From NCBI RefSeq assembly GCF_014656435.1, contig NZ_BNCK01000011.1, positions 1-64,000 of the forward strand: a DNA stretch of 64,000 nucleotides, given 5' to 3'. Position 1 is the stretch's first letter. Each line of letters starts with the position of its first letter. A program made the position numbers and the translations under genes. This DNA comes from Thalassotalea marina. Lineage in GTDB: Bacteria > Pseudomonadota > Gammaproteobacteria > Enterobacterales > Alteromonadaceae. This document shows, one piece after another, positions 1 to 64,000 of this stretch. The notes under the pieces were generated by a model. That model worked only from the letters and a program-made list of their open reading frames with translations. It did not search any database and was not told the DNA's origin.

Positions 1-57
1 GCTTAGCGACAATAGCGTTGTAGAAAGTTCCCATGTGAGAGTAGGACATCGCTAAGC
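1..57 (+). rRNA. 5S rRNA remnant (internally shortened or mis-joined)
   Basis: Bases 27-57 carry the hallmark 3' end of bacterial 5S rRNA (CCATGTGAGAGTAGG followed by the closing strand of helix I). Bases 1-8 (GCTTAGCG) are exactly complementary to 50-57 (CGCTAAGC), and bases 1-21 look like the usual 5' end of a gammaproteobacterial 5S. The whole is 57 nt where a 5S is about 115-120 nt, so the middle (helices II-III) is missing. Either it is a deleted 5S copy, or the window starts at a contig end inside an rRNA operon and the join is artefactual. A good terminator follows, as expected after an rRNA operon. Confidence 0.6.
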
Positions 58-70
58 TTCTATTCCAAAG

Positions 71-101
71 AAAAGGCCGTCTTCACAGACGGCCTTTTTT
101 T
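71..101 (+). terminator. Rho-independent terminator of the rRNA operon
   Basis: An 11-nt arm (71-81, AAAAGGCCGTC) pairs with 88 onward (GACGGCC plus T run) around a 6-nt loop and ends in seven T. It lies 14 nt after the 5S-like end and is the expected transcription stop. Confidence 0.9.
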
Positions 102-120
102 ATGGACAAAATTTATGGAG

Positions 121-220
121 TACTCTCACGAGAGTAGGGTTAAAAAGGTTAACAGCCAAGATGAACAATTTCATGTTGGCCCTTTTTAACCGAATGAGCT
201 CTGCGAATTCGCGGGCCTGA
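121..220 (+). repeat. Structured repeat, copy A (three hairpins in a row)
   Basis: Three successive hairpins: TACTCTC/GAGAGTA (121-136), a long arm pair GGTTAAAAAGG/CCTTTTTAACC (138-148 with 181-191), and CTGCGAA/TTCGCGG (201-214). The tail GAGCTCTGCGAATT (196-209) recurs in copy B at 359-372. No reading frame is evident. It may be transcribed read-through from the rRNA operon. Confidence 0.5.
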
Positions 221-244
221 GCTAAGCTTTTAATTAAAAAGAAG

Positions 245-270
245 AGCCACTCATTGAGTGGCTTTTTTTT
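245..270 (+). terminator. Rho-independent terminator between the two repeats
   Basis: AGCCACTCA (245-253) pairs with TGAGTGGCT (255-263) and runs into eight T. It closes a transcription unit covering repeat copy A, so that copy may be an expressed RNA or a tail of the rRNA transcript. Confidence 0.85.
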
Positions 271-287
271 AACTCAATTTTAGTTGT

Positions 288-383
288 CCTACTTTCGATT
301 AGGGAGAAGCAGGATAGGATTGAATAAACAGTTTTATTCAATCCCTGATGAGCGCATTGAGCTCTGCGAATTTGCAGGGCTGA
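288..383 (+). repeat. Structured repeat, copy B
   Basis: Same order of hairpins as copy A with diverged sequence: CCTA/TAGG (288-303), GGATTGAATAAA/TTTATTCAATCC (317-328 with 333-344), and CTGCGAA/TTTGCAG (364-377). In the last hairpin, changes relative to copy A keep pairing (T-G becomes T-A, G-C becomes G-T). The remainder up to 447 shows nothing else recognisable. Confidence 0.45.
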
Positions 384-447
384 AACCTAGAAAAACCCGT
401 AGTTTGCTTTACGGCGTTACGATTTAAAATTTACTCATAAACCTCGT

Positions 448-1047
448 TTAATGATAACCAGGAATATTCTCTCCTAGTATAATATCTCGTGTTACCAGCC
501 AAACACCTGCTTTATTTTTTTTAGGTTCAGACAGCCCGCACCCTCCTCGGCATAGTGTTTTACTTTTTTTATCAGCAGATAACAGTGGATCGTCACTAAA
601 GGTTATATCATCAATGTAATAAGTCCCTCTGTTTGGTTCAATTACATGAAAGTGGATATGTTGTGGCTCTCTACCATTAGGGTACGCAACTGGACGTATA
701 CTATTAAAGCTATAAGCACCGCTAAGATCTGTTTTCGCCCAGCCTCTTAACTTGCCATGGAAAGTATCGCTTTTTGGGTATTTGCCTGTAGCATCGGTTT
801 GATAAGCATAAACGATAATATTTGGTGCTGGCTTTCCTTCTTGCGTAAATACGTTTCCGGTTATTTTTAATGGCTCTCCTTGCTCTTCAGTTGGTGAAAT
901 TCTGCTATCAGATTTTATTTTCTTTGGCATATTAACAAAAACATTTTCGCAGCCTTGGCAAGGTCCACCAATAACAAGTTCATTAGCATCTGCAATAGCG
1001 GTAAACGTTAATAAAGTGGATATTAGTAAACAAGTTGTACGCATCAT
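448..1047 (-). CDS. Secreted intradiol ring-cleavage dioxygenase-like protein
   Basis: This 199-aa protein has a signal peptide (about 1-21) and an intradiol-dioxygenase-like beta fold. Family iron ligands are two Tyr and two His; Tyr80/Tyr82, Tyr122 and the HIH pair His130/His132 fit them, which suggests an intact Fe(III) site. Cytosolic members cleave catechol or protocatechuate, but exported members are poorly characterised, so the substrate is unknown. Two small Cys pairs (30/33 and 166/170) could form disulfides. It starts ATGATG behind GAGGAACC. The upstream cytochrome b561 gene ends 8 bp away, so the two are probably co-transcribed. Confidence 0.75.
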   Translation of the reverse strand: MMRTTCLLISTLLTFTAIADANELVIGGPCQGCENVFVNMPKKIKSDSRISPTEEQGEPLKITGNVFTQEGKPAPNIIVYAYQTDATGKYPKSDTFHGKLRGWAKTDLSGAYSFNSIRPVAYPNGREPQHIHFHVIEPNRGTYYIDDITFSDDPLLSADKKSKTLCRGGCGLSEPKKNKAGVWLVTRDIILGENIPGYH

Positions 1048-1055
1048 TGGTTCCT

Positions 1056-1652
1056 CTATTTGATTGGTTTAAAAGTGGTCATTTTTAATAAGGTGTCATC
1101 TTTGACTACAAAATGGTGGTAAAGCGCAGCAGCAATATGCAGAGCAAGTAATGGGATAATTAACCAAGCTCCGGTTATTTGATGAATAATGTCAGCAGGC
1201 TGTGACAATGCACTTAACGTAGCGTTTACAATGTCACACAATGCTACTGGATTGTGGCGATGAAGATCATAAAAAAAATACAAGCTAATCTGGCCTTTTC
1301 CACAAATAAAATAATCTGCTTTAGACAGATAGCCGCTAAGTGGCATTATTATCATGATCAAATATAGAGTGCCATGAAGAATACGTGAGGCGTTAGCTAC
1401 TTTTTGGCTTTTGCTATTAACTCGTGGTGGCTTATCAATTAAGCGCCAAAATATTCGTAATACAACTAAAACAGCTAAAGTTAAACCAACAGAAAAGTGT
1501 AGTTGAATAGCATACCAATTTTCCTTATCGGAGATAGCAAACCATTCACGAAAATAAATGGTCAAATAGCTAATTATAAAAAGAAACGCAGTTAGCCAAT
1601 GAAGCCATTTTGTGACAGTGCCATATGTTGTATGTGTGTTTCTGATATTCAC
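1056..1652 (-). CDS. Cytochrome b561 family membrane protein
   Basis: A 198-aa integral membrane protein of about four helices with the di-haem cytochrome b561 (YceJ/CybB-like) pattern. The first helix begins with KWLHW (His18), and further candidate haem ligands are His52, His93, His157 and His172. It would pass electrons from the quinone pool to a periplasmic acceptor. The start is GTG at 1652: an ATG just upstream runs into TAA after two codons, and no strong ribosome-binding site is seen. It immediately precedes the secreted dioxygenase-like gene, hinting that b561 supplies its electrons (inference). Confidence 0.85.
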   Translation of the reverse strand: MNIRNTHTTYGTVTKWLHWLTAFLFIISYLTIYFREWFAISDKENWYAIQLHFSVGLTLAVLVVLRIFWRLIDKPPRVNSKSQKVANASRILHGTLYLIMIIMPLSGYLSKADYFICGKGQISLYFFYDLHRHNPVALCDIVNATLSALSQPADIIHQITGAWLIIPLLALHIAAALYHHFVVKDDTLLKMTTFKPIK

Positions 1653-1741
1653 AAAGGATTAATTCATCTTGTACTTTTAATGGCAGTACAATTACTCGTG
1701 AATACGATGTTTTCAAGCTGGAATGATTTAAGACGATGACT

Positions 1742-2554
1742 TTATATGTCGACAAGATGACTTGAGTCAAATTGCTGTTTAAAAGCTTTGACGTAATTTC
1801 TACTTAACCTGACTTCCGTGCCATTTTCTAAAATCAGATCATAGTCTCCATTTAAACGAGATTTATAAGAAAGTACTTTGTCGATGTTTACGATCATAGA
1901 GCGGTGAATTCTAATAAACCTATGATCAAGTTCGCTTATTATTGATTTAAGCGTAGCTGAATATAGGTGTGTTTTCTGTGCTAATTCGACATTCACATAT
2001 GGGGTAGCTGATTTGATAATAATGATATCTTCAAGCTTTATTATCTCATGGGTCCTGCCTGAATTTATGGTTAAATATTTATGAGAAGGCTCTACAGTCT
2101 TGATTGTTAACGGCGCTTGTTTTGCTTTGTTGAGTTGCCAATACTTAATTACCGCTATAAAGGCGCCATAGACCATCAGTATACTGACCAAGTCGTTGCT
2201 AAGTGTAAAAGTTAGTACTTTAATAATTCCGTAGGCTTGATCTCGAAATATGCTGGATAATATCCAAATAGATAAAGCGACTAACAACACATGTACAGAG
2301 GTGTATAAAGCAAATACCTTTATTAAATTTGGGGTGCTTGTGGAAACCTTATGATTGAATAGTTTTTTGATGCTCAGTAGCAATGGAGGAAAGTAAAACC
2401 AAACGGTTTTAAACAGCAATGATTCTTCAAAATAGAAAGATGAACTATTACGCTTGGCATGCAAATAATCTTGAAAGATAGCAATACATGCAATTGAAAT
2501 AAAGAGTATCAGCAAGATTAAAATTAACCTGTTGTTGAAGTAATCTTTTGACAT
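1742..2554 (-). CDS. Membrane-anchored LytTR family transcriptional regulator
   Basis: The 270-aa protein has about four transmembrane helices in residues 8-150, followed by a LytTR DNA-binding domain (about 165-262) with the typical RIHRSMIVN and VRLSRNYV segments. There is no receiver domain, so a signal would be sensed by the membrane part directly. An AGAGGT ribosome-binding site precedes the ATG. It is the distal gene of a minus-strand series (3467, 3077, 2554) downstream of the ABC/peptidase genes, and may be an extra regulator of that cluster. Confidence 0.8.
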   Translation of the reverse strand: MSKDYFNNRLILILLILFISIACIAIFQDYLHAKRNSSSFYFEESLLFKTVWFYFPPLLLSIKKLFNHKVSTSTPNLIKVFALYTSVHVLLVALSIWILSSIFRDQAYGIIKVLTFTLSNDLVSILMVYGAFIAVIKYWQLNKAKQAPLTIKTVEPSHKYLTINSGRTHEIIKLEDIIIIKSATPYVNVELAQKTHLYSATLKSIISELDHRFIRIHRSMIVNIDKVLSYKSRLNGDYDLILENGTEVRLSRNYVKAFKQQFDSSHLVDI

Positions 2555-2588
2555 GTTGTACCTCTACAGATTTCCCATTACATCTGCA

Positions 2589-3077
2589 TTAATCCAAGGA
2601 CTTTAACGTATCAAAGATCTGAGATGACAAAGCCGTAAAGTTTTGGTGGATTGACGCAGATAGTTTTTCCTCTTGGTCAAAGTCAGGTTGCTCTAGTAAA
2701 GGGATTTCAATAACTGAATATTCAGGCATCACCTCACTTATCCATTTATGACCTTGCAGCTTTTGCCAATAGTTAATTTGAATCGGTTTCGTTTGACCAA
2801 GTAACCAAAGTTCAAACTGTACTTGTTGATGGTTTAACACTATCGCTAGTTTAAGTTTGCGGTGTTTCAGAAAATCATTTTGCAGGTAGAAATAAGTATA
2901 GTCGACGTAACCATGCAGAATGTTAGCAACAGAATATTCATTTTTGTATTGATTGTTAAACTCAGTTCTTAGTTTTTGCACTATACCAACTAAGCGCTGA
3001 TAGGTTTGCTGAAAGTGCCCGTCTGCTAGCACTTCTTTGTATGCTGGAATTAGTTTATTTAAGCTGGAACCAGACAT
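2589..3077 (-). CDS. Conserved hypothetical protein, possibly DUF7000-like
   Basis: A 162-aa soluble, mostly helical protein with no signal peptide or membrane segment. It has a central aromatic-rich stretch (YVDYTYFYLQNDFL) followed by a predicted beta sheet. It loosely recalls small proteins grouped as DUF7000, but I cannot confirm this and no function is known. It sits 18 bp after the upstream three-helix membrane protein and 34 bp before the LytTR regulator, so it is probably part of the same transcript. AAAGGA lies just before the ATG. Confidence 0.6.
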   Translation of the reverse strand: MSGSSLNKLIPAYKEVLADGHFQQTYQRLVGIVQKLRTEFNNQYKNEYSVANILHGYVDYTYFYLQNDFLKHRKLKLAIVLNHQQVQFELWLLGQTKPIQINYWQKLQGHKWISEVMPEYSVIEIPLLEQPDFDQEEKLSASIHQNFTALSSQIFDTLKSLD

Positions 3078-3095
3078 GTCCTTTCGCCTTTTGAC

Positions 3096-3467
3096 TTATA
3101 TATTAACCAATAAATTGATGTACATTATGCTCATACTCAGGGTTACGATACTTGCAAGACTCATCATTAATGTACGTTCCGGAATAACATGAAGAACAAG
3201 CTCTGGCATTTGTTTTAAGCTTTGGTAAGAAGGAATAAACCAAATGCTATATTGCTCAAATTGTTGAAATTTAGTCATGGCTTTGTTGAGCAATAGTTTA
3301 ATGCCAGACAAATACATTAAAACAAAGGTAGAAGCGCCTAATACTTCTATTAACGCCATCAATTCCATGCCAAGCAACAGTTCTGGGCCGGCAATAACCA
3401 TTACTAATAGCATGGCTAGTATTTGCCAAATGCCTTTTGATAGCAGGGCTTTAATTTTAGTGAGCAT
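3096..3467 (-). CDS. Small membrane protein, unknown function
   Basis: This 123-aa protein has three hydrophobic segments (about 12-30, 35-58 and 97-120) and a short soluble stretch between the second and third. No family is recognised. A clear AAGGAAC ribosome-binding site precedes the ATG. It heads the short minus-strand run that ends with the LytTR regulator. A strong symmetrical hairpin separates it from the upstream TPR gene, so it may have its own promoter. Confidence 0.6.
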   Translation of the reverse strand: MLTKIKALLSKGIWQILAMLLVMVIAGPELLLGMELMALIEVLGASTFVLMYLSGIKLLLNKAMTKFQQFEQYSIWFIPSYQSLKQMPELVLHVIPERTLMMSLASIVTLSMSIMYINLLVNI

Positions 3468-3522
3468 TTCAGTTCCTTTTATATGCTAGCGTACTGATAA
3501 ACACAGTTATATCAAATTAGAC

Positions 3523-3556
3523 AATTTTTAGCAGCACTCAAGTGCTGCTAAAAATT
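3523..3556. terminator. Symmetrical hairpin after the TPR gene
   Basis: AATTTTTAGCAGCACT (3523-3538) pairs perfectly with 3541-3556 around a 2-nt loop. It lies between the stop of the TPR gene and the next minus-strand gene. The T tracts are inside the stem rather than after it, so it is a weak or bidirectional terminator, or an mRNA 3'-end stabiliser. Confidence 0.5.
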
Positions 3557-3582
3557 CGTGAAGCTTTTATTTTTAATAATGC

Positions 3583-4611
3583 CTAGCCTTTGGTTAACTT
3601 CTTTAAAGCTTTTTGTGCATTGCGTTTCATGCTTTTATCAGTGGTTAGTGTTAATAGTTCCTTATAGGCGCTAATGGCTTTAGTATTTTGTTCTGCTTTA
3701 ACAAGTAACTGAGCATATTGTTGTAAGCTTTCAAGATAATCTTCATCCTTTACAGCACTTTCACTTAGTAGATGTGTGCTCGCCGCTATTCCTTTTTCGA
3801 TTGCAAGCCGTTCTTCTTTACTGAACATTGTGCTGTACCAACAGGCGGCATCCCATTTAGTGTACGCTTCATATGAAGGGGCAGGTAACATGCAAGCTTG
3901 ATAAAACAGCTCACCCGCTTGTGTTACTTTGTCAAAGGTCCATAGTAGTTGTGCTGCACGTTCAACTATTTCAACATTGTTTTTGTATTGTTGCGCAATA
4001 TCACTGGCATATTTTATCGCTTTGCTTTCCTGTTGCGTATTTTGCAATAAATCCATGTAAGCAATATGTGCATACGGCGTGTTTCCTTTTAATAGCATTG
4101 CGACGATAGGCTGTTGTTGCTCGCTGTCGCCGCCCATCATAGAAGGCTGACCATACGCTTTTGCAGCTTCCATTTGATATCTAGCATTTGTTGGCTCTAG
4201 TTTAGCCGCTTGTGTCATCGCTTTAACGTAGTGGCTGTAAATCGACATTTTGGAAAACATATTGCTGTTTTTAGCAATGGTTTGCCATAAATTTCCCGCC
4301 CAATACTGCACCTTTGCATTGTTTGAATGTGTTTTTGTAAAGGCCTCTAACGCATCGTCTGCATCATCTTCGTCAAGTTGTACTCGTATCGCAAGTAGTA
4401 GCAACTGTTCGTCGGTGTTAAGAGGTCTATCTAAAGCATGCAGAGTTGATCTAATAGTTTGATAATCTCTTACATAATAGCGTTTTTCTAATTCTTGTTG
4501 TTTGAATGCTGGCTTGCTAATTGTCTCTGCAAATATCGGCTGTGACATCGATAATGTGATTAAACTTGCCGTTAAAAAGGCGGCCTTAACCGCATGATTA
4601 ATTTTCATCAT
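3583..4611 (-). CDS. Exported TPR-repeat protein
   Basis: This 342-aa protein carries a signal peptide (1-28, ending before ETISK) followed by helical tetratricopeptide-like repeats: paired helices with small residues at the usual spacing, clearest around 130-160, 195-240 and 290-335. It would act as a periplasmic scaffold. TAGGAG precedes ATGATG. It lies 92 bp after the permease/peptidase fusion on the same strand, so a shared transcript and a role with that ABC system are likely but unproven. No enzymatic motif is visible. Confidence 0.7.
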   Translation of the reverse strand: MMKINHAVKAAFLTASLITLSMSQPIFAETISKPAFKQQELEKRYYVRDYQTIRSTLHALDRPLNTDEQLLLLAIRVQLDEDDADDALEAFTKTHSNNAKVQYWAGNLWQTIAKNSNMFSKMSIYSHYVKAMTQAAKLEPTNARYQMEAAKAYGQPSMMGGDSEQQQPIVAMLLKGNTPYAHIAYMDLLQNTQQESKAIKYASDIAQQYKNNVEIVERAAQLLWTFDKVTQAGELFYQACMLPAPSYEAYTKWDAACWYSTMFSKEERLAIEKGIAASTHLLSESAVKDEDYLESLQQYAQLLVKAEQNTKAISAYKELLTLTTDKSMKRNAQKALKKLTKG

Positions 4612-4703
4612 GTACTCCTAAGTGGTCAGTAATAGAAAAAGTAGGAAAAGTTAGGTGTACGTGAGCAAAACTTATTACAGCGATCCGCTCACGTACTGTC
4701 GTG

Positions 4704-7700
4704 CTAATTAATAGCGATAACGTTGTCTGACAGGTTTCGATCAATTGTGTGTAGTTTAGGATCTACCTGGACATGAGTCGGTTTGTTGTTAGTGAACAAA
4801 GTAACTTGAGTGTGCTCTTTGTTAAATTTCACTCTTTCAATTAACATGGCATTGTTATCGTCATAGGCTGGGTAACCGTCATATAATGCAACGTCTATGT
4901 CTTCATTGATTTTAACGGCTCTTTCTTCCCCACTTTGTAAATCTAAAGCCAGTTTTAATACGCTAATATCAACAGTCGTTTGATATTTGTTTTGCCCATC
5001 AATGGTCACTAATTTCGTTTTAGCTTGTTTCAATTCTAGGCTGTGAAATACCACTCGTTTAAACAAGTCGTCGATTTTTTCGATCTGTTGTTGACTAGCC
5101 TGCTGGTAAAAGGCGTCTAAAACATCCAAGGTTGTCGCTTTGTAAGGGTAACCCTTTTCAGTTAATAACTGCTTTAACGCTGCGTTAATTTTCTCTTCAC
5201 CTAAGATATCAAGCAATGTGTACATACTATGTTGACCTTTACCGTAGAATAGGTGCGAGTCATGACCCATGCTAAACAGTGGCTGTTCTACGTCATTCAT
5301 GTACGGGCGTACTTTTAAATAAAAGTCTAAAGATTGATTTACTAAGTCAAATGCAGTTGTAGCTCCATAAACATGTTTTAACATGACCAACTCAGTATAT
5401 TTGGCTAATGTTTCTGTCAACATAGCAGCACCAGCAATATAGTTTGGCTCCAAATAATCGCCCCAATATTGATGAGCAAATTCATGAGAAATTCCACGTA
5501 ACTGAGGATTAAACTCGTTCAAGTCTACTTGTCTGCTGTCTAGGTTAAACATTCTATTTTCCACCCCTACATACATACCAGGTTGAGAGCTACCAAATGA
5601 TTGAGCCGCTGAGAAATAAGGAATTTCTACTACTGCATAATGTTCACCTTTGTAAGGGATATAATGCTTGGCAAAATAGTCCATTGATTGTGTTAAAGCG
5701 GTCAATATCATCTGGTTATCTTGATTATGCTCAGGTGCATGGTAAACCGTAAGTTCAACACCATTATGCGTTGTCGTTTCTGTATCGAACTCAGCAGAAA
5801 CTACCGCAAGTTGTGCTTGAATAGGTGCAGCAGACTGGTAGTGGAAAAAATGGCGTTGTGCTTCTATCCACTGTTTTTTAAGTGTACCAACTGTCACAAC
5901 AGATTGTGGTGTTGTTGTTGAAATGATGGCATCAAACATTAGTTTGTCATTGGCAACAACGTGCATACCTTGCTCTGGTATAGTGCGTGTTAGTTCGGGC
6001 AAGTTATGCTCTTTACGATGTTCAGCGTCGGTAAGCACATAACGCTGGTTAAAACCAAACTGAGGGATCACATCTTCAACTTCTATATAACTACCACCTG
6101 CAGTTACATAGTGTTCGCCATCTAATTCGGCAAACGCGTTATGTGTTGCGTTAATCGTAAACTCTAGTGAAGTTTTAGCGTTTGGTGCTAAAGGTGAAGC
6201 TAAAGTAAACAACATGGTTTGGTGAGCCTGGTCATGTGTCGTTAATACCGCATCAGTAAGCGCTACTTGATAATTCACATGGCTTTGGCGTAATACTGAT
6301 ACCAATACCTCATTGATTGGCTCATCAGTTTGGTTTTCAATGATATAACTACCGCTTAGTTGATAACTACGTTGCTCTGGGAATATATCCATGGCCAGTT
6401 TTACGTCAACAATTGTTGGTATCGCTTTACCTTCGAACGACTGATATTGTTTTTCGTAGTCTGCCATTAATGCAATTTGTTGCTCTTCTGTCATAAAGGT
6501 ATTAAATACATTTGTTTGGTAGAAGATATAACTAGCGCTGGTGATACAAACTACAGCTAGGCTTGCTAATAGTACACGGGCTTTTTGTGTCAAACCTTCA
6601 GCCGTTACCGTATTGCCACGCTGCCAATACTTAACGGTAACAACACCTAAAATACCTGTTAATGATAACCAGTAAATGTTGTACCAGTGTGCAGCTTGTG
6701 CATGATAAATTGTGTCTGCCATGTCAGAGAACATGAAATAAGGCTGATAAGCAAATACCGTTAATGGGTGGTCAAGTAACAGGCCTTTGGCTATGCCGTT
6801 TAACACAAATACACCAACACCTAGCAACAAACCAATTGCTTTAACTTTGGCAAAGCGCTGCAAAAATAAGGTTAATAATGCGGCCAATAACATAGGTACA
6901 CCGCTGTAATAAAACAATAATAAGTACTGTTGTGGCTGAATGTTGAAATAACCTTGTGATAATTGGAAAACTATCGCAGAGATAATACTCACTAAAATCA
7001 ACGTGAAACCAATGGCTAGTACTGCAGCTAATTTAGCTAAATAGAAGGTGAAGTTATGAGTTGGTGTGCAATCGACTAGCGGTGCAATTTTTACCAAACG
7101 TTCATTCCAATAAAGCTCTACGGTGAAAAAGATCACCACTAACATACCAATTTTGGCTAATGGCTCTTGTAACCAACCTAAAATTAAAGCGGTTTGTGGT
7201 AGAAATGATTGGCCACCAGCAATGGGTCCTTCCAAAACACTGCTGATCAAGTTACCTAAAGTAAAAACAACAGTAGTGAACAATAGCACCAAGAATATTT
7301 TGCCTCGTGTCGCAGTAACGTATTCAATGTTAAATTTTGACCAAGCAACAGACCAGTTAATTTGGTTAAAGTTGATAAGCGGCTTAATGCTTTTATATGG
7401 CTCGACATTATTATTGTTGTCAGCGCTTTCATCAGCCTCTTTTTGAGCAGGTTTTGTTACCTTGATTTTATGTTCAGCGCGAAAGCTAAATGCTTTATAC
7501 GTGAAGACAAACAAACTTAAACTAATTGCTAACCATAAAATACGGTTAAACAATAGTGAGCCAGTTAGTGATGGCATAAATGTATTGCGTTGCTCAGCAC
7601 TCCAATAGGCTGATTGTTCAGCAAAAGCAATAAGGCCATAAGGTTCAAGTAACGAGGCAAAGCCATATCCTTCAGACAATACTGAAGAAGAAGCCATCAA

Positions 7701-8273
7701 TGGTGAGTTACCTAATATTGAACCTATGATGTAAACCACGTACAGCACGATGCCTGAAACAAATACCGCAATCATATTCTTGCTTAGCATTGCGGCAGCA
7801 AATACAAAAGACGTACACAGAAATACGCTTGGTACAATGAACAGTAAATAGTTGCCTAGGTAGTAACTTAGGTTAAATGGACCAACCAATTCAGCTTCTA
7901 AGAACAAAGGTGTGATCATCATGCCAATTAGCGCTAAAAATAATACGGCACAAGTGGCAATGGCGATGCTGAAATAACGACTGGCCAAATACTTAAATTT
8001 ATCTATAGGTGTAGTAAAAATAAGAGCTTCCATTTTGTATTGGCTATCGCGCAATACCGTAGCAGAAGCCAAAACACAGGTAACAAAAATGATATTTGGC
8101 GCAATAAACAGTAATGTTTGGCTGATGGCATGAGCGGAGTTTGCATAAACTAGCGCTGAACCTCGTTGCGTGGTAATTAATACCGCCATCCATACCATAG
8201 CGAAGGAAGCAGCCCAAAAACCACCTTGTTTAATTTGTTGTTTTAATTCAAAGGGCAATAACTTAAGCAACAT
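4704..8273 (-). CDS. ABC permease fused to M1-family metallopeptidase
   Basis: This 1189-aa protein combines two ABC-2-type permease modules (helices in about 20-290 and 320-620) with a C-terminal M1 (gluzincin) aminopeptidase-like domain. The zinc motif is HEFAH at 930-934, and Glu954, 20 residues beyond, is the expected third ligand. The peptidase would face the periplasm. Start chosen at 8273: AGGAGGT sits 4 nt upstream, whereas the longer frame needs a TTG at 8300 without a site. It overlaps the end of the ATPase gene by 11 bp. Such fusions are annotated in many genomes, but their substrate is not established. Confidence 0.9.
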   Translation of the reverse strand: MLLKLLPFELKQQIKQGGFWAASFAMVWMAVLITTQRGSALVYANSAHAISQTLLFIAPNIIFVTCVLASATVLRDSQYKMEALIFTTPIDKFKYLASRYFSIAIATCAVLFLALIGMMITPLFLEAELVGPFNLSYYLGNYLLFIVPSVFLCTSFVFAAAMLSKNMIAVFVSGIVLYVVYIIGSILGNSPLMASSSVLSEGYGFASLLEPYGLIAFAEQSAYWSAEQRNTFMPSLTGSLLFNRILWLAISLSLFVFTYKAFSFRAEHKIKVTKPAQKEADESADNNNNVEPYKSIKPLINFNQINWSVAWSKFNIEYVTATRGKIFLVLLFTTVVFTLGNLISSVLEGPIAGGQSFLPQTALILGWLQEPLAKIGMLVVIFFTVELYWNERLVKIAPLVDCTPTHNFTFYLAKLAAVLAIGFTLILVSIISAIVFQLSQGYFNIQPQQYLLLFYYSGVPMLLAALLTLFLQRFAKVKAIGLLLGVGVFVLNGIAKGLLLDHPLTVFAYQPYFMFSDMADTIYHAQAAHWYNIYWLSLTGILGVVTVKYWQRGNTVTAEGLTQKARVLLASLAVVCITSASYIFYQTNVFNTFMTEEQQIALMADYEKQYQSFEGKAIPTIVDVKLAMDIFPEQRSYQLSGSYIIENQTDEPINEVLVSVLRQSHVNYQVALTDAVLTTHDQAHQTMLFTLASPLAPNAKTSLEFTINATHNAFAELDGEHYVTAGGSYIEVEDVIPQFGFNQRYVLTDAEHRKEHNLPELTRTIPEQGMHVVANDKLMFDAIISTTTPQSVVTVGTLKKQWIEAQRHFFHYQSAAPIQAQLAVVSAEFDTETTTHNGVELTVYHAPEHNQDNQMILTALTQSMDYFAKHYIPYKGEHYAVVEIPYFSAAQSFGSSQPGMYVGVENRMFNLDSRQVDLNEFNPQLRGISHEFAHQYWGDYLEPNYIAGAAMLTETLAKYTELVMLKHVYGATTAFDLVNQSLDFYLKVRPYMNDVEQPLFSMGHDSHLFYGKGQHSMYTLLDILGEEKINAALKQLLTEKGYPYKATTLDVLDAFYQQASQQQIEKIDDLFKRVVFHSLELKQAKTKLVTIDGQNKYQTTVDISVLKLALDLQSGEERAVKINEDIDVALYDGYPAYDDNNAMLIERVKFNKEHTQVTLFTNNKPTHVQVDPKLHTIDRNLSDNVIAIN

Positions 8274-9171
8274 CTTGACCTCCTTGATTAGTAGGGCCAA
8301 TACCTCTGGCCTTATTCAGTGTAGAAAAATAGACGTCTTCTAAGTCTGGTGAAATAGGTTGAAAACCAATTTCTGGTTGGAATTCACTTTCCACAATCAA
8401 CTGGGTTTTACCGGTAATTAATCGTTCTGATAACACGTTAAATTTAGTGCGGTAGTCTGCAACTTCTTGCTTACTGACCATTTTTGACCAAATGCGGCCA
8501 TCTAGCGTATTAATTAACGCCGCTGGTTTACCGTGCAACTGAATTTGGCCGTCGATTAAAATAGCCATGTTAGGACAAAGTTGGCTAACATCTTCAACAA
8601 TATGTGTTGATAAAATAACAACAATGTTTTCACTAATCTCACATAACAAATTGTGAAAGCGGTTACGCTCTTGTGGATCTAAGCCTGCGGTTGGTTCATC
8701 AACAATGATCAGTTTAGGATCGCCCAAAAGTGCTTGAGCGATGCCAAAACGCTGCCTCATTCCACCTGAATAGGTTGCAACTTCGTTATGGCGTTTGTCG
8801 TATAAGTTGGTTAAATGCAGCAGACTGTCTATTTGAGTTTTACGTTGCTCTTTGTCAACAATACCTTTTAATAAGGCCAAATGATTAAGTAATTCGTAGC
8901 AGCTCGCTTTTGGGTACACACCAAATTCTTGTGGTAGATAACCTAAACATTCACGCAGAATATTGGGGTTTTTGATGATGTCTTTATTGTCAAAGCTAAT
9001 TTGTCCATGTGACGGTTGCTGTAAGGTAGCAATAGTGCGCATCAATGACGACTTTCCTGCGCCATTAGGGCCGAGTAAGCCAAACAAGCCAGGCTCTATG
9101 TCAAGTGATACTGATTTAAGGGCTTGAACTCCATTGTCGTAAGTCTTTGATAAATTTCTTATTGTTAACAT
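8263..9171 (-). CDS. ABC transporter ATP-binding protein
   Basis: A 302-aa ABC ATPase with Walker A (GPNGAGKSS), signature (YSGGMRQR), Walker B (LIIVDEPTAGLD) and the switch His (STHIVED). It would energise the permease/peptidase protein encoded next, with which it overlaps by 11 bp. The ATG at 9171 is preferred because GGAAAG lies at the right distance; an in-frame TTG four codons upstream would read through that site. The gene is divergent from the LytS-type kinase with 88 bp between the starts, as in many ABC modules controlled by an adjacent two-component system. Confidence 0.93.
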   Translation of the reverse strand: MLTIRNLSKTYDNGVQALKSVSLDIEPGLFGLLGPNGAGKSSLMRTIATLQQPSHGQISFDNKDIIKNPNILRECLGYLPQEFGVYPKASCYELLNHLALLKGIVDKEQRKTQIDSLLHLTNLYDKRHNEVATYSGGMRQRFGIAQALLGDPKLIIVDEPTAGLDPQERNRFHNLLCEISENIVVILSTHIVEDVSQLCPNMAILIDGQIQLHGKPAALINTLDGRIWSKMVSKQEVADYRTKFNVLSERLITGKTQLIVESEFQPEIGFQPISPDLEDVYFSTLNKARGIGPTNQGGQDVA

Positions 9172-9238
9172 GCGTCTTTCCAAGGTGCTATCTATTTATG
9201 CGTATAGTACAATCGCCAAGAATTAAATAAATAACGAA

Positions 9239-9274
9239 ATGACGAACGACGACTAAACCATGTCGAACGACGCA
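9239..9274 (+). promoter_or_regulatory. 21-bp-spaced direct repeat at the kinase start, possible LytTR site
   Basis: ATGACGAACGACGAC (9239-9253) and ATGTCGAACGACGCA (9260-9274) are near-identical and offset by exactly 21 bp, about two helical turns. LytTR regulators classically bind such direct repeats; the complement GTCGTTCGT matches the loose LytTR consensus at 7 of 9 positions. The second copy includes the start codon of the kinase. The first copy encodes a 5-codon mini-ORF ending in TAA. Confidence 0.4.
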
Positions 9275-10078
9275 TTTTGCATTAAAAAGAAGAATATTTT
9301 GAACGTTTGGCTAAAAAGTATTGCGCTAATTTGTGGCTATGGCGCTAGCTTATATCTTATTTATCTGGCGACCAACCCTGAGGTGTTGATCGTATTTTTA
9401 ACCGTTAGCATGATGCTGCCTCTTATCTATTTGATACAAGATAGAGCAAAACAAAAACAATATATCGACCATTTGCATCAAGAAACACTCAAAGCTGAAC
9501 TGAGCTTGTTAAAAAGCCAAATTAATCCTCATTTTTTCTTTAATACCTTAAATAATTTATACGGTTTAGCGGTTGAGAAATCCGATCAAACCGAAGAAGT
9601 TATATATCGATTATCACAAATGATGCGTTTTACTATTTATGATGGCCGAAAACATACCGTTTCTGTACAAGACGAAATTGCCTATCTTGAAAACTTTATT
9701 GAATTAAATCAGTTGCGCCATCAGCATCGTTTAGATATTCAATTTACGCAAAACATTACTGATGCACAGCAACGTATCCCTCCACTGTTATTTATCAATT
9801 TGCTAGAAAATGCCTTTAAACACGGTGTTGATACGTTAACAGAAGGGCAATACATTCACTTTTGTTTTACTACTAAGCCTGAATTGATTGAATTTGTGAT
9901 TGAAAATAATTTTGATAAATCGGTATTAGAAAAAAATAAAAAACAACGTACAAGCGGTGGTATAGGACTAGATAATTTAAAACGTCGACTAGTGTTACTG
10001 TTTCCTGACAAACATAAAATAACGACTGATGTTTCAAGTAATACTTATAAAACAACTGTTTCGATTGACTTAACTTAG
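9260..10078 (+). CDS. LytS/YehU-type sensor histidine kinase
   Basis: The 272-aa protein has two N-terminal transmembrane helices (about 15-35 and 42-62), a short linker and a His_kinase domain with the conserved SQINPHFFFNTLNN motif (phospho-acceptor His91). The HATPase region has LLENAFKHG (N box) and GGIGLDNLKRRL (G box). There is no large sensor domain, so it likely senses within the membrane or through the neighbouring transporter. It is followed after 13 bp by its LytR-type partner and is divergent from the ABC/peptidase operon. Confidence 0.9.
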   Translation: MSNDAFCIKKKNILNVWLKSIALICGYGASLYLIYLATNPEVLIVFLTVSMMLPLIYLIQDRAKQKQYIDHLHQETLKAELSLLKSQINPHFFFNTLNNLYGLAVEKSDQTEEVIYRLSQMMRFTIYDGRKHTVSVQDEIAYLENFIELNQLRHQHRLDIQFTQNITDAQQRIPPLLFINLLENAFKHGVDTLTEGQYIHFCFTTKPELIEFVIENNFDKSVLEKNKKQRTSGGIGLDNLKRRLVLLFPDKHKITTDVSSNTYKTTVSIDLT

Positions 10079-10091
10079 GCGTATTAACCCG

Positions 10092-10796
10092 ATGAAATAC
10101 CTGATTATCGATGATGAGCCAGCGGCACATAAGCTTATCTCTCGATTTGCACAAAACTATCCTGAACTAAGATTAATTGGTCAGTGTTTTAATGCCATGC
10201 AGGCGCAAACTATGATGCAAGAGCATCAAATTGATTTGATATTTCTTGATATCAACATGCCGCAAATGACTGGCTTTGAATTTTTAACGGCATTAAAACA
10301 GCCGCCACAAATTGTTGTTATTTCTGCGCACCAAGAGTATGCGTTGGAAAGTTACGAATATGAGATAACTGATTATTTACTTAAACCATTTAATGCTGAA
10401 CGCTTTGCCAAAGCGCTACAAAAAATAACAGATAAACATGCTTTGATAACAAGTCGGCTGCAAAGTGAGGCTAGCCCCCACGCCTTGCAAGAAAGTATCT
10501 TTATTAAAGATGATAAAAAACATCACCAAGTGGCATTAAGTGAACTACTTTATGTCAAAGCAAATGGCAATTACACCTCAGTTTACTTAAAAGATACTCA
10601 GCTACTGAGCCAAATGAAAATCTCTGACTTTGAGCAGTTATTACCAGAAGAATACTTCTCACGAGTGCATCGTTCCTACATGGTTGCCCATAATGCGTTA
10701 ACGTTAATAAAAGCCAGTGAAGTTCATCTTGGCGATGTAATTGTGCCAGTAGGTCGAGTCTATAAAGAGAAAGTTGCACAATTAATTAAAAAATAA
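10092..10796 (+). CDS. LytR/AlgR-type response regulator with LytTR domain
   Basis: This 234-aa protein has an N-terminal receiver (DDE acid cluster near residues 6-8, phospho-acceptor Asp53 in FLDINMP, Lys in LLKPF) and a C-terminal LytTR DNA-binding domain (about 135-232, RVHRSYMV). It is the partner of the kinase 13 bp upstream. The expected target is the divergent ABC/peptidase operon. Its 3' end faces the PagL-like gene with only 14 bp between stops. Confidence 0.92.
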   Translation: MKYLIIDDEPAAHKLISRFAQNYPELRLIGQCFNAMQAQTMMQEHQIDLIFLDINMPQMTGFEFLTALKQPPQIVVISAHQEYALESYEYEITDYLLKPFNAERFAKALQKITDKHALITSRLQSEASPHALQESIFIKDDKKHHQVALSELLYVKANGNYTSVYLKDTQLLSQMKISDFEQLLPEEYFSRVHRSYMVAHNALTLIKASEVHLGDVIVPVGRVYKEKVAQLIKK

Positions 10797-10810
10797 AGCT
10801 TTTCTAATGT

Positions 10811-11398
10811 TTAAAATGAAACTGAATATGAGGCATTAAAAAAATCCAATCCTGGATTATTGGAGTTAAGTCCGCCATTACTGTAATGCATATATCGAAT
10901 TGCAAAACGTTGATTATTGTTGGCACCAAATGCGAATGATAATCCGAGCCTATCTTCAAATTGGTAATGGGAGCCAATGTTTTTGCCTGCAAATTGGGTA
11001 TCCTCGACCAAGGATATGCCAATACCAAATTCCCATCTCAATGGATACTTGCCTTGAACATAATAAAAAGTTTTACTTATGACGGGGGATAGGGCAATAG
11101 CATAGTTTGCCTGATGCTGGTTGTTTTCACCGTATTCCCAAAAATTAACACTTATCTCCCAGTATATATCGAGATATTCGAAATAAGGCGCACTATCAAT
11201 ACGTCTTGTGAGTGGTCGATAAGCGAGGCGTAGACCTGAAATTTGATCTGAGCCAATTAATAGATCAACCGCCACAGATTGTGTTTTTAAGCTAGTTGAC
11301 GCTTGAGCAGGTGAGCTAGTTAACAAGATAATTAGCGAGATTATGGTAAATCTCACTACATTTATTGCCGTTTCCACAGGTTCATTAACCTCTAACAT
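10811..11398 (-). CDS. PagL-like lipid A 3-O-deacylase family outer-membrane protein
   Basis: This 195-aa protein has an N-terminal export signal (about 12-33) and a small beta-barrel pattern ending in Phe, as in outer-membrane proteins. Near the C terminus it has the PagL signature His-x-Ser (His171, Ser173) followed by NxGxxxxNPG. In characterised PagL the triad is His-Ser-Glu, 14 residues from His to Glu; here that place is Asp185. The enzyme would remove the 3-O acyl chain of lipid A. Residues upstream of the signal suggest the true start may be slightly internal. Confidence 0.75.
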   Translation of the reverse strand: MLEVNEPVETAINVVRFTIISLIILLTSSPAQASTSLKTQSVAVDLLIGSDQISGLRLAYRPLTRRIDSAPYFEYLDIYWEISVNFWEYGENNQHQANYAIALSPVISKTFYYVQGKYPLRWEFGIGISLVEDTQFAGKNIGSHYQFEDRLGLSFAFGANNNQRFAIRYMHYSNGGLNSNNPGLDFFNASYSVSF

Positions 11399-11608
11399 TT
11401 GTTAATGCAGCCTCAATTTCGCTATCGGCTGACAAGTAATATTTGGCAGGTAATGTAATGGATGTCAGCTGTTGAAAAGCCACTGTTAGTATTTAAAACA
11501 AAACCAATAGTCTTAAAGCGATTATTAGTGTCTAAATTTGAAAAATCGTAAAATTATATGAGGGCTGGCAGATAGAATTTCTGTGGGTAGATATGTGGTT
11601 ATGGAAAG

Positions 11609-11641
11609 AGATAAAGCTTCAGGAATGAAGCTTTATCTTTA
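11609..11641 (-). terminator. Hairpin terminator after hutU
   Basis: AGATAAAGCTTC (11609-11620) and GAAGCTTTATCT (11627-11638) form a 12-bp stem with a 6-nt loop just after the hutU stop at 11648. The trailing T tract on the minus strand is interrupted. The rest of 11399-11608 shows no gene or recognisable element. Confidence 0.65.
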
Positions 11642-11647
11642 TATCAA

Positions 11648-13648
11648 TTAAAACGATAATTTATTTAAAACATCGTCTTCTACCAAGTTAGCTAACGTCA
11701 CTTTTAACTTAGGTGTACGTTGCATTTCACGTTTAATGGCAAAGTTGGCTTCTTCGTTACGTGCCCAGCTGCGACGAGCAATACCATTGTTAACATCAAA
11801 CAATAACATGGATTTTAAACGACGCTCAGCCGCTTCGCTACCGTCAAGCAACATACCAAAGCCGCCGTTAATCACTTCACCCCAGCCTACGCCACCGCCG
11901 TTGTGGATAGAAACCCAAGTGGCGCCGCGGAAGCTGTCACCAATCACATTGTGAATAGCCATATCTGCAGTAAAGCGACTACCGTCATAAATGTTAGACG
12001 TTTCTCTAAATGGTGAATCGGTACCTGACACATCGTGGTGGTCACGACCTAGTACTACTGGGCCAATCTCGCCGGCGTTAATGGCATCGTTAAATGCTTT
12101 GGCAATTTCCATGCGACCTTGAGCATCGGCATACAGAATACGCGCTTGTGAGCCTACAACTAACTTGTTTTGCTTGGCGTCTTTGATCCAGGTAATGTTA
12201 TCTTGCATCTGCTGCTGAATTTCTTCAGGTGATTCAGCCATGATCTTCTGTAACACGTCGGCAGCAATGGCATCGGTTTTATCTAAATCTTCTGGTTTAC
12301 CTGAGGTACAAACCCAACGGAACGGGCCAAAACCGTAGTCAAAACACATAGGACCAAGAATGTCTTGCACGTATGACGGGTATTTAAAGTCAATACCATT
12401 TTCTGCCATTACATCTCCACCAGCGCGTGAAGCTTCTAACAAGAAGGCATTACCGTAATCGAAGAAATAGGTACCACGTGCTGTGTGTTTGTTTACCGCA
12501 TTGGCGTGACGCTTTAATGTCGCTTGTACCTTTTCTTTGAAGACTTCTGGTTCTTCACGAATTAAGCGATTTGATTCTTCATAGCTGATATCAACAGGGT
12601 AGTAGCCACCAGACCAAGGGTTGTGTAATGACGTTTGATCTGAGCCTAAATGAACAAAGATTTCTTGTTCATAGAAAGTTTCCCAAACATCAACAATGTT
12701 ACCAATATAGGCAATTGATACCACTTCTTCATTCGCTTGTGCACTTTTAACACGGCTAACTAACTCATCCATGTTATCAATTAATTCATCCACCCAACCT
12801 TGCGCATGGCGTTTAGTTGCCGCTTTTGGGTTAACTTCAGCACATACGGTAATACAGTTGGCAATGTTACCTGCTTTAGGTTGAGCACCACTCATGCCAC
12901 CTAAACCTGCGGTAAGGAAAATTTTACCTTGTGGGCTTTCACCTTTGGCGAGGACTTTACGAAACGCGTTCATCACTGTAATGGTTGTACCGTGCACGAT
13001 ACCTTGTGGGCCAATGTACATAAATGAGCCAGCAGTCATTTGGCCATATTGCGTAACACCTAAGGCGTTAAACTTCTCCCAATCATCTGGTTGAGAGTAG
13101 TTAGGGATCATCATACCGTTGGTCACTACAACACGAGGTGCGTCTTCCGAAGAAGGGAATAAGCCCATAGGGTGACCTGAGTACAAGTGTAATGTTTGAT
13201 CGCTTTCCATTTCACTTAAGTATTTCATCGCCAACAGGTATTGTGCCCAGTTTTGGAAAACCGCGCCATTGCCACCGTAAGTGATCAACTCTTCTGGATG
13301 TTGAGCAACCGCAGGATCTAAGTTGTTGTCAATCATCAGCATAATCGCTGCTGCTTGTTGACACTTAGCAGGGTAATCTGCAATTGAGCGCGCTTTTAAT
13401 TGGTAATTAGGCTTAAAGCGGTACATGTAAATACGGCCAAAATCTTTAAGCTCCTGGGCAAATTCAGCGGCTAGCTCTTGATGCCATTCAGCTGGGAAAT
13501 AACGCAGCGCATTTCGCACGGCTAGTTGCTTTTCTTCAACCGATAAAATGTCTTTGCGCTTTGGCGCGCGGTTAACGTCTTCAGGGTATGGCTGTGCTGG
13601 CGGTAACTCTGTAGGGATACCTTGTTTGATGATGTCTTGAAAAGTCAT
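11648..13648 (-). CDS. hutU: Urocanate hydratase (long form)
   Basis: This 666-aa protein catalyses the second step of histidine catabolism, urocanate to imidazolonepropionate, with bound NAD+. Conserved blocks are visible: YGGNGAVFQNWAQY near residue 130, TAGLGGMSGAQPKA near 245, and HNGGGVGWGEVINGGFG near 585. It is about 110 residues longer than the common form of roughly 555 aa, matching a distinct long subclass rather than a fusion. GGGAG precedes the ATG. It follows hutH by 15 bp, so the two form a hutHU operon; hutI and hutG are not in the window. Confidence 0.95.
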   Translation of the reverse strand: MTFQDIIKQGIPTELPPAQPYPEDVNRAPKRKDILSVEEKQLAVRNALRYFPAEWHQELAAEFAQELKDFGRIYMYRFKPNYQLKARSIADYPAKCQQAAAIMLMIDNNLDPAVAQHPEELITYGGNGAVFQNWAQYLLAMKYLSEMESDQTLHLYSGHPMGLFPSSEDAPRVVVTNGMMIPNYSQPDDWEKFNALGVTQYGQMTAGSFMYIGPQGIVHGTTITVMNAFRKVLAKGESPQGKIFLTAGLGGMSGAQPKAGNIANCITVCAEVNPKAATKRHAQGWVDELIDNMDELVSRVKSAQANEEVVSIAYIGNIVDVWETFYEQEIFVHLGSDQTSLHNPWSGGYYPVDISYEESNRLIREEPEVFKEKVQATLKRHANAVNKHTARGTYFFDYGNAFLLEASRAGGDVMAENGIDFKYPSYVQDILGPMCFDYGFGPFRWVCTSGKPEDLDKTDAIAADVLQKIMAESPEEIQQQMQDNITWIKDAKQNKLVVGSQARILYADAQGRMEIAKAFNDAINAGEIGPVVLGRDHHDVSGTDSPFRETSNIYDGSRFTADMAIHNVIGDSFRGATWVSIHNGGGVGWGEVINGGFGMLLDGSEAAERRLKSMLLFDVNNGIARRSWARNEEANFAIKREMQRTPKLKVTLANLVEDDVLNKLSF

Positions 13649-13663
13649 GATAAATCTCCCTGA

Positions 13664-15172
13664 TTAAGCGTTAAGTGTTGCCGATACATTAAAAGCTTGT
13701 GATTTAACCATGTTAATAATGGCATCAATATCAGGCTTTAATAGACGATCTTCTTCAAGTTTGGCGACTTTTTCACGAATAATAGCAAAGTTCTCTTCAA
13801 TAACGTCAGAGCACTTATTAGGGCGTCTAAAGTCAATCGCTTGTGCTGCGTACATTAATTCAATGGCAAAAATCTTTTCTAAGTTACCTAAGATTTGATT
13901 AAATTTACGGCTTGAAATACTGCCCATTGATACGTGATCTTCTTGACCCATCGAGGTTGGCACGCTGTCAGCTGATGGTGGGAAACACAGTGATTTATTT
14001 TCAGTAACTAACGCAGCGGTAGCATATTGTGGGATCATCATGCCAGAGTTTAAACCACCAGAAGTCGTTAATAAACGTGGTAATCCGTGCAAACCTTCTA
14101 ATAATAAATAACAACGACGATCAGAAATATTACCAAGCTCAGCGGCTGCAATAGATGCGTAATCTAATACCATGGCAAGTGGTTGACCGTGGAAGCTACC
14201 ACCAGAAATAGCTTCTTCTTCACTGATCACAATCGGGTTGTCAGTCACTGAATTCATTTCTGTTTCAGCAAGCTCTTTTAAGTGGTTATAGGCGTTACGT
14301 GAAGCACCATGCACTTGTGGAATACAACGCAGTGAATAAGGATCTTGTACACGATCACAGTTAGTGTGTGATGCCATGTTTTCCGAATCTTTAAAGAAAC
14401 TTCTCATGCGAGCGGCTACTTCAATATTGCCTTCAAACGGGCGCGTTGCGTGTAATTCTGCTCTAAATGGAGATTGGCTACCTTGCATGCCTTCAATGCT
14501 CATCGCCCCTGCAACGTCAGCTAAATCAAGCAAATAGCGCATTTTGGTCAAGCCAGTAATAGCGTGCGATAAAATAAACTGTGTACCATTAATTAACGCT
14601 AAACCTTCTTTAGCGTGCAACTCCATTGGTGCTAGGCCGTGTTCTTTTAATGCTTGAGCCGCTGGAATTATTGTATCGCCTTGCCAGAACTCACCTTCGC
14701 CCAATAAAGGTAAAAAAAGGTGAGACAATGGTGCTAAGTCACCCGAAGCGCCCACTGAACCTTGCTCAGGTACTACTGGGATCAAATCAAGTTCGATAAA
14801 CGCCAACATACGTTCAACCGTTTCTAAACGAATGCCTGAAAAGCCTTGGCTTAACGCGTGTACCTTAGTGATCAGCATTAATTTAGAAATGTCTTTTTTA
14901 ATTGGCTCACCAACACCGACGGCATGTGTGATCAGTAGGTTTTTTTGTAATAAGTGTGTTTCTGCTGGCGTGATTTGTGTATCACATAAAGGACCAAAGC
15001 CCGTATTGATGCCATAGACGGCTTTGTCTGAAGCTGCCATTTTTTCCACACGTTGGCGGCTTGTATTTATTTTATTGATGGCTTCTTGGCTAAGCACTGC
15101 GTTGATGCTGCCATTAGCGATACCGTTAACAGTATCTAAATCTAGACGGTCAATACCATAATGAAACGTCAT
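13664..15172 (-). CDS. hutH: Histidine ammonia-lyase
   Basis: This enzyme deaminates histidine to urocanate, the first step of the Hut pathway. The 502-aa protein contains the Ala-Ser-Gly triplet in GSVGASGDLAPL that cyclises to the MIO electrophile, and the family segment NPIVISEEE. Start set at 15172, where TTAGGAG lies 7 nt upstream and the product begins MTFHYGIDRL; the longer frame adds 13 unlikely residues. It is first in the hutHU operon and divergent from a LysR gene, the likely regulator. Confidence 0.96.
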   Translation of the reverse strand: MTFHYGIDRLDLDTVNGIANGSINAVLSQEAINKINTSRQRVEKMAASDKAVYGINTGFGPLCDTQITPAETHLLQKNLLITHAVGVGEPIKKDISKLMLITKVHALSQGFSGIRLETVERMLAFIELDLIPVVPEQGSVGASGDLAPLSHLFLPLLGEGEFWQGDTIIPAAQALKEHGLAPMELHAKEGLALINGTQFILSHAITGLTKMRYLLDLADVAGAMSIEGMQGSQSPFRAELHATRPFEGNIEVAARMRSFFKDSENMASHTNCDRVQDPYSLRCIPQVHGASRNAYNHLKELAETEMNSVTDNPIVISEEEAISGGSFHGQPLAMVLDYASIAAAELGNISDRRCYLLLEGLHGLPRLLTTSGGLNSGMMIPQYATAALVTENKSLCFPPSADSVPTSMGQEDHVSMGSISSRKFNQILGNLEKIFAIELMYAAQAIDFRRPNKCSDVIEENFAIIREKVAKLEEDRLLKPDIDAIINMVKSQAFNVSATLNA

Positions 15173-15291
15173 GTGAATGCTCCTAAGCAAAATGCTATTT
15201 ATGACAAGCATTTTACCTTGTTCATTAAGTTTTATAGATGCATAATTATCGTAACTTATTCCGATATTATCAAACTAATGGTGGTTTACCG

Positions 15292-16185
15292 ATGCAAGTA
15301 CAAGACGTTGACTTAAAGTTATTAAGAATTTTTGTCGCTATTGTTGAATGCGGCGGTTTGTCAGCTGCCGAATCAAGGTTAAATATTGGTCGTTCAACCA
15401 TTAGTTCTCACCTGTCGGATCTTGAAGTGCGTTTGGGCATTAAATTGTGTAAGCGCGGTAGAAGTGGCTTTGAATTAACTGAGCCTGGTCGTGTAACTTA
15501 TCAAGCGTCTTTAGAATTATTGCAACAGTGTGAGGCATTTGCTTCAACGGTTGCTAGCTCCAAAGATGAGCTATCGGGCCGGGTAACTATTGCAGCAATT
15601 GATACTATGGTGAGCGATCCTCGATGTGGTTTAGCTGACGCAATCGCTGCATTAAAAGCCAAAGGCACCAATATTCAATTTGATATTAATGTTTGTGAAG
15701 CGCGAGAAGTTGAAACATCGGTGGTTAATGGCCGTTCGTTAGTAGGGTTAGGGGTCAGTCGTCATCAACTTAGAGGGCTTGAATATTTCCCACTGCACAA
15801 CGAAACCAACTTTCTTTATTGTGGTGACAAACACCCTTTGTTTAATTGTAAAGCATCAGATGTTGCCAAGTATTTGAAACAAGCTGAAATGATCACCAGT
15901 AACTATACCCGAGATAAAGAAGTCAGAAATGATGGCTTAAACTACCAACATAGCGCCACAGCCTATCATGATGAAGGTATTGCTCATTTAATCTTATCGG
16001 GGGAGTTTATCGGGTATTTACCTGAACATTATGCCAATTACTGGGTTGAAAAAGGCCAAATGAAAGCGATTCGCCCTGACAAGTACCATTATCAAATACC
16101 CGTGATGTTAATCTCATCAAAAAACAATGCGATATCACCATTAGCTAATGCTTTAATTGAAGAAATTAAACGCTGTCACCGGTAG
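15292..16185 (+). CDS. LysR-family regulator, probably of the hut operon
   Basis: A 297-aa LysR protein: N-terminal winged helix (about 5-65, with LSAAESRLNIGRSTISSHLS) and a substrate-binding domain. The start at 15292 puts the product at MQVQDVDLKLL behind GGTGG; the longer frame from 15238 would add 18 residues. It is divergent from hutH with about 119 bp between, the classic LysR arrangement, so histidine or urocanate is the suspected co-inducer. Most hut systems use a GntR-type HutC instead, which makes this assignment contextual. Confidence 0.85.
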   Translation: MQVQDVDLKLLRIFVAIVECGGLSAAESRLNIGRSTISSHLSDLEVRLGIKLCKRGRSGFELTEPGRVTYQASLELLQQCEAFASTVASSKDELSGRVTIAAIDTMVSDPRCGLADAIAALKAKGTNIQFDINVCEAREVETSVVNGRSLVGLGVSRHQLRGLEYFPLHNETNFLYCGDKHPLFNCKASDVAKYLKQAEMITSNYTRDKEVRNDGLNYQHSATAYHDEGIAHLILSGEFIGYLPEHYANYWVEKGQMKAIRPDKYHYQIPVMLISSKNNAISPLANALIEEIKRCHR

Positions 16186-16262
16186 CATAGCCTTATGTTG
16201 TTGCCGCTTGTTTATTCATTTTAAGTTCTTGATTTGCTGATATGGAGTTTGGTGGAGATGGT

Positions 16263-16291
16263 TTCCATCATGAGGAAAATTCATGATGGAA
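16263..16291. terminator. Hairpin between convergent genes
   Basis: TTCCATCATGA (16263-16273) pairs with TCATGATGGAA (16281-16291). It lies between the stops of the LysR gene and the VC0807-like gene and probably serves both directions; the T tracts are poor. Confidence 0.5.
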
Positions 16292-16298
16292 GCACTAT

Positions 16299-17006
16299 TT
16301 AACCCTCTACTAACTCAGAAAAGCTGCGACCAGTCAATTTGCCTATTTGTTTGAAGATATAAAACAAAATAGCAAACATCGCGATCATGGTAGGAATGGC
16401 TATAGCGGGATAACTAATGCCCATCATGTAACCGAGTTGCTCATTAAATTCTTCAGTTCCAGCTGGCGCGACTACTATCCATTTAGCTAATAAATAATTC
16501 ATCACTGAAGAAAATACAAAGGTATAAACTAAAAATAAATTAGCACGTAAAATTACCATTTTATAGGCGTTTAATTGGCGTTTTTCTTCTAGTAATTTGT
16601 ACAAACTGTCCTGCTCTAAAATACCACTCATAAACAGGAATTTCTCTAATATGGGTTTACCTAAACGGCCAGTGACAAAAACAAATGTGGCGATAAGACC
16701 TGGTATTAGGGCTTCCTTAACTGCTAGCCATTGATTGTCTAGCTCTAGTAAAGCGATGCCACCAGTTAATAGGGTGCTGATCACGCCTAAAACTGACAAA
16801 TAGTTCAAAGTACGTTGTTTACTATACTCATAAATAGCATAGCCAATTGGGAAAGCTAACGCGGTGTAAAGTCCTAACTCGACGCCTAAATTTTCTGGAT
16901 CTGAAAACTTTGTCAAAATGACAACAGGGATAATGACGTTAAACAATAATTCAATCAGTGAATTACTGTTCTTTTTCTTCTCTACCAAGTGAACTCCAAT
17001 ACTCAT
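16299..17006 (-). CDS. VC0807-family membrane protein
   Basis: A 235-aa protein with about six transmembrane helices, resembling the uncharacterised VC0807 family known from Vibrio and relatives (loosely similar in layout to intracellular-septation proteins). Features are the GRLGKPILEKFLF stretch after helix four and a polar stretch (EKRQLNAYK) near residue 150. No enzymatic motif is visible. The gene is 74 bp from the next minus-strand gene upstream and separated from it by a hairpin, so it may be transcribed on its own. Confidence 0.75.
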   Translation of the reverse strand: MSIGVHLVEKKKNSNSLIELLFNVIIPVVILTKFSDPENLGVELGLYTALAFPIGYAIYEYSKQRTLNYLSVLGVISTLLTGGIALLELDNQWLAVKEALIPGLIATFVFVTGRLGKPILEKFLFMSGILEQDSLYKLLEEKRQLNAYKMVILRANLFLVYTFVFSSVMNYLLAKWIVVAPAGTEEFNEQLGYMMGISYPAIAIPTMIAMFAILFYIFKQIGKLTGRSFSELVEG

Positions 17007-17060
17007 TCATAGGAAAAACCAGCCCTAGTATTACTCGGTTGCCTGTTAAAGACAAGCTTG

Positions 17061-17079
17061 CGCAGCCTGGTTGGCTGCG
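17061..17079 (-). terminator. Hairpin after the kinase/phosphatase fusion gene
   Basis: CGCAGCC (17061-17067) pairs with GGCTGCG (17073-17079) directly after the stop at 17080. No long T tract follows, so its strength is uncertain. Confidence 0.45.
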
Positions 17080-18699
17080 TTAGCTCTTTGGAACAAATGT
17101 GTTTAGTGTTTTTGGGTGGATTTCAATGACGAGTTTATCATCACTGTATAGCTCGCCATCTATAACATAATCAATAGCTTGCTTAGCACTCACTTCAATG
17201 CGTTTAGCGGCTATATATTTAAAAGCGGCTGATTTATCTTTAAGACCTAAACTCGATAACGTTAGATCTGATATCGCAAAAATTCTATCGGCTAATGACG
17301 TGTCACTGTCTAAATGACTAATGTGTAGTTTACCATCGTCTGCTTGAGGTTGAGCGCCACCTTGCGCCAGCATAGTACTAAAGGGAGCCGTATTGGCGAT
17401 AACTAAGCTGTGAGTCTCAATAGTTTGTGGTTCTTCATCATCTAAAGTTAATGTTATTTGCTGCTGCGAGCCAGACACTACGGCATTAAAAAAGCCGGTT
17501 AAGTAAGCAAACTGCCCCATGGCATTTTTCTGTTCACGATGAGCGTACTCGATCATCTCTTGTTCAAAACCAATACCTAAAACCAGTAGCATTAAATGAT
17601 CGTTACAGGTCGCGGTATCAATTTTTTTCACTTCGCCGTATAGCAGTGTATTACACGCAGTTTCAACAGGTGAAATTTTTGACGAAACGCCATATAGAAT
17701 ATGACAGAGTGCATTAGCAGTGCCTAACGGAATAATGCCCAAGGCAATATCTGTTTTAACTAACTGGGTTGCAACTTCTGTTACTGTTCCGTCTCCACCA
17801 GCGGCTAATATCGTTGTTGCACCTTGCGCTATCGCCTGTTGAGTCAAGGTTTTAGCCGACACATCTTCGCGTGTTTCTAATATCGCTAGGCGGTGTTTTT
17901 TGGTCAACTCACGAATTAAATGCTCTTTACTTTCTAACCATTTACCGCCGCCAGATACAGGGTTAGCAACTAGCCATGTAGGCTCAGCCAATTTTAACGC
18001 TTCTTTACGACGAATCGCGTGTAATACTTTGATCTGAGCTTTATTCAGCCTTGCTGTTTGTCGAATATCGTTTAACTGTTTTAACACTTGTTCAACGGTT
18101 AAATCGTTATCTTTGCTGAGTAAATAGGCCGCAACAACAAACACCGAACGGCCACGGCCAAGTGCACAATGCACAACCACAGATCTTGATTGTTGGATTT
18201 GGCAGTCAATCCAGTTAAGCGCATGACGCAGTTTACGTAATGAAGGTACTTTATGGTCAAGTGTTGGAATAGCCAAATAGTCAAACGTTTTGTCCGTCAT
18301 CGCACTTTCTAAGCCTGAAAATTCTGCAGTAACGTCAACAATACAAGTGATATTTTCGCGCTCTAACTGTTCAAGATCCGAGGGGAATAAACGGCGAGAA
18401 AGAAACAAGTTATCTTGTACTTTTTGAATAGGTGGCACAGGATCATTTCTTCTAGCGATGGCGTTATAAGCTCTTGCCGATAATAAAAAAGGAATAAATG
18501 CCCAGCGAATCCAAGAGGCAATTTTACCATCGTCGTTTTTTCTAAAAATCGACGGAATATCCGCAAAATAGGCAATAGTCACTAGTAAAAATGATAAGCC
18601 AATCCAGCCAAAAAAAGCTGTTAATACAACAGTTGGTAATAGTAAGGCTAAGCCAAATGCAATAATAGCAACTAATAAATAGTATTTAGCGATAAACAT
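17080..18699 (-). CDS. Dual-specificity phosphatase / diacylglycerol kinase fusion
   Basis: This 539-aa protein has two or three N-terminal membrane helices (about 1-50), a dual-specificity phosphatase domain with the complete loop HCALGRGRS (Cys178, Arg184), and a C-terminal lipid kinase domain of the YegS/DagK type with AGGDGTVTEV (301-304) and PLGTANAL. It would phosphorylate diacylglycerol or a related lipid at the membrane, with the phosphatase acting on a lipid phosphate or protein. The fusion occurs in other marine gammaproteobacteria; its biological substrate is not known. AGGACG precedes the ATG. Confidence 0.88.
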   Translation of the reverse strand: MFIAKYYLLVAIIAFGLALLLPTVVLTAFFGWIGLSFLLVTIAYFADIPSIFRKNDDGKIASWIRWAFIPFLLSARAYNAIARRNDPVPPIQKVQDNLFLSRRLFPSDLEQLERENITCIVDVTAEFSGLESAMTDKTFDYLAIPTLDHKVPSLRKLRHALNWIDCQIQQSRSVVVHCALGRGRSVFVVAAYLLSKDNDLTVEQVLKQLNDIRQTARLNKAQIKVLHAIRRKEALKLAEPTWLVANPVSGGGKWLESKEHLIRELTKKHRLAILETREDVSAKTLTQQAIAQGATTILAAGGDGTVTEVATQLVKTDIALGIIPLGTANALCHILYGVSSKISPVETACNTLLYGEVKKIDTATCNDHLMLLVLGIGFEQEMIEYAHREQKNAMGQFAYLTGFFNAVVSGSQQQITLTLDDEEPQTIETHSLVIANTAPFSTMLAQGGAQPQADDGKLHISHLDSDTSLADRIFAISDLTLSSLGLKDKSAAFKYIAAKRIEVSAKQAIDYVIDGELYSDDKLVIEIHPKTLNTFVPKS

Positions 18700-18748
18700 A
18701 AAACGTCCTATTCAAAAAATTAAAAGCTTGGGTGGTGTTTAAACTGTA

Positions 18749-19180
18749 TTAGTTCGCTACCTCATCTTTATATTGGTCAGCCAATTGATGTTTTTGTTTT
18801 TCTGATAGCACTTTGCCTGCCATTTTAAAGAAGCTTTGTTCCTCTTCTTCTAAGTGATGTAGCACTTTGTCTTTGAGCTTTTTGACTAAGGTTAACCAAG
18901 CGGGTGAATCAAAAGCTGTTTGGTCAATTTCGGCAATAACCTTGTCAATGGTATGGTGCTCAGCAATGCCGTGACGTGTCATATCAATTGTTTTGTCACT
19001 TTCTATCAATGGGGCATAAAAATAACGTTCTTCTGCAATAGCATGCACTGTTAACTCTTCTTTAAGTTGACGATAAAATGCCTTACGTGTATCACTGCCT
19101 GGTGACGTTTCTAATAGTGCATTAAGTAATAAACGTTGCTTTTCGTGACTGTCATTTAACACATCAAATATAGTATTCAT
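18749..19180 (-). CDS. Hemerythrin-domain protein
   Basis: A 143-aa four-helix hemerythrin-like protein. Candidate di-iron ligands are spread as in the family: His13 (NDSHEK), His46 and Glu50 (VHAIAEERY), His70 and His74-75 (RHGIAEHHTID), and HHLEEEE near 111-116. Related proteins sense or scavenge O2/NO or repair iron centres. AGAGGT precedes the ATG. It lies 49 bp before the phosphatase/kinase gene, so they may share a transcript. A non-coding mobile element separates it from the upstream DUF1328 gene. Confidence 0.85.
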   Translation of the reverse strand: MNTIFDVLNDSHEKQRLLLNALLETSPGSDTRKAFYRQLKEELTVHAIAEERYFYAPLIESDKTIDMTRHGIAEHHTIDKVIAEIDQTAFDSPAWLTLVKKLKDKVLHHLEEEEQSFFKMAGKVLSEKQKHQLADQYKDEVAN

Positions 19181-19246
19181 GTAAACCTCTGTTTAGTAGA
19201 TCGTTTGGTGTTACGACTTGATAATATTAGAAAATAGTAGCGTAAC

Positions 19247-19414
19247 TACTTACCCTCAGGTTGGTATAAGAAAGAGTGCTAAATCAAAGAAAACAATAAG
19301 TTAGCAGTCTCTTATATTTCTAGGTCGATATTTTCGTCTGAATTCAAAATAACGCAGAAATCAGTAAAAATAGCACCTAGAAACGCATTGCTTATGCGAA
19401 GCTGAGGTTACTTA
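19247..19414 (-). mobile_element. Non-coding mobile element (MITE-like), family 1, copy 1
   Basis: This 168-bp stretch is the near-identical reverse complement of 40229-40435. The ends are imperfect inverted repeats of about 24 bp (TACTTACCCTCAGG at the left; TAAGTAACCTCAGC on the opposite strand at the right). There is no coding capacity. Its right terminal repeat supplies the TAA stop of the DUF1328 gene at 19408-19410. Confidence 0.8.
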
Positions 19415-19596
19415 GGCTTTTTGACCGTTCTTGCGGCTTGTATAAAACTCAATGCGATAGCAAAAACAACCAGGGCAGCAAATACATAAAACAGAAATAC
19501 TGCAATGTTAGTTGCTGTGCCTGCAATACCAGTAAAGCCCAATAGTGCTGCGATAATTGCGATCACAAGAAAAGATAAAATCCAGCGTATCATCAT
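19408..19596 (-). CDS. DUF1328 small membrane protein (YtjA-like)
   Basis: A 62-aa protein of two hydrophobic helices with the DUF1328 pattern [22 protein letters not shown]. Family members in enterobacteria (YtjA) are small inner-membrane proteins of unknown role linked to stress conditions. AAGGAG precedes ATGATG. A sigma-54-like promoter lies about 37 bp upstream of the start. The last codons are AAG CCT AAG TAA, with the stop inside the terminal repeat of the adjacent mobile element, so the original 3' end may have been replaced. Confidence 0.85.
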
Positions 19597-19632
19597 GACT
19601 CCTTCGCGTTTAACATTGAATAAAGGTTTAAA

Positions 19633-19649
19633 AGCAAAGAGTATTCCAA
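19633..19649 (-). promoter_or_regulatory. Candidate sigma-54 promoter for the DUF1328 gene
   Basis: Read on the minus strand, TTGGAATACTCTTTGCT matches the -24/-12 consensus YTGGCACGRNNNTTGCW at its invariant GG and GC with exact spacing. The inner bases of the -24 box are degenerate. A sigma-54 activator gene lies next door. Confidence 0.5.
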
Positions 19650-19811
19650 ATAGCTTAACTAATTGATTAATAATGTATAAGTTGGTTTTTTGGTGGTATG
19701 GGGCTGAGGAACTACAGCAATATTGTGAAAATATTACATAGCCTTTGAGGAAAATATTTCAACAAGGAGGAAGTGGTTGAGGGCGCACTTAATCGCGCGC
19801 CCACGAGATGC

Positions 19812-21155
19812 TTACGATATTTCGTCTACATCGCTATATTTTTCAAGTTTGTTGTATAAGGTTTTAACACTAATATCTAACACTTTAGCTGTGTCACTTT
19901 TATTACCTTGTTGCTGCTCTAGGGTGTTTAATATGGCTTGTTTTTCTAGTTCAGCCAGAGGTACACCCGCAGGCACATCAACAGTATTTTGTTGTTCGTC
20001 GCCTGATGCGCCAAGTACGATGTGTTCGTTATTGATCACATCGCCAGCCAAAATATAAGCGCGTTCAATGGTGTACTTTAATTCCCTAACATTGCCAGGC
20101 CACTGGTGGTTTTGTAAGGTTGTCAGCGCATCTTCACTGATTTGCTTGCCAAGTTCTGCCTCAGCATTTTTATAGGCAAGAAAATGTTTAGCCAAACCTT
20201 GAATATCGTCACCACGGCTGCGAAGTGGTGGCACATGTAATAAAAATTGCGCCAACCTAAAGTATAGATCTTCACGAAATATACCGTCACTTACCGCTTC
20301 GGCTAAATCTCGGTTAGTTGCCGCAATAATGCGCACATCAGCATGTAATACCGTGTTGCTGCCGACAGGTGAATAGTCACCTGTTTCCAAAACGCGAAGC
20401 AGTTGAACTTGCAAGTCTTCAGGCATTTCAGTCACTTCATCTAAAAACAAAGTGCCGTTTTTCGCTTGAGTAAAGTAGCCATCTCTTGCTGAATGAGCGC
20501 CAGTAAAAGCCCCTTTTGTGTGACCAAATAAGTCACTTGAAGCCAACTCTTTGCTCAATGCGCCGCAGTTAACTGCGATAAAAGGCTGTTCTGAACGCTC
20601 GCTGGCATTGTGGATCGTATGAGCTACTAGTTCTTTACCGACACCACTTTCGCCAACAATTAATACGCTGGTATCAAACATCGCTACCTTACGCAGGTTG
20701 CGATACAGCTTTTTCATCACTTTTGATGAGCCAAACAATAAACCAAATTGGTCAAGTTCGCTGGCTTTAACCGTATGTTTTTTGCCTGAATCGCTTTGAT
20801 ATTCTTCCAGTAAATCTTCGATGAGCTCAGCGATATGTTCGGCATCTATGGGGGTTCTGTAGTGGAAAGCAGCACATTTTAAAACCGCTTTGTCGAGTAT
20901 CGGGTTAGGTAACCCTTCACTGAGAAAAATGATATCGGTATTGGGACAGAACCTTAACGCTTCAAGTTGTTGGTAATCCATTTGGTTAAAATTATTGCCA
21001 TCAATAATGGCAACTTCAGGAGAGTTACCAATATCCTCTAACCAAGTGGCAGATTGACTGTACAGTACGGAAAAGTCAGCCTCTAACGATAACTTCGCAA
21101 TAATTTCTTTATAGCGAGGATCGGGTAAATGCAGTAACGCTAATGGGGTTGACAT
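19812..21155 (-). CDS. Sigma-54-dependent activator with degenerate receiver domain
   Basis: This 447-aa NtrC-like protein has a receiver-like domain (1-120), an AAA+ domain with Walker A GESGVGKE (168-175) and the sigma-54 contact loop GAFTGA (215-220), and a C-terminal Fis-type helix-turn-helix (about 400-445). The receiver keeps an Asp in VAIIDGNN but lacks the N-terminal acidic pair and has RTP where KP is expected, so control may not depend on phosphorylation. No kinase gene adjoins. Two sigma-54-like promoters flank it, at 19633-19649 and 21279-21295, which are its likely targets. Confidence 0.9.
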   Translation of the reverse strand: MSTPLALLHLPDPRYKEIIAKLSLEADFSVLYSQSATWLEDIGNSPEVAIIDGNNFNQMDYQQLEALRFCPNTDIIFLSEGLPNPILDKAVLKCAAFHYRTPIDAEHIAELIEDLLEEYQSDSGKKHTVKASELDQFGLLFGSSKVMKKLYRNLRKVAMFDTSVLIVGESGVGKELVAHTIHNASERSEQPFIAVNCGALSKELASSDLFGHTKGAFTGAHSARDGYFTQAKNGTLFLDEVTEMPEDLQVQLLRVLETGDYSPVGSNTVLHADVRIIAATNRDLAEAVSDGIFREDLYFRLAQFLLHVPPLRSRGDDIQGLAKHFLAYKNAEAELGKQISEDALTTLQNHQWPGNVRELKYTIERAYILAGDVINNEHIVLGASGDEQQNTVDVPAGVPLAELEKQAILNTLEQQQGNKSDTAKVLDISVKTLYNKLEKYSDVDEIS

Positions 21156-21278
21156 ATTTAAATCGTCCTAATGATAAAGCTTGTCATATTTACAAAGGCT
21201 TCTGTAAAAAGTTCTCATGTTTACTTGGGCTAGCCAGATTAACGTCGTTGCAGAAGGCGTAGGAAGTAAGTTGCTAGA

Positions 21279-21295
21279 TTGGCACATTATTTGGT
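21279..21295 (+). promoter_or_regulatory. Candidate sigma-54 promoter upstream of the 156-aa gene and gdhA
   Basis: TTGGCACATTATTTGGT matches the -24 box TTGGCAC perfectly with correct spacing to the -12 box, which reads TTGG instead of TTGC. It lies 38 bp before the ATG at 21333. A dyad TTTACA-N8-TGTAAA (21189-21208) about 70 bp further up could be the activator site. Confidence 0.55.
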
Positions 21296-21332
21296 TAAAG
21301 TCATTAGCTAGAGTAAAAAATAAGGACCAGAT

Positions 21333-21803
21333 ATGAATTATTTTGATTCAAGAAACCACACATCTGGCGATTTAGCATTATTGCAAGATGTGATTCAAAT
21401 CTGCCTAGAAGAAATTGAACAGTTATTGGCATTACAGCAAGCAGCTAATACCAGTAGGGTTGTCTTTGACTTCAGTGAGGCAATTGATGTTCGTTTAGGG
21501 GTGATATCGTCATTGAATCGCTTAACGTTAAATAGCACAAATAACATCTTGGCTAAGTTTTTCGACAAAACGTCACCAGAGCCTGTTCAGGCTAGCAAGC
21601 ATCAGCTGGCTGAGCTTAATCGTTTGGTGTTGGAAACAAGTCAAAACATTGAGCTTGTTGAAAACATTCAACACTTTATTAAGGACAAAAAGGTAAAGCA
21701 GCAAATAGACAATGTTTTACGTTCTTTAAAGCACTCCCAGCAAGAGATGAATAAACATGAGCAACAGCTTTGCCGTGATAAATACCAGGAGCTAACCTCA
21801 TGA
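21333..21803 (+). CDS. Hypothetical helical protein co-transcribed with gdhA
   Basis: A 156-aa, almost entirely helical protein rich in Gln and Glu, without signal peptide or membrane segment. I do not recognise the family; the helix pattern recalls small bundle proteins induced by stress. AAGGA precedes the ATG. Its TGA overlaps the gdhA ATG (ATGA at 21800-21803), so the two are translationally coupled. A sigma-54-like promoter sits just upstream. Confidence 0.65.
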   Translation: MNYFDSRNHTSGDLALLQDVIQICLEEIEQLLALQQAANTSRVVFDFSEAIDVRLGVISSLNRLTLNSTNNILAKFFDKTSPEPVQASKHQLAELNRLVLETSQNIELVENIQHFIKDKKVKQQIDNVLRSLKHSQQEMNKHEQQLCRDKYQELTS

Positions 21804-23119
21804 ATTCACCTTATGTCAAAAACACAGTAAACAAGATTAAAGGCTTGTACCAACATCAATCGGAATATCTTCAAGTTGTTGATGAGTTGATTGATTACAG
21901 CGATATTGACGAAGAACTAACTCAAGCACTTGAACAAAACAATGGCTTAGAAAGGTTGTTGCAACCCGATCGCATTATTAGCTTTCAAGTAGCTTGGCTC
22001 GATGATAATAACCAAGTGCAAGTGAATCAAGGTTGGCGGGTGCAACACGCCAACCTTATTGGCCCATACAAAGGAGGCTTGAGATTTCACCCTTCGGTAA
22101 ATGAATCTGTGTTGAAGTTTTTAGCATTAGAGCAAACGTTTAAAAATGCGCTTACAGGTTTACCTATTGGTGGGGCTAAGGGCGGTGCTAATTTTGATCC
22201 TAAAGGCAAATCTTCACGAGAGATTATGCGATTTTGCCAAGCATTTATGACTGAATTATATCGCCATATTGGCCCCAATACTGACGTTCCTGCCGGTGAT
22301 ATTAATGTTGGCACCCGGGAAATCGGTTATCTATTTGGCCAATATCGTAGGCTACAAAATCAATTTTCCGGCGCATTAACCGGTAAAGAGCTCGATTTTG
22401 GTGGTAGCCAAGTACGCGTCGAGTCAACAGGTTATGGCGTGGTCTATTTTATTGAAAATGTCTTGGAAAGATTCCAACAAAAATTATCCAACATGAGCTT
22501 GGCGATATCAGGTTGCGGTAACGTTGCACTTCATGTGGCAGAAAAGGCTATTGAGCAAGGAGCTAAAGTTGTTACTTTATCGAACAGCGACGGCTGCTTG
22601 TCTCGGGAACAAGGGCTTAGTGCAAAATTAGTTGCTCAGTTATTGCAGAGCAAAGAGCGGCCAAATCTCAAAGAAGTAGCAAAACAATTTGGGGCAAAAT
22701 GGCACCAAGGAGCCAAACCGTGGCAGCAAAACGTCGATATTGCCGTACCGTGCGCAACACAAAATGAACTAAATGGCGATGATGCGAAGGTGTTACTAAC
22801 CAACAAAGTTCAATATATTTTTGAAGGGGCCAATATGCCCTGTACTTCTGATGCTGTAGCGCTTTTTGAACAAAGCAATAGCATTTTTTCTCCTGCAAAA
22901 GTTGTCAATTGTGGTGGCGTCATTGCTTCTGCATTTGAGATGGGACAAAACGCCATGTTTTACCCTGAGTCATATCAAACCGTTGATGAAAAACTTAAAA
23001 AGACAATGCGGCAGATCCACACCCATTGTATGGAAAACAATGAATCAAGTTATTTAATTGGCGCAAATAGCTTTGCGCTGAAAAAGCTTATTCATGTAAT
23101 GAATTTACAAGGAGTGTGA
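21800..23119 (+). CDS. gdhA: NADP-type glutamate dehydrogenase
   Basis: This 439-aa enzyme interconverts 2-oxoglutarate plus ammonia and glutamate. It aligns along its length with E. coli GdhA (447 aa): the substrate Lys in GPYKGGLRFHPS, the catalytic Lys in GGAKGGANFDPKGKS, DVPAGDI, and the nucleotide-binding SGCGNVA. Translation is coupled to the upstream 156-aa gene, and nhaA follows after 45 bp. This placement with a Na+/H+ antiporter suggests a salt-stress glutamate role (inference). Confidence 0.93.
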   Translation: MNSPYVKNTVNKIKGLYQHQSEYLQVVDELIDYSDIDEELTQALEQNNGLERLLQPDRIISFQVAWLDDNNQVQVNQGWRVQHANLIGPYKGGLRFHPSVNESVLKFLALEQTFKNALTGLPIGGAKGGANFDPKGKSSREIMRFCQAFMTELYRHIGPNTDVPAGDINVGTREIGYLFGQYRRLQNQFSGALTGKELDFGGSQVRVESTGYGVVYFIENVLERFQQKLSNMSLAISGCGNVALHVAEKAIEQGAKVVTLSNSDGCLSREQGLSAKLVAQLLQSKERPNLKEVAKQFGAKWHQGAKPWQQNVDIAVPCATQNELNGDDAKVLLTNKVQYIFEGANMPCTSDAVALFEQSNSIFSPAKVVNCGGVIASAFEMGQNAMFYPESYQTVDEKLKKTMRQIHTHCMENNESSYLIGANSFALKKLIHVMNLQGV

Positions 23120-23164
23120 AAAGGCAATTGAGAATCATGTATTAACATTGCCTAGGAGAAAACG

Positions 23165-24577
23165 ATGAAAATTGAAATTAAAGATAAACACCGAGAACAT
23201 ATGCCGCTTGAAAAGAACTTCGAGCGGGTTTTAACACCACTTCAAGATTTTATTAGCAATCAATCAACCGCGGGTTTATTGCTAATATTTGCTACGCTAC
23301 TCGCTATGATCATGGCAAATACTCAGTGGGTGGAAGTATATAAAGCAATAACAAATTTTGAACTGGGGTTTATATGGGGTGATGGGCAACTTGTTCACAG
23401 TGCGGTTGAATGGGTTAACGAAGGTTTAATTGTATTGTTTTTCTTTTTATTAGGCTTAGAAATCAAATACGAAATTTTAGCAGGCGAGTTGAAAGAGCTT
23501 AAAAGTGCCATGTTAGCGATAGTCATGGCACTCGGTGGCATGGTAGTTCCAGCATTAACCTACTTGTTTGTTATGAAATTACTTGGCGGTGATGGTTGGC
23601 AAGGGTGGGGCATTGCCATGGCAACTGACACGGCCTTTGCCCTAGGTTTGCTGGTGTTGCTCGGTGCACGTGTGCCTAAATCTGTACTTATTCTTATCAC
23701 TGCTTTGGCGATTGTTGACGATATGGGAGCTGTCTTAGTGATCAGCTTGTTTTATACCGACAATGTTGCTTTAGCGTATTTAGGATATGGTGCAGCCGCT
23801 TTTTCTATCATGCTGTTGGCCAACTTTTTAGGTATTCGAGTGGTTTGGTTTTATCTATTTGCAGGGCTTGTATTGTGGTGGTTTGTTTCTCATTCTGGCG
23901 TACATGCAACAACCGCGGGTATTTTGGCAGCGCTTACGGTCCCGACAAAACCTATTGCTGATACCAATTGGTTTACCACATCAATGGAAAAAGTGCTTAG
24001 CCGCTTTAAAAAATTAGATTCTGAACAAAGCACCATTTTAGAGCAGCAAAAGCAACACGAATTAGCACAAGCGGCAGAAAAAATATCGAAAACAGCAACT
24101 ACGCCAGTGCAAAGGTGGCAAAGCAAATTAAACAAACCAATTAGTTTGTTAGTGTTACCCATATTTGCCTTTTTAAACGCTGGTGTAGTGTTACCGGATA
24201 ACACGGCTTCAGTGAGTAATATGCCTATCTTTTGGGCTTGTCTTTTGGGCTTATTTATTGGTAAACCTGTTGGTATCTTCTTGTTTTCGTTCGTTAGTGT
24301 ACGTATGGGCTGGGTTGAAAAACCTAGTGATATGCGTTGGCGAGACTTTCTGGCGCTAGGCTGCTTTGCAGGTATTGGTTTTACTATGTCGTTGTTTATT
24401 GCGAATTTGGCCTTTATCGGCGACTTTGTGCAAATAGATCAGGCGAAGCTGGGGATTATATCCGGATCTATTTTGTCGGCTGTCTTAGGGTTCACCATCT
24501 TCTTAACTAAATCAAGGCATGACAGGCATAAAGCTGAGCTGGTAAATGATGGTGCAAAACAAGAAAAGCTTAACTAG
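23165..24577 (+). CDS. nhaA: Na+/H+ antiporter NhaA
   Basis: A 470-aa antiporter with about 12 membrane helices that exports Na+ in exchange for H+. The ion-binding pair is present (Asp185-Asp186 in AIVDDMG), along with FFLLGLEIKYE and TDTAFALG. It is about 80 residues longer than E. coli NhaA, mainly through a charged, Gln-rich cytoplasmic loop around residues 275-325 and N- and C-terminal tails. AGGAGA precedes the ATG. It closes the 21333-24577 operon, which ends in a strong terminator. Confidence 0.95.
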   Translation: MKIEIKDKHREHMPLEKNFERVLTPLQDFISNQSTAGLLLIFATLLAMIMANTQWVEVYKAITNFELGFIWGDGQLVHSAVEWVNEGLIVLFFFLLGLEIKYEILAGELKELKSAMLAIVMALGGMVVPALTYLFVMKLLGGDGWQGWGIAMATDTAFALGLLVLLGARVPKSVLILITALAIVDDMGAVLVISLFYTDNVALAYLGYGAAAFSIMLLANFLGIRVVWFYLFAGLVLWWFVSHSGVHATTAGILAALTVPTKPIADTNWFTTSMEKVLSRFKKLDSEQSTILEQQKQHELAQAAEKISKTATTPVQRWQSKLNKPISLLVLPIFAFLNAGVVLPDNTASVSNMPIFWACLLGLFIGKPVGIFLFSFVSVRMGWVEKPSDMRWRDFLALGCFAGIGFTMSLFIANLAFIGDFVQIDQAKLGIISGSILSAVLGFTIFLTKSRHDRHKAELVNDGAKQEKLN

Positions 24578-24591
24578 GGGGTGTTTATAGG

Positions 24592-24629
24592 TAGTTAGGT
24601 ATAACTCTATCGTTGTGCCTAACTATTTT
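24592..24629 (+). terminator. Terminator of the gdhA-nhaA operon
   Basis: TAGTTAGGTATAAC (24592-24605) pairs over 14 positions (with G-T pairs) with 24612-24625 and is followed by TTTT. Confidence 0.75.
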
Positions 24630-24654
24630 AAGTAACGCTAGCTAGGAATTACAT

Positions 24655-24686
24655 ATAAATAATTAGAATACTGTCTAATTATTTAT
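24655..24686. promoter_or_regulatory. Perfect 13-bp inverted repeat upstream of putP region
   Basis: ATAAATAATTAGA (24655-24667) and TCTAATTATTTAT (24674-24686) are perfect inverted repeats with a 6-nt spacer. There is no T tract, so it could be an operator or an extra hairpin. The remainder of 24687-24870 is AT-rich with no clear element. Confidence 0.4.
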
Positions 24687-24883
24687 GGTGTTGTAATTAA
24701 ATTTACAGATATTTAAATTTTAAAAATGTGAATAAAGATTAATAAAAACAAGGTGGTAGGTGTAGCTTGTTGGCGTAATGATCATTCTTTGCGGTAGTTC
24801 TTTGGTGATAGATGTATGGTTTTTCAACTTGATAATTAGAGTAATAACAATTATAGTACGAACTAATTTGATCGGGAGGAACT

Positions 24884-25048
24884 ATGAAAAGTCAAGAAGA
24901 AAGTGCTAGTAGCACGATGGAAAATGTAACTGATGGTGTGTGTTTTTATGCCATTATCGGTGTTTATTATATCCCTGCCTTTATCTACAATAGCTTCAAA
25001 AAAGGCGTCAACTTTCTCGACCAACAAACACTTCACTTCTCCGACTAG
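24884..25048 (+). CDS. Small 54-aa ORF with one membrane segment, upstream of putP
   Basis: An ATG behind a very strong site (GGGAGGA, 3 nt spacer) opens a 54-codon frame ending in TAG. The product has a polar N terminus (MKSQEESASSTMENVTDG), one hydrophobic stretch (VCFYAIIGVYYIPAFIY) and a short charged tail. No family is recognised. It ends 55 bp before putP on the same strand, so it may be a small partner of the symporter or a leader ORF. The quality of the ribosome-binding site is the main support. Confidence 0.6.
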   Translation: MKSQEESASSTMENVTDGVCFYAIIGVYYIPAFIYNSFKKGVNFLDQQTLHFSD

Positions 25049-25103
25049 CACTATTCAAAAACTCTTCATCATAACCATGAATTAAGATGGGTATAGTCAA
25101 TAT

Positions 25104-26603
25104 ATGTTTACTTTTAGTTATGCAACATTAGCCGTTGTATTGTATTTTTTTATGCTGGTGTTTATTGGTGTTTATGCCATGAAAACATCTACTTCAGATA
25201 ATAGTGAATACTTACTTGGTGGTCGCAAGGTTAGTGCAAAAGTGACAGCGTTATCTGCTGGCGCCTCAGATATGAGTGGCTGGATGTTAATGGGGTTACC
25301 AGGCGCGGCTTTTGTTAGTGGTTTGGATAGTATCTGGCTGGCCATCGGCTTAGTATTTGGTGCCTACGTCAACTATAAGTTGGTGGCACCTAAATTAAGG
25401 GTGTTTACTGAATTAGCTGACAACGCGCTGACCATTCCCGAGTTCTTTTCAAAACGTTTTGCTAAAGAAAATGCCAAAATTAGATTAGTTTCATCTCTAA
25501 TTATTATTTTGTTTTTTACGCTGTATACCGCTTCAGGTTTAGTAGCTGGTGGTAAGCTTTTCGAAAGTGCCTTTCAACTTAGCTATTACTGGGGAGTGGT
25601 TGCAACGGTAAGTATAGTGACAATCTATACGGTAATGGGCGGCTTTTTAGCGGTGAGTGTCAGCGATTTTGTTCAAGGCATTATAATGTTGATCGCACTC
25701 GTTGCTGTTCCTGTCGTGGCTTACCTTGGATTACCGACAGATATAGTGTTTGATTTTTCAGGTACAGTCGAGCAGTTTGATTGGTCAGCAGTGCAATGGA
25801 TCAGCGTGGTCAGTTTATTAAGTTGGGGGTTGGGTTACTTTGGCCAACCACACATTATCGTGCGTTTTATGGCAATTAATTCCCATAAAAATTTACCAAC
25901 GGCTAAAAATATTGGATTGTCTTGGATGACTATCTCAATCATCGGTGCTGTCTTTACGGGGATTGTCGGTGCTAAGTTTATGCAATCGACACATCATGCC
26001 CTCGATGATCCTGAAACCATCTTTATTTTCTTATCACAAGTATTGTTTCACCCTTTTATAGCTGGTTGGTTTTTAGCAGCAATATTAGCTGCCATTATGA
26101 GTACTATTTCTTCACAGTTGTTGGTGTCTTCGAGCTCCTTGGTAGAGGATGTTTACAAACATTATGCAAGTAAACGCCCTAGTGAAGAGCAGCTATTGAA
26201 AGTTAGTCGTGGCTGTGTACTAGTGGTTGCTATAGTCGCTTCAATTATCGCATTTGATGCAAACAGTAGTGTGTTAAGCCTGGTCTCAAATGCTTGGGCT
26301 GGCTTCGGTGCTGCATTTGGACCACTAGTGTTATTAAGTTTGTGGTGGAAGAAACTCACTCACTCGGGCGCATTAGCTGGTGTGATTGCCGGCGCGCTAA
26401 CCGTACTGTTTTGGATAAGCGTTCCTGTATTTGCTGATGGCAGTGCGCTGAGTTCACAATTTTACGCGTTAATGCCTGGCTTTATTGTAAGTACATTAAC
26501 AACAATATTAGTGAGCAGAGCAACGACAGCACCTGCACATCCAGCAATTAATCATTTTGAAGAAACTCATGATCTTGTATACGCAAGCTCAAACTCAAAA
26601 TAG
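25104..26603 (+). CDS. putP: Sodium/proline symporter PutP
   Basis: A 499-aa sodium:solute symporter with about 13 helices. It shows the PutP signatures SAGASDMSGWMLMGLPGA (Na+/proline site in helix II), YTVMGGFLAVSVSDF and LAAIMSTISSQLLVSSS. It imports proline with Na+ as a nutrient or osmolyte. The ribosome-binding site is weak, so coupling to the upstream 54-aa ORF is possible. proB and proA follow at once, joining proline uptake to proline synthesis rather than to putA catabolism, which favours an osmoprotective role. Confidence 0.93.
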   Translation: MFTFSYATLAVVLYFFMLVFIGVYAMKTSTSDNSEYLLGGRKVSAKVTALSAGASDMSGWMLMGLPGAAFVSGLDSIWLAIGLVFGAYVNYKLVAPKLRVFTELADNALTIPEFFSKRFAKENAKIRLVSSLIIILFFTLYTASGLVAGGKLFESAFQLSYYWGVVATVSIVTIYTVMGGFLAVSVSDFVQGIIMLIALVAVPVVAYLGLPTDIVFDFSGTVEQFDWSAVQWISVVSLLSWGLGYFGQPHIIVRFMAINSHKNLPTAKNIGLSWMTISIIGAVFTGIVGAKFMQSTHHALDDPETIFIFLSQVLFHPFIAGWFLAAILAAIMSTISSQLLVSSSSLVEDVYKHYASKRPSEEQLLKVSRGCVLVVAIVASIIAFDANSSVLSLVSNAWAGFGAAFGPLVLLSLWWKKLTHSGALAGVIAGALTVLFWISVPVFADGSALSSQFYALMPGFIVSTLTTILVSRATTAPAHPAINHFEETHDLVYASSNSK

Positions 26604-26626
26604 TCAATAAGTTACGGAGCATTCAA

Positions 26627-27730
26627 ATGAATCAAGTCAATTGGCAAAGAATTGTCATCAAAGTTGGCAGTGCGCTGATCTCTCCTGAACGCAATGGTTG
26701 TAGCAGTCATTACTTATTGCCGATTGCTAGCTTTATTGTTCGATGTCGACAACGTGGCATCCAAGTGGTGTTAGTGTCATCAGGATCAGTTGCCGCAGGA
26801 GCACATTTATTTAACGACAAAACAACATCTATCTCGGTTAAAAAGGCGATGGCAGCTGCAGGTCAAACGGAAATGGTGGCAACGTGGGATAGGTTATTTG
26901 ACTTTAGCTCGGCGCAAATTTTGTTAACGCATGCAGATCTAAGCGAAAGAGAGCGCTTTATAAGTGTAAGTGAAACGTTAGAAACCTTACTTAATCAGGG
27001 CATTTTACCTATCGTAAACGAAAATGACACGGTAACTACCGACAGCGTAAAAGTGGGGGATAACGACAATTTATCAGCGATGGTAGCAACAGCCAGTCAT
27101 GCAGATGCGTTAATTATTTGCTCAGACATTGAGGGGTTGTACAACGCTAATCCCCATGAAAATAGTGATGCAAAATTAATTACTGAGGTTGACGCAATTA
27201 CCGCTGAAATTTACCAAATGGCCGGGGGAGCAACAAGTAACGTTGGTACTGGTGGGATGAAAACAAAGATACAAGCGGCGGAAAAAGCAGTATCACATGG
27301 CGTTACCACATATATTGTTAACGGTTTTAATCAGTCTAGCTTTGATCAGTTATTACGTGGTGAAAACCCGGGCACAAAATTTTTACCCTATCAGACGCCG
27401 CTACATGAAGATACTCACTGGGTTAGGCATACTACCAAAATACTTGGTGAAATTGTGGTTAACAATGAGTTTTCATTGGCGAGTGAACAAAGCGTTAATG
27501 TCGTATCAACCGGGGACGTTATCGACGTCGTCGGAGATTTTTCGCCTGGCGATATTGTGCTATTACGCACAAGTAGCGGTAATAAGATCGCTAAAGCACG
27601 CACCAACTATAGTAGCTGTTTGTTAAGTGTTGTTGCCAAGCAAAACGACAATGTGAACTCTCAACCATTGGTGCAATCATCTAAATCAATTTTATCTGAC
27701 AAGTTTTCGGCAAAAATGGAGGTATCATGA
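26627..27730 (+). CDS. proB: Glutamate 5-kinase
   Basis: This 367-aa enzyme phosphorylates glutamate in the first step of proline synthesis. The amino-acid-kinase domain shows VIKVGSAL, VSSGSVAAG, ENDTVTTD and GGMKTKIQAAEKA; a C-terminal PUA-like domain occupies about 275-355. GGAG precedes the ATG. Its stop overlaps the proA start (ATGA at 27727-27730). proB is usually feedback-inhibited by proline; nothing in the sequence shows whether this one is. Confidence 0.95.
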   Translation: MNQVNWQRIVIKVGSALISPERNGCSSHYLLPIASFIVRCRQRGIQVVLVSSGSVAAGAHLFNDKTTSISVKKAMAAAGQTEMVATWDRLFDFSSAQILLTHADLSERERFISVSETLETLLNQGILPIVNENDTVTTDSVKVGDNDNLSAMVATASHADALIICSDIEGLYNANPHENSDAKLITEVDAITAEIYQMAGGATSNVGTGGMKTKIQAAEKAVSHGVTTYIVNGFNQSSFDQLLRGENPGTKFLPYQTPLHEDTHWVRHTTKILGEIVVNNEFSLASEQSVNVVSTGDVIDVVGDFSPGDIVLLRTSSGNKIAKARTNYSSCLLSVVAKQNDNVNSQPLVQSSKSILSDKFSAKMEVS

Positions 27731-28974
27731 TCAATACAACTGAACTTGCAAGGGCCACAGCTGAAGCTGCAAGAGTGCTAATGACATTGAGTGCTGAGCA
27801 AAAAGAACAAATTTTAATAGAAATGGCCAGTCAGTTACGTAAACAACATCCGGTGATTTTAAAGGCAAACCAACGTGACGTTCAGCAAGCAAAAGTTAGT
27901 GGTTTATCTGATGCAATGCTCGATAGACTTACGTTAACACCTGAGCGCATCAACCAGATGGCGCTAGGTATCGAAAAAATAGCAGGTTTACCTGAAGTCG
28001 TTGGTACTGAAACCTTGTTTGGCCACCGCCCTAACGGCTTAGAAATTAAGAAAAAACGTATCCCATTGGGGGTTGTATGTATGATCTATGAAGCTAGACC
28101 CAATGTAACTTCCGATGCCGCTGCTTTGTGCTTTAAATCGGGCAATGGTGTGATATTGCGTGGAGGTAAAGAGTGCCTACAATCGAGTTTGGCGATAGCT
28201 GCAGTTTTACAATCGGTATTAACCGAACATCAGCTCCCTGAAGCGTTGATTTCTGTAATACCTGATGCCGATCGAAAAATCGTCGCAGAATTGTTAACGC
28301 TAAAGCAGTATATAGACGTAGTCATCCCACGCGGTGGTGAAGGACTAGTAAACTACGTATCCGAAAATAGCCAAATTCCTGTCATCCAGCATTACAAAGG
28401 GGTATGCCACTTGTATGTAGATAAGGATGCTGATTTGCAAAAAGCGATTAACATCTTACTTAATGGCAAAACACAACGTCCAGGTGTATGTAATGCTTTA
28501 GAGGGGTTGTTAGTACACCAGGCAATAGCAGAGGAATTTTTAGCTGAATTAGAACCTCAATTGCTGAATTTAGGTGTTAAGATTCATGCTTGTGTCAAGG
28601 CTCAGCGCTATTTGTCCGATGCCAACCTATTATCTGAAGCTGAGTTTGGCCAAGAATATTTGGCCTTAGAATTAGCTATTCGTGTTGTTGAAGATGTTCA
28701 TCAAGCAATTGACCATATTGATAAATTTGGTAGCAACCACACAGAAGTTATTTGTACAGAAAACCAAAGAACTGCCGAAATATTTCAACATATGGTTGAC
28801 GCTTCTGTCGTTATGCTTAATGCCTCTTCACGCTTTTCTGATGGTGGCGAGTTAGGCCTAGGTGCTGAAATTGGTATTGCGACGACAAAATTACATGCCT
28901 ATGGCCCCATGGGTATTGAGTCACTGACTACCGAAAAGTTTCTTGTTACTGGTGATGGCCAAGTGAGAAGTTAA
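27727..28974 (+). CDS. proA: Gamma-glutamyl phosphate reductase
   Basis: The 415-aa NADPH-dependent enzyme reduces gamma-glutamyl phosphate to glutamate semialdehyde, which cyclises towards proline. Family segments are IYEARPNVTSDAAALC, GNGVILRGGKE and the catalytic Cys in RPGVCNALEGLLVH. It is translationally coupled to proB by a 4-bp overlap and is the last gene of the putP-proB-proA run, which ends in the terminator at 29001-29026. Confidence 0.96.
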   Translation: MINTTELARATAEAARVLMTLSAEQKEQILIEMASQLRKQHPVILKANQRDVQQAKVSGLSDAMLDRLTLTPERINQMALGIEKIAGLPEVVGTETLFGHRPNGLEIKKKRIPLGVVCMIYEARPNVTSDAAALCFKSGNGVILRGGKECLQSSLAIAAVLQSVLTEHQLPEALISVIPDADRKIVAELLTLKQYIDVVIPRGGEGLVNYVSENSQIPVIQHYKGVCHLYVDKDADLQKAINILLNGKTQRPGVCNALEGLLVHQAIAEEFLAELEPQLLNLGVKIHACVKAQRYLSDANLLSEAEFGQEYLALELAIRVVEDVHQAIDHIDKFGSNHTEVICTENQRTAEIFQHMVDASVVMLNASSRFSDGGELGLGAEIGIATTKLHAYGPMGIESLTTEKFLVTGDGQVRS

Positions 28975-29000
28975 CTTTAAAAACAGCGTAAGCCCAAGTG

Positions 29001-29026
29001 CTGGAGTTTTTGTTAACTCCAGTTTT
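29001..29026 (+). terminator. Terminator of the putP-proBA operon
   Basis: CTGGAGTT (29001-29008) pairs with AACTCCAG (29015-29022), followed by TTTT, 26 bp after the proA stop. Confidence 0.8.
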
Positions 29027-29205
29027 ACCAAACAAATCTTATGTTGCCTCTGTTATTGGCTTTTACAGTTCGTTATCACTCATCATTCTTTTCAATAAAA
29101 AACAATTGTTTACTTTTAATAAGCCTGACGTAGATCAAGGCAGTAAAAACACATAAAAAGGTAAAATGTTAATTGTTTGCTAAATAATTAAATAAATCAG
29201 GCGGT

Positions 29206-29232
29206 TAAAGTTTTATCTGCTAGGCTTAATAA
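29206..29232 (+). promoter_or_regulatory. Possible flagellar sigma-28 promoter of the chemoreceptor gene
   Basis: TAAAGTTT (29206-29213) is a perfect -35 for FliA-type sigma factors. GGCTTAATAA (29223-29232) is an imperfect match to the GCCGATAA -10 at slightly short spacing. It lies about 40 bp before the ATG. Confidence 0.35.
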
Positions 29233-29269
29233 AGTAGCAAGCGGTATGAAATTTTATTGAGGAAAGGTT

Positions 29270-31225
29270 ATGTTTGATAATTTAAAATTGAATGCGCAGT
29301 TAAAACTGTCATTTGGTTTAATTTTAAGTTTACTCATTATCACCTCGGTTATCGCCGTGACAGGGTTGTCCAATGTTTATAATGGATTTGTCGATTACCG
29401 AGGGTTAGCGGTAAATACAAATTTAAGCAGTCGTTTACAGGCCAATATGCTGATGATGCGTTTGGCGGTTTTAAAATACATCAATACTCAGGATGAAAAA
29501 GCGCTAGCGGATTTTGAAGATAGAGAAGCTAAAATGTCTGGTTTTTTACGAGAAGCGCAAAAAGGTATCTCTAAACCTGAACGAGCTAGGTTAGTAGATA
29601 ACATTGTTGCAGAAGTTGATGATTATAAGGCGGCTTTCAAAAATGTTGTAAATCTTTATCAACAACGTAACGATGTAGTGTCAGGGCAGCTAGATCCTAA
29701 CGGATTAGCGATGCGACAAGCCACCACTGATATCATTAACTCTGCTTACCAAGATGGTGACCCTGATGCGGCGTATCATGCGGCACAAGTCCAAGAACAT
29801 TTATTACTCGGTCGCTTGTATGTAACAAAATTCCTAGTGACCAATAAACAAAGTGATGCCACACGAGCAATTGAAGAGCTTGACGTAAAAATGCGCCAAG
29901 GCTTAACCGATCTTGACGCTCAGGTGCAAAACCCAAATCGCCGTGCTTTATTAACCAAGATTAATCAATACCATCAAGATTATTTAACGGCGTTTAGCCG
30001 GGTACAAGGGATTATCAAACAGCGCAATGATTTAATTGAAAACACCTTAAACCGTATTGGTCCAATAGTCGCAAATCATGCCGAGGACGTTAAGTTATCA
30101 GTTGCGGCTGAACAAGACGCTCTAGGACCAAAAGTCCAAAGCTCAGCAGAAAGCACTAATACCTTGGTATTGGCAATTTCAATCATTGCTGTTGTACTGG
30201 GTGTTTTATGTTCAATCATTATGGCGAAACTGATTCGTCGGCCTATCGGTGGCGAACCACTGGAAATTGCCCACATCACAGACCAAATTGCTGCGGGAGA
30301 CTTTAGCCAAAATGTCGAACTTAAGCAGGACGATAGTGGCATTTACCGCTCTGTTGTAGAGATGTCTAAAAAGTTGCAGGAGCTGATTGCAGCTCTTAGA
30401 AACAGTAGTGACATGTTAATCGATTCGGCAAATGTTAGCTCAAGTGTCGCAGCCAACAATGCTGAACGAGTGTTAAAGCAAAAACAAATGACCGACTTAG
30501 TGGTGGTCGCTGTGGAAGAAATGTCTGCCAGCATTAAAGAGATTGTTAATAATGCTGAGGAATCTGCTACTCGTGCCGAGCAAGGACTACAAGAAGCCGA
30601 TAGTGGCCGCACCACAGTGCAAAGTACATTGGATTCAATTAATACTTTGGCAGCGAATTTATCAGATGCGATGACGGTAATTAATGACTTAGAAAAACAA
30701 AGTACCGAAATTGGCTCTGTGGTAGAAGTGATTCAAAGCATTTCTGAACAAACCAATTTGTTGGCGCTCAATGCCGCAATTGAAGCTGCTCGAGCAGGTG
30801 AACAAGGCAGAGGATTTGCTGTTGTTGCTGATGAAGTAAGAACGTTAGCACAGCGTACTCAACAATCAACCAGCGAAATTCAAACCATTATTCAAAACTT
30901 GCAACAAGGCACGGCTAAAACGGTAGAAGTGATGGAGTTAAGCACCAAGCAAGCTTCTGAAACGGTTGAGCGATCGTCGGTAATTGATTCTGCGTTAGCG
31001 TCTATTCAGGAAATTATTAGCGATATATCATCCATGAATAGTCATGTGGCCACTGCGGTTGATCAACAATCAAAAGTGACAGCAGAAATCAGCGAGAATA
31101 TTACCTCAATTAGTGACCAGCTTGATGAAACGACCATTGCCGCCGCCGAAGCACAAGATACTAGTGCAAAAGTAAAAGCGCTGGCGCAAGAGCTAAATGA
31201 CATGTCTTCACAATATAAGATTTAA
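29270..31225 (+). CDS. Methyl-accepting chemotaxis protein
   Basis: A 651-aa chemoreceptor. An N-terminal helix (about 12-33) and a second one near 298-320 bracket a long helical periplasmic sensor with repeated LxxR/LxxY heptads. A HAMP region follows (about 320-375), then the signalling coiled coil with the conserved hairpin tip [20 protein letters not shown] near 497-516. AGGAAAGG precedes the ATG. The ligand cannot be told from the sequence. Confidence 0.93.
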
Positions 31226-31261
31226 CGGCAAAACACGTACCACAATACGCTGACAAGCAAT

Positions 31262-31297
31262 AAAGGCCTCTACAACATTAAGTTGTAGGGGCCTTTA
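31262..31297. terminator. Bidirectional terminator between chemoreceptor and asnB-like gene
   Basis: A stem of about 15 positions (AAAGGCCTCTACAAC with GTTGTAGGGGCCTTT, one bulge) lies between convergent stops at 31225 and 31301, with A and T runs on either side for both strands. Confidence 0.85.
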
Positions 31298-31300
31298 TCA

Positions 31301-33307
31301 TTAAACTCGCCACCCTAAGTGATTTGCTTTGTCTCTTGCCAATTGACTGACGTCTTGAGCAACAAATAAGTGATGCAAAATCATGATACCAAGGACATGG
31401 TTTAACAAAGCGTCGTTTTGTACTTTTTCTGCGTCACTTGTTACATCACTCTCTTGTCGTTGTATCAATATTTCCAAAAAGCCAGGGTCAATTAATTGCG
31501 CAGCTTCCAAACTTACTGGTGATGCAAACTTTTCTAAGAGTGATTTAAGTTTAAGCCATTTTTTTTCATCAGTGTGGGCTGGTGGCGCCATAAAGGCGAA
31601 TTTTTCACGATTGTATAGCGTTTCAGGAATAACACCTTTAACCGCTTCTCTTAATACATGTTTTTCGCGTGCACCTTTGATACGCATTTCTGGAGGAATT
31701 AACGTGGCAAATTCCGCTAGTTTGTGATCTAAAAAGGCTGGGCGTGCCTCCATTGAGTTCGCCATATCTACACGGTCACCGCCCCAAGTTAAAATTTGTC
31801 CTTCTAACATGGTTTTTATCCAAACGTATTGGGCTTTATCTAGTGGGTGTCGCCCTGCTAGATAATTATGATCAAGCTTTTCCGCTATTGCTTGGCCTGG
31901 CTCGTATTGGGCAACTTCGTCGCGTCTGGTTTGATGAATAAGCTGTTTGGCAACACCCGCACAACCAAGCCAAGGCTGCAGACAACTTGGTGTAAAACCA
32001 ACTTTGTCATTGATATCTGATGATGAATATTCATCCTTTGGTAACATTGCACCCTGAAATAGCTTGTTATTCGCTTCCAGTGCTTGTTGCCAAGACTTGG
32101 CTTGTTCTGCGTCCATGCCATCCATACCATGCAAAAACATGTCTTTTCTAAAAGCAGGATAGCCAGCAAACAGCTCATCAGAGCCTTCACCTGTTAACAC
32201 GACTTTATAGTTAACGTGTCTAACTTGCTGAGACATCATGAGTTTGGCGACCGCCAGCGTATTGTATATGGTGCGCTCTGTGTGCCAAATGGTGCGTTCA
32301 AAGTTGTCGTATAACAGTTCAGCGTTGAGTTCTAGTATTTCCTGCTCTGCACCAACAGACTCAGCCATTTCGGTGGCAATGGGGGTTTCGTCATAGTCTG
32401 CATTATCAAATGCGATAGTAAATGCTTTTATCGGCTCTTGTGAGGCCGCTGAGGCTAATCCAAGAATTGAACATGAATCTATCCCACCTGAAAGGTAGCA
32501 ACCAACAGGTACATCAGCATTTAGCCTTAACTGTACCGCTTCCAATAAGTGTTTTCTAACGCCTGAAATATAAAAGTCATCGGAGTGTTGCACTCGCATA
32601 TCAAGCTCAGGAAAGTCCATGTCCCAATATTTACGGGTTTCTATCTTAAACTGGCCGTTTGAGCGGGTGATTTTTAACAAGTGACCAGGTTCTACTTGTG
32701 AAATTCCGGTAAACGCTGTGGTACCAGGTACCATCACCTGAATCAACTGATGAAATAAGCCTTGTGTATCGATTTCTGCTTTGACCTTAGGATGAGCTAG
32801 CACCACTTTAACCTCTGAGCCAAAAACTATTTCGTCACCAGTATTGCTCCAGTAAAGAGGCTTTACGCCAAATCGATCTCTGACTAAATACAAAGCGTCT
32901 TCTTGTTCATCATATAGCGAAAAGGCAAATTCTCCTCGGAGCTGCTCAAGAGTTTTATCGATGCCATATTTTTTATATAACAAGGGAACGATCTCAGAGT
33001 CACTTTTACTACTAAAGCTACAACCTTGTGCTGTTAACTCGGCGCGAATACGTTGGAAATCATAAAATTCACCATTGTGAGCATAAATAATGGTGCCTTC
33101 TAACCAAAATGGCTGACGTCCTCTCTCTTCGTTTAAATCGATAATCGACAAGCGAGAGTGGCTCATGCCGACACCTAGGCCCGTTGGGTTACAATAACCA
33201 TAATTATCGGGACCACGGTGATGTTGGATGGCCGCCATGTTAACTAAAATTTGTGAATCTATCTGAGTGCTTTGGCGTGATGTAAACACCCCTGCAATGC
33301 CACACAT
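31301..33307 (-). CDS. Asparagine synthase (glutamine-hydrolysing) family protein
   Basis: The 668-aa protein starts MCGIAGVF, so Cys2 is the glutaminase nucleophile. The Ntn glutaminase domain runs to about 210 (RGPDNYG, NGEFYDF) and is followed by an ATP-pyrophosphatase synthetase domain with the PP-loop SGGIDS (273-278) and LTGEGSDELFAGY. It is about 110 residues longer than E. coli AsnB, as in forms that serve specialised amidations. AGGGGAA precedes the ATG. It lies 16 bp after the carbamoyltransferase-like gene, so it may amidate a product of that enzyme rather than supply ordinary asparagine (inference). Confidence 0.88.
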   Translation of the reverse strand: MCGIAGVFTSRQSTQIDSQILVNMAAIQHHRGPDNYGYCNPTGLGVGMSHSRLSIIDLNEERGRQPFWLEGTIIYAHNGEFYDFQRIRAELTAQGCSFSSKSDSEIVPLLYKKYGIDKTLEQLRGEFAFSLYDEQEDALYLVRDRFGVKPLYWSNTGDEIVFGSEVKVVLAHPKVKAEIDTQGLFHQLIQVMVPGTTAFTGISQVEPGHLLKITRSNGQFKIETRKYWDMDFPELDMRVQHSDDFYISGVRKHLLEAVQLRLNADVPVGCYLSGGIDSCSILGLASAASQEPIKAFTIAFDNADYDETPIATEMAESVGAEQEILELNAELLYDNFERTIWHTERTIYNTLAVAKLMMSQQVRHVNYKVVLTGEGSDELFAGYPAFRKDMFLHGMDGMDAEQAKSWQQALEANNKLFQGAMLPKDEYSSSDINDKVGFTPSCLQPWLGCAGVAKQLIHQTRRDEVAQYEPGQAIAEKLDHNYLAGRHPLDKAQYVWIKTMLEGQILTWGGDRVDMANSMEARPAFLDHKLAEFATLIPPEMRIKGAREKHVLREAVKGVIPETLYNREKFAFMAPPAHTDEKKWLKLKSLLEKFASPVSLEAAQLIDPGFLEILIQRQESDVTSDAEKVQNDALLNHVLGIMILHHLFVAQDVSQLARDKANHLGWRV

Positions 33308-33323
33308 AATTTCCCCTGAAAAA

Positions 33324-34397
33324 TTAAATAATATCGAGTACGCGTTGAGTTCGTCTTACTAAACAGGTAAGCAACGCTTGTCTAAGAAATACCGCCCCAC
33401 GAGCTTGAGCAAAATACCAATTATGTGGTGTGTGATCTAAGCTTGCACAAAGCTCTTCCCCGCGGGCTAGCGGGTGTAAAATGATTGCGTCAGTTTTAAG
33501 TTTGGTTTTGGCATCTAACTTAAATTGGCTGCCATATTCTTGAAAGGTATCACCTTCCCATGTGATTGCATTAATGTAGATCACATCAGCATTGGCGACA
33601 CTGTCAGAAAACGACTGGCTAACATTGACCGTTAAACCACTGGCAAGTAGTTGCTCTTTTTGACCCGCTGAAAAAATATTTTCTTCAGTATCATTGGCCA
33701 AAATAGTGACCGAATTAAAGGCCGTAGAAAATTTAGCAATTAGCTTTAATAAACTTCTAACCGTGCGCATTTTTGCCGGCAAGCCAATAATACAGATGTC
33801 AATCGGGTGTTCGGGAGATGCTTGGGCTAGTTCAGGACGCCATTTAAAAATGGTGTAAAGATCTGATAATGCTTGAGTTGGGTGTTCATCTAACCCATTA
33901 CCTGCATTAATTATAGGAATACGTAAAGAGTCCATCATTTCCTTTACCGATGACTCATTTGACTCTCTAAGGACAACGCAATCACCATAGTTATTGAACA
34001 TCTCTGCAACATCTGCAAGTGACTCGCCTTTAGCAATGCCTGTAGTTGAGCGATCTGTGATAGACATTATGTCTCCACCTAAGCGATGCCAAGCACTTTC
34101 AAAGGAAAGCCGTGTTCTGGTACTAGGCTCGTAAAAGGCGGAAATAAGTATTTGGCCGCGTAAAGAGGCGGAAAACCTATCTGGATTTGCTTCGTACTTT
34201 GCCGCTAGTCGAAATAACTGTAGCAATGTTTGTTGGTCAAATTGATCTGCAGAGTAAATATGCTGATTTGCAATTGTTTCTAAACATTCACCATCCTCCA
34301 TAATAGAACGCAACAAGTTTTTGGGATGGGCATTACCATATACATCAGGCTTTTTTCGCTCAAAGCTAACGATATCGTCTAAATTAGGGTCTACCAT
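33324..34397 (-). CDS. Aspartate-carbamoyltransferase-like protein with altered substrate site
   Basis: This 357-aa member of the ATCase/OTCase family keeps the carbamoyl-phosphate site: STRTR (92-96), Lys123, Arg144, His172 and Gln175 in EHPTQ, and HPL (308-310). Arg211 also aligns with E. coli Arg167. At the places of the E. coli aspartate-binding Arg229 and Gln231 it has Ala277 and Thr279, so aspartate is unlikely to be the normal acceptor. There is a 40-residue N-terminal extension and no pyrI nearby. The ATG overlaps the end of an upstream 40-aa ORF by 7 bp, and the asparagine-synthase gene follows. Confidence 0.82.
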   Translation of the reverse strand: MVDPNLDDIVSFERKKPDVYGNAHPKNLLRSIMEDGECLETIANQHIYSADQFDQQTLLQLFRLAAKYEANPDRFSASLRGQILISAFYEPSTRTRLSFESAWHRLGGDIMSITDRSTTGIAKGESLADVAEMFNNYGDCVVLRESNESSVKEMMDSLRIPIINAGNGLDEHPTQALSDLYTIFKWRPELAQASPEHPIDICIIGLPAKMRTVRSLLKLIAKFSTAFNSVTILANDTEENIFSAGQKEQLLASGLTVNVSQSFSDSVANADVIYINAITWEGDTFQEYGSQFKLDAKTKLKTDAIILHPLARGEELCASLDHTPHNWYFAQARGAVFLRQALLTCLVRRTQRVLDII

Positions 34398-34513
34398 AAT
34401 GATTTCTTCATAACATCTTTAAAAAATAGAAACAGCAACACTAAAGGGGTAACACTTGATACACATAGCGCCGTGTATACGATTGTCGAAAGAAATAACT
34501 CACTGACGAACAT
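34391..34513 (-). CDS. Small 40-aa membrane ORF between symporter and carbamoyltransferase genes
   Basis: An ATG at 34513 lies 6 nt after AAAGGAG and 4 nt after the symporter stop. The 40-aa product starts MFVSELFLST, then one long hydrophobic stretch ending VLLFLFF, then KDVMKKSLW. Its TAG overlaps the carbamoyltransferase start by 7 bp (ATGGTAG), giving tight coupling on both sides. Small single-helix partners are known for some sodium symporters, so it may be a subunit of the one upstream (inference). Confidence 0.7.
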   Translation of the reverse strand: MFVSELFLSTIVYTALCVSSVTPLVLLFLFFKDVMKKSLW

Positions 34514-34517
34514 TGTT

Positions 34518-35930
34518 TTACTCCTTTAGTTGTAGCCACTGAAAATGGATTGCTCTAAGGCGGATGAAATATTGGCAGATAACAAATGACACAAAACAAG
34601 AAGCTAGTGCCGCGGTATAAAAGCCAACTTGAAAGTAAAAAATGAGTCCTACTATCGTGCCCAACATCATCGCGAGGCCGGCTCCTTTATTTGAAAGCTT
34701 ATTACCATATAGGCCATAAAGAATTGGCCAAATTGTTGAAGCGACAAATGCACCAGTAAAATTTAGCAAAGCGCCTAAGGTGGTTATTTGGGGCAAACTC
34801 ATTAACCAAGTAAATAGGCCCAGCAAAACAATCATTAATTTGTTTACCGTTAATATTTGCTGAGTTGACGCATTTTTCATCAATAACTTTTTGTAAATGT
34901 CGTTTGATAACAAATCAGATGTTGCCGCTAACAGTGAATCCATGCTTGAGGCTAAGGCAGAAAAGATAATAATAAAAATTAATACGGCACCGGCACCGCC
35001 AAGCAGTTCACCTGCGACCAGTGGCCCTATCATATCGGGTGAAGCCGGAAAAATACCCAAAGAGTTAGATGAAAGGGCGATAAAGCCCGTCACAATAGGG
35101 ATTGGAAACCAAAGCATCGCAGCCAAAATAAAAGACTTTTTTCCAACTCCTTTTTTAAAGGCAAGCGCTCTTGACCACCAAACATTGGAGTGAAAAATTT
35201 CACCAATGCCAAAAATGACATTATTAAAAAAGAACATTAATGCGGCGGGAAACAATAGATTTAATAGTTGTGGCTGTTGCTGTTCTACGTTGGCATGAAC
35301 TTGTTCTAAACTAATTTGGCCCAGCGCGCTGTAAGCGATGTAACATACGCCACAGATGATAATCAGGGTTTGAACAAAGTCAGTGGCAATCACCGCGCGT
35401 AATCCACCAAGTAAGGTGTACAGCACACAAACGGTAATAATTACTGTCATGCCCGTGTGATAGCTTATTGGGCTTAAGGTCGATAATAAAATACCACCAG
35501 CCATGCCTAGGCTAACTAACCACCCAAGTGCGTAACATAACGAGATGATTAAAAAAACAGACCATGCAAACCGTCCAAAACGCATGTAGATAAAATCACC
35601 ACTTGTTACCCCATGAGGTAAAATAGTTTTGATGCGCTGAGCAAGTGGAGCAAAGAGCAATAATCCTAATGCTGCCATGCTGTAACCTAACATTCCCCAA
35701 ACACCAAATTGATAGGTGAGCTGCGGTGCAACTAAAGTTGTGTTGCTGGTGACCCAAGTCGCCATCGCCGTTGCTGTCGCTAAAGCAAAGCCAACATTTC
35801 GCCCTGCAAGAGCAAAATCATCTTGAGACTTAGCTTTTCTTCCAAGGTACCAACCCCAACAAACCCAGAGTACTGAAAAACCAATTAAAATAGCTAGAGT
35901 CAGTTCAAAACTAATTAGATGTGTAATCAT
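34518..35930 (-). CDS. Sodium:solute symporter family transporter
   Basis: A 470-aa SSS-family protein with about 13 helices. Visible are AGRNVGFALATATAMATWV in the Na+-site helix II region, LGGLRAVIATDFVQTLI and FSALASSMDSLLAATSD. In general feel it is closer to urea/Dur3-like or uncharacterised members than to PutP, but the substrate cannot be assigned. Its start overlaps the end of the upstream 134-aa gene by 20 bp, and it has no ribosome-binding site of its own, so translation is probably coupled. Confidence 0.82.
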   Translation of the reverse strand: MITHLISFELTLAILIGFSVLWVCWGWYLGRKAKSQDDFALAGRNVGFALATATAMATWVTSNTTLVAPQLTYQFGVWGMLGYSMAALGLLLFAPLAQRIKTILPHGVTSGDFIYMRFGRFAWSVFLIISLCYALGWLVSLGMAGGILLSTLSPISYHTGMTVIITVCVLYTLLGGLRAVIATDFVQTLIIICGVCYIAYSALGQISLEQVHANVEQQQPQLLNLLFPAALMFFFNNVIFGIGEIFHSNVWWSRALAFKKGVGKKSFILAAMLWFPIPIVTGFIALSSNSLGIFPASPDMIGPLVAGELLGGAGAVLIFIIIFSALASSMDSLLAATSDLLSNDIYKKLLMKNASTQQILTVNKLMIVLLGLFTWLMSLPQITTLGALLNFTGAFVASTIWPILYGLYGNKLSNKGAGLAMMLGTIVGLIFYFQVGFYTAALASCFVSFVICQYFIRLRAIHFQWLQLKE

Positions 35931-36315
35931 GTTTATTGGTTTTTTTATGAAGCTTATATAGGGGTATTGTTAGTGTGCTAAATAATATGCCGCCAAGGAT
36001 AAATAGTGTGAGAGCAAAACGCATAGCATGATGCTTAACGGTAAAAGTAATCGCTGTTTTTTTAATTTCTGAATTTTTCTGAAAAAAGTTTGCTTGGTAA
36101 TTTCCATTCTCTAATCCTGATATCGTGACTGATTTAAGCTCTTTTACCTCTATGGTCTTTATCTGTTTGTTTGCCGTGCTTAGTGACATGTGGGTACACA
36201 GGTCTACACATTGTTCGTGTGGAACGTTTAAGGTGATAAAACCTTCTTTGACCACTTGTTCTGCAACGGCAAATTGACTCAATAATAAAAAGAGTATGCT
36301 TAAGACTTTAATCAA
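35911..36315 (-). CDS. Periplasmic one-helix anchored protein, unknown
   Basis: This 134-aa protein has a signal peptide (1-18, ...FAVA|EQ), an all-beta periplasmic domain of about 75 residues with one Cys pair (CVDLC, about 36-40), and a C-terminal helix (about 95-118) ending in a basic cytoplasmic tail. The start appears to be TTG at 36315; no ATG fits. It is first in the operon with the symporter, which it overlaps by 20 bp. It may bind substrate or partner the transporter. I do not recognise the family. Confidence 0.65.
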   Translation of the reverse strand: MIKVLSILFLLLSQFAVAEQVVKEGFITLNVPHEQCVDLCTHMSLSTANKQIKTIEVKELKSVTISGLENGNYQANFFQKNSEIKKTAITFTVKHHAMRFALTLFILGGILFSTLTIPLYKLHKKTNKHDYTSN

Positions 36316-36331
36316 ATTAATGTTTCATATT

Positions 36332-36368
36332 GTTAGAGTACGAAGGATGTTAACAATGCTTAGAGTAC
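36332..36368 (-). promoter_or_regulatory. Repeated TTAGAGTAC motif upstream of the symporter operon
   Basis: GTTAGAGTACG (36332-36342) and TTAGAGTAC (36360-36368) are direct repeats 28 bp apart, the nearer one 17 bp before the operon start. The same 11-mer GTTAGAGTACG occurs 19 bp before the BCCT gene (42448-42458). Confidence 0.3.
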
Positions 36369-36538
36369 AAATCAAATTGTGAGGCTAAAAAGTTAATGCA
36401 ATTATTTAGGAATAGTTGAGTCTTAAGTGGAAATTTTTAAAGCTTTAGCATTGTGATGTAGCGTTTGTGATATGCGCAGATATTCTACGTGGACATTAAC
36501 CGCTGCAATACAATGTCAAAAAAATTAAAATGCCTAGC

Positions 36539-36548
36539 TAGATATCTA
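36539..36548. promoter_or_regulatory. Palindrome TAGATATCTA in the MarR promoter region
   Basis: A perfect 10-bp palindrome lies 80 bp before the MarR start in the divergent intergenic region (36316-36627), a plausible MarR autoregulation site. The rest of the region is AT-rich without a clear element. Confidence 0.3.
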
Positions 36549-36627
36549 TAAAGTAAATCCGATCAAACATGACGTTATGGCTTATTTGATGGTATTCTTG
36601 CGAAAAACTAAAGATCAGAGACGAGAA

Positions 36628-37116
36628 ATGGAAAAATACGAAGAGCTTTTAATTTCTATTCGTAAAGTCATAAGAGCCATTGATTTACACTCAAAACAAC
36701 TAAATAAATCGTCGGGATTAACAGGTCCTCAGCTACTCATCATGCAAGAAGTTGCACGAGTGAAAGGGGTAACGGCCAGTCAGGTTGCTAAACAAATTAA
36801 CCTTAGTGCGGCAACGGTAACTAATATATTGGATCGCTTGGAAAACAGGGGATTGATCGAGCGCGTCAGAAGTTCAGAAGATAAGCGTCGTGTTAGTTTA
36901 TTCCTATCAGATGCTGGTCGAGCTTCATTGATTGACGCACCCCAGCCGTTGCAAGAGCATTTCATTAAGAACTTTTGTGCTCTTCAAGAGTGGGAACAAT
37001 CTTTACTACTATCTTCAATGCAGCGCATTGCGAGTATGATGGATGCAACAGATATTGATGCAGCGCCAGTATTAGAAATTGATCCTATGCATATGAGCAC
37101 GGAAAAAACTCGTTAA
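36628..37116 (+). CDS. MarR-family transcriptional regulator
   Basis: A 162-aa winged-helix regulator: helix-turn-helix about 45-75 (VTASQVAKQINLSAATVTNI) and the wing with the conserved DKRRV. Start chosen at 36628, giving MEKYEELLISIRK behind GACGAG; the longest frame begins 17 codons earlier with a poor site. It is divergent from the symporter/carbamoyltransferase/asparagine-synthase operon and is the natural candidate for its repressor, presumably responding to the transported or produced compound. Confidence 0.85.
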   Translation: MEKYEELLISIRKVIRAIDLHSKQLNKSSGLTGPQLLIMQEVARVKGVTASQVAKQINLSAATVTNILDRLENRGLIERVRSSEDKRRVSLFLSDAGRASLIDAPQPLQEHFIKNFCALQEWEQSLLLSSMQRIASMMDATDIDAAPVLEIDPMHMSTEKTR

Positions 37117-37148
37117 TTTTTATTCTTACTAAAAGTACCATCAATAAG

Positions 37149-37180
37149 AATGTGATGTTTTTTGACTAGAACATCACATT
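37149..37180. terminator. Hairpin after the MarR gene
   Basis: AATGTGATGTT (37149-37159) and AACATCACATT (37170-37180) are perfect inverted repeats, 33 bp after the MarR stop. There is no T tract, so termination is uncertain. Confidence 0.4.
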
Positions 37181-37261
37181 ACTGCCATTTGTAGCTCAAC
37201 CAAGCAAAATCTTAAGCCTGTGATAGACTTTAAGTAATACAAAGTTTTCGCAATTGAGGTT

Positions 37262-39100
37262 TTGGTGGAGCACATTCTCAAGCGAGTAAAGCAAGTTAGA
37301 ACCAAGCTACTGTCTGTTGTAGTTTTGTTGGGGTTGGCTATCGTATTAACTGTGCCTTTTATCATTTCGACGTTAGAAGAAAAAAAAGCGGTAGTAGAAC
37401 AACTACAAAAAATTCAACAGATTACTAGTGATATCGTCTATTATGACGAGGTCTTAACTATGTCTGCGCGTATGTATGCATACAGCCAAAAAGCATCTTG
37501 GATCGCCCGCTATAACGAATATGCAAAGAAGCTAGATGAAAAGTTATCGCTTGCACAGGCGTTTGATCCAGACATTAAAAATGCCATTCAATTAACGTCA
37601 GCAGCCAATGATAAACTAATTGGTATCGAAACCCGTTCGTTTGAACTGGCTGATAAAGGTGACATATTCACTGCGGTAGATAGTTTAACCAATCAAGAAT
37701 ACCAAACACTAAAAGCTGAATATGAAAAGCATGTTTTACAGTCCTTAACCGATGTAAAAACAAAAACACAAAATCGTTTAGATGAATTAGATAGTTCTAG
37801 GGTATATGTTTTAGACGCTATTTTAGTTTTTTTAGCTGTCGCATTTTTTTCTGTTTGGGTATTTCTGTTACGGTATTTTAAATATTCAGATCATACGATC
37901 GATGAACTCATGGTGTCGTTGAACAAAAAAATTGACATGTTAGATAAGTCTAAAAAACAACTAACCATAGCAAACCAAGCAAAAGATCGATTTCTCGCCA
38001 ATGTTTCCCATGAAATTAGAACCCCGTTAAATAGTGTTTACGGTACGTTGCAACTGATAAAAGCCAACCCAAGCCAAGATAACATCGCCCTTGTTGATAA
38101 TGCGTTGACTTCTTCTAAAGCACTGTTAGCAATTGTTAGTGATATTTTAGATGTGTCAAAAATTGAAGCTAACATGATCACGCTAGAGCATCAGTATTTT
38201 AGCGCAAAAAGAATAGCTCAAAGTGTGATCAATGAATTAAAGCTGACGATAAAAGGTCAAACAATCAACATCGAGTTGATTATTGATAACTCTTTTAACG
38301 ATGGTTGGATGGGAGATCCAATTAGGATAAGGCAAATTTTAACCAACTTAACCAGTAATGCACTTAAATTTACTGATGAAGGAAAAATTTCAATTGAGTT
38401 AACTAATCAACATACGGACAAGAGAGAGTGTTTAGTCATCGTGGTAACAGATACAGGAATTGGCATGTCAGCACAGACACTTAATGTGTTATTTGAATGC
38501 TTTTCGCAAGCTGATGAATCGATGACTAGAAAACAAGAAGGTTTGGGCTTGGGAATGACCATTACCTCTCGTTTAGTTGATTTAATGAAAGGCAGTATAG
38601 ACGTTCAAAGTGAACTGGCAAAGGGTACAATTTTTACGGTGACTTTACCGTTAGAAAGTGTTGAACTTCAAATGGAAGAAAATGAGCCAATTGAGGTCAA
38701 CATTCCCGATTTAACAGGTAAAAAAATATTGGTGGTAGAAGATAATAGAATCAATCAAACCATCATTAAAAAAATGTTAAAAAGAACACATGCCAATGTA
38801 GATGTTGCAGAGAATGGTGTATTAGCGATTGAAAAATATACCTCTTTTGAACCAGATGTTATTTTAATGGATATTCAAATGCCTGAAATGGATGGTGTTG
38901 AAGCTTGTAAAAAAATCAGAAAACTAAACAAGGACATTCCGATACTTGCTGTGACAGCAAATGTAATACTCGAAGATGTGAAGTTTTATTTATCTAGTGG
39001 CTTTTCTGGTCATTTAGGTAAACCGATAGAAGCCGATCTTTTATACAGAGCGATAAAAAAATTGCTGTCTCATATCGATGAGCCAACAAGTATCAGCTAG
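37262..39100 (+). CDS. Hybrid sensor histidine kinase
   Basis: This 612-aa protein has two membrane helices (about 15-38 and 178-200) enclosing a helical periplasmic sensor, a coiled linker, HisKA with FLANVSHEIRTPLNS (His250), HATPase with NALKF and GLGLGMTI, and a C-terminal receiver with Asp537 in LMDIQMPEMDG. There is no HPt domain, so phosphate must pass to a separate protein. Start is TTG at 37262 or GTG at 37265 behind TGAGG; no ATG is available. The PAS-GGDEF gene follows after about 120 bp and may be functionally linked. Confidence 0.9.
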   Translation: MVEHILKRVKQVRTKLLSVVVLLGLAIVLTVPFIISTLEEKKAVVEQLQKIQQITSDIVYYDEVLTMSARMYAYSQKASWIARYNEYAKKLDEKLSLAQAFDPDIKNAIQLTSAANDKLIGIETRSFELADKGDIFTAVDSLTNQEYQTLKAEYEKHVLQSLTDVKTKTQNRLDELDSSRVYVLDAILVFLAVAFFSVWVFLLRYFKYSDHTIDELMVSLNKKIDMLDKSKKQLTIANQAKDRFLANVSHEIRTPLNSVYGTLQLIKANPSQDNIALVDNALTSSKALLAIVSDILDVSKIEANMITLEHQYFSAKRIAQSVINELKLTIKGQTINIELIIDNSFNDGWMGDPIRIRQILTNLTSNALKFTDEGKISIELTNQHTDKRECLVIVVTDTGIGMSAQTLNVLFECFSQADESMTRKQEGLGLGMTITSRLVDLMKGSIDVQSELAKGTIFTVTLPLESVELQMEENEPIEVNIPDLTGKKILVVEDNRINQTIIKKMLKRTHANVDVAENGVLAIEKYTSFEPDVILMDIQMPEMDGVEACKKIRKLNKDIPILAVTANVILEDVKFYLSSGFSGHLGKPIEADLLYRAIKKLLSHIDEPTSIS

Positions 39101-39221
39101 TAAGAACTTTTCTTCACAACTCGTTACTATAATTTATTAGTATTATCGATAATATTTATTATACTTCGGTGCACCTTGGACTTTAAACATAGATGATATA
39201 GCTCGCATGTTAAGGATGATA

Positions 39222-40217
39222 ATGTTCAAGCTAGTTGAAGCTTGGAACCGCTTACTTGATGGATTGATGATAAAGGATAGTCGCAAAGCTCGCCTTAAAA
39301 CATCAATTGAGCCAAGTTATGAAGAAATATCCTCCACATTAAGATCCATTCCTGATTTGATGTTTGAACTGGATGAAGATGGCAGGTATTGGGACGTCAG
39401 AGTTAATCGACCTGAGCTGTTAATCGCCCCCAGTGAAAACTTAATTGGTACCACCATTAAACAATATATGCCAGCAGAGTCTGCCAATATTGTTATGCAG
39501 GCGTTGGAAGATGCAAAGAGTAATGGTTATTCACACGGCATTCACCTTTATTTGCCCACACCTCTTGGTGAACGCTGGTTTGAGGTTTCAATAGCGCGTA
39601 AAGAAATCAAGGATGCAATAAAAGCCAAACCGCGCTTTATTGTGTTATCTCGCGACATTCATGAGAGAAAGCTAGCATATCTGGCCGCTGAGCGGCTGGC
39701 GTACCGCGATCAACTTACCGATCTTCCTAACCGTTATATTTTGCAAATTGAACTTATCGATAAGTTGAGACTGCAATTTGCGAAAGGATTCCATTGTGCG
39801 CTCTTATTCATTGATTTAGACGATTTTAAATTGGTTAATGACCGACATGGTCACCATATTGGCGATCAACTTTTAAAAGCTGTAGCTAAGCGCTTGTCGA
39901 GCATAGTGCGAAAAGAAGATGTATTAATCCGTTGGGGGGGAGATGAGTTTGTTATTGTTATTCAGCAATTACCAAGCAAGCAAGAAGAGGCCGAGCAGCA
40001 TGTAGCGTCCATTTGTCACCATATCGCAGAGAAAACAAGTAAACCTTATATGCTCAAGCAAAATGAGATAACTTGCCATCTAAGTATAGGGGCTAGTGTG
40101 TTTAATCATATTGGAGACGATATGGAAAGCATGATTGAGCTTGCAGACAAAGCAATGTACAAAACCAAACAAACAGATAAACAAGGCTTTTCTATATACT
40201 GCGCTGAAAATATTTAA
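39222..40217 (+). CDS. PAS-GGDEF diguanylate cyclase
   Basis: A soluble 331-aa protein with a PAS domain (about 35-145, SIPDLMFELDEDGRYW) and a GGDEF domain with an intact WGGDEF motif (about residue 238-243) and DLDDFKLVNDRHGH for Mg/GTP binding. It should make cyclic di-GMP. Of three in-frame ATGs (39207, 39216, 39222) the last has AAGGA at the best distance. A family-1 mobile element begins 12 bp after the stop. Confidence 0.9.
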   Translation: MFKLVEAWNRLLDGLMIKDSRKARLKTSIEPSYEEISSTLRSIPDLMFELDEDGRYWDVRVNRPELLIAPSENLIGTTIKQYMPAESANIVMQALEDAKSNGYSHGIHLYLPTPLGERWFEVSIARKEIKDAIKAKPRFIVLSRDIHERKLAYLAAERLAYRDQLTDLPNRYILQIELIDKLRLQFAKGFHCALLFIDLDDFKLVNDRHGHHIGDQLLKAVAKRLSSIVRKEDVLIRWGGDEFVIVIQQLPSKQEEAEQHVASICHHIAEKTSKPYMLKQNEITCHLSIGASVFNHIGDDMESMIELADKAMYKTKQTDKQGFSIYCAENI

Positions 40218-40228
40218 CAGCGTTGGTG

Positions 40229-40435
40229 TAAGTAACCTCAGCTTCACATAAGCAATGTGTTTCTAGGTGCTATTTTTACTGACTTCTGCGTTATTTTGAA
40301 GCGAAATAGCTGGCTATTCCAGCTCCAAAAAGCCTTGAATTCAGACAAAAATATCGAGCTAGAAATATAAAAGACTGCTGAGTTATTGTTTTTTTTGATT
40401 TAGCACTATTTCTTATACTAACCTGAGGTTAAGTA
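40229..40435 (+). mobile_element. Non-coding mobile element (MITE-like), family 1, copy 2
   Basis: This 207-bp stretch is homologous to the reverse complement of 19247-19414 over its whole length, with an additional internal block of about 39 bp (around 40306-40344) absent from copy 1. The ends are imperfect inverted repeats: TAAGTAACCTCAGCTTCACA at the left and TACTTAACCTCAGGTTAGTA on the opposite strand at the right. It has no ORF and fills the gap between the PAS-GGDEF and BCCT genes. Confidence 0.85.
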
Positions 40436-40476
40436 CTTAAAAACAAGACTTCCCTAAGTATTTCACCGAATAAACA

Positions 40477-42429
40477 CTAATCCCTGAGCAAATGCAGAAA
40501 GTGCATATGTCGTTGATATTGTTCGATAATATCATTTATTACCGCATTTTCAGTCCATCCCATGATGCAGTAATCTTGCCCACCTTCAGTTAAGTGAACC
40601 TCAGCGCGATAATAGGTATCTTCCTGATGATCTCCTTCTGCGTTAAAGTCAGGTTGCAGGTGTTGTCGTTTGTAAACAGCATAGATAAAGTCATGTTCAT
40701 CACCATGAAAAACTCGAAGGGCTAAACCTGACTTTTCTTTTATTATTTCTACTTCTATGTCGTTAGCTTGGAATTGCGCTTTAACTTTTTCAAATGCCTT
40801 TTTTACTCGGTTGTTAATAAACACATCGGCATTTTGTTTATTAGGCGTTGATAATATGTTATCGAGTTTTTCTTGCCAATCATCGTTAGCTTGCACATGG
40901 GAAAGAGTGTGCTGAATTTGCAGACTTTCACGTTTTGCTGATTCAATGCCAAGTGCCTTTAACAAGCCAAACATGGCAAAAAGTAATACGATGGAAAAAG
41001 GTAGGGCGCTCGCTATGGTCATAGTTTGCAAAGCTTCTAGCCCGCCAATAAAACTGAGTACAGCCGCCACTAAACCAACACATACAGCCCAGAAAAGTCG
41101 TTGCCATACAGGTGTTTCATTTTGACCATTTGAACACAGCATGTCGATGACCATAGCACCAGAGTCACATGAAGTAACAAAGAAAATCACGATCATCAGT
41201 ATGGATAAGCTAGTCAATACTTGTGACCAAGGTAAAGACTCTAGAAAAACAAATAACCCAACGGCTGAATTTTCATTAATCATATCAGCCAAACGAATAA
41301 AGCCTTGATCAACTATCTGGAAAATAGCTGAGTTGCCAAAAATAGTCATCCAAAGCAAAGTAAAGGCTGTTGGTACTATCATTACTCCTAATACGAATTC
41401 TCGAATAGTCCGTCCTTTCGAAATGCGGGCGATAAACATACCAACAAATGGTGCCCAGGCTAACCACCAGCCCCAATAAAAAATGGTCCACCCGCCAATC
41501 CAGCTTTTCTTTTCATAGGCAAATAAATTAAAAGTATTTGATACTATGTCTGATAAATAGGCACCAATATTTTGCACATAGGCTTGTAGTAAAAATACCG
41601 TTGGTCCTAATACAAAAATTAAAAGTAAGAGTAATATCGCCAATCCCATATTGATTTCAGATAATATTTTAATACCTTTATCTAGTCCTGTTGCGACAGA
41701 GATCGATGCTAGTAGCGTAATGGCAGCCATGATAAAAATCTGATTAGTTTGGCTCACGTCAATTTCAAACAGGTAGTTTAAACCTGCATTTACTTGATTT
41801 GCGCCAAGACCTAGCGATGTGGCAACGCCAAACACTGTTCCAACCACAGCAAAGATATCTACGATATGTCCTGGCCATCCATAGATTCGGTCGCCTATCA
41901 CAGGGTGAAGCGCTGATCTTAAGGTGAGAGGAAGGCCTTGACGATAACAAAAGTAGGCGAGAATTAAAGCCACTATGGCGTAAATTGCCCAAGCATGAAA
42001 GCCCCAATGAAAGAAGGTGATCTTCATCGCCTCTTTAATCGCTTCAAGGGAGTTTTGCTCAGCAGTAGGCGGAGCGAGGTAATGCATTACCGGTTCGGCA
42101 ACACCAAAAAACATTAAACCAATACCCATACCTGCGGCAAATAACATGGATATCCAAGTCGATAGTTTGTAATCAGGAGTGGAATGATCTGGCCCTAATT
42201 TTATCGAGCCAAAACGTGACAAACTCAAATAAATTACAAACCCTAAAATCGCTCCAACGGTTAATACATAGAACCAGCCACCGTTGGTAGTGATCGTTGA
42301 TTGCAGGTTATTAAACGCAGAAGATGCTTGTGTTGGCCAAAATAGCGTAATGCTTAATAGTGCGACAATAATAATAGTTGCTGGAAAAAATACTGAAGGG
42401 TTAATTTTTGACGATTTTGTATTAATCAT
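40477..42429 (-). CDS. BCCT-family transporter (choline/betaine type)
   Basis: The 650-aa transporter has 12 helices with the BCCT signatures FAAGMGIGLMFFGVAEPVMHY and the Trp-rich YWGWWLAWAPFVGMFIA. A long C-terminal cytoplasmic domain (about 500-650) resembles that of BetT-like choline carriers, where it takes part in osmotic control. It imports a quaternary amine such as choline or glycine betaine. The GMGIG glycine motif is the form found in Na+-coupled members. No bet oxidation genes lie in the window. It is divergent from the TonB receptor gene. Confidence 0.9.
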   Translation of the reverse strand: MINTKSSKINPSVFFPATIIIVALLSITLFWPTQASSAFNNLQSTITTNGGWFYVLTVGAILGFVIYLSLSRFGSIKLGPDHSTPDYKLSTWISMLFAAGMGIGLMFFGVAEPVMHYLAPPTAEQNSLEAIKEAMKITFFHWGFHAWAIYAIVALILAYFCYRQGLPLTLRSALHPVIGDRIYGWPGHIVDIFAVVGTVFGVATSLGLGANQVNAGLNYLFEIDVSQTNQIFIMAAITLLASISVATGLDKGIKILSEINMGLAILLLLLIFVLGPTVFLLQAYVQNIGAYLSDIVSNTFNLFAYEKKSWIGGWTIFYWGWWLAWAPFVGMFIARISKGRTIREFVLGVMIVPTAFTLLWMTIFGNSAIFQIVDQGFIRLADMINENSAVGLFVFLESLPWSQVLTSLSILMIVIFFVTSCDSGAMVIDMLCSNGQNETPVWQRLFWAVCVGLVAAVLSFIGGLEALQTMTIASALPFSIVLLFAMFGLLKALGIESAKRESLQIQHTLSHVQANDDWQEKLDNILSTPNKQNADVFINNRVKKAFEKVKAQFQANDIEVEIIKEKSGLALRVFHGDEHDFIYAVYKRQHLQPDFNAEGDHQEDTYYRAEVHLTEGGQDYCIMGWTENAVINDIIEQYQRHMHFLHLLRD

Positions 42430-42648
42430 ATCTTTATATCTCTAATGGTTAGAGTACGTCTGTTGTGTTTTTGCGTTATTTTGTATTTTATAATCATTAA
42501 TATCTTATATAGTGGGTAATAGCTGCTATCTTTTATGTTAAGATCGTTTCAATTCAAACTAATTGTGGCTTTGGATATTGGTTATTGCCAATAGTCATTT
42601 TATTTAGTGTTGATAATATTAACAAATAAAAACATAAATGGGAGATCT

Positions 42649-45048
42649 ATGTTTCAACGTAAATTAGTTGCTTGTGCTGTTTTAGCAGCATTAAGTGGCG
42701 CAATGCCTGCGGTTGCACAAACTGAAGATAGTGGATTAGAAGTTATTGAAGTGACGGCAACTAAAAGAACGCAAAATATTCAATCAACCCCTGTCGCTGT
42801 TCAAGCAATGAGTGAAAAGGATCTCAAAGATAATAACATTGGAAATTTTGACGACTTTGTTCGTTATATGCCTAATGTTACCGTTGGTGGTAGAGGCCCA
42901 GGTCAAGCGGATGTATTTATTCGCGGCATGGCGATTCAACCTATCACCGTCATGTTGTCTGGTGCTCAAGGAACTAGCCCTAATGTTGCTCTTTATTTGG
43001 ATGAGCAACCTGTTACAGCACCAGGAAGAAATCTAGATGTTTATGCCACAGATTTAGAACGCATAGAGGTGTTACCTGGGCCTCAAGGTACATTGTTTGG
43101 GGCCAGTTCTCAGGCCGGAACTGTAAGGTATATTACAAAAAAACCTGATACATCTGGCTTTGAAGCAGGTTTTACTTCTGGCATTGCTTCAACCAAATCA
43201 GGTGAAATGAGCAATAATGTGGAAGCTTATGTCAATTTACCCCTCACTGACTCTTTAGCTTTTCGTGCTGCTTTATACAGTGTGAACAAAGGCGGTTACA
43301 TTGATAATGTCGCTGGCGAATTTACCTTAGATCCTGCTATTAATAGTCAGGTCGCCGATAGTGTAAAGGGTTTACCCAGTGATACAACTTATACGGCAGC
43401 AAACAATACCGATCTTATTGAAAAAGACTTTAATGACAGCTTTTATAAAGGTGGTCGTTTTGGTGTCAAATATGACATCAACGCTGATTGGGAGTTATTA
43501 GTTCAACATACGCAACAAGAGTTGGGCGCAGATGGTGTATTTGATTACGACCCTGAAGTTGGCGATTTACAAGTACAACGTTATTTTCCTGATAAGCTTC
43601 GAGATGAATTTTCGCAAACCTCTTGGACAACTAAAGGCTTTATCAATGAGTTAGAAATTGTCTACACAGGGGCATTTTTAGACCGTGAAGTTGAGCAATC
43701 TATTGATTACACGGGGTACAACAATGGTGGCGGTTACATTCCTTGGTACACCTGTAGCTACGCTTCAGACGAAGTATCTCATCGTGAATGTTTAGATCCA
43801 ACAAAGGGCTTTAAAGGACAGCAAGAGCAAACACGGTTAACTCAAGAGCTTCGAATTGCAACAGACGCTGATAAGGCGCTTCGTTTTATTGGTGGTGTTT
43901 TCTATGATGACTTTGATATAGAAACTCAGGATGATTATGTCTATGTAGCAACCACAGAATTAGGATTTGTGCCTAATGCACCTATATCAGGCGCAAAAAA
44001 TATCAATCCGAATGCAAGACCTGCAGGTGTAGCCTTTTTTAACGATATCACTCGTACCGAAGAACAAATCGCTGTATTTGGTGAGTTATCTTATGATCTT
44101 AGTGATCAACTAACTGTTACTGCGGGTTTACGCTGGTATGAGATAGAGTCCGACTTTGCTGGTTCATCGAACTTTGCCGAAAAAGGAGTTGATGGCGACA
44201 GCGGCCGTGATTATGACGCCTCCGGTGGTCATACGGATGAACCTTTGAAGATCAATGATACTATTGCGAAATTTAATATTAGTTATCAAATGAATGATGA
44301 CGTAATGTTATATGCTACGTATTCAGAAGGCTTTAGACCTGGAGGGTTTAACCGAGGTGGCGGTATTCCTTCTGCAAATCCTGACTTTCCTGATGTTCAA
44401 GTGTCATATGATACAGATGATGTCACCAACTATGAGTTTGGTTGGAAAGCGATGTTGCTAGATAACACATTAAGATTTAATGGTAACGTGTATTTTATCG
44501 AGTGGGACAATATGCAGGTGTCTCGATTTGATCCTGTAAATGTATCTATTTTAACTTTCATTGAAAATGCAGCCGACTCAGAAATTAGAGGGTTTGAAGG
44601 TGATTTTGCTTGGCAAGCAACAGATAACTTGACTTTATTTGGTGCATTTTCTTATAACGATACTGAGTTAACTTCTGTTAATGCGCAAGTGATTGAAATG
44701 GCGCCGATTGGTAGCTCATTACCATTAACACCTGAGTTCCAAGGTAACATGAGAGCGCGTTATGATTGGGAAATTGGAGACTATTATGCAAATTGGCAGT
44801 TAGCTGCTCAGTATGCTGGGAGTTCTTATAGCTCAATTGTCGCCAGTGAACGTCAGAAACAAGATAGTTACCACTTGTTAAACGCCTCTGTAGGTGTTGA
44901 AAAAGATAACTGGTCGGTGAAACTATATGTGGATAATTTAACCGATGAGCGTGCCGAGTTATTCATAAACAACCAAGATGATATTTTACGTGTGTCAACT
45001 AATAGGCCACGTACAATGGGTTTATCATTTAGTTATAGTTATTACTAG
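42649..45048 (+). CDS. TonB-dependent outer-membrane receptor
   Basis: This 799-aa receptor has a signal peptide (1-24, ...PAVAQ), a TonB box (EVIEVTATKR), a plug domain (about 45-160) and a 22-strand barrel ending in SYSYY. Plug motifs RIEVLPGPQGTLFGASSQAG and VRYITKKP are clear. The substrate is unknown; this subtype often takes up organic compounds rather than siderophores. Start set at the ATG behind GGGAG; the longer frame would spoil the signal peptide. It is followed by a terminator and a TPR-sulfotransferase gene. Confidence 0.93.
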   Translation: MFQRKLVACAVLAALSGAMPAVAQTEDSGLEVIEVTATKRTQNIQSTPVAVQAMSEKDLKDNNIGNFDDFVRYMPNVTVGGRGPGQADVFIRGMAIQPITVMLSGAQGTSPNVALYLDEQPVTAPGRNLDVYATDLERIEVLPGPQGTLFGASSQAGTVRYITKKPDTSGFEAGFTSGIASTKSGEMSNNVEAYVNLPLTDSLAFRAALYSVNKGGYIDNVAGEFTLDPAINSQVADSVKGLPSDTTYTAANNTDLIEKDFNDSFYKGGRFGVKYDINADWELLVQHTQQELGADGVFDYDPEVGDLQVQRYFPDKLRDEFSQTSWTTKGFINELEIVYTGAFLDREVEQSIDYTGYNNGGGYIPWYTCSYASDEVSHRECLDPTKGFKGQQEQTRLTQELRIATDADKALRFIGGVFYDDFDIETQDDYVYVATTELGFVPNAPISGAKNINPNARPAGVAFFNDITRTEEQIAVFGELSYDLSDQLTVTAGLRWYEIESDFAGSSNFAEKGVDGDSGRDYDASGGHTDEPLKINDTIAKFNISYQMNDDVMLYATYSEGFRPGGFNRGGGIPSANPDFPDVQVSYDTDDVTNYEFGWKAMLLDNTLRFNGNVYFIEWDNMQVSRFDPVNVSILTFIENAADSEIRGFEGDFAWQATDNLTLFGAFSYNDTELTSVNAQVIEMAPIGSSLPLTPEFQGNMRARYDWEIGDYYANWQLAAQYAGSSYSSIVASERQKQDSYHLLNASVGVEKDNWSVKLYVDNLTDERAELFINNQDDILRVSTNRPRTMGLSFSYSYY

Positions 45049-45067
45049 CCGTTATTTTAAACAGATA

Positions 45068-45095
45068 AAGTCCCGCTAAGCGGGACTTATTTTTT
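45068..45095 (+). terminator. Terminator after the TonB receptor gene
   Basis: AAGTCCCGC (45068-45076) pairs with GCGGGACTT (45080-45088) and runs into six T. It ends 3 bp before the next start codon, so read-through would be needed for co-expression. Confidence 0.85.
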
Positions 45096-45098
45096 AAT

Positions 45099-47063
45099 AT
45101 GAGTTTACCTACCATAGAACATATACAGAAATTGGTGCAATCAGGCCAATTTCAACAAAGTGCTGATTTATGTTTGCAGCGTTTGTCAGTAAATGAAAAC
45201 GAAGATCAAACCTTGTATCTTTTGGCTGTTTGTTATCGCTACGAGAAACAATTTGCTAAGGCGAAACAATATTTAGTTCGGCTGATTGAGCTGTGCCCTG
45301 ATTATGGACGTGCTTTTCAAGAACTTGCACATATCTATTTCAGTGAGCAAGTGAATGAAAAGGCAGTTCAAAACTACCGGCAAGCGGTAAAATATAACCC
45401 CGCGCTGATTTCAAGTTGGCAGAGGCTCTCTCAGCTTTCGACAAATATTGAAGAAAAGCGAATTGCCAACAACAATATTGAATACTTACATTCTTTACCT
45501 AAAGCGCTATTAAGCGTGTATAGCTTCATCTATGAAGGAAAACTGGAGAAAGCTGAAAAGCTATGTCGCCACTTTTTAACGCTAGAGCCTAAACATACGG
45601 AAGCCATGCGGTTTTTAGCTAAAATTGCTGAAAAACATCAGGTGCTAGATGACGCTGAATTTTTATTGCAAACTGCTCTTAAATTGACGCCACAAAATTA
45701 TTGGGTGAAGTTTGATTACATTAATGTTTTGCATCGTCGACAAAAATTTGAGTTGGCGTATTCACTTGCTCAAGAACTACATCAAGCATTACCAAATGAT
45801 CATACGTCATTGCTGACTTTAGCCAATCAACAAGCCGCTATTGGCAAATATAACGAGGCAATCCTCAACTACCAACAACTAATAACCATAGACGAAAACA
45901 GTCCAACTGCTGCCTTAATGTTAGGTCATGCATATAAGACGATTGGACATCATGCTCTAGCGATTGAAAATTATTTATTAGCAATACAACGTGAACCAAG
46001 ACTTTGTGATGCTTATTGGAGTCTAGCTAACTTAAAAACTTATCGTTTTAGTGATGAGTTATTAGCTCAAATGCAAAGTTTAAAATCTGATTCACAAATA
46101 CCACAGAACGAGCAAGTTCAGTTGCATTTTGCTTTAGCAAAAGCGTTAGAAGATAAACAAGAATTTGAACAGTCATTTGTGCATTACCAACAAGGAAATA
46201 ACTTAAAACGAGAGCAAATTAACTATCGTTCAGAAGTGATGACAAACAACTTTGCTTTGCAAAAATCGTTCTTCAGTTCAGAAGTTGCAAAACAACTCGC
46301 TAAACTTGGTTATCAAACATTGGAGCCAATTTTTATTTTGGGCCTACCTCGTACTGGCTCTACCTTGGTTGAACAAATTTTATCCTCTCATTCTCTTATC
46401 GACGGAACACTTGAGTTGCCAAATATATTGGCCTACGTGCAAGAGCTTAATGGTCGACAATATAAAGAACACAAAGCAAGGTACCCTAATATATTGTCAT
46501 CAATCCCCGCAGAGAACTTTGCTCAGCTGGGGCGTCGCTACATAGATGAAACTCGTGTTTACCGAGGAAGTGGCGAGTTTTTTATAGATAAAATGCCTAA
46601 CAATTTTAGGCATATTGGTTTAATAAAATCGATTTTACCTCAGGCTAAAATTATCGATACTCGTCGAGAGATCCATTCTTGTTGTTTTGCAATATACAAA
46701 CAGCTATTTGCCGAGGGGCAGGAATTTAGCTATTCGTTTGACGATATTGTCTCTTACTATCGAGATTATGTTGAGTTGATGGAACATTGGAGCTCACTAT
46801 ATCCAGAGGATATCTATACCGTAAACTACGAAACATTAGTTAATGAACCGACACAAACAATTGATGCGTTGTTTAAGTTTTTAAACATTGACGTTGAGCA
46901 AAATTGTTATCAATTTTTTAATACTGAAAGAGCGGTGCGAACAGCAAGTGCTGAACAGGTTCGACAACCCATCAACCGCAAAGGGATGGAACAGTGGAAA
47001 AACTTTGAACCGTATTTAGATGAATTAAAAACGCTTGTAAATACAAGCAGTGAAACGATTTAG
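45099..47063 (+). CDS. TPR-repeat sulfotransferase family protein
   Basis: The 654-aa protein has tandem tetratricopeptide repeats over about 1-370 and a sulfotransferase domain from about 405, opening with the PAPS-binding loop FILGLPRTGSTLVEQ (about 411) and including IDKMPNNFRHIGLI. Family members transfer sulfate from PAPS to carbohydrate or protein acceptors; this subtype commonly sits next to TonB receptors in marine bacteria. No ribosome-binding site precedes the ATG, which abuts the terminator T run, so expression may depend on a promoter within or read-through of the receptor gene. Confidence 0.88.
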   Translation: MSLPTIEHIQKLVQSGQFQQSADLCLQRLSVNENEDQTLYLLAVCYRYEKQFAKAKQYLVRLIELCPDYGRAFQELAHIYFSEQVNEKAVQNYRQAVKYNPALISSWQRLSQLSTNIEEKRIANNNIEYLHSLPKALLSVYSFIYEGKLEKAEKLCRHFLTLEPKHTEAMRFLAKIAEKHQVLDDAEFLLQTALKLTPQNYWVKFDYINVLHRRQKFELAYSLAQELHQALPNDHTSLLTLANQQAAIGKYNEAILNYQQLITIDENSPTAALMLGHAYKTIGHHALAIENYLLAIQREPRLCDAYWSLANLKTYRFSDELLAQMQSLKSDSQIPQNEQVQLHFALAKALEDKQEFEQSFVHYQQGNNLKREQINYRSEVMTNNFALQKSFFSSEVAKQLAKLGYQTLEPIFILGLPRTGSTLVEQILSSHSLIDGTLELPNILAYVQELNGRQYKEHKARYPNILSSIPAENFAQLGRRYIDETRVYRGSGEFFIDKMPNNFRHIGLIKSILPQAKIIDTRREIHSCCFAIYKQLFAEGQEFSYSFDDIVSYYRDYVELMEHWSSLYPEDIYTVNYETLVNEPTQTIDALFKFLNIDVEQNCYQFFNTERAVRTASAEQVRQPINRKGMEQWKNFEPYLDELKTLVNTSSETI

Positions 47064-47074
47064 TTTCACTGCTT
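47045..47074. terminator. Hairpin overlapping the sulfotransferase stop codon
   Basis: AAGCAGTGAAAC (47045-47056) and GTTTCACTGCTT (47063-47074) form a 12-bp stem with the TAG stop in the loop, between convergent genes. Confidence 0.6.
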
Positions 47075-47089
47075 GGTAACTGCTTTAAC

Positions 47090-48808
47090 TTAACAGCATG
47101 GTTTATTGGAGTCGTGCTCAGCCCAATGTTTTAATTTACTGGTTTTGCCAATGCCGGGGTTGAAACTGTTGGTTGGATCAAGTTCTTGATAAAAACTTCT
47201 TAATGCGTCTTTAGCTAAGTATTCATGGCCAACATTATGTTCGGCTGGGTATTCGGCACCACGTTGATCAAAGGTTGCTAAAATTTGGTTTTTTACTTTT
47301 TTAGCATCCACGCCTTTTTTCAAAATATAGTTTTGGTGCATCACATGACAGAACAAATGGCCATAGTAGAGTTTGACGGCAATCTGTTCGTCTAATTCTG
47401 GTGATAGCGTTTCAAACCAGTCTTTTTCATTGCGTGGAAAAGCAACATCTATGGTCATTACTGAACCAAGTTCTTTTGCCTTCATGGCATGCATGCGACC
47501 AATAGCACCACCAGCAACAAAACGATGTAAAATTGCTTTATCACCTTCTTCTTTTGTACATTCAAAAAAGTCGCCTTCGTTGGTTTTGAAAAACTCGGCC
47601 AGATATTGTTGTGCTTCATCTACACCATCGTTACTCATTTCTAATATCCAGTGATGATCAAAACGAGCCCGAAATGCTTCCATCCGCTTAGGTAAGTGGT
47701 TAGGAAATAAATAACTCATATACTGCATTATACGATCTGACATTTTGGCAGGTAAAAAGCCTAAGTTATCTGCAATGCGATCAACAGTACGCTTCATGGA
47801 AAACATTTTTGGAATGTACTTTGAGCCAAGTTTATCAATCACTAAAAATGTATCTTTACCGTATTTTTTCGATGCGTCGTAGCAATCTTTATGTAAATAC
47901 TCACCAGATACCGGTAAGTTCTTGAACGTTGACAGAATATCGCGACGAATTTTGCCAAGCACCGCAGGGTCGTTGGTACCAATGTAAAAAACTTGTTGTT
48001 TTTCTGGAATAGGAAAAGTGTCAACTCTGACGGCAAACACTGCTAATTTACCAGCACAACCAGATGATTCGTATAATCTACGACCGTCATTGTTAAAACG
48101 TGAAGGCGTATTTGCGTCTACGTCGCGCACACGTTCGTGATACTCGTTGTCAGATGCACGTTTGTTTGGAAACTCTACATCATCGGCACGGTAATTTTTA
48201 TTCTCTAAATTAATTAAGATTTCTTCAGGGGAATCGCCAAGTTTAATACCAAGATTGTTAACCAGAACTAATTGTCCATCAGCATCTATTTGCGCAAATA
48301 GTGAAAGCTCAGTATATGCTGGCCCACGTTGAACAAGTGCGCCACCTGAATTATTGCAAATGCCGCCAACAATTGATGCACCAATACATGAAGAACCGAT
48401 AACTGAGTGGGGCTCTCTACCATAGGGGGCGAGTGTGTCTTCTAAACCAAATAATGTGCTACCCGCTAAACCGATAAATTGCTCTGCATTGTTGATCAGC
48501 TGAATATCATCAATTCGCATCGTACTTATGACGACTACTGGACGATCGTAGTTATTACCATCAGGCGTTGAACCTCCAGTTAAGCCAGTATTTGCCGCTT
48601 GCATAATGACAATAATATCGGCTTCAACACAGGTTTTAAGTGCACGCCAAATTTCCACTAATGAGCCTGGACGTATTACTGCCAAAGCGTCACCTGCTCC
48701 AAAACGAAAGCCCTTGGTATACGGCTGTTTTTTTGCTGGTTCCGTTAAAATATACTGTTTTCCTACTATGGATTCCAAAGCAGAAATAATTGAGGTAGTT
48801 GCGCTCAT
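47090..48808 (-). CDS. dld: Quinone-dependent D-lactate dehydrogenase
   Basis: A 572-aa FAD enzyme that oxidises D-lactate to pyruvate at the membrane and feeds electrons to quinones. It aligns end to end with E. coli Dld: MQAANTGLTGGSTP, GREPHSVIGSSCIGAS and ICNNSGGALVQRGPAYTE in the FAD domain, and YPAEHNVGH and NPGIGKTSK at the C terminus. The gene stands alone, convergent with the sulfotransferase gene. Confidence 0.96.
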   Translation of the reverse strand: MSATTSIISALESIVGKQYILTEPAKKQPYTKGFRFGAGDALAVIRPGSLVEIWRALKTCVEADIIVIMQAANTGLTGGSTPDGNNYDRPVVVISTMRIDDIQLINNAEQFIGLAGSTLFGLEDTLAPYGREPHSVIGSSCIGASIVGGICNNSGGALVQRGPAYTELSLFAQIDADGQLVLVNNLGIKLGDSPEEILINLENKNYRADDVEFPNKRASDNEYHERVRDVDANTPSRFNNDGRRLYESSGCAGKLAVFAVRVDTFPIPEKQQVFYIGTNDPAVLGKIRRDILSTFKNLPVSGEYLHKDCYDASKKYGKDTFLVIDKLGSKYIPKMFSMKRTVDRIADNLGFLPAKMSDRIMQYMSYLFPNHLPKRMEAFRARFDHHWILEMSNDGVDEAQQYLAEFFKTNEGDFFECTKEEGDKAILHRFVAGGAIGRMHAMKAKELGSVMTIDVAFPRNEKDWFETLSPELDEQIAVKLYYGHLFCHVMHQNYILKKGVDAKKVKNQILATFDQRGAEYPAEHNVGHEYLAKDALRSFYQELDPTNSFNPGIGKTSKLKHWAEHDSNKPCC

Positions 48809-49117
48809 AGTTATCTCTAGTGGGTGTTGCTAAGCTATCTGGCTAAAAATGGAGCTAAAGTATACAGCAAGGATTAACTCAATAAAACGAGGCGTTTGAT
48901 TAGAATTTATAATCAAAAGCTATATTTGGAATCTTTTTGGGATTTTAAAGCTGCAACTTCAGATCTTAACTCGTTAAATTGCTGAACCTAGTTTCAGAAC
49001 AATATTTTTTATACAAAAATTCTAACAAAATGTTGAAATTGTTCTAGTATAAATAACATGGGTACTAAGCGTTGCAAGGAAAGCTTTATTATCAGTTGTT
49101 ATTAAAGAGAACCTTGT
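48809..49117. other. Intergenic region between dld and a chemoreceptor gene
   Basis: A 309-bp AT-rich divergent spacer that must hold promoters for both genes. I see no ORF of note, no strong inverted repeat and no clear sigma-28 or sigma-54 site. Confidence 0.6.
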
Positions 49118-51451
49118 ATGCGATTGAAAAGCAAGATCATACTAAACGTAGGGGTCGTTGTAAGTATTGCTCTTATACTGACTTCCTCTATTCTCACCTA
49201 TATTGCGTCGGTAGACGTGACACAAGCACTTCATTCACAGGTTAAGCAACGCCTCGTTGGCTTACGTGATGCTAAGCGTGAACAAATTGTCGATTATTTC
49301 GAAACGATTAATCAGCAGGCTATAGCCTTAGCGAACTCAACAATGACGGAAAATGCCACGCTTGCATTTATTGATAGTTACAATAGTTACTCGTCTCAGT
49401 CGAATTTACCTGATAAGCAAACTCAGTCGAGTGTATTGTCGAGTTATTATTTGAATGAATTCCTTGCTAAATATAAAGAAGAAAATCAAGGGACGAGTTT
49501 AAATGCTAGTAGCATCATGAATGCTTTGTCTGAAACGGGTACTGCGCTTCAGTATCGCTATATAGGCGTTAGTGAATTTGGTTTAGGTGAAAAAGATAAG
49601 CTTGTTTCGCTTAACGATGGCTCGGATTACGATAAAGTGCATCAGCTGTATCATGAAAAATATCGTAACTTTTTACAGCAGTTTGGTTTTTACGATATTT
49701 TTATTGTCAGTGATAAAGGAGACGTCGTCTATTCGGTGTTTAAAGAGCTCGATTATGCTACCTCTTTAACTTCAGGTGCTTTTGCATCTTCAGGCTTGGC
49801 AGAAGCATTTAACAAAGCGCGCTCTGGCTCAAAAGGGCAAGTGTTTATGACAGACTTTGCGCCTTATACGCCATCCTATGAAAGTGCTGCGGCATTTATT
49901 TCTGCACCTATTATTGCCAACAACCAGCGCTTGGGCGTGCTTATTTTTCAAGCGCCGGTAGATAAAATTAATGCCCTGATGACCTACCAAGGGGAGTGGG
50001 AGTCTCGCGGACTAGGTAAGTCTGGTGAAACCTATTTGGTTGGTAGCGACTTTTTAATGCGCAGCCAAAGCCGCTTTTTAATTGAAGATAAAGCAAATTA
50101 CCTCAATGACTTGCGAGCGTCAGGATTATCTGAAAAAACCATTGCGGCGATTAGCGCAAAAGACTCATCTCTAGGTTTAGCTAAAGTTGATACTCCCACT
50201 GTACGCGCGGGGTTGAACGGGCAAAACGGCTTCGAACTCATAAAGGACTACCGTAACATTGAGGTTGCATCTGCGTTTGGTTCACTTGAGGTTGCTGGCA
50301 ATAAATGGGCAATTATAAGTGAAATAGACGCTGAAGAAGCGTTTCAAGCGTCTGAACAATTAACGTCTTCTTTAACTGTCACTTCTGTTATATGTACATT
50401 AATTTTAGTGTCACTTGGTATCGTAACTGCTCTTTGGTTGGGTAACTTTTTATCAGGGCCTATTATCGTTTTAAATAAATCCGTAAATGAAGTAGCAGAA
50501 ACCCTAGACTTAACAAAACGTATTAAAGATCGTTTAGGAAAAAGTGCTAAAGATGAGATTGGCCAAGTTTCTCGTTCTTTTAATGGCATGATGGAAATTA
50601 TGCATGACACACTGACAGGGATGGATAAAGCGTCTAGCATCCTTGATAGCCAAGTTCACAAACTTAGAGAAAACTTTAATCTTGTTGAACAAAAGTCATT
50701 AGAACAAACTGATCAAACAACTCAGCTATCTGCAGCTATTGAAGAAATGTCTGCAACTTCAGATGCCGTGGCTGAATCTGCTACTTTGTCAAGTGAGGCG
50801 AGTGCAGCGGCGGTTGAACAAGTGCAGTTAGGCACAAACAACTTATCAAACAGTTTGCAGGTAACAAGGGCACTTGGTGATACTGTGCTTGAATCAACGC
50901 AAACAGTGCGAACTGTTGCTGAACATGCTGCCAATATTGTTACTGTACTCGATGTAATTCGGGGTATTGCAGATCAAACTAATTTATTAGCACTTAATGC
51001 GGCAATTGAAGCAGCGCGAGCGGGTGAACAAGGTCGGGGTTTTGCTGTTGTTGCTGATGAAGTTAGAACCTTGGCACAACGCACTCAAAATTCTACTTTA
51101 GAAATTCAAACGATTATTGAAAATCTGCAATCTGGTTCAGATGAGTCTGTTGCTGTTATGACCAGAGCAGCTGAAATGGTTGAACAAACTTTGCAAAGTG
51201 CTGAAAAAGTTAATGAAACTTTCAAGATTATTAGTGAACAAGTGGGCAGTATTGAAACACAAAATAGTCAGGTCGCATCAGCTACAATGCAGCAATCTAT
51301 GGTAGGTAAACAAATGGCTGAACAAGTTGAACAGATCACCATGCTAGCGCAAGATAACAACGAGCTAGTTAATTGTGCTTCTCAATGCTGTAACGCAGTT
51401 GAAGAGGAATCATCCATGATGAACAAACTTGTCGCGCAATTTAAGCTGTGA
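49118..51451 (+). CDS. Methyl-accepting chemotaxis protein with large sensor domain
   Basis: This 777-aa receptor has an N-terminal helix (about 8-30), a periplasmic sensor of some 380 residues in the size range of double-Cache domains ([20 protein letters not shown] is a typical Cache segment), a second helix near 418-442, a HAMP domain, and the signalling tip [20 protein letters not shown]. The ligand cannot be told. It is divergent from dld, so a link to lactate or other organic acids is possible but only suggested by position. Confidence 0.92.
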
Positions 51452-51496
51452 AATTAGTGCGATAAATTGCGTAACTTTTGTTCACTGAGCCTTATC

Positions 51497-51533
51497 ATGG
51501 CAGTTACCGATTAAACAAATTGGTAACTGTCAT
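51497..51533. terminator. Hairpin between convergent chemoreceptor and AraC genes
   Basis: ATGGCAGTTACC (51497-51508) pairs with GGTAACTGTCAT (51522-51533). The T tracts are weak. Confidence 0.5.
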
Positions 51534-51558
51534 ATGCGATGTATCTATAAGAATTAAA

Positions 51559-52740
51559 CTAGCTGTTGAGGTGGGTTTTTCTATACTGACTTGGTGTCAT
51601 TTGCGTTTCTTTTTTAAATGCGGTGTAAAATGATGACTTAGCATTAAAACCTACCTGCATCGCAATATCTAATACGGTTTCCTCTGTGTTAGTTAATAGT
51701 CGTTTTGCTGCTTCTATACGGTGATGGTTAACATAATCAAAGAAGCTTGTTGATAAGTTTTGGTTAAGTGTTTGTGATATGTAGTTTGCCGAAGTTGAAA
51801 TGTGTTTGGCCAACTTGGGCAGTGATAAAGCTGCATCTAAATAGAGCTTATCTTCTTTCATGGCCTTTTCAATTTGAGATGCAATATGTTGGGCGCGAGT
51901 TTGGTCTAGTGCCGAGTGTTGGTATTTATTAGCCGTTTGAAGGTGTTGTTTGCCTTGAGTGGTTTGGTAAAGCTCTTCGAAACCGGGTTTTTGTCGCAAC
52001 CCCCATTGGGCTAATATCCAAGTCATAATAAGGCCAATAATGCTAAACACGGCATCATTAACCGGTGCAGCATTGCCTAAATTACTTAAGGTAATATTTA
52101 TGGTAGCTAGCAACCACAAGATTCCGATCGACAGCAATATAAAGCTCAGCCAATACAACTCTTTGGTATCTTTACTGGAAAATATCTCTTTTAAATAAAA
52201 GCGATACTGCCTTAACCGTTTGATAATTTTTACGTAGTAATAAGCGGTTTGAACTGCCCAGAACAGCACTAACATAAAAGTAGACAATACTAAGCAATAT
52301 ACTAGGTATTGCATTGGCGTGCTGTAGGTAGGTATGTATTGGTCAGTCCCCTGTATTAGTAAGTGATGTTTGATTTCATCGGGTAAAAACAATGTTGTCG
52401 TAGCAATACACCATCCTAACAGGGCTAAACTAAAATGCTTTAGGTGATGGCGTCTAAAAAGCCAATTTGACTTACTGGTCATACTAAGGACATAGCACCA
52501 AAAACTTGGACCAATTAAGAACATTGTTGGCAAAGTAAAAATTAAAAGGTTAACGGCAAAATAAGGAGAAACGTCAGATAAAGTTGAGCGGCTTAAAACA
52601 AAGGCGATAGATACCAAACAAGTGACAAGAGCAATGTCGCCATGGTGTTTCTCTGTTCGGCTGAGCAACAGATTGGCACTAAATAGCGCAATACTGAGGG
52701 TGACGGTATTGATAAACATTAAAAAAAATGAATTCGACAT
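51559..52740 (-). CDS. AraC-family regulator with membrane N-terminal domain
   Basis: This 393-aa protein has about seven transmembrane helices (1-240) followed by a C-terminal AraC DNA-binding domain (about 290-390) with the paired helix-turn-helices (LPKLAKHISTSANYISQTLN and LDIAMQVGFNAKSSFYTAFK). A membrane-embedded AraC protein of this sort probably senses a lipid-soluble or surface signal. It is divergent from the DUF2306 gene, its likely target. Confidence 0.88.
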   Translation of the reverse strand: MSNSFFLMFINTVTLSIALFSANLLLSRTEKHHGDIALVTCLVSIAFVLSRSTLSDVSPYFAVNLLIFTLPTMFLIGPSFWCYVLSMTSKSNWLFRRHHLKHFSLALLGWCIATTTLFLPDEIKHHLLIQGTDQYIPTYSTPMQYLVYCLVLSTFMLVLFWAVQTAYYYVKIIKRLRQYRFYLKEIFSSKDTKELYWLSFILLSIGILWLLATINITLSNLGNAAPVNDAVFSIIGLIMTWILAQWGLRQKPGFEELYQTTQGKQHLQTANKYQHSALDQTRAQHIASQIEKAMKEDKLYLDAALSLPKLAKHISTSANYISQTLNQNLSTSFFDYVNHHRIEAAKRLLTNTEETVLDIAMQVGFNAKSSFYTAFKKETQMTPSQYRKTHLNS

Positions 52741-52913
52741 TTTGCGCTCGTCTAGGTGTAAATCGCTTCAAAAACAATGCTATATATTAAAAGTTACAAG
52801 TCCGAAAGTGTAGGGTTGTACTGTTAAAGGTATTGTTAAACACAGCCGGACGACACAGCAGTTAGTCAAAGTAACATGATGGTAAAAAATGATACCAACG
52901 AGAAACTTTGACT

Positions 52914-53630
52914 ATGACACAAGATATTAGGCTATCAAATAAAGCACAAAAAGTAACAAGTTCATTTAACTGGCCAACCGTTTCGATATTGCTCATTATA
53001 TTTGCCATTCCGGCAATACCAGCAGTCTTTATTTTAATTTTTGTTGCATTGGGTCTGGGAGAGACACCAATACAAAGTGAATTTATCAACCCTGTGTATT
53101 ATCAAAAGCCAGTGGTTATTTTTACCCATGGTATATTTGGCATTCTGTTTTTTGTAAGCGCACCTTTTCAATTTTCGACTTACCTTCGCCAACGCTACAA
53201 ACAATGGCATCGTATGGCAGGTTGTATCACTATTATTTCGGGAATTGGTATTGCGCTATCTGGTATCGCCATGCACCACATGTTGACACCTGACGTGAAG
53301 GGCGCGCGATATCTCTCTTTGTTAGCATTCAGTGCAATAATGTCGCTTAGCTTTATCGTCGGGTTTTATTATGCTTGGCGTAAGAGTTTTACCAATCATC
53401 AATGTTGGATGTATCGAGCCATTGCGATCTCAGCAACGCCAATATCACTGTTAGTTATTGAGATCTCATTGAATTTGTTATTTGGTCAGCTAATGGCTTA
53501 TGAGTTAATACATCAATTCTTATTTGATTATGGCAGAGTATTTGTCGTGGTATTAAACCTTGTATTTATAGAGTGTTTTATAAGTAAAACTCTGTTGTCA
53601 TCGCAGAACTTTGCTGCACGTTATGGGTAA
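52914..53630 (+). CDS. DUF2306 membrane protein
   Basis: A 238-aa protein of about six to seven helices with the DUF2306 features FTHGIFGILFFVSAPFQF and WHRMAGCITIISG, containing conserved His residues that might bind haem or metal. Function unknown. The ATG at 52914 is preferred over the TTG at 52908. It is divergent from a membrane AraC regulator, and its stop overlaps the convergent HPP gene by 10 bp. Confidence 0.8.
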   Translation: MTQDIRLSNKAQKVTSSFNWPTVSILLIIFAIPAIPAVFILIFVALGLGETPIQSEFINPVYYQKPVVIFTHGIFGILFFVSAPFQFSTYLRQRYKQWHRMAGCITIISGIGIALSGIAMHHMLTPDVKGARYLSLLAFSAIMSLSFIVGFYYAWRKSFTNHQCWMYRAIAISATPISLLVIEISLNLLFGQLMAYELIHQFLFDYGRVFVVVLNLVFIECFISKTLLSSQNFAARYG

Positions 53631-54094
53631 GCACTTTTATTATTTAATAATTTATTGTGCAGCTTTTTGGCCGCTAAACCTGTAATCACAATGACCACAG
53701 CTCCTGTCAATACAGGGGTTAACAAATAAGACCAGGTTTGTTCTGTCATCATGATTAATAGCGGGTTTGCTCCGGCCGGTGGATGGGTTGTGTTAGTTAA
53801 TAACATGGCGCTTACGGCTAGCCCTGTGGCTAAAGCGAGTGTGAAAGGGGAAACGCCAAAGGCAGAGATGATGGCTAACCCAATAAACGCAGTTAATAGA
53901 TGGCCAAAAATCACGTTTTTGGGTTGTGCCAATGGGCTGTCTGGCACCCCAAATACTAATACGGCAGAGGCGCCAAGTGGCGCCATAATTAATGCAGTGC
54001 AAGAGAAAATAAATTCTCCAATCGATAGTAAACCAATAGCAAACATCGCAGCAATGCCAGCATAAATTGCCGAGTGTGCTTTTTCTAGATTCAT
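53621..54094 (-). CDS. HPP-family membrane protein
   Basis: A 157-aa integral membrane protein of four or five helices with the family-naming His-Pro-Pro motif in TNTTHPPAGANPLL, plus MAPLGASAVLVFGVP. Relatives include chloroplast nitrite transporters; bacterial members are largely uncharacterised. The last 10 bp overlap the 3' end of the convergent DUF2306 gene. Confidence 0.85.
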   Translation of the reverse strand: MNLEKAHSAIYAGIAAMFAIGLLSIGEFIFSCTALIMAPLGASAVLVFGVPDSPLAQPKNVIFGHLLTAFIGLAIISAFGVSPFTLALATGLAVSAMLLTNTTHPPAGANPLLIMMTEQTWSYLLTPVLTGAVVIVITGLAAKKLHNKLLNNKSAYP

Positions 54095-54338
54095 TTTTAA
54101 TCCTTAATTGTGAAACGGTGGGCGTGAACGAGTTTGCCAAAACCTTAATGTTTATTTTGGTTGGGGCAGGTTTACTCTGCAGGCCAAACTTTAATAACCA
54201 ATGTGCGGCTATTTTAGTTTTTTTGTTAAAAATGTGGGCACCAGAGAGTCTACGTATTGAAACGTTTCGTCTTTTTATTGCATTGGTGTTATTAAATCCG
54301 TGTGGTTTTTAATGAAGTTAAGTAGCGAAAGTAAAAAA

Positions 54339-54429
54339 AGATTAGGGGCAGGCTTCGGCTAAATGAAAACACTAGGACAAAACACCTTACCGACAGGCCT
54401 TTATTACCAGCGTAACACGCCCCTAATCT
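54339..54429 (-). ncRNA. Structured element with terminator-like closing stem
   Basis: AGATTAGGGGC (54339-54349) and GCCCCTAATCT (54419-54429) are perfect 11-bp inverted repeats enclosing 69 nt with smaller internal hairpins (such as GCGT-GTT-ACGC). Read on the minus strand, the closing arm runs into seven T, so it can end the bufferin/TlpA transcript 22 bp after the stop. The big ordered loop is more than a plain terminator needs. The rest of 54095-54338 shows nothing clear. Confidence 0.45.
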
Positions 54430-54450
54430 AAAAAGAAAAACCAACAATAC

Positions 54451-54987
54451 TTAACGTTTAGCGGTGGCAAGTGTGGCTAACATTTTTTCCAATCCATGTG
54501 GGAACTGGTGGCCTTGATATCGAATATGACCGTCAATGTCGATGATCACTTGCGTCGGTGTGCCAAAAACACCATAAAGTTCACTGATACGGGAGTTATC
54601 ATCAAATGCTAAAGCATATGGTAAGTTATATTTTTGTTGGTACTGTTCAACATTGTTGATGTTGTCATTAATACCTACGTTGATGGCTAATATTTCAATC
54701 TGCTCAGAAAATTCTTGGTGAAAAGCTTTTAAGCGAGGGATTTCTCGTTGACAAATAGGGCACCAAGTTGCCCAGAAAAATAAATACACTGGCTTGTTTC
54801 CTCGAAAATTGGCTAAGGTAAATGTATCTCCAGATAAGGTGACCGTGGAAAAGTCAGGTGCGCTTATGTTGGTATCTACACTTTGTGTTAAGGCCTTGGA
54901 AGGTAAAGCAATGACAACAAGGGTTATGATAAATAACCTTGATAATTGCTTGATTATTTTTAACGTTAAATGGGCTTTATGGAGCAT
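54451..54987 (-). CDS. TlpA-like periplasmic thioredoxin
   Basis: A 178-aa protein with an N-terminal membrane anchor or signal (about 12-34) and a thioredoxin fold with active site WCPIC (Cys76, Cys79) and the cis-Pro in GTPTQVI. It would reduce or rearrange disulfides in the periplasm. It is the last gene of the bufferin-type operon, 12 bp after bufC, and may keep bufferin cysteines reduced before or after modification (inference). AAGGGA precedes the ATG. Confidence 0.88.
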   Translation of the reverse strand: MLHKAHLTLKIIKQLSRLFIITLVVIALPSKALTQSVDTNISAPDFSTVTLSGDTFTLANFRGNKPVYLFFWATWCPICQREIPRLKAFHQEFSEQIEILAINVGINDNINNVEQYQQKYNLPYALAFDDNSRISELYGVFGTPTQVIIDIDGHIRYQGHQFPHGLEKMLATLATAKR

Positions 54988-54999
54988 TGTTATTCCCTT

Positions 55000-55767
55000 T
55001 TAATTTAGTGAGATAAACGCTTTAATTAAATTTCTACTTAAGGCTTGTGTTAACCACTGGGTGAAATCAAAATCACTGACAAGCTCTAGCGCTTTTCCTA
55101 TTGAAATTTGTTTTACTAACAGTGTTAACCAAGTTAATTCGCTATCTGAAATTTCAACGACCTGGGCTTTATATTGCGGTCGATAAACTAATATATTGTA
55201 GTGAGTTTGCCCTTGATCTAATTTATTGAGTAACGCCAGAGAAGATTGTTTATTGTCATGATCTGCCACTTCTTTTATCTGAATAATCGGGTAGCTGGTG
55301 GAAAACGTATGAACGCTGTCATTGATTAATATCCCGACATTATCTAGCCCCTTTTCTTGCATTAAAAAAGCCGACTCTTGTAAAAACATTTGCTGTGTTG
55401 CACGTTCTGATTGATGTATAGCCAAATCCATACGAGCTACCTCAGCAATAAAGGGATATTCTTCAATGACTTCTAATGAAGTTAAGAAGTTTGGTAAGCC
55501 AACCCCCCACTCAGCCCAATCTCCTATATGTGGAGGCTGTTTAAGTAAAAGTGAATGAGCAATTTTACCCATTAAGTCGTTGCCAACTAAAACCGCCAAT
55601 GTAGGGTAAGTGATAGATAATGCTTGAGTTGCGGTTGCTTGTAAGTTTTTTCTATAGATGTATAACCCTTTGTCAAAGCGGCTGTTTGTTAATGGCTGTT
55701 CACTCAAAATTTTGGCAACAAAAGTTTCTTGGTGTTGCAACACGTTATTTGACATTAACTTATCCAT
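55000..55767 (-). CDS. bufC: BufC / DUF2063 family protein (HvfC-like)
   Basis: This 255-aa protein carries an N-terminal DUF2063 putative DNA-binding-type domain (about 10-100, with YRKNLQATATQALSITYPTL) and a C-terminal region typical of the MbnC-like partner of DUF692 enzymes. Such proteins help the DUF692 enzyme recruit its precursor peptide. The start overlaps the DUF692 stop (8 bp), a coupling common in these operons. Confidence 0.85.
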   Translation of the reverse strand: MDKLMSNNVLQHQETFVAKILSEQPLTNSRFDKGLYIYRKNLQATATQALSITYPTLAVLVGNDLMGKIAHSLLLKQPPHIGDWAEWGVGLPNFLTSLEVIEEYPFIAEVARMDLAIHQSERATQQMFLQESAFLMQEKGLDNVGILINDSVHTFSTSYPIIQIKEVADHDNKQSSLALLNKLDQGQTHYNILVYRPQYKAQVVEISDSELTWLTLLVKQISIGKALELVSDFDFTQWLTQALSRNLIKAFISLN

Positions 55768-56650
55768 AGCTAGCCTCTGTGGCTGAGTTTGTTAGTGTTG
55801 CTTTAGCTATTAGTTTCGCTTTTGTCACTTGTGCTATTAATTCTGGCCAACTAGGCAAGTTATTATCCCATTCGATGAGCGTAGGTACTGCGCCAAAACG
55901 TTTCAATGCTAGCCGATAAAGTTGCCAGCAATCCTCGCTAATCGGTTGGCTATGGTCATCAATAATAATTTCACCAGCGGCTACTGGTGTGTGTCCTGCA
56001 AGGTGAATTTCTTTTATTGCAGATGAAGGGATGTTGTTGAGCCATTGATAGGCAAACTGCCACTTGTCGCGACTATTAATATTAGCAGCCGACACTAAAA
56101 TATTGTTGAGATCAACTAACAAGCCACAACCTGTTTGAAGATGTAATTGCGTAAGAAACTCAGCTTCACTCATCTCATCCTCTTTAAACACAAGGTAAGA
56201 CGACAGATTTTCTACCAGTATTTGGCGCTGAAGTTCGTTTTGCACCATCTCAACATTGTTCACTAATACTTGTAGTGATTTTTCATTAAAACTTAGTGGT
56301 AATAAATCACCCATATGTATTGGTTTTGACATCCAAGTACTCCAAGCGTAACTGGCGTGATCTGAAACCAATATTGGATCTATTAATGAAATAAGATTTT
56401 TTAATTTATTAATAAAGTACCCAGGAACACCTTTTGCCGAACCTAGCCCTAGCGCCGTTGAATGCAGACTCACCTGGTAAGTGTCCCGAACGGCTTTTAG
56501 GTAGTTGATGGTTGCTCCACCTGAGGCAAAGAAGTTTTCTGAGTGAACTTCGACAAAATCGATAGGGGCAGGTGAAGCCAAAGCGTCTTGATAATGTTTA
56601 TGTCTTAACCCAACACCTATGAGTGGTTCTACGTTACATTTTAGCGTCAT
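55760..56650 (-). CDS. bufB: BufB / DUF692 multinuclear iron enzyme (MbnB/HvfB-like)
   Basis: The 296-aa TIM-barrel protein belongs to DUF692, whose characterised members use two or three iron ions to oxidise cysteines of ribosomal peptides. Candidate metal ligands occur in order: EVHSENF, SLHST, SDHASY, VENLSSY, VDLNNI and EIHLAGH. The presumed substrate is the four-Cys peptide encoded immediately upstream (22 bp). Related bufferin operons protect against copper. Confidence 0.9.
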   Translation of the reverse strand: MTLKCNVEPLIGVGLRHKHYQDALASPAPIDFVEVHSENFFASGGATINYLKAVRDTYQVSLHSTALGLGSAKGVPGYFINKLKNLISLIDPILVSDHASYAWSTWMSKPIHMGDLLPLSFNEKSLQVLVNNVEMVQNELQRQILVENLSSYLVFKEDEMSEAEFLTQLHLQTGCGLLVDLNNILVSAANINSRDKWQFAYQWLNNIPSSAIKEIHLAGHTPVAAGEIIIDDHSQPISEDCWQLYRLALKRFGAVPTLIEWDNNLPSWPELIAQVTKAKLIAKATLTNSATEASYG

Positions 56651-56672
56651 TTTGGCTTCTACCCTTGTTTTG

Positions 56673-56957
56673 CTAGTGAGTTTTTTTACTAGCGTTGTAC
56701 TTTGCTTTTGCTTCTTTCTTTAACATGCCACCAATCTTTTCACAGGTGCCTTTATCAACCAGCTTCCACTCTCCCGGATCGTTATCAACGGTTGATTGTC
56801 CTGCGCAAGAATGAGTACCTGCTAAATTGCCGCAATCGTTTTGGCCCGCTTTAGCGACGCCATAACATTTCTCTTTTCCAGCTGCCTCTACAGGAGTGAC
56901 AACGGTTGAAGACAAAACGGCCGCTAATGCTACACTTGCTAGTAGTTGTTTATTCAT
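56673..56957 (-). CDS. bufA: BufA-type bufferin precursor (DUF2282)
   Basis: A 94-aa small exported protein: signal peptide 1-26 (...VEAA), then a short core with four cysteines (Cys31, 42, 51, 72) in the DUF2282 pattern [21 protein letters not shown] and GTCEKIGG, and a Lys-rich tail. In known bufferins the cysteines are partly converted to thiooxazoles by BufB/BufC and the peptide sequesters copper in the periplasm. A good GAGGTG site precedes the ATG. Confidence 0.9.
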
Positions 56958-56968
56958 TAATCACCTCG

Positions 56969-57448
56969 TTATTGATCTGCCAATACTTGAGCCGGAACAT
57001 ACTCGATACCATTCCAAGTACGATCCGCTGTTTGAATGTTGCCTGAAACATCTTCCATCCATTTTTTCTGCACGGTTTTATTTAGGTTTAGGTACAACTT
57101 ACCTTGGTCGATATACCAAGCTGATGGATCGGTATCTAACTTCTGGTTTAATACAATTCCCATTGCACAATAGCCACCAAACTGTGGGGCGAACTTGGTC
57201 GGATTTGCTTTAAACTTGTCGCGATTTTCTGTAGATGAAAAGTAGTAAATCGCACCTTCATGTGTCGCGCTATACTTAGCTGAGCCTTTAGTAGGGGCTC
57301 CTTTTGTAAAGTAAGCAACAGGGTCGTAACCATGTATTGCTAAGTCGTTAGCGTTAACATTGATATTGTTGTCGACAGCAAATGCCAAGCTACTAACGGC
57401 TAACGCGCCAGCGACGCTAATTGATTTGAACAAAGTGGATAATTTCAT
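56969..57448 (-). CDS. Exported YHS-domain protein
   Basis: A 159-aa protein with a signal peptide (1-24, ...LAFAVD) and a YHS-type domain (GYDPVAYFTKGAPTKGS, FGGYCAMG). YHS domains are small metal-associated modules found in copper and other metal-handling proteins. It is the first gene of the bufferin operon, 11 bp before bufA, which supports a metal-related role. The 254 bp upstream to the AraC gene hold a probable promoter but no clear operator. Confidence 0.85.
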   Translation of the reverse strand: MKLSTLFKSISVAGALAVSSLAFAVDNNINVNANDLAIHGYDPVAYFTKGAPTKGSAKYSATHEGAIYYFSSTENRDKFKANPTKFAPQFGGYCAMGIVLNQKLDTDPSAWYIDQGKLYLNLNKTVQKKWMEDVSGNIQTADRTWNGIEYVPAQVLADQ

Positions 57449-57702
57449 ATATTTTCTCCTTAATTAAAATTCAGTAACCACGTATCTAACAGCGGGTTAC
57501 TCGACAGGAGTAAGCATAAAAGAATAGAAATTGACTCAGGTATCCAATGGTCTTGAAGTTGAAACCAAAAATCTTTAATCGATATTTAATAGAATTGATG
57601 TTAATTATTTGTGGTGAGAACAGTAAGCAATCGAGAAGGCTAAAATATAGAAGAGTAAAGGCTAAACAAAAAAAGTACACATAGGTGTTTAGCCTCTAGA
57701 AT

Positions 57703-58530
57703 TTAAGATTTTGAACGTTGCGAATTCACCCATTCTGTTGGTGATAAACCTAACGTTTTCCTAAATACGCGCGCTAAAGCTGATCCATGTTCGTAACCCA
57801 CTTCATTTGCAATTAGGTTAATTGATTTACCTTTTTGCAAAAGATCTTTGGCCATCGCAACCCTGAGATCGGTAATATAATTATTGGGCGGTTGTCCTAC
57901 GGTTTCCTTAAAAAGAGCGGCAAATTTTGATCGTGAAAGCGCGGCAATTTCTGCTAAAGACTCAACGGTCCATGGCCTTTCAGGCTCTTTGTGAATAGCT
58001 TCAATCACACTTGATAACCTTGGGTGTGTCATTGCCGACAAAACCCCTTGCAAGACAACACCATTTTCAACGACATCTCGCAGCACTTGCAGTAAAAATA
58101 TATCGGCGAGTTTATCTATCATCGCTTGTCGGCCTGTTTTTTTATCAAATGCTTCCCTAAACAGCCAAGCCGCAGTATTTCCAATATCATTTTTGCCAGA
58201 TATCTCATAATAGATAAATTGAGGTAAAGACTTTATTAACGAGTGACTATTGGCAGAGTTAAATTTCACCACTGCACAGATAAGATTGGCCTGATCTGAC
58301 TCACTGGCGATAACTCTATGCTCACTGCCGTCGGGTATAAAAATCACTGATGGCGTGTCTAAGCATACTTTATGGCCTTCGTTAGTAATGATGGTTAATT
58401 TGCCTGATTCTAGAATATGTAAATGACCACCATCACTACTGCCAATAGTTTGGATACCACACAAGTTACCTGAGTAAAATACTTCAGCACTCAGTGTTAC
58501 GTGGTTAATAATTTTACTTAAATCATCCAT
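57703..58530 (-). CDS. AraC-family transcriptional regulator
   Basis: This 275-aa protein has an N-terminal cupin-like domain (about 10-120, with the DGSEHRV metal-type motif) and a C-terminal AraC DNA-binding domain (about 175-272, LAEIAALSRSKFAALFKE and LIANEVGYEHGSALARVFRK). It lies upstream of the YHS/bufferin operon on the same strand and divergent from a TetR gene. It could control either side. Confidence 0.88.
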   Translation of the reverse strand: MDDLSKIINHVTLSAEVFYSGNLCGIQTIGSSDGGHLHILESGKLTIITNEGHKVCLDTPSVIFIPDGSEHRVIASESDQANLICAVVKFNSANSHSLIKSLPQFIYYEISGKNDIGNTAAWLFREAFDKKTGRQAMIDKLADIFLLQVLRDVVENGVVLQGVLSAMTHPRLSSVIEAIHKEPERPWTVESLAEIAALSRSKFAALFKETVGQPPNNYITDLRVAMAKDLLQKGKSINLIANEVGYEHGSALARVFRKTLGLSPTEWVNSQRSKS

Positions 58531-58551
58531 ACATTCAGTCCTCTTGAGTAT

Positions 58552-58569
58552 CTGTACAGATCTGTACAG
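58552..58569. promoter_or_regulatory. Perfect 18-bp palindrome, likely TetR operator
   Basis: CTGTACAGATCTGTACAG is a perfect palindrome in the 131-bp gap between the AraC and TetR starts, 21 bp before the AraC start. Its form and place fit a TetR-family operator controlling AraC, tetR or both. Confidence 0.6.
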
Positions 58570-58661
58570 TAATTCAAAATTACGTTATTATCAACAAAAA
58601 ACTTTCCAGTCGCCTGAGTGAACCGCTATGTTACACTCGAACAAAAATTGAAAAGGGGGTA

Positions 58662-59225
58662 ATGTTGAGACCGTCTAAAAAGGAAGAAATACTTCAAAAG
58701 TCGCTAGATATTTTTTATCGCAACGGCTTTCATGCAACAGGTGTTGACCTCATTGTTAAAGAAACCGGTATTTCAAAAACAACCATCTATGCAAATTTCA
58801 AAAATAAAGAAGCGTTAATTGCCGCGGTATTAGAGCGAAGAGATGAAAACTTTAGCTGCTGGCTTGAGCAGCGGGTTAATCACTTAGCTCAGTCAGAACA
58901 AGATAAGATTTATTGTGTTTTTGATGCACTTGAAGAATGGTTCAATGAACCAGCTTTTAGTAGCTGTATGTTTATTAAAGCTTCGTCTGAATTTCAAGAA
59001 CGAGACAATACCTTTTACATGCAATCGGTACAGCATAAGCTGAAATTAAAAGATTATTTTTTAAACTTAGTAAAACTTGCGCAATTACCAAACCCCGAAC
59101 TTGTAGCAAACACTGTGGTAATGCTAAAAGAGGGGGCGATTATTTCAGCCCACCTAAGCCTTATGCCCCATCCAGCAGCTCACGCTAAAACCATGTTAAA
59201 AGAGCTTGTTTCAAATCTAAAATAA
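58662..59225 (+). CDS. TetR-family transcriptional regulator
   Basis: A 187-aa regulator with an N-terminal TetR helix-turn-helix (about 8-52, GVDLIVKETGISKTTIYANF) and an all-helical ligand domain. The ATG at 58662 lies close after a G-rich site (GGGGG). It is divergent from the AraC gene with a perfect palindrome between. The ligand is unknown. Confidence 0.9.
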   Translation: MLRPSKKEEILQKSLDIFYRNGFHATGVDLIVKETGISKTTIYANFKNKEALIAAVLERRDENFSCWLEQRVNHLAQSEQDKIYCVFDALEEWFNEPAFSSCMFIKASSEFQERDNTFYMQSVQHKLKLKDYFLNLVKLAQLPNPELVANTVVMLKEGAIISAHLSLMPHPAAHAKTMLKELVSNLK

Positions 59226-59329
59226 AAAGGCTGAGGCAGTGTTATGGTTCTTGTCATTACAATTCACCCACTGCACTCAGCAACACGACGAGCTAGAAAT
59301 TCTATAATTAATCTTTAAGCAGTATGCTG

Positions 59330-59598
59330 TAATACCAATCCGGATAAAGAATTATCCACTTAGAATGGCATGAGCGGCATTAGAACAAATGAAATAAGTG
59401 AAGATATAGATGTTCTACATTAAGTTTATTTTGTGCAGTTATCATGTTGCCCATCCATTCCCAAAGGGCGAGTTTTAAAGGCTTATATGCTGTGTTATTG
59501 ATTTTAACAATGGAATAACCATTCTTTGCAATCAATGCCTTGCCTCTAAGCCATTAAACTATCGCTAAGTGAGCAATCTCTTATACGGATTGGTATAA
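59330..59598. mobile_element. Non-coding mobile element (MITE-like), family 2
   Basis: A 269-bp segment bounded by inverted repeats: TAATACCAATCCGGATAA at the left and ATTATACCAATCCGTATAAG on the opposite strand at the right. It has no coding capacity and fills the gap after the TetR gene. Its right repeat encodes the last residues (YQSV) and stop of the DoxX gene. Elements with ends of this sort are common in Alteromonadales (from memory). Confidence 0.7.
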
Positions 59599-60042
59599 TT
59601 TAATTTTAATCCAGTGATCCGCTGATAACTTTTGACCACCAAGCAGTATGATATGCAGTAAAATAACGCCCCAAATAACATGCCCGTATAACGCTGCCGG
59701 CGCTATTTCTTCTAAACTGATCACCGCAACTATGTTAATAATGCTCAGGCCTACAGCATTAACCCGTGTCGCCAACCCGATAATAAGTAATAGAGGCAGC
59801 ACCAGTTCGCCAAATGTCGCCAACCAAGCAGCAAGCTCAAAATTAATTAGTGGCACGCTATATTCGTATTCAAAAAGCATTAATGTTGACTGCCAATCTC
59901 TAATTTTTGTTAGGCCAGAGGCAAAAAATACCCAAGCGACATAGGTACGACCAAAAAGATTAACGACTGGTTGAATGTAATGATCAAGTATTGCTATTAG
60001 CAATCGATACAAGTGATATTGTCTGAGTATTAATGAACGCAT
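59581..60042 (-). CDS. DoxX-family membrane protein
   Basis: This 153-aa protein has four helices in the DoxX pattern (RTYVAWVFFASGLTKIRDW, LLPLLLIIGLATRVNA). DoxX proteins accompany redox and metal-stress systems and are frequent companions of DUF692/bufferin genes, although here a TetR gene and the AraC regulator lie between. The last four codons and the stop come from the terminal repeat of the adjacent mobile element, so the native C terminus was probably replaced. Confidence 0.88.
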   Translation of the reverse strand: MRSLILRQYHLYRLLIAILDHYIQPVVNLFGRTYVAWVFFASGLTKIRDWQSTLMLFEYEYSVPLINFELAAWLATFGELVLPLLLIIGLATRVNAVGLSIINIVAVISLEEIAPAALYGHVIWGVILLHIILLGGQKLSADHWIKIKLYQSV

Positions 60043-60063
60043 AAATTTGTCTCTACTGGGGTA

Positions 60064-60077
60064 ATACCAATTGGTAT
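60064..60077. repeat. Palindrome ATACCAATTGGTAT, possible element scar
   Basis: A perfect 14-bp palindrome made of two back-to-back copies of the ATACCAAT end motif of the family-2 element, 22 bp upstream of the DoxX start. It could be a deletion scar or an operator. Confidence 0.4.
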
Positions 60078-60236
60078 AAGTTTGTGATGTGGCAATAGTA
60101 GAGTTAATGATTTAAGTGCGGGTATCAAAGCGTCTTTAGTTTTAAACCAATAGTCCAAATCCTTATTTAATCAATTTGACATCTTGATATGATAATCTTT
60201 GAAAGATTTATTATTTATATTGATAAAGGGATAAAA

Positions 60237-61604
60237 ATGGTCAGTAGACGAAAGTTTATGGTGGGGGCAGGGACAATAGCATTTAGTGGATTGGCCGTAA
60301 GCTATCTTGGTACTAAGTTTGTTGATAAACCAATGAAAACTCACAAGGGATTTGGACCATTAGTTAGCGACAAAAATAAGCTGTTAGATTTACCAAGAGG
60401 TTTTTCATATCAAATTATTTCGTCGTTAGGCGATAAGATGTCAGACGGCTTAGATGTACCTGATAGAGCTGATGGCATGGGCTGTTTACCGCTTGGCGAC
60501 AACAAGGTTGCGCTTGTACGTAATCACGAGTTGCACCCCAAACACCTTGAAGATTTATCCCCATTGCTGAAACAACACAAATCTGCACATGCGTATGATA
60601 CCTATAAGAGCGGCGTCGCACTGCCTGGTGGCACATCTACGATTGTTTATGATGTTGCCAAAAACCAGGTAGAAAACCAATTTATGAGTTTAGTAGGTAC
60701 CATACGAAATTGTGCTGGTGGTACCACGCCTTGGGGGACCTGGCTTACGTGTGAAGAGTCAGTTGATACGCCAGATGGCAATATAAGTAAGGAACATGGC
60801 TACATATTTGAAGTACCCGCTACAGCTCAAGGTATTGTGTCAGCAGAGCCTCTAAAAGCCATGGGGCGCTTTAATCATGAAGCTGCTGTGGTTGATCCAA
60901 GAACAGGTATTGTGTATTTAACCGAAGATCGTGGCGATAGTTTGTTTTACCGATTTATTCCCAAGGTATTTGGTAAATTGATTCACGGTGGTAGGCTTCA
61001 AGCGCTAGTGATAAAGCACAAGCCTAAATTTGATACACGCAATTGGTTGCAGACCAATATGCCATTAAACTTTTGGATGGAAACTGAATGGGTTGATATT
61101 GAAAACCCAGAGAGCCCAGAAGATGACTTGAGAATACAAGGTCATGAAAAAGGAGCTGCGTTATTCGCCCGCGGAGAGGGCATTCATTGGGGAGATAACG
61201 AACTTTATTTCTGTTGTACCAATGGTGGTTTTGAGCATTTAGGACAGATTATGCGTTATCAACCATCAACATATGAAGGACAACTGCAAGAAGCACAGCA
61301 ACCGGGAAAATTACAGCTGTTTTTGGAAAGCCAAAACGCGACGCTTTTTAACTTTGGTGATAACTTAACCGTAACGCCATTTGGTCATTTGCTGGTGTGT
61401 GAAGATCAATATACTGATAAAGTGGACAATCATTTACGCGGCGTAACACCAGAAGGTGAATTGTATGCTTTTGCTAAGCTACATAGTCAAACAGAGTTGG
61501 CCGGTGCTTGTTTTTCACCAGATGGCTCAACGCTGTTTGTTAATATTTATTCGCCTACTAAAACATTAGCGATTAAAGGGCCGTGGCATATGATAGCGAG
61601 TTAG
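60237..61604 (+). CDS. TAT-exported PhoX-like (DUF839) protein
   Basis: A 455-aa protein with a twin-arginine signal (SRRKFM at 3-8, then a hydrophobic stretch) and a PhoX/DUF839 beta-propeller-like body: NHELHP, GGTTPWGTWLTCEES and GRFNHEAAVVDP are characteristic. PhoX is a Ca/Fe-dependent alkaline phosphatase; many DUF839 proteins have not been assayed, so phosphatase activity is only likely. The ATG at 60237 sits behind AAAGGG; the longer frame would mask the twin-arginine signal. Confidence 0.85.
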   Translation: MVSRRKFMVGAGTIAFSGLAVSYLGTKFVDKPMKTHKGFGPLVSDKNKLLDLPRGFSYQIISSLGDKMSDGLDVPDRADGMGCLPLGDNKVALVRNHELHPKHLEDLSPLLKQHKSAHAYDTYKSGVALPGGTSTIVYDVAKNQVENQFMSLVGTIRNCAGGTTPWGTWLTCEESVDTPDGNISKEHGYIFEVPATAQGIVSAEPLKAMGRFNHEAAVVDPRTGIVYLTEDRGDSLFYRFIPKVFGKLIHGGRLQALVIKHKPKFDTRNWLQTNMPLNFWMETEWVDIENPESPEDDLRIQGHEKGAALFARGEGIHWGDNELYFCCTNGGFEHLGQIMRYQPSTYEGQLQEAQQPGKLQLFLESQNATLFNFGDNLTVTPFGHLLVCEDQYTDKVDNHLRGVTPEGELYAFAKLHSQTELAGACFSPDGSTLFVNIYSPTKTLAIKGPWHMIAS

Positions 61605-61624
61605 CGCTGGTAATCGGTTCGCTG

Positions 61625-63427
61625 CTATTTCTCTGCAAACTGAGCACTTTCAGCGCTAAGTAACTTCTCGAAATCTTCTGCTGGTAGCGGTTTAGAGAAG
61701 TAATATCCCTGATAGGCAACACAACCTTCTGAGCGCAACAAATCAAGCTGTTCACTGGTTTCCACACCTTCAGCAATCGTTTGTAAACCTAAATTGTCTG
61801 CCAACTGAATAATCGTACGAACGATCATGTGAGCTTTTTTATTATCAGTACAGTGATCGATAAAGCTTTTATCGATTTTTAACGTATGCAAGGGTAGGTT
61901 GGTCAGTTGTGATAGTGATGAATAATGAGTACCAAAATCATCTAGCGCCAATTTGTAGCCACATTGTCTAAGCTGCGACATCACATTGACATGCATTCGT
62001 TGTGAATCCATTAAAGCACTTTCTGTTTGTTCTAACTCTATCCACTGCGGCATACAATTAGCTTCCGTTATGATGTTGTTGAGCTTTTTAATAAAGCCGC
62101 TATCAGTAAGTTGCTTGGTTGATACATTAATGGCAATACTCGACATCTCTGACTGCGCTTTAAATTTGATAAAATCGGTGCAAGCTTGCTTTGCAATCCA
62201 ATAACCAATTTCACAAATATCACCAGATGCCTCGGCGATAGGAATAAATTCTAATGGACTAATAAAGCCGTATTTAGGGTGTTGCCAACGAATTAATGCC
62301 TCGGCCGAAAATACTTTATTGCTATTGATACATACTTTAGGTTGATAATGTAAAACCAACTGGTTTTTTTGCACTGCAAGTTTTAAATCGGCTTCCAGCT
62401 CATGATAACGAATGGTTTTTTCTGTTAAATGCTGTTGGTAAAAGGCATAGGTATTTTTACCTTCAGCTTTTGCTTTATACATAGCCAAGTCAGATTTGAT
62501 CGCCAAAGATTCACTGTCTTGTGCGTCAGTTGGAAAGATGGCAATACCAATGCTAGAGGAAATAAAATAGTGCTTATTTTCTAACTCGTATGGCTGTTCA
62601 GCCAATGAAACAATCTCTTCTGCCAAATGTTCAGCTGTACGTTTAATCTTCGTAGTAGGCGCTAACAAATAAGCAAATTCATCACCGCTTAATCTAAATA
62701 ACTCAACACTTGCGTCACATAATGACTCTAATCTTCTGGCAACTTGTTTTAAGGCTTGATCGCCCATGATGTGCCCTAACTGATCGTTTATCTTTTTAAA
62801 GCCATCAAGATCGATAGAAAGTAAGGCAAATTGTTGCTCTGGTTTATCAACTAGTTGCAATTGTAAATATTCGATTGCTTCACGGTAACTTTTGCGATTT
62901 TTTAATCCAGTAAGATAATCGGTATAACTTTCTTGCCTAAACAGTAACATTTGACGTTTAGCTTGTTGATGGAAGTACGACATGGTGCAGGCAAACGCTG
63001 TCACTAGGACCATTTCGAAACTATCTTCAAATACATCAAAAAAAGGTGTTTGGCCTAAAGAGTATCCGTATGCTGTGGTAAGTCCTAGCGCAATTAATAG
63101 CGGGATAAAGGAGCCTGGAAATATCATTAAGAATAACAGCGGAATGAAGTGATATATTTCCTCTATGTCTTCTATATCCTGAATATAAAGGTGCCCAACA
63201 GAAAAAATTGCAACAAAGCCAATGAAGCTAAAACCAACGGCTAAATGTTTATTGTTTTTTAAAAAGTAAGCTAATGCTAATGATATGGAAAAAATGCAAT
63301 AGAGGACTTGCGCGCCCAGTGGTTGATCGCGTATCAATAAAGCCAAGCTGCAGGCAGCCAATAAAAGTAGAAATGCAGTATGCGCTAAATTTGTTAGCCA
63401 GCGCTCTTGTTGGTACAAACTCACCAT
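61625..63427 (-). CDS. Membrane GGDEF/EAL protein
   Basis: This 600-aa protein has about six N-terminal helices (15-165), a GGDEF domain with SGDEF in place of GGDEF (247-251), and an EAL domain with EAL at 376-378, DDFGTHYSSL and KIDKSFI. The EAL side looks intact, so cyclic di-GMP hydrolysis is expected; the cyclase side may be impaired or regulatory. It is convergent with the PhoX-like gene with 20 bp between stops. Confidence 0.92.
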   Translation of the reverse strand: MVSLYQQERWLTNLAHTAFLLLLAACSLALLIRDQPLGAQVLYCIFSISLALAYFLKNNKHLAVGFSFIGFVAIFSVGHLYIQDIEDIEEIYHFIPLLFLMIFPGSFIPLLIALGLTTAYGYSLGQTPFFDVFEDSFEMVLVTAFACTMSYFHQQAKRQMLLFRQESYTDYLTGLKNRKSYREAIEYLQLQLVDKPEQQFALLSIDLDGFKKINDQLGHIMGDQALKQVARRLESLCDASVELFRLSGDEFAYLLAPTTKIKRTAEHLAEEIVSLAEQPYELENKHYFISSSIGIAIFPTDAQDSESLAIKSDLAMYKAKAEGKNTYAFYQQHLTEKTIRYHELEADLKLAVQKNQLVLHYQPKVCINSNKVFSAEALIRWQHPKYGFISPLEFIPIAEASGDICEIGYWIAKQACTDFIKFKAQSEMSSIAINVSTKQLTDSGFIKKLNNIITEANCMPQWIELEQTESALMDSQRMHVNVMSQLRQCGYKLALDDFGTHYSSLSQLTNLPLHTLKIDKSFIDHCTDNKKAHMIVRTIIQLADNLGLQTIAEGVETSEQLDLLRSEGCVAYQGYYFSKPLPAEDFEKLLSAESAQFAEK

Positions 63428-63602
63428 CCCCTATATTTTTTCGGTGTTACGTGTCGTTTTAAATATCAATGGTTTTGGCGCAAGCCTATTATGTTACTTG
63501 TCGCAAAAATAAAAAACTTGAGCTAGATCAATAAAAGGTATTTTAGTCGCTTTTTATCGTCGGTGAAATTGATGAAATGTGTTTTATGTGCGTTAACTCA
63601 TG

Positions 63603-63637
63603 TTTAAGACGGTTTAAACAATTGAAGCCGTCTTAAA
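63603..63637 (-). terminator. Hairpin after the small membrane gene
   Basis: TTTAAGACGG (63603-63612) pairs with CCGTCTTAAA (63628-63637), 18 bp after the stop at 63655. The rest of 63428-63602 shows nothing clear. Confidence 0.5.
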
Positions 63638-63654
63638 ATAATACGAGTTTCAAT

Positions 63655-63861
63655 TTACAAGGTTTTTTTAGGAGGGATAAACATTAACTTATACAATTTA
63701 AAACCAGTTACTGTGATCAAGATAAAGGCTACATCAAAAATAATGTAATACATGATCTCAGTTGTCCAAATGCTGTTTGTTTCGCTAGCGTAGGCACCAC
63801 TCATAGCCGACGGTAAAAATGTTATTGCCAAGACACTCATTAAAAATTTGAAAATTTGCAT
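63655..63861 (-). CDS. Small membrane protein, unknown
   Basis: A 68-aa protein with a signal-like N terminus (1-25, ...GAYAS) and one further hydrophobic helix (about 37-58) ending in a short basic tail. No family is recognised. The ribosome-binding site is weak. A Fur-box-like sequence about 70 bp upstream suggests iron control. Confidence 0.5.
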   Translation of the reverse strand: MQIFKFLMSVLAITFLPSAMSGAYASETNSIWTTEIMYYIIFDVAFILITVTGFKLYKLMFIPPKKTL

Positions 63862-63931
63862 AACAGAGCCAAGTGTTTGTTAACAGATAAAGCAAAATAG
63901 TGCTGGCAGTATATCGTCATTTTATTTAAAT

Positions 63932-63950
63932 GCAAATAATTATCATTAAC
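63932..63950 (-). promoter_or_regulatory. Fur-box-like sequence
   Basis: On the minus strand GTTAATGATAATTATTTGC matches the 19-bp Fur consensus GATAATGATAATCATTATC at 14 positions, including the central ATGATAAT. It lies in the presumed promoter of the small membrane gene. Confidence 0.45.
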
Positions 63951-63971
63951 TTTGTTTTGAGGCGATAAAAA

Positions 63972-63993
63972 GCGCTTGTTATAAAACAAGCGC
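63972..63993 (-). terminator. Terminator of a minus-strand gene beyond the window
   Basis: GCGCTTGTT (63972-63980) and AACAAGCGC (63985-63993) form a 9-bp stem with a 4-nt loop. On the minus strand it is followed by TTTTT, so it ends a gene lying to the right of the window. Confidence 0.75.
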
Positions 63994-64000
63994 CATTTTC

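Follow-up and report, generated by a model that had tools for sequence, protein, structure and literature searches.

The window analysed here, a 64,000-nucleotide stretch of Thalassotalea marina DNA, carries on its minus strand an operon (31,301–36,315) of five co-directional genes separated by overlaps of 20 and 7 bp and gaps of 4 and 16 bp. The head gene (35,911–36,315, minus) opens with a TTG start codon and encodes a protein with a signal-peptide-like N-terminus, a predicted Fn3-like periplasmic beta-sandwich, and a C-terminal transmembrane (TM) helix. It overlaps by 20 bp the gene for an SSS-family Na+/solute symporter (34,518–35,930, minus), followed after 4 bp by an open reading frame (ORF) for a 40-aa one-TM protein ending in LW (34,391–34,513, minus), which in turn overlaps by 7 bp the gene for a carbamoyltransferase, hereafter CT (33,324–34,397, minus). 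After 16 bp comes the gene for a glutamine-dependent amidotransferase of the asparagine-synthetase fold (31,301–33,307, minus), whose stop codon adjoins a terminator-like hairpin (31,259–31,299, minus; −26.3 kcal/mol, z −6.35, with 0 of 200 shuffles equally stable) that marks the end of the operon. A MarR-family regulator diverges on the plus strand (36,577–37,116), leaving an intergenic region (36,316–36,576) that is the presumed site of both promoters and the operator.

The family matches (OTCace_N/OTCace in CT, GATase_7 and Asn_synthase in the amidotransferase, SSF in the symporter, and MarR in the regulator) all exceed the Pfam cut-offs; domain searches placed neither of the two small proteins, the head protein and the 40-aa protein, in any family. 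The first-pass annotation had described five same-strand genes with these overlaps and gaps, headed by a signal-peptide/one-TM protein and divergent from a MarR gene, and every element of that description was reproduced.

Conservation and modularity of the locus

A search for the same genes in other genomes, which the first-pass annotation had proposed, finds the set kept well beyond close relatives, in many gammaproteobacterial families and in Spirochaetota MAGs, and thus in two phyla; conservation limited to close relatives, which that annotation had named as refuting its reading, does not hold. Sequence comparison shows the locus to be conserved and in part modular. The amidotransferase gene follows CT in 77 of the 78 named loci able to show it, and the symporter, always on the same strand, is found in 63 of the 73 named loci with at least 2 kb upstream. 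An HMM of the 40-aa ORF, which scores 64.9 bits in the window, has hits in 70 of 80 named relatives' loci, each time immediately before CT; in the ten named loci without such a hit, the symporter was also not found. The head-protein HMM hits just upstream of the symporter or an M20 hydrolase gene in 62 of 80 named loci (both counts exclude the window itself). These recurrent positions point to an arrangement beyond chance, and the head protein is likely symporter-associated. The eight Ectothiorhodospira loci keep CT and the amidotransferase, with the symporter module absent. In Thiorhodospira sibirica (L111), CT and the 40-aa ORF are present, and the surrounding 10 kb gave no match to the amidotransferase, the symporter, or a hydrolase. 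Both cases count against the biosynthetic reading proposed below.

The symporter's SSF match is 82 bits, and the solved structures nearest to it are the DUR3 urea transporters (E 7e-27; next best chain 9e-10), although these matches come from longer proteins and span mainly residues 221–435. We consider it likely that the symporter imports or recaptures a ureido solute. The first-pass annotation had assigned it to uptake of a starting amine, a role that a DUR3-like protein fits less well than transport of the ureido product.

Hydrolases accompany the system in relatives. In one family sample, an orthologue of M20 N-carbamoyl-amino-acid hydrolases is present in 47 of 50 CT carriers and in 0 of 245 non-carriers, on another contig in several genera, so that the carbamoylase is co-inherited with CT. 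Outside the window's family but within the same class, all 21 carriers tested have both the M20 carbamoylase and an isochorismatase-type ureido/amide hydrolase. The nearest named functions of these hydrolases concern N-carbamoyl amino acids, biuret, and ureidoacrylate; the relatives' M20 protein matches the N-carbamoyl-L-amino-acid hydrolase structure 3n5f (E 1e-77), and the ErtE model is among its best three, yet the score lies below the ErtE cut-off. At E 1e-30, neither hydrolase finds a match in the window's own genome.

A DUR3-like symporter and hydrolases in relatives could also serve nitrogen scavenging, with ureido compounds imported, degraded by the hydrolases, and CT run in reverse to yield carbamoyl phosphate and ATP; catabolic carbamoyltransferases do exist. 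The most constant neighbour of CT, however, is an ATP-consuming amidotransferase, which the window's genome retains without a hydrolase match at that threshold and the eight Ectothiorhodospira loci retain without the symporter, making a scavenging role very unlikely.

Active sites of the carbamoyltransferase and the amidotransferase

CT forms a clade separate from PyrB (SH-aLRT 99), and the window's genome encodes a normal PyrB and a normal ArgF besides it. The carbamoyl-phosphate residues and the equivalents of aspartate carbamoyltransferase (ATCase) R167 and K84 are invariant in 80 of 80 relatives. R229 and Q231 serve ATCase in binding the aspartate beta-carboxylate. By contrast with PyrB, the position of R229 is occupied by A in 63, S in 12, T in 4, and K in 1 of these relatives (A in the window), and that of Q231 by A in 65, S in 13, V in 1, and L in 1 (T in the window); P268 and S80 of PyrB are likewise replaced, by A and G. 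With R167 and K84 kept and R229 and Q231 lost, the substrate would be an alpha-amino acid whose side chain is not acidic. CT does not reach the curated ATCase models (NF002032, 193.8 vs 263 bits; TIGR00670, 186.6 vs 237 bits) or the curated ornithine carbamoyltransferase score (113.7 vs 306 bits). The ornithine carbamoyltransferase motif DxxxSMG is missing from 23 of 24 CT rows, the window's included; the single match (L025) appears by eye to be a chance string elsewhere in the protein. CT is best described as a distinct ATCase-derived clade, for which we propose the function of a glutamine N-alpha-carbamoyltransferase. The pocket argues only for a non-acidic side chain, and glutamine is chosen from a known compound, carbamoylglutamine amide (CGA).

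The amidotransferase keeps Cys2, the SGGxDS loop, E374/D377, and K569. Among 78 sequences, Cys2 and R52 are present in all, and the other residues tested, glutaminase residues and the SGGxDS loop among them, in 71 to 77, the remaining sequences being blank at those alignment positions. It passes the broader model TIGR01536 (426 against a cut-off of 267) and falls short of both the asparagine synthetase B equivalog NF006949 (252.4 vs 499 bits) and the AsnO equivalog (280.6 vs 570.1 bits). We propose that it amidates the alpha-carboxyl group of carbamoylglutamine.

The first-pass annotation had named ordinary behaviour of the two enzymes, as aspartate carbamoyltransferase and as asparagine synthetase, as an outcome that would refute its reading; such behaviour is unlikely. 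Both proteins resemble such enzymes in fold or sequence, and the TIGR01536 match could be read as a spare asparagine synthetase co-transcribed by chance with a spare ATCase, as a backup for pyrimidine and asparagine synthesis. We regard this as extremely improbable: R229 and Q231 are lost in all 80 relatives, the scores lie below the PyrB and AsnB cut-offs, the genome encodes other Asn_synthase proteins as well as PyrB and ArgF, and a carbamoylase is co-inherited.

Carbamoylglutamine amide as the candidate product

The structure of CGA calls for exactly one carbamoyl transfer and one alpha-amidation, matching CT and the amidotransferase. CGA, a salt-protecting solute, was described in 1991 (reference in PMC3857566), and its source is E. 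marismortui (PMC1224877; PMC3857566). It is reported from one organism only, as a minor solute (PMC3857566), whereas the genes are widespread, which counts against the link; no gene is described for CGA in the open literature searched. A table lists the E. marismortui type strain as DSM 4180 (PMC7824335), and NCBI treats the species as the same taxon as E. mobilis. In E. mobilis DSM 4180 (L112), the M20, isochorismatase, CT, and amidotransferase genes stand in a row. The CGA gene candidates are thus present in the type strain of the CGA species, the passages on CGA naming the species and not the strain. Genome G359, whose stretch L081 is identical to part of L112, has three PF02729 proteins, one with the OTC motif, one with the ATCase motif, and CT; within the PF02729 fold, to which the count is limited, CT is the only carbamoyltransferase there besides PyrB and ArgF. 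The Asn_synthase proteins in the E. mobilis genome give eight matches, five of them strong and the operon's own included, and the amidation enzyme is therefore identified by its position next to CT and not by exclusion of the others.

We consider it probable, from the comparative evidence, that the operon serves CGA synthesis by CT and the amidotransferase, recapture by the symporter, and control by MarR. CT would move the carbamoyl group from carbamoyl phosphate onto the alpha-amino group of glutamine, after which the amidotransferase would consume ATP, draw on the amide of another glutamine, and turn the alpha-carboxylate into an amide, the two steps together masking both charges. The DUR3-like Na+ symporter and its two small membrane partners would then recapture leaked or external CGA. 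The first-pass annotation had already suggested carbamoylation from carbamoyl phosphate and then amidation to a ureido osmolyte, a sequence of steps that the comparison favours and for which a matching compound exists; its further suggestion of peptide-like coupling finds no ligase among the five genes.

The same enzymes and osmolyte role could be kept with another neutral ureido-amide, such as carbamoyl-asparagine amide or carbamoylglycinamide, as the CT active site reveals only the loss of side-chain carboxylate recognition and the R229 and Q231 positions differ slightly among lineages. However, all 80 relatives share N276, I278, W280, L310, A311, and R312, which suggests one substrate throughout, and the only species reported to make CGA has CT and the amidotransferase side by side in its type strain; a different product is therefore improbable. 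AsnB-like enzymes and carbamoyltransferases also occur in specialised-metabolite clusters, but a specialised metabolite or antimetabolite built from a ureido amino acid, the latter raised in the first-pass annotation, is highly improbable: the five genes include neither a ligase nor an exporter, no defence-family match was found, and the genes occur widely with linked degradation genes.

A close parallel to the proposed CGA synthesis is the NAGGN operon (asnO-ngg-peptidase, with PA3458), which by the same logic pairs an N-blocking enzyme with an AsnB-type amidotransferase, adds a hydrolase and a divergently encoded MarR repressor, and serves a neutral glutamine-derived osmolyte (PMC8070244). 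The N-block is acetyl in NAGGN and would be carbamoyl here; NAGGN has the dipeptide-forming Ngg, whereas the window's five genes include no Ngg, GNAT, or ligase gene, and the window's operon, unlike that of NAGGN, has its own symporter.

Regulation, turnover, and distribution

In 36 of 63 long named loci, a match to MarR scores 60 bits or more. PA3458, the MarR protein beside the NAGGN operon of Pseudomonas aeruginosa, is a divergent repressor (PMC8070244), and by analogy the window's MarR protein is likely a repressor that would hold the operon off until osmotic stress. No expression data on osmotic induction turned up in the literature searched, and the intergenic region contains no clear operator, only weak inverted repeats, and no promoter-like matches above those in shuffles. 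After osmotic downshift, the M20 carbamoylase of most relatives, joined outside the window's family by the isochorismatase-type amidohydrolase, may recycle CGA to glutamine.

The window's genome, which has CT, gives no match to ectA (TIGR02406), and four congeners sampled, all without CT, have ectA above the cut-off; across the whole family sample the difference (1 of 50 CT carriers vs 16 of 245 non-carriers, p 0.32) is not significant. We think it fairly likely that the genes form a full module for making, taking up, and recycling CGA, that this module is widespread among marine and haloalkaliphilic gammaproteobacteria and was also carried to Spirochaetota, that its CT has a new specificity, and that within a genus it can stand in for ectoine synthesis from one species to another.

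If so, CGA, thought to be limited to one organism, could be followed through its genes in Thioalkalivibrio, Idiomarinaceae, Kangiella, and others, and also in E. magna, a purple sulfur bacterium in which a genome survey had failed to locate genes for solute synthesis. Further gains would be a carbamoyltransferase with a new specificity, a candidate of DUR3 type for ureido-solute uptake, and the recognition of genes that automatic annotation could easily label aspartate carbamoyltransferase and asparagine synthase.

Content and conservation of the module

The five genes at 31301-36315 on the minus strand lie at the positions given in the first-pass annotation, and the overlaps and gaps described there are borne out. 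From the 5' end they encode a signal-peptide-like/one-TM head protein of 134 aa (SP), an SSS symporter (470 aa), and a one-TM protein of 40 aa (SML), followed by CT, an ATCase-like carbamoyltransferase of 357 aa, and ASN, an asparagine-synthetase-like amidotransferase of 668 aa. The symporter, CT, ASN, and a MarR gene divergent from the operon (36577-37116) were assigned by Pfam/NCBIfam, in both of which SP and SML lack a family match. A terminator-like hairpin stands 3' of the operon's last stop codon, and a methyl-accepting chemotaxis gene (29270-31225), with a sub-threshold match to the HBM sensor, is convergent with the operon.

The window ASN scores over the cut-off of the broad model TIGR01536; assignments as AsnB, as NAGGN AsnO, or as XrtA-type were tried, and the cut-offs of these models were not reached. 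Its orthologues in E. mobilis and Leptospiraceae have similar model scores. All 78 aligned orthologues keep the N-terminal Cys; the further catalytic residues examined are present in 71-78 of the 78, with zero substitutions seen.

Co-occurrence of the genes in other genomes was looked for, and the set is conserved in several lineages; the five genes are a real, conserved module. CT matches at E 1e-55 occur in 25/369 genomes of the class sample, comprising 22 orthologues beyond the window's own genome (identity 55-64%, one partial) and just a 37% relative in each of G201 and G310, while the family sample holds 50 carriers among 295 genomes, own genome counted. Wider neighbourhoods were inspected at 36 loci (20/22 class orthologues, 13/49 other family carriers, and three relatives at 35-37% identity). 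ASN adjoins CT in 32/33 orthologue neighbourhoods, the remaining contig stopping within CT, and the symporter is found in 29/33.

A scan of named relatives, taken as the best 80 of 575 confirmed stretches, extends this picture to Thiorhodospira, Thioalkalivibrio, Thiohalobacter, Thiohalophilus, Kangiella, Aliikangiella, Idiomarinaceae, MAGs (Leptospiraceae/Spirochaetia among them), and eight Ectothiorhodospira loci (L106-L110, L112, L113, L137). Within these best 80, ASN follows CT on the same strand in 77/78 loci that extend 600 bases or more downstream, at a distance of at most 300 bases in 74 of the 77; M20 (carbamoylase-type hydrolase) and isochorismatase (amidohydrolase-type) genes sit between the two in L146, L147, and L163. 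The symporter lies upstream of CT in 63/73 loci with 2 kb upstream, and SML is immediately 5' of CT in 70/80; no symporter was found in the ten loci without SML. SP is present in 62/80, followed by M20 (33) or the symporter (29), and absent in 18, namely all eight Ectothiorhodospira loci, eight short contigs, T. sibirica, and one Tenderia MAG.

The lone locus of the 78 in which ASN does not follow CT is that of Thiorhodospira sibirica (L111, 9789-11011), where CT and SML are kept and no ASN, symporter, or hydrolase match was found within 10 kb of CT; this locus may have decayed, or its partner genes may lie elsewhere in the genome. In one draft genome (L077, 897-2877), ASN is split into two adjoining pieces and M20 is matched over its C-terminal part alone, which may reflect faulty assembly or sequencing.

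Spirochaetota are also carriers, with the module present in a Spirochaetia MAG (L152) and two Leptospiraceae MAGs (L146, L147). The latter two show the order symporter-CT-M20-isochorismatase-ASN, and the nesting of Leptospiraceae CTs among gammaproteobacterial ones suggests that the module likely arrived there by horizontal transfer.

A candidate pathway for carbamoylglutamine amide

On the comparative evidence, the module is most likely an operon for synthesis and uptake of carbamoylglutamine amide (CGA), an osmolyte reported from Ectothiorhodospira marismortui. In the accessible portions of the open literature on CGA, searched by its names, genes for the compound are not named; the compound was reportedly described by Galinski and Oren (1991).

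NCBI taxonomy equates E. marismortui with E. mobilis, and its type strain is DSM 4180 (PMC7824335). The producer is matched at species level, as far as the accessible sources identify it, and the genome examined is that type strain; its locus (L112) is the same DNA as part of genome G359. There, M20, isochorismatase, CT, and ASN stand in a row. PF02729 proteins number only three in this genome (OTC, ATCase, and CT), and CT is therefore the sole spare carbamoyltransferase of that fold. Since E. mobilis has further Asn_synthase proteins, ASN is assigned through its adjacency to CT.

A genome survey detected no genes for solute synthesis in E. magna and none for osmotic stress in T. sibirica; for T. 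sibirica and Ectothiorhodosinus it put forward sucrose, CGA, or NAGGN as candidate solutes (PMC7824335). We find the row M20-isochorismatase-CT-ASN in E. magna (L106), whereas T. sibirica has SML and CT alone.

Hydrolase partners

The M20 protein of many relatives' clusters is a hydantoinase/carbamoylase (NF006771, 537 bits against a cut-off of 399); its next model, ErtE N-carbamyl-L-glutamate hydrolase, scores under cut-off, and its structure match is an N-carbamoyl-L-amino acid hydrolase (PDB 3n5f, E 1e-77). For the isochorismatase-fold protein, the nearest models are biuret hydrolase and RutB, both under their cut-offs.

Among 63 long named loci (from the best 80 of 575), M20 is present in 43 and isochorismatase in 36, and the 20 that have neither are 19 Idiomarinaceae and T. 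sibirica. Outside the family, both occur in 21/21 CT carriers tested (partial CT excluded); they lie near CT in 20, and in the remaining genome CT is on a contig of 3.4 kb. The 19 non-carriers yielded one 36% M20 match and one 35% isochorismatase match. Within the family, M20 at E 1e-100 is found in 47/295 genomes, every one of them a CT carrier (50 carriers in total; Fisher p 2e-51, not a strict probability as the genomes are related). Linkage alone is insufficient to explain this co-occurrence, because in small-genome genera M20 is frequently on a different contig from CT (e.g., G453, G660). Isochorismatase is present in 1/15 family carriers tested.

The carriers without M20 are G596, G613, and the window's genome, where neither M20 nor isochorismatase gave a match at E 1e-30; this genome, which has the putative synthesis and uptake genes, may be unable to recycle the solute via these enzymes.

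Other osmolyte systems and distant relatives

The P. aeruginosa NAGGN operon joins the amidotransferase AsnO to an N-blocking enzyme and a peptidase, with a divergent MarR repressor, and aids growth at high osmolarity (PMC8070244). The ectoine gene ectA is over cut-off in 17/295 family genomes, one of them with CT, and the association of ectA with CT across these 295 is not significant. Four other species sampled from the window's genus have ectA without CT; the window's genome has CT without ectA. The 13 genomes listed for g11 divide into CT only (6), ectA only (4), both (1), and neither (2).

In the three CT relatives at 35-37% identity (L038, 1501-2478; L039, 1501-2505; L040, 1501-2502), the carbamoyl-phosphate motif STRTR is changed to NQTR, NRTR, and SHTR, and no ASN or symporter match was found in their neighbourhoods (L096-L098); they possibly form a pseudo-carbamoyltransferase family. 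One of the three adjoins, by eye, an apparent ABC transporter pair.
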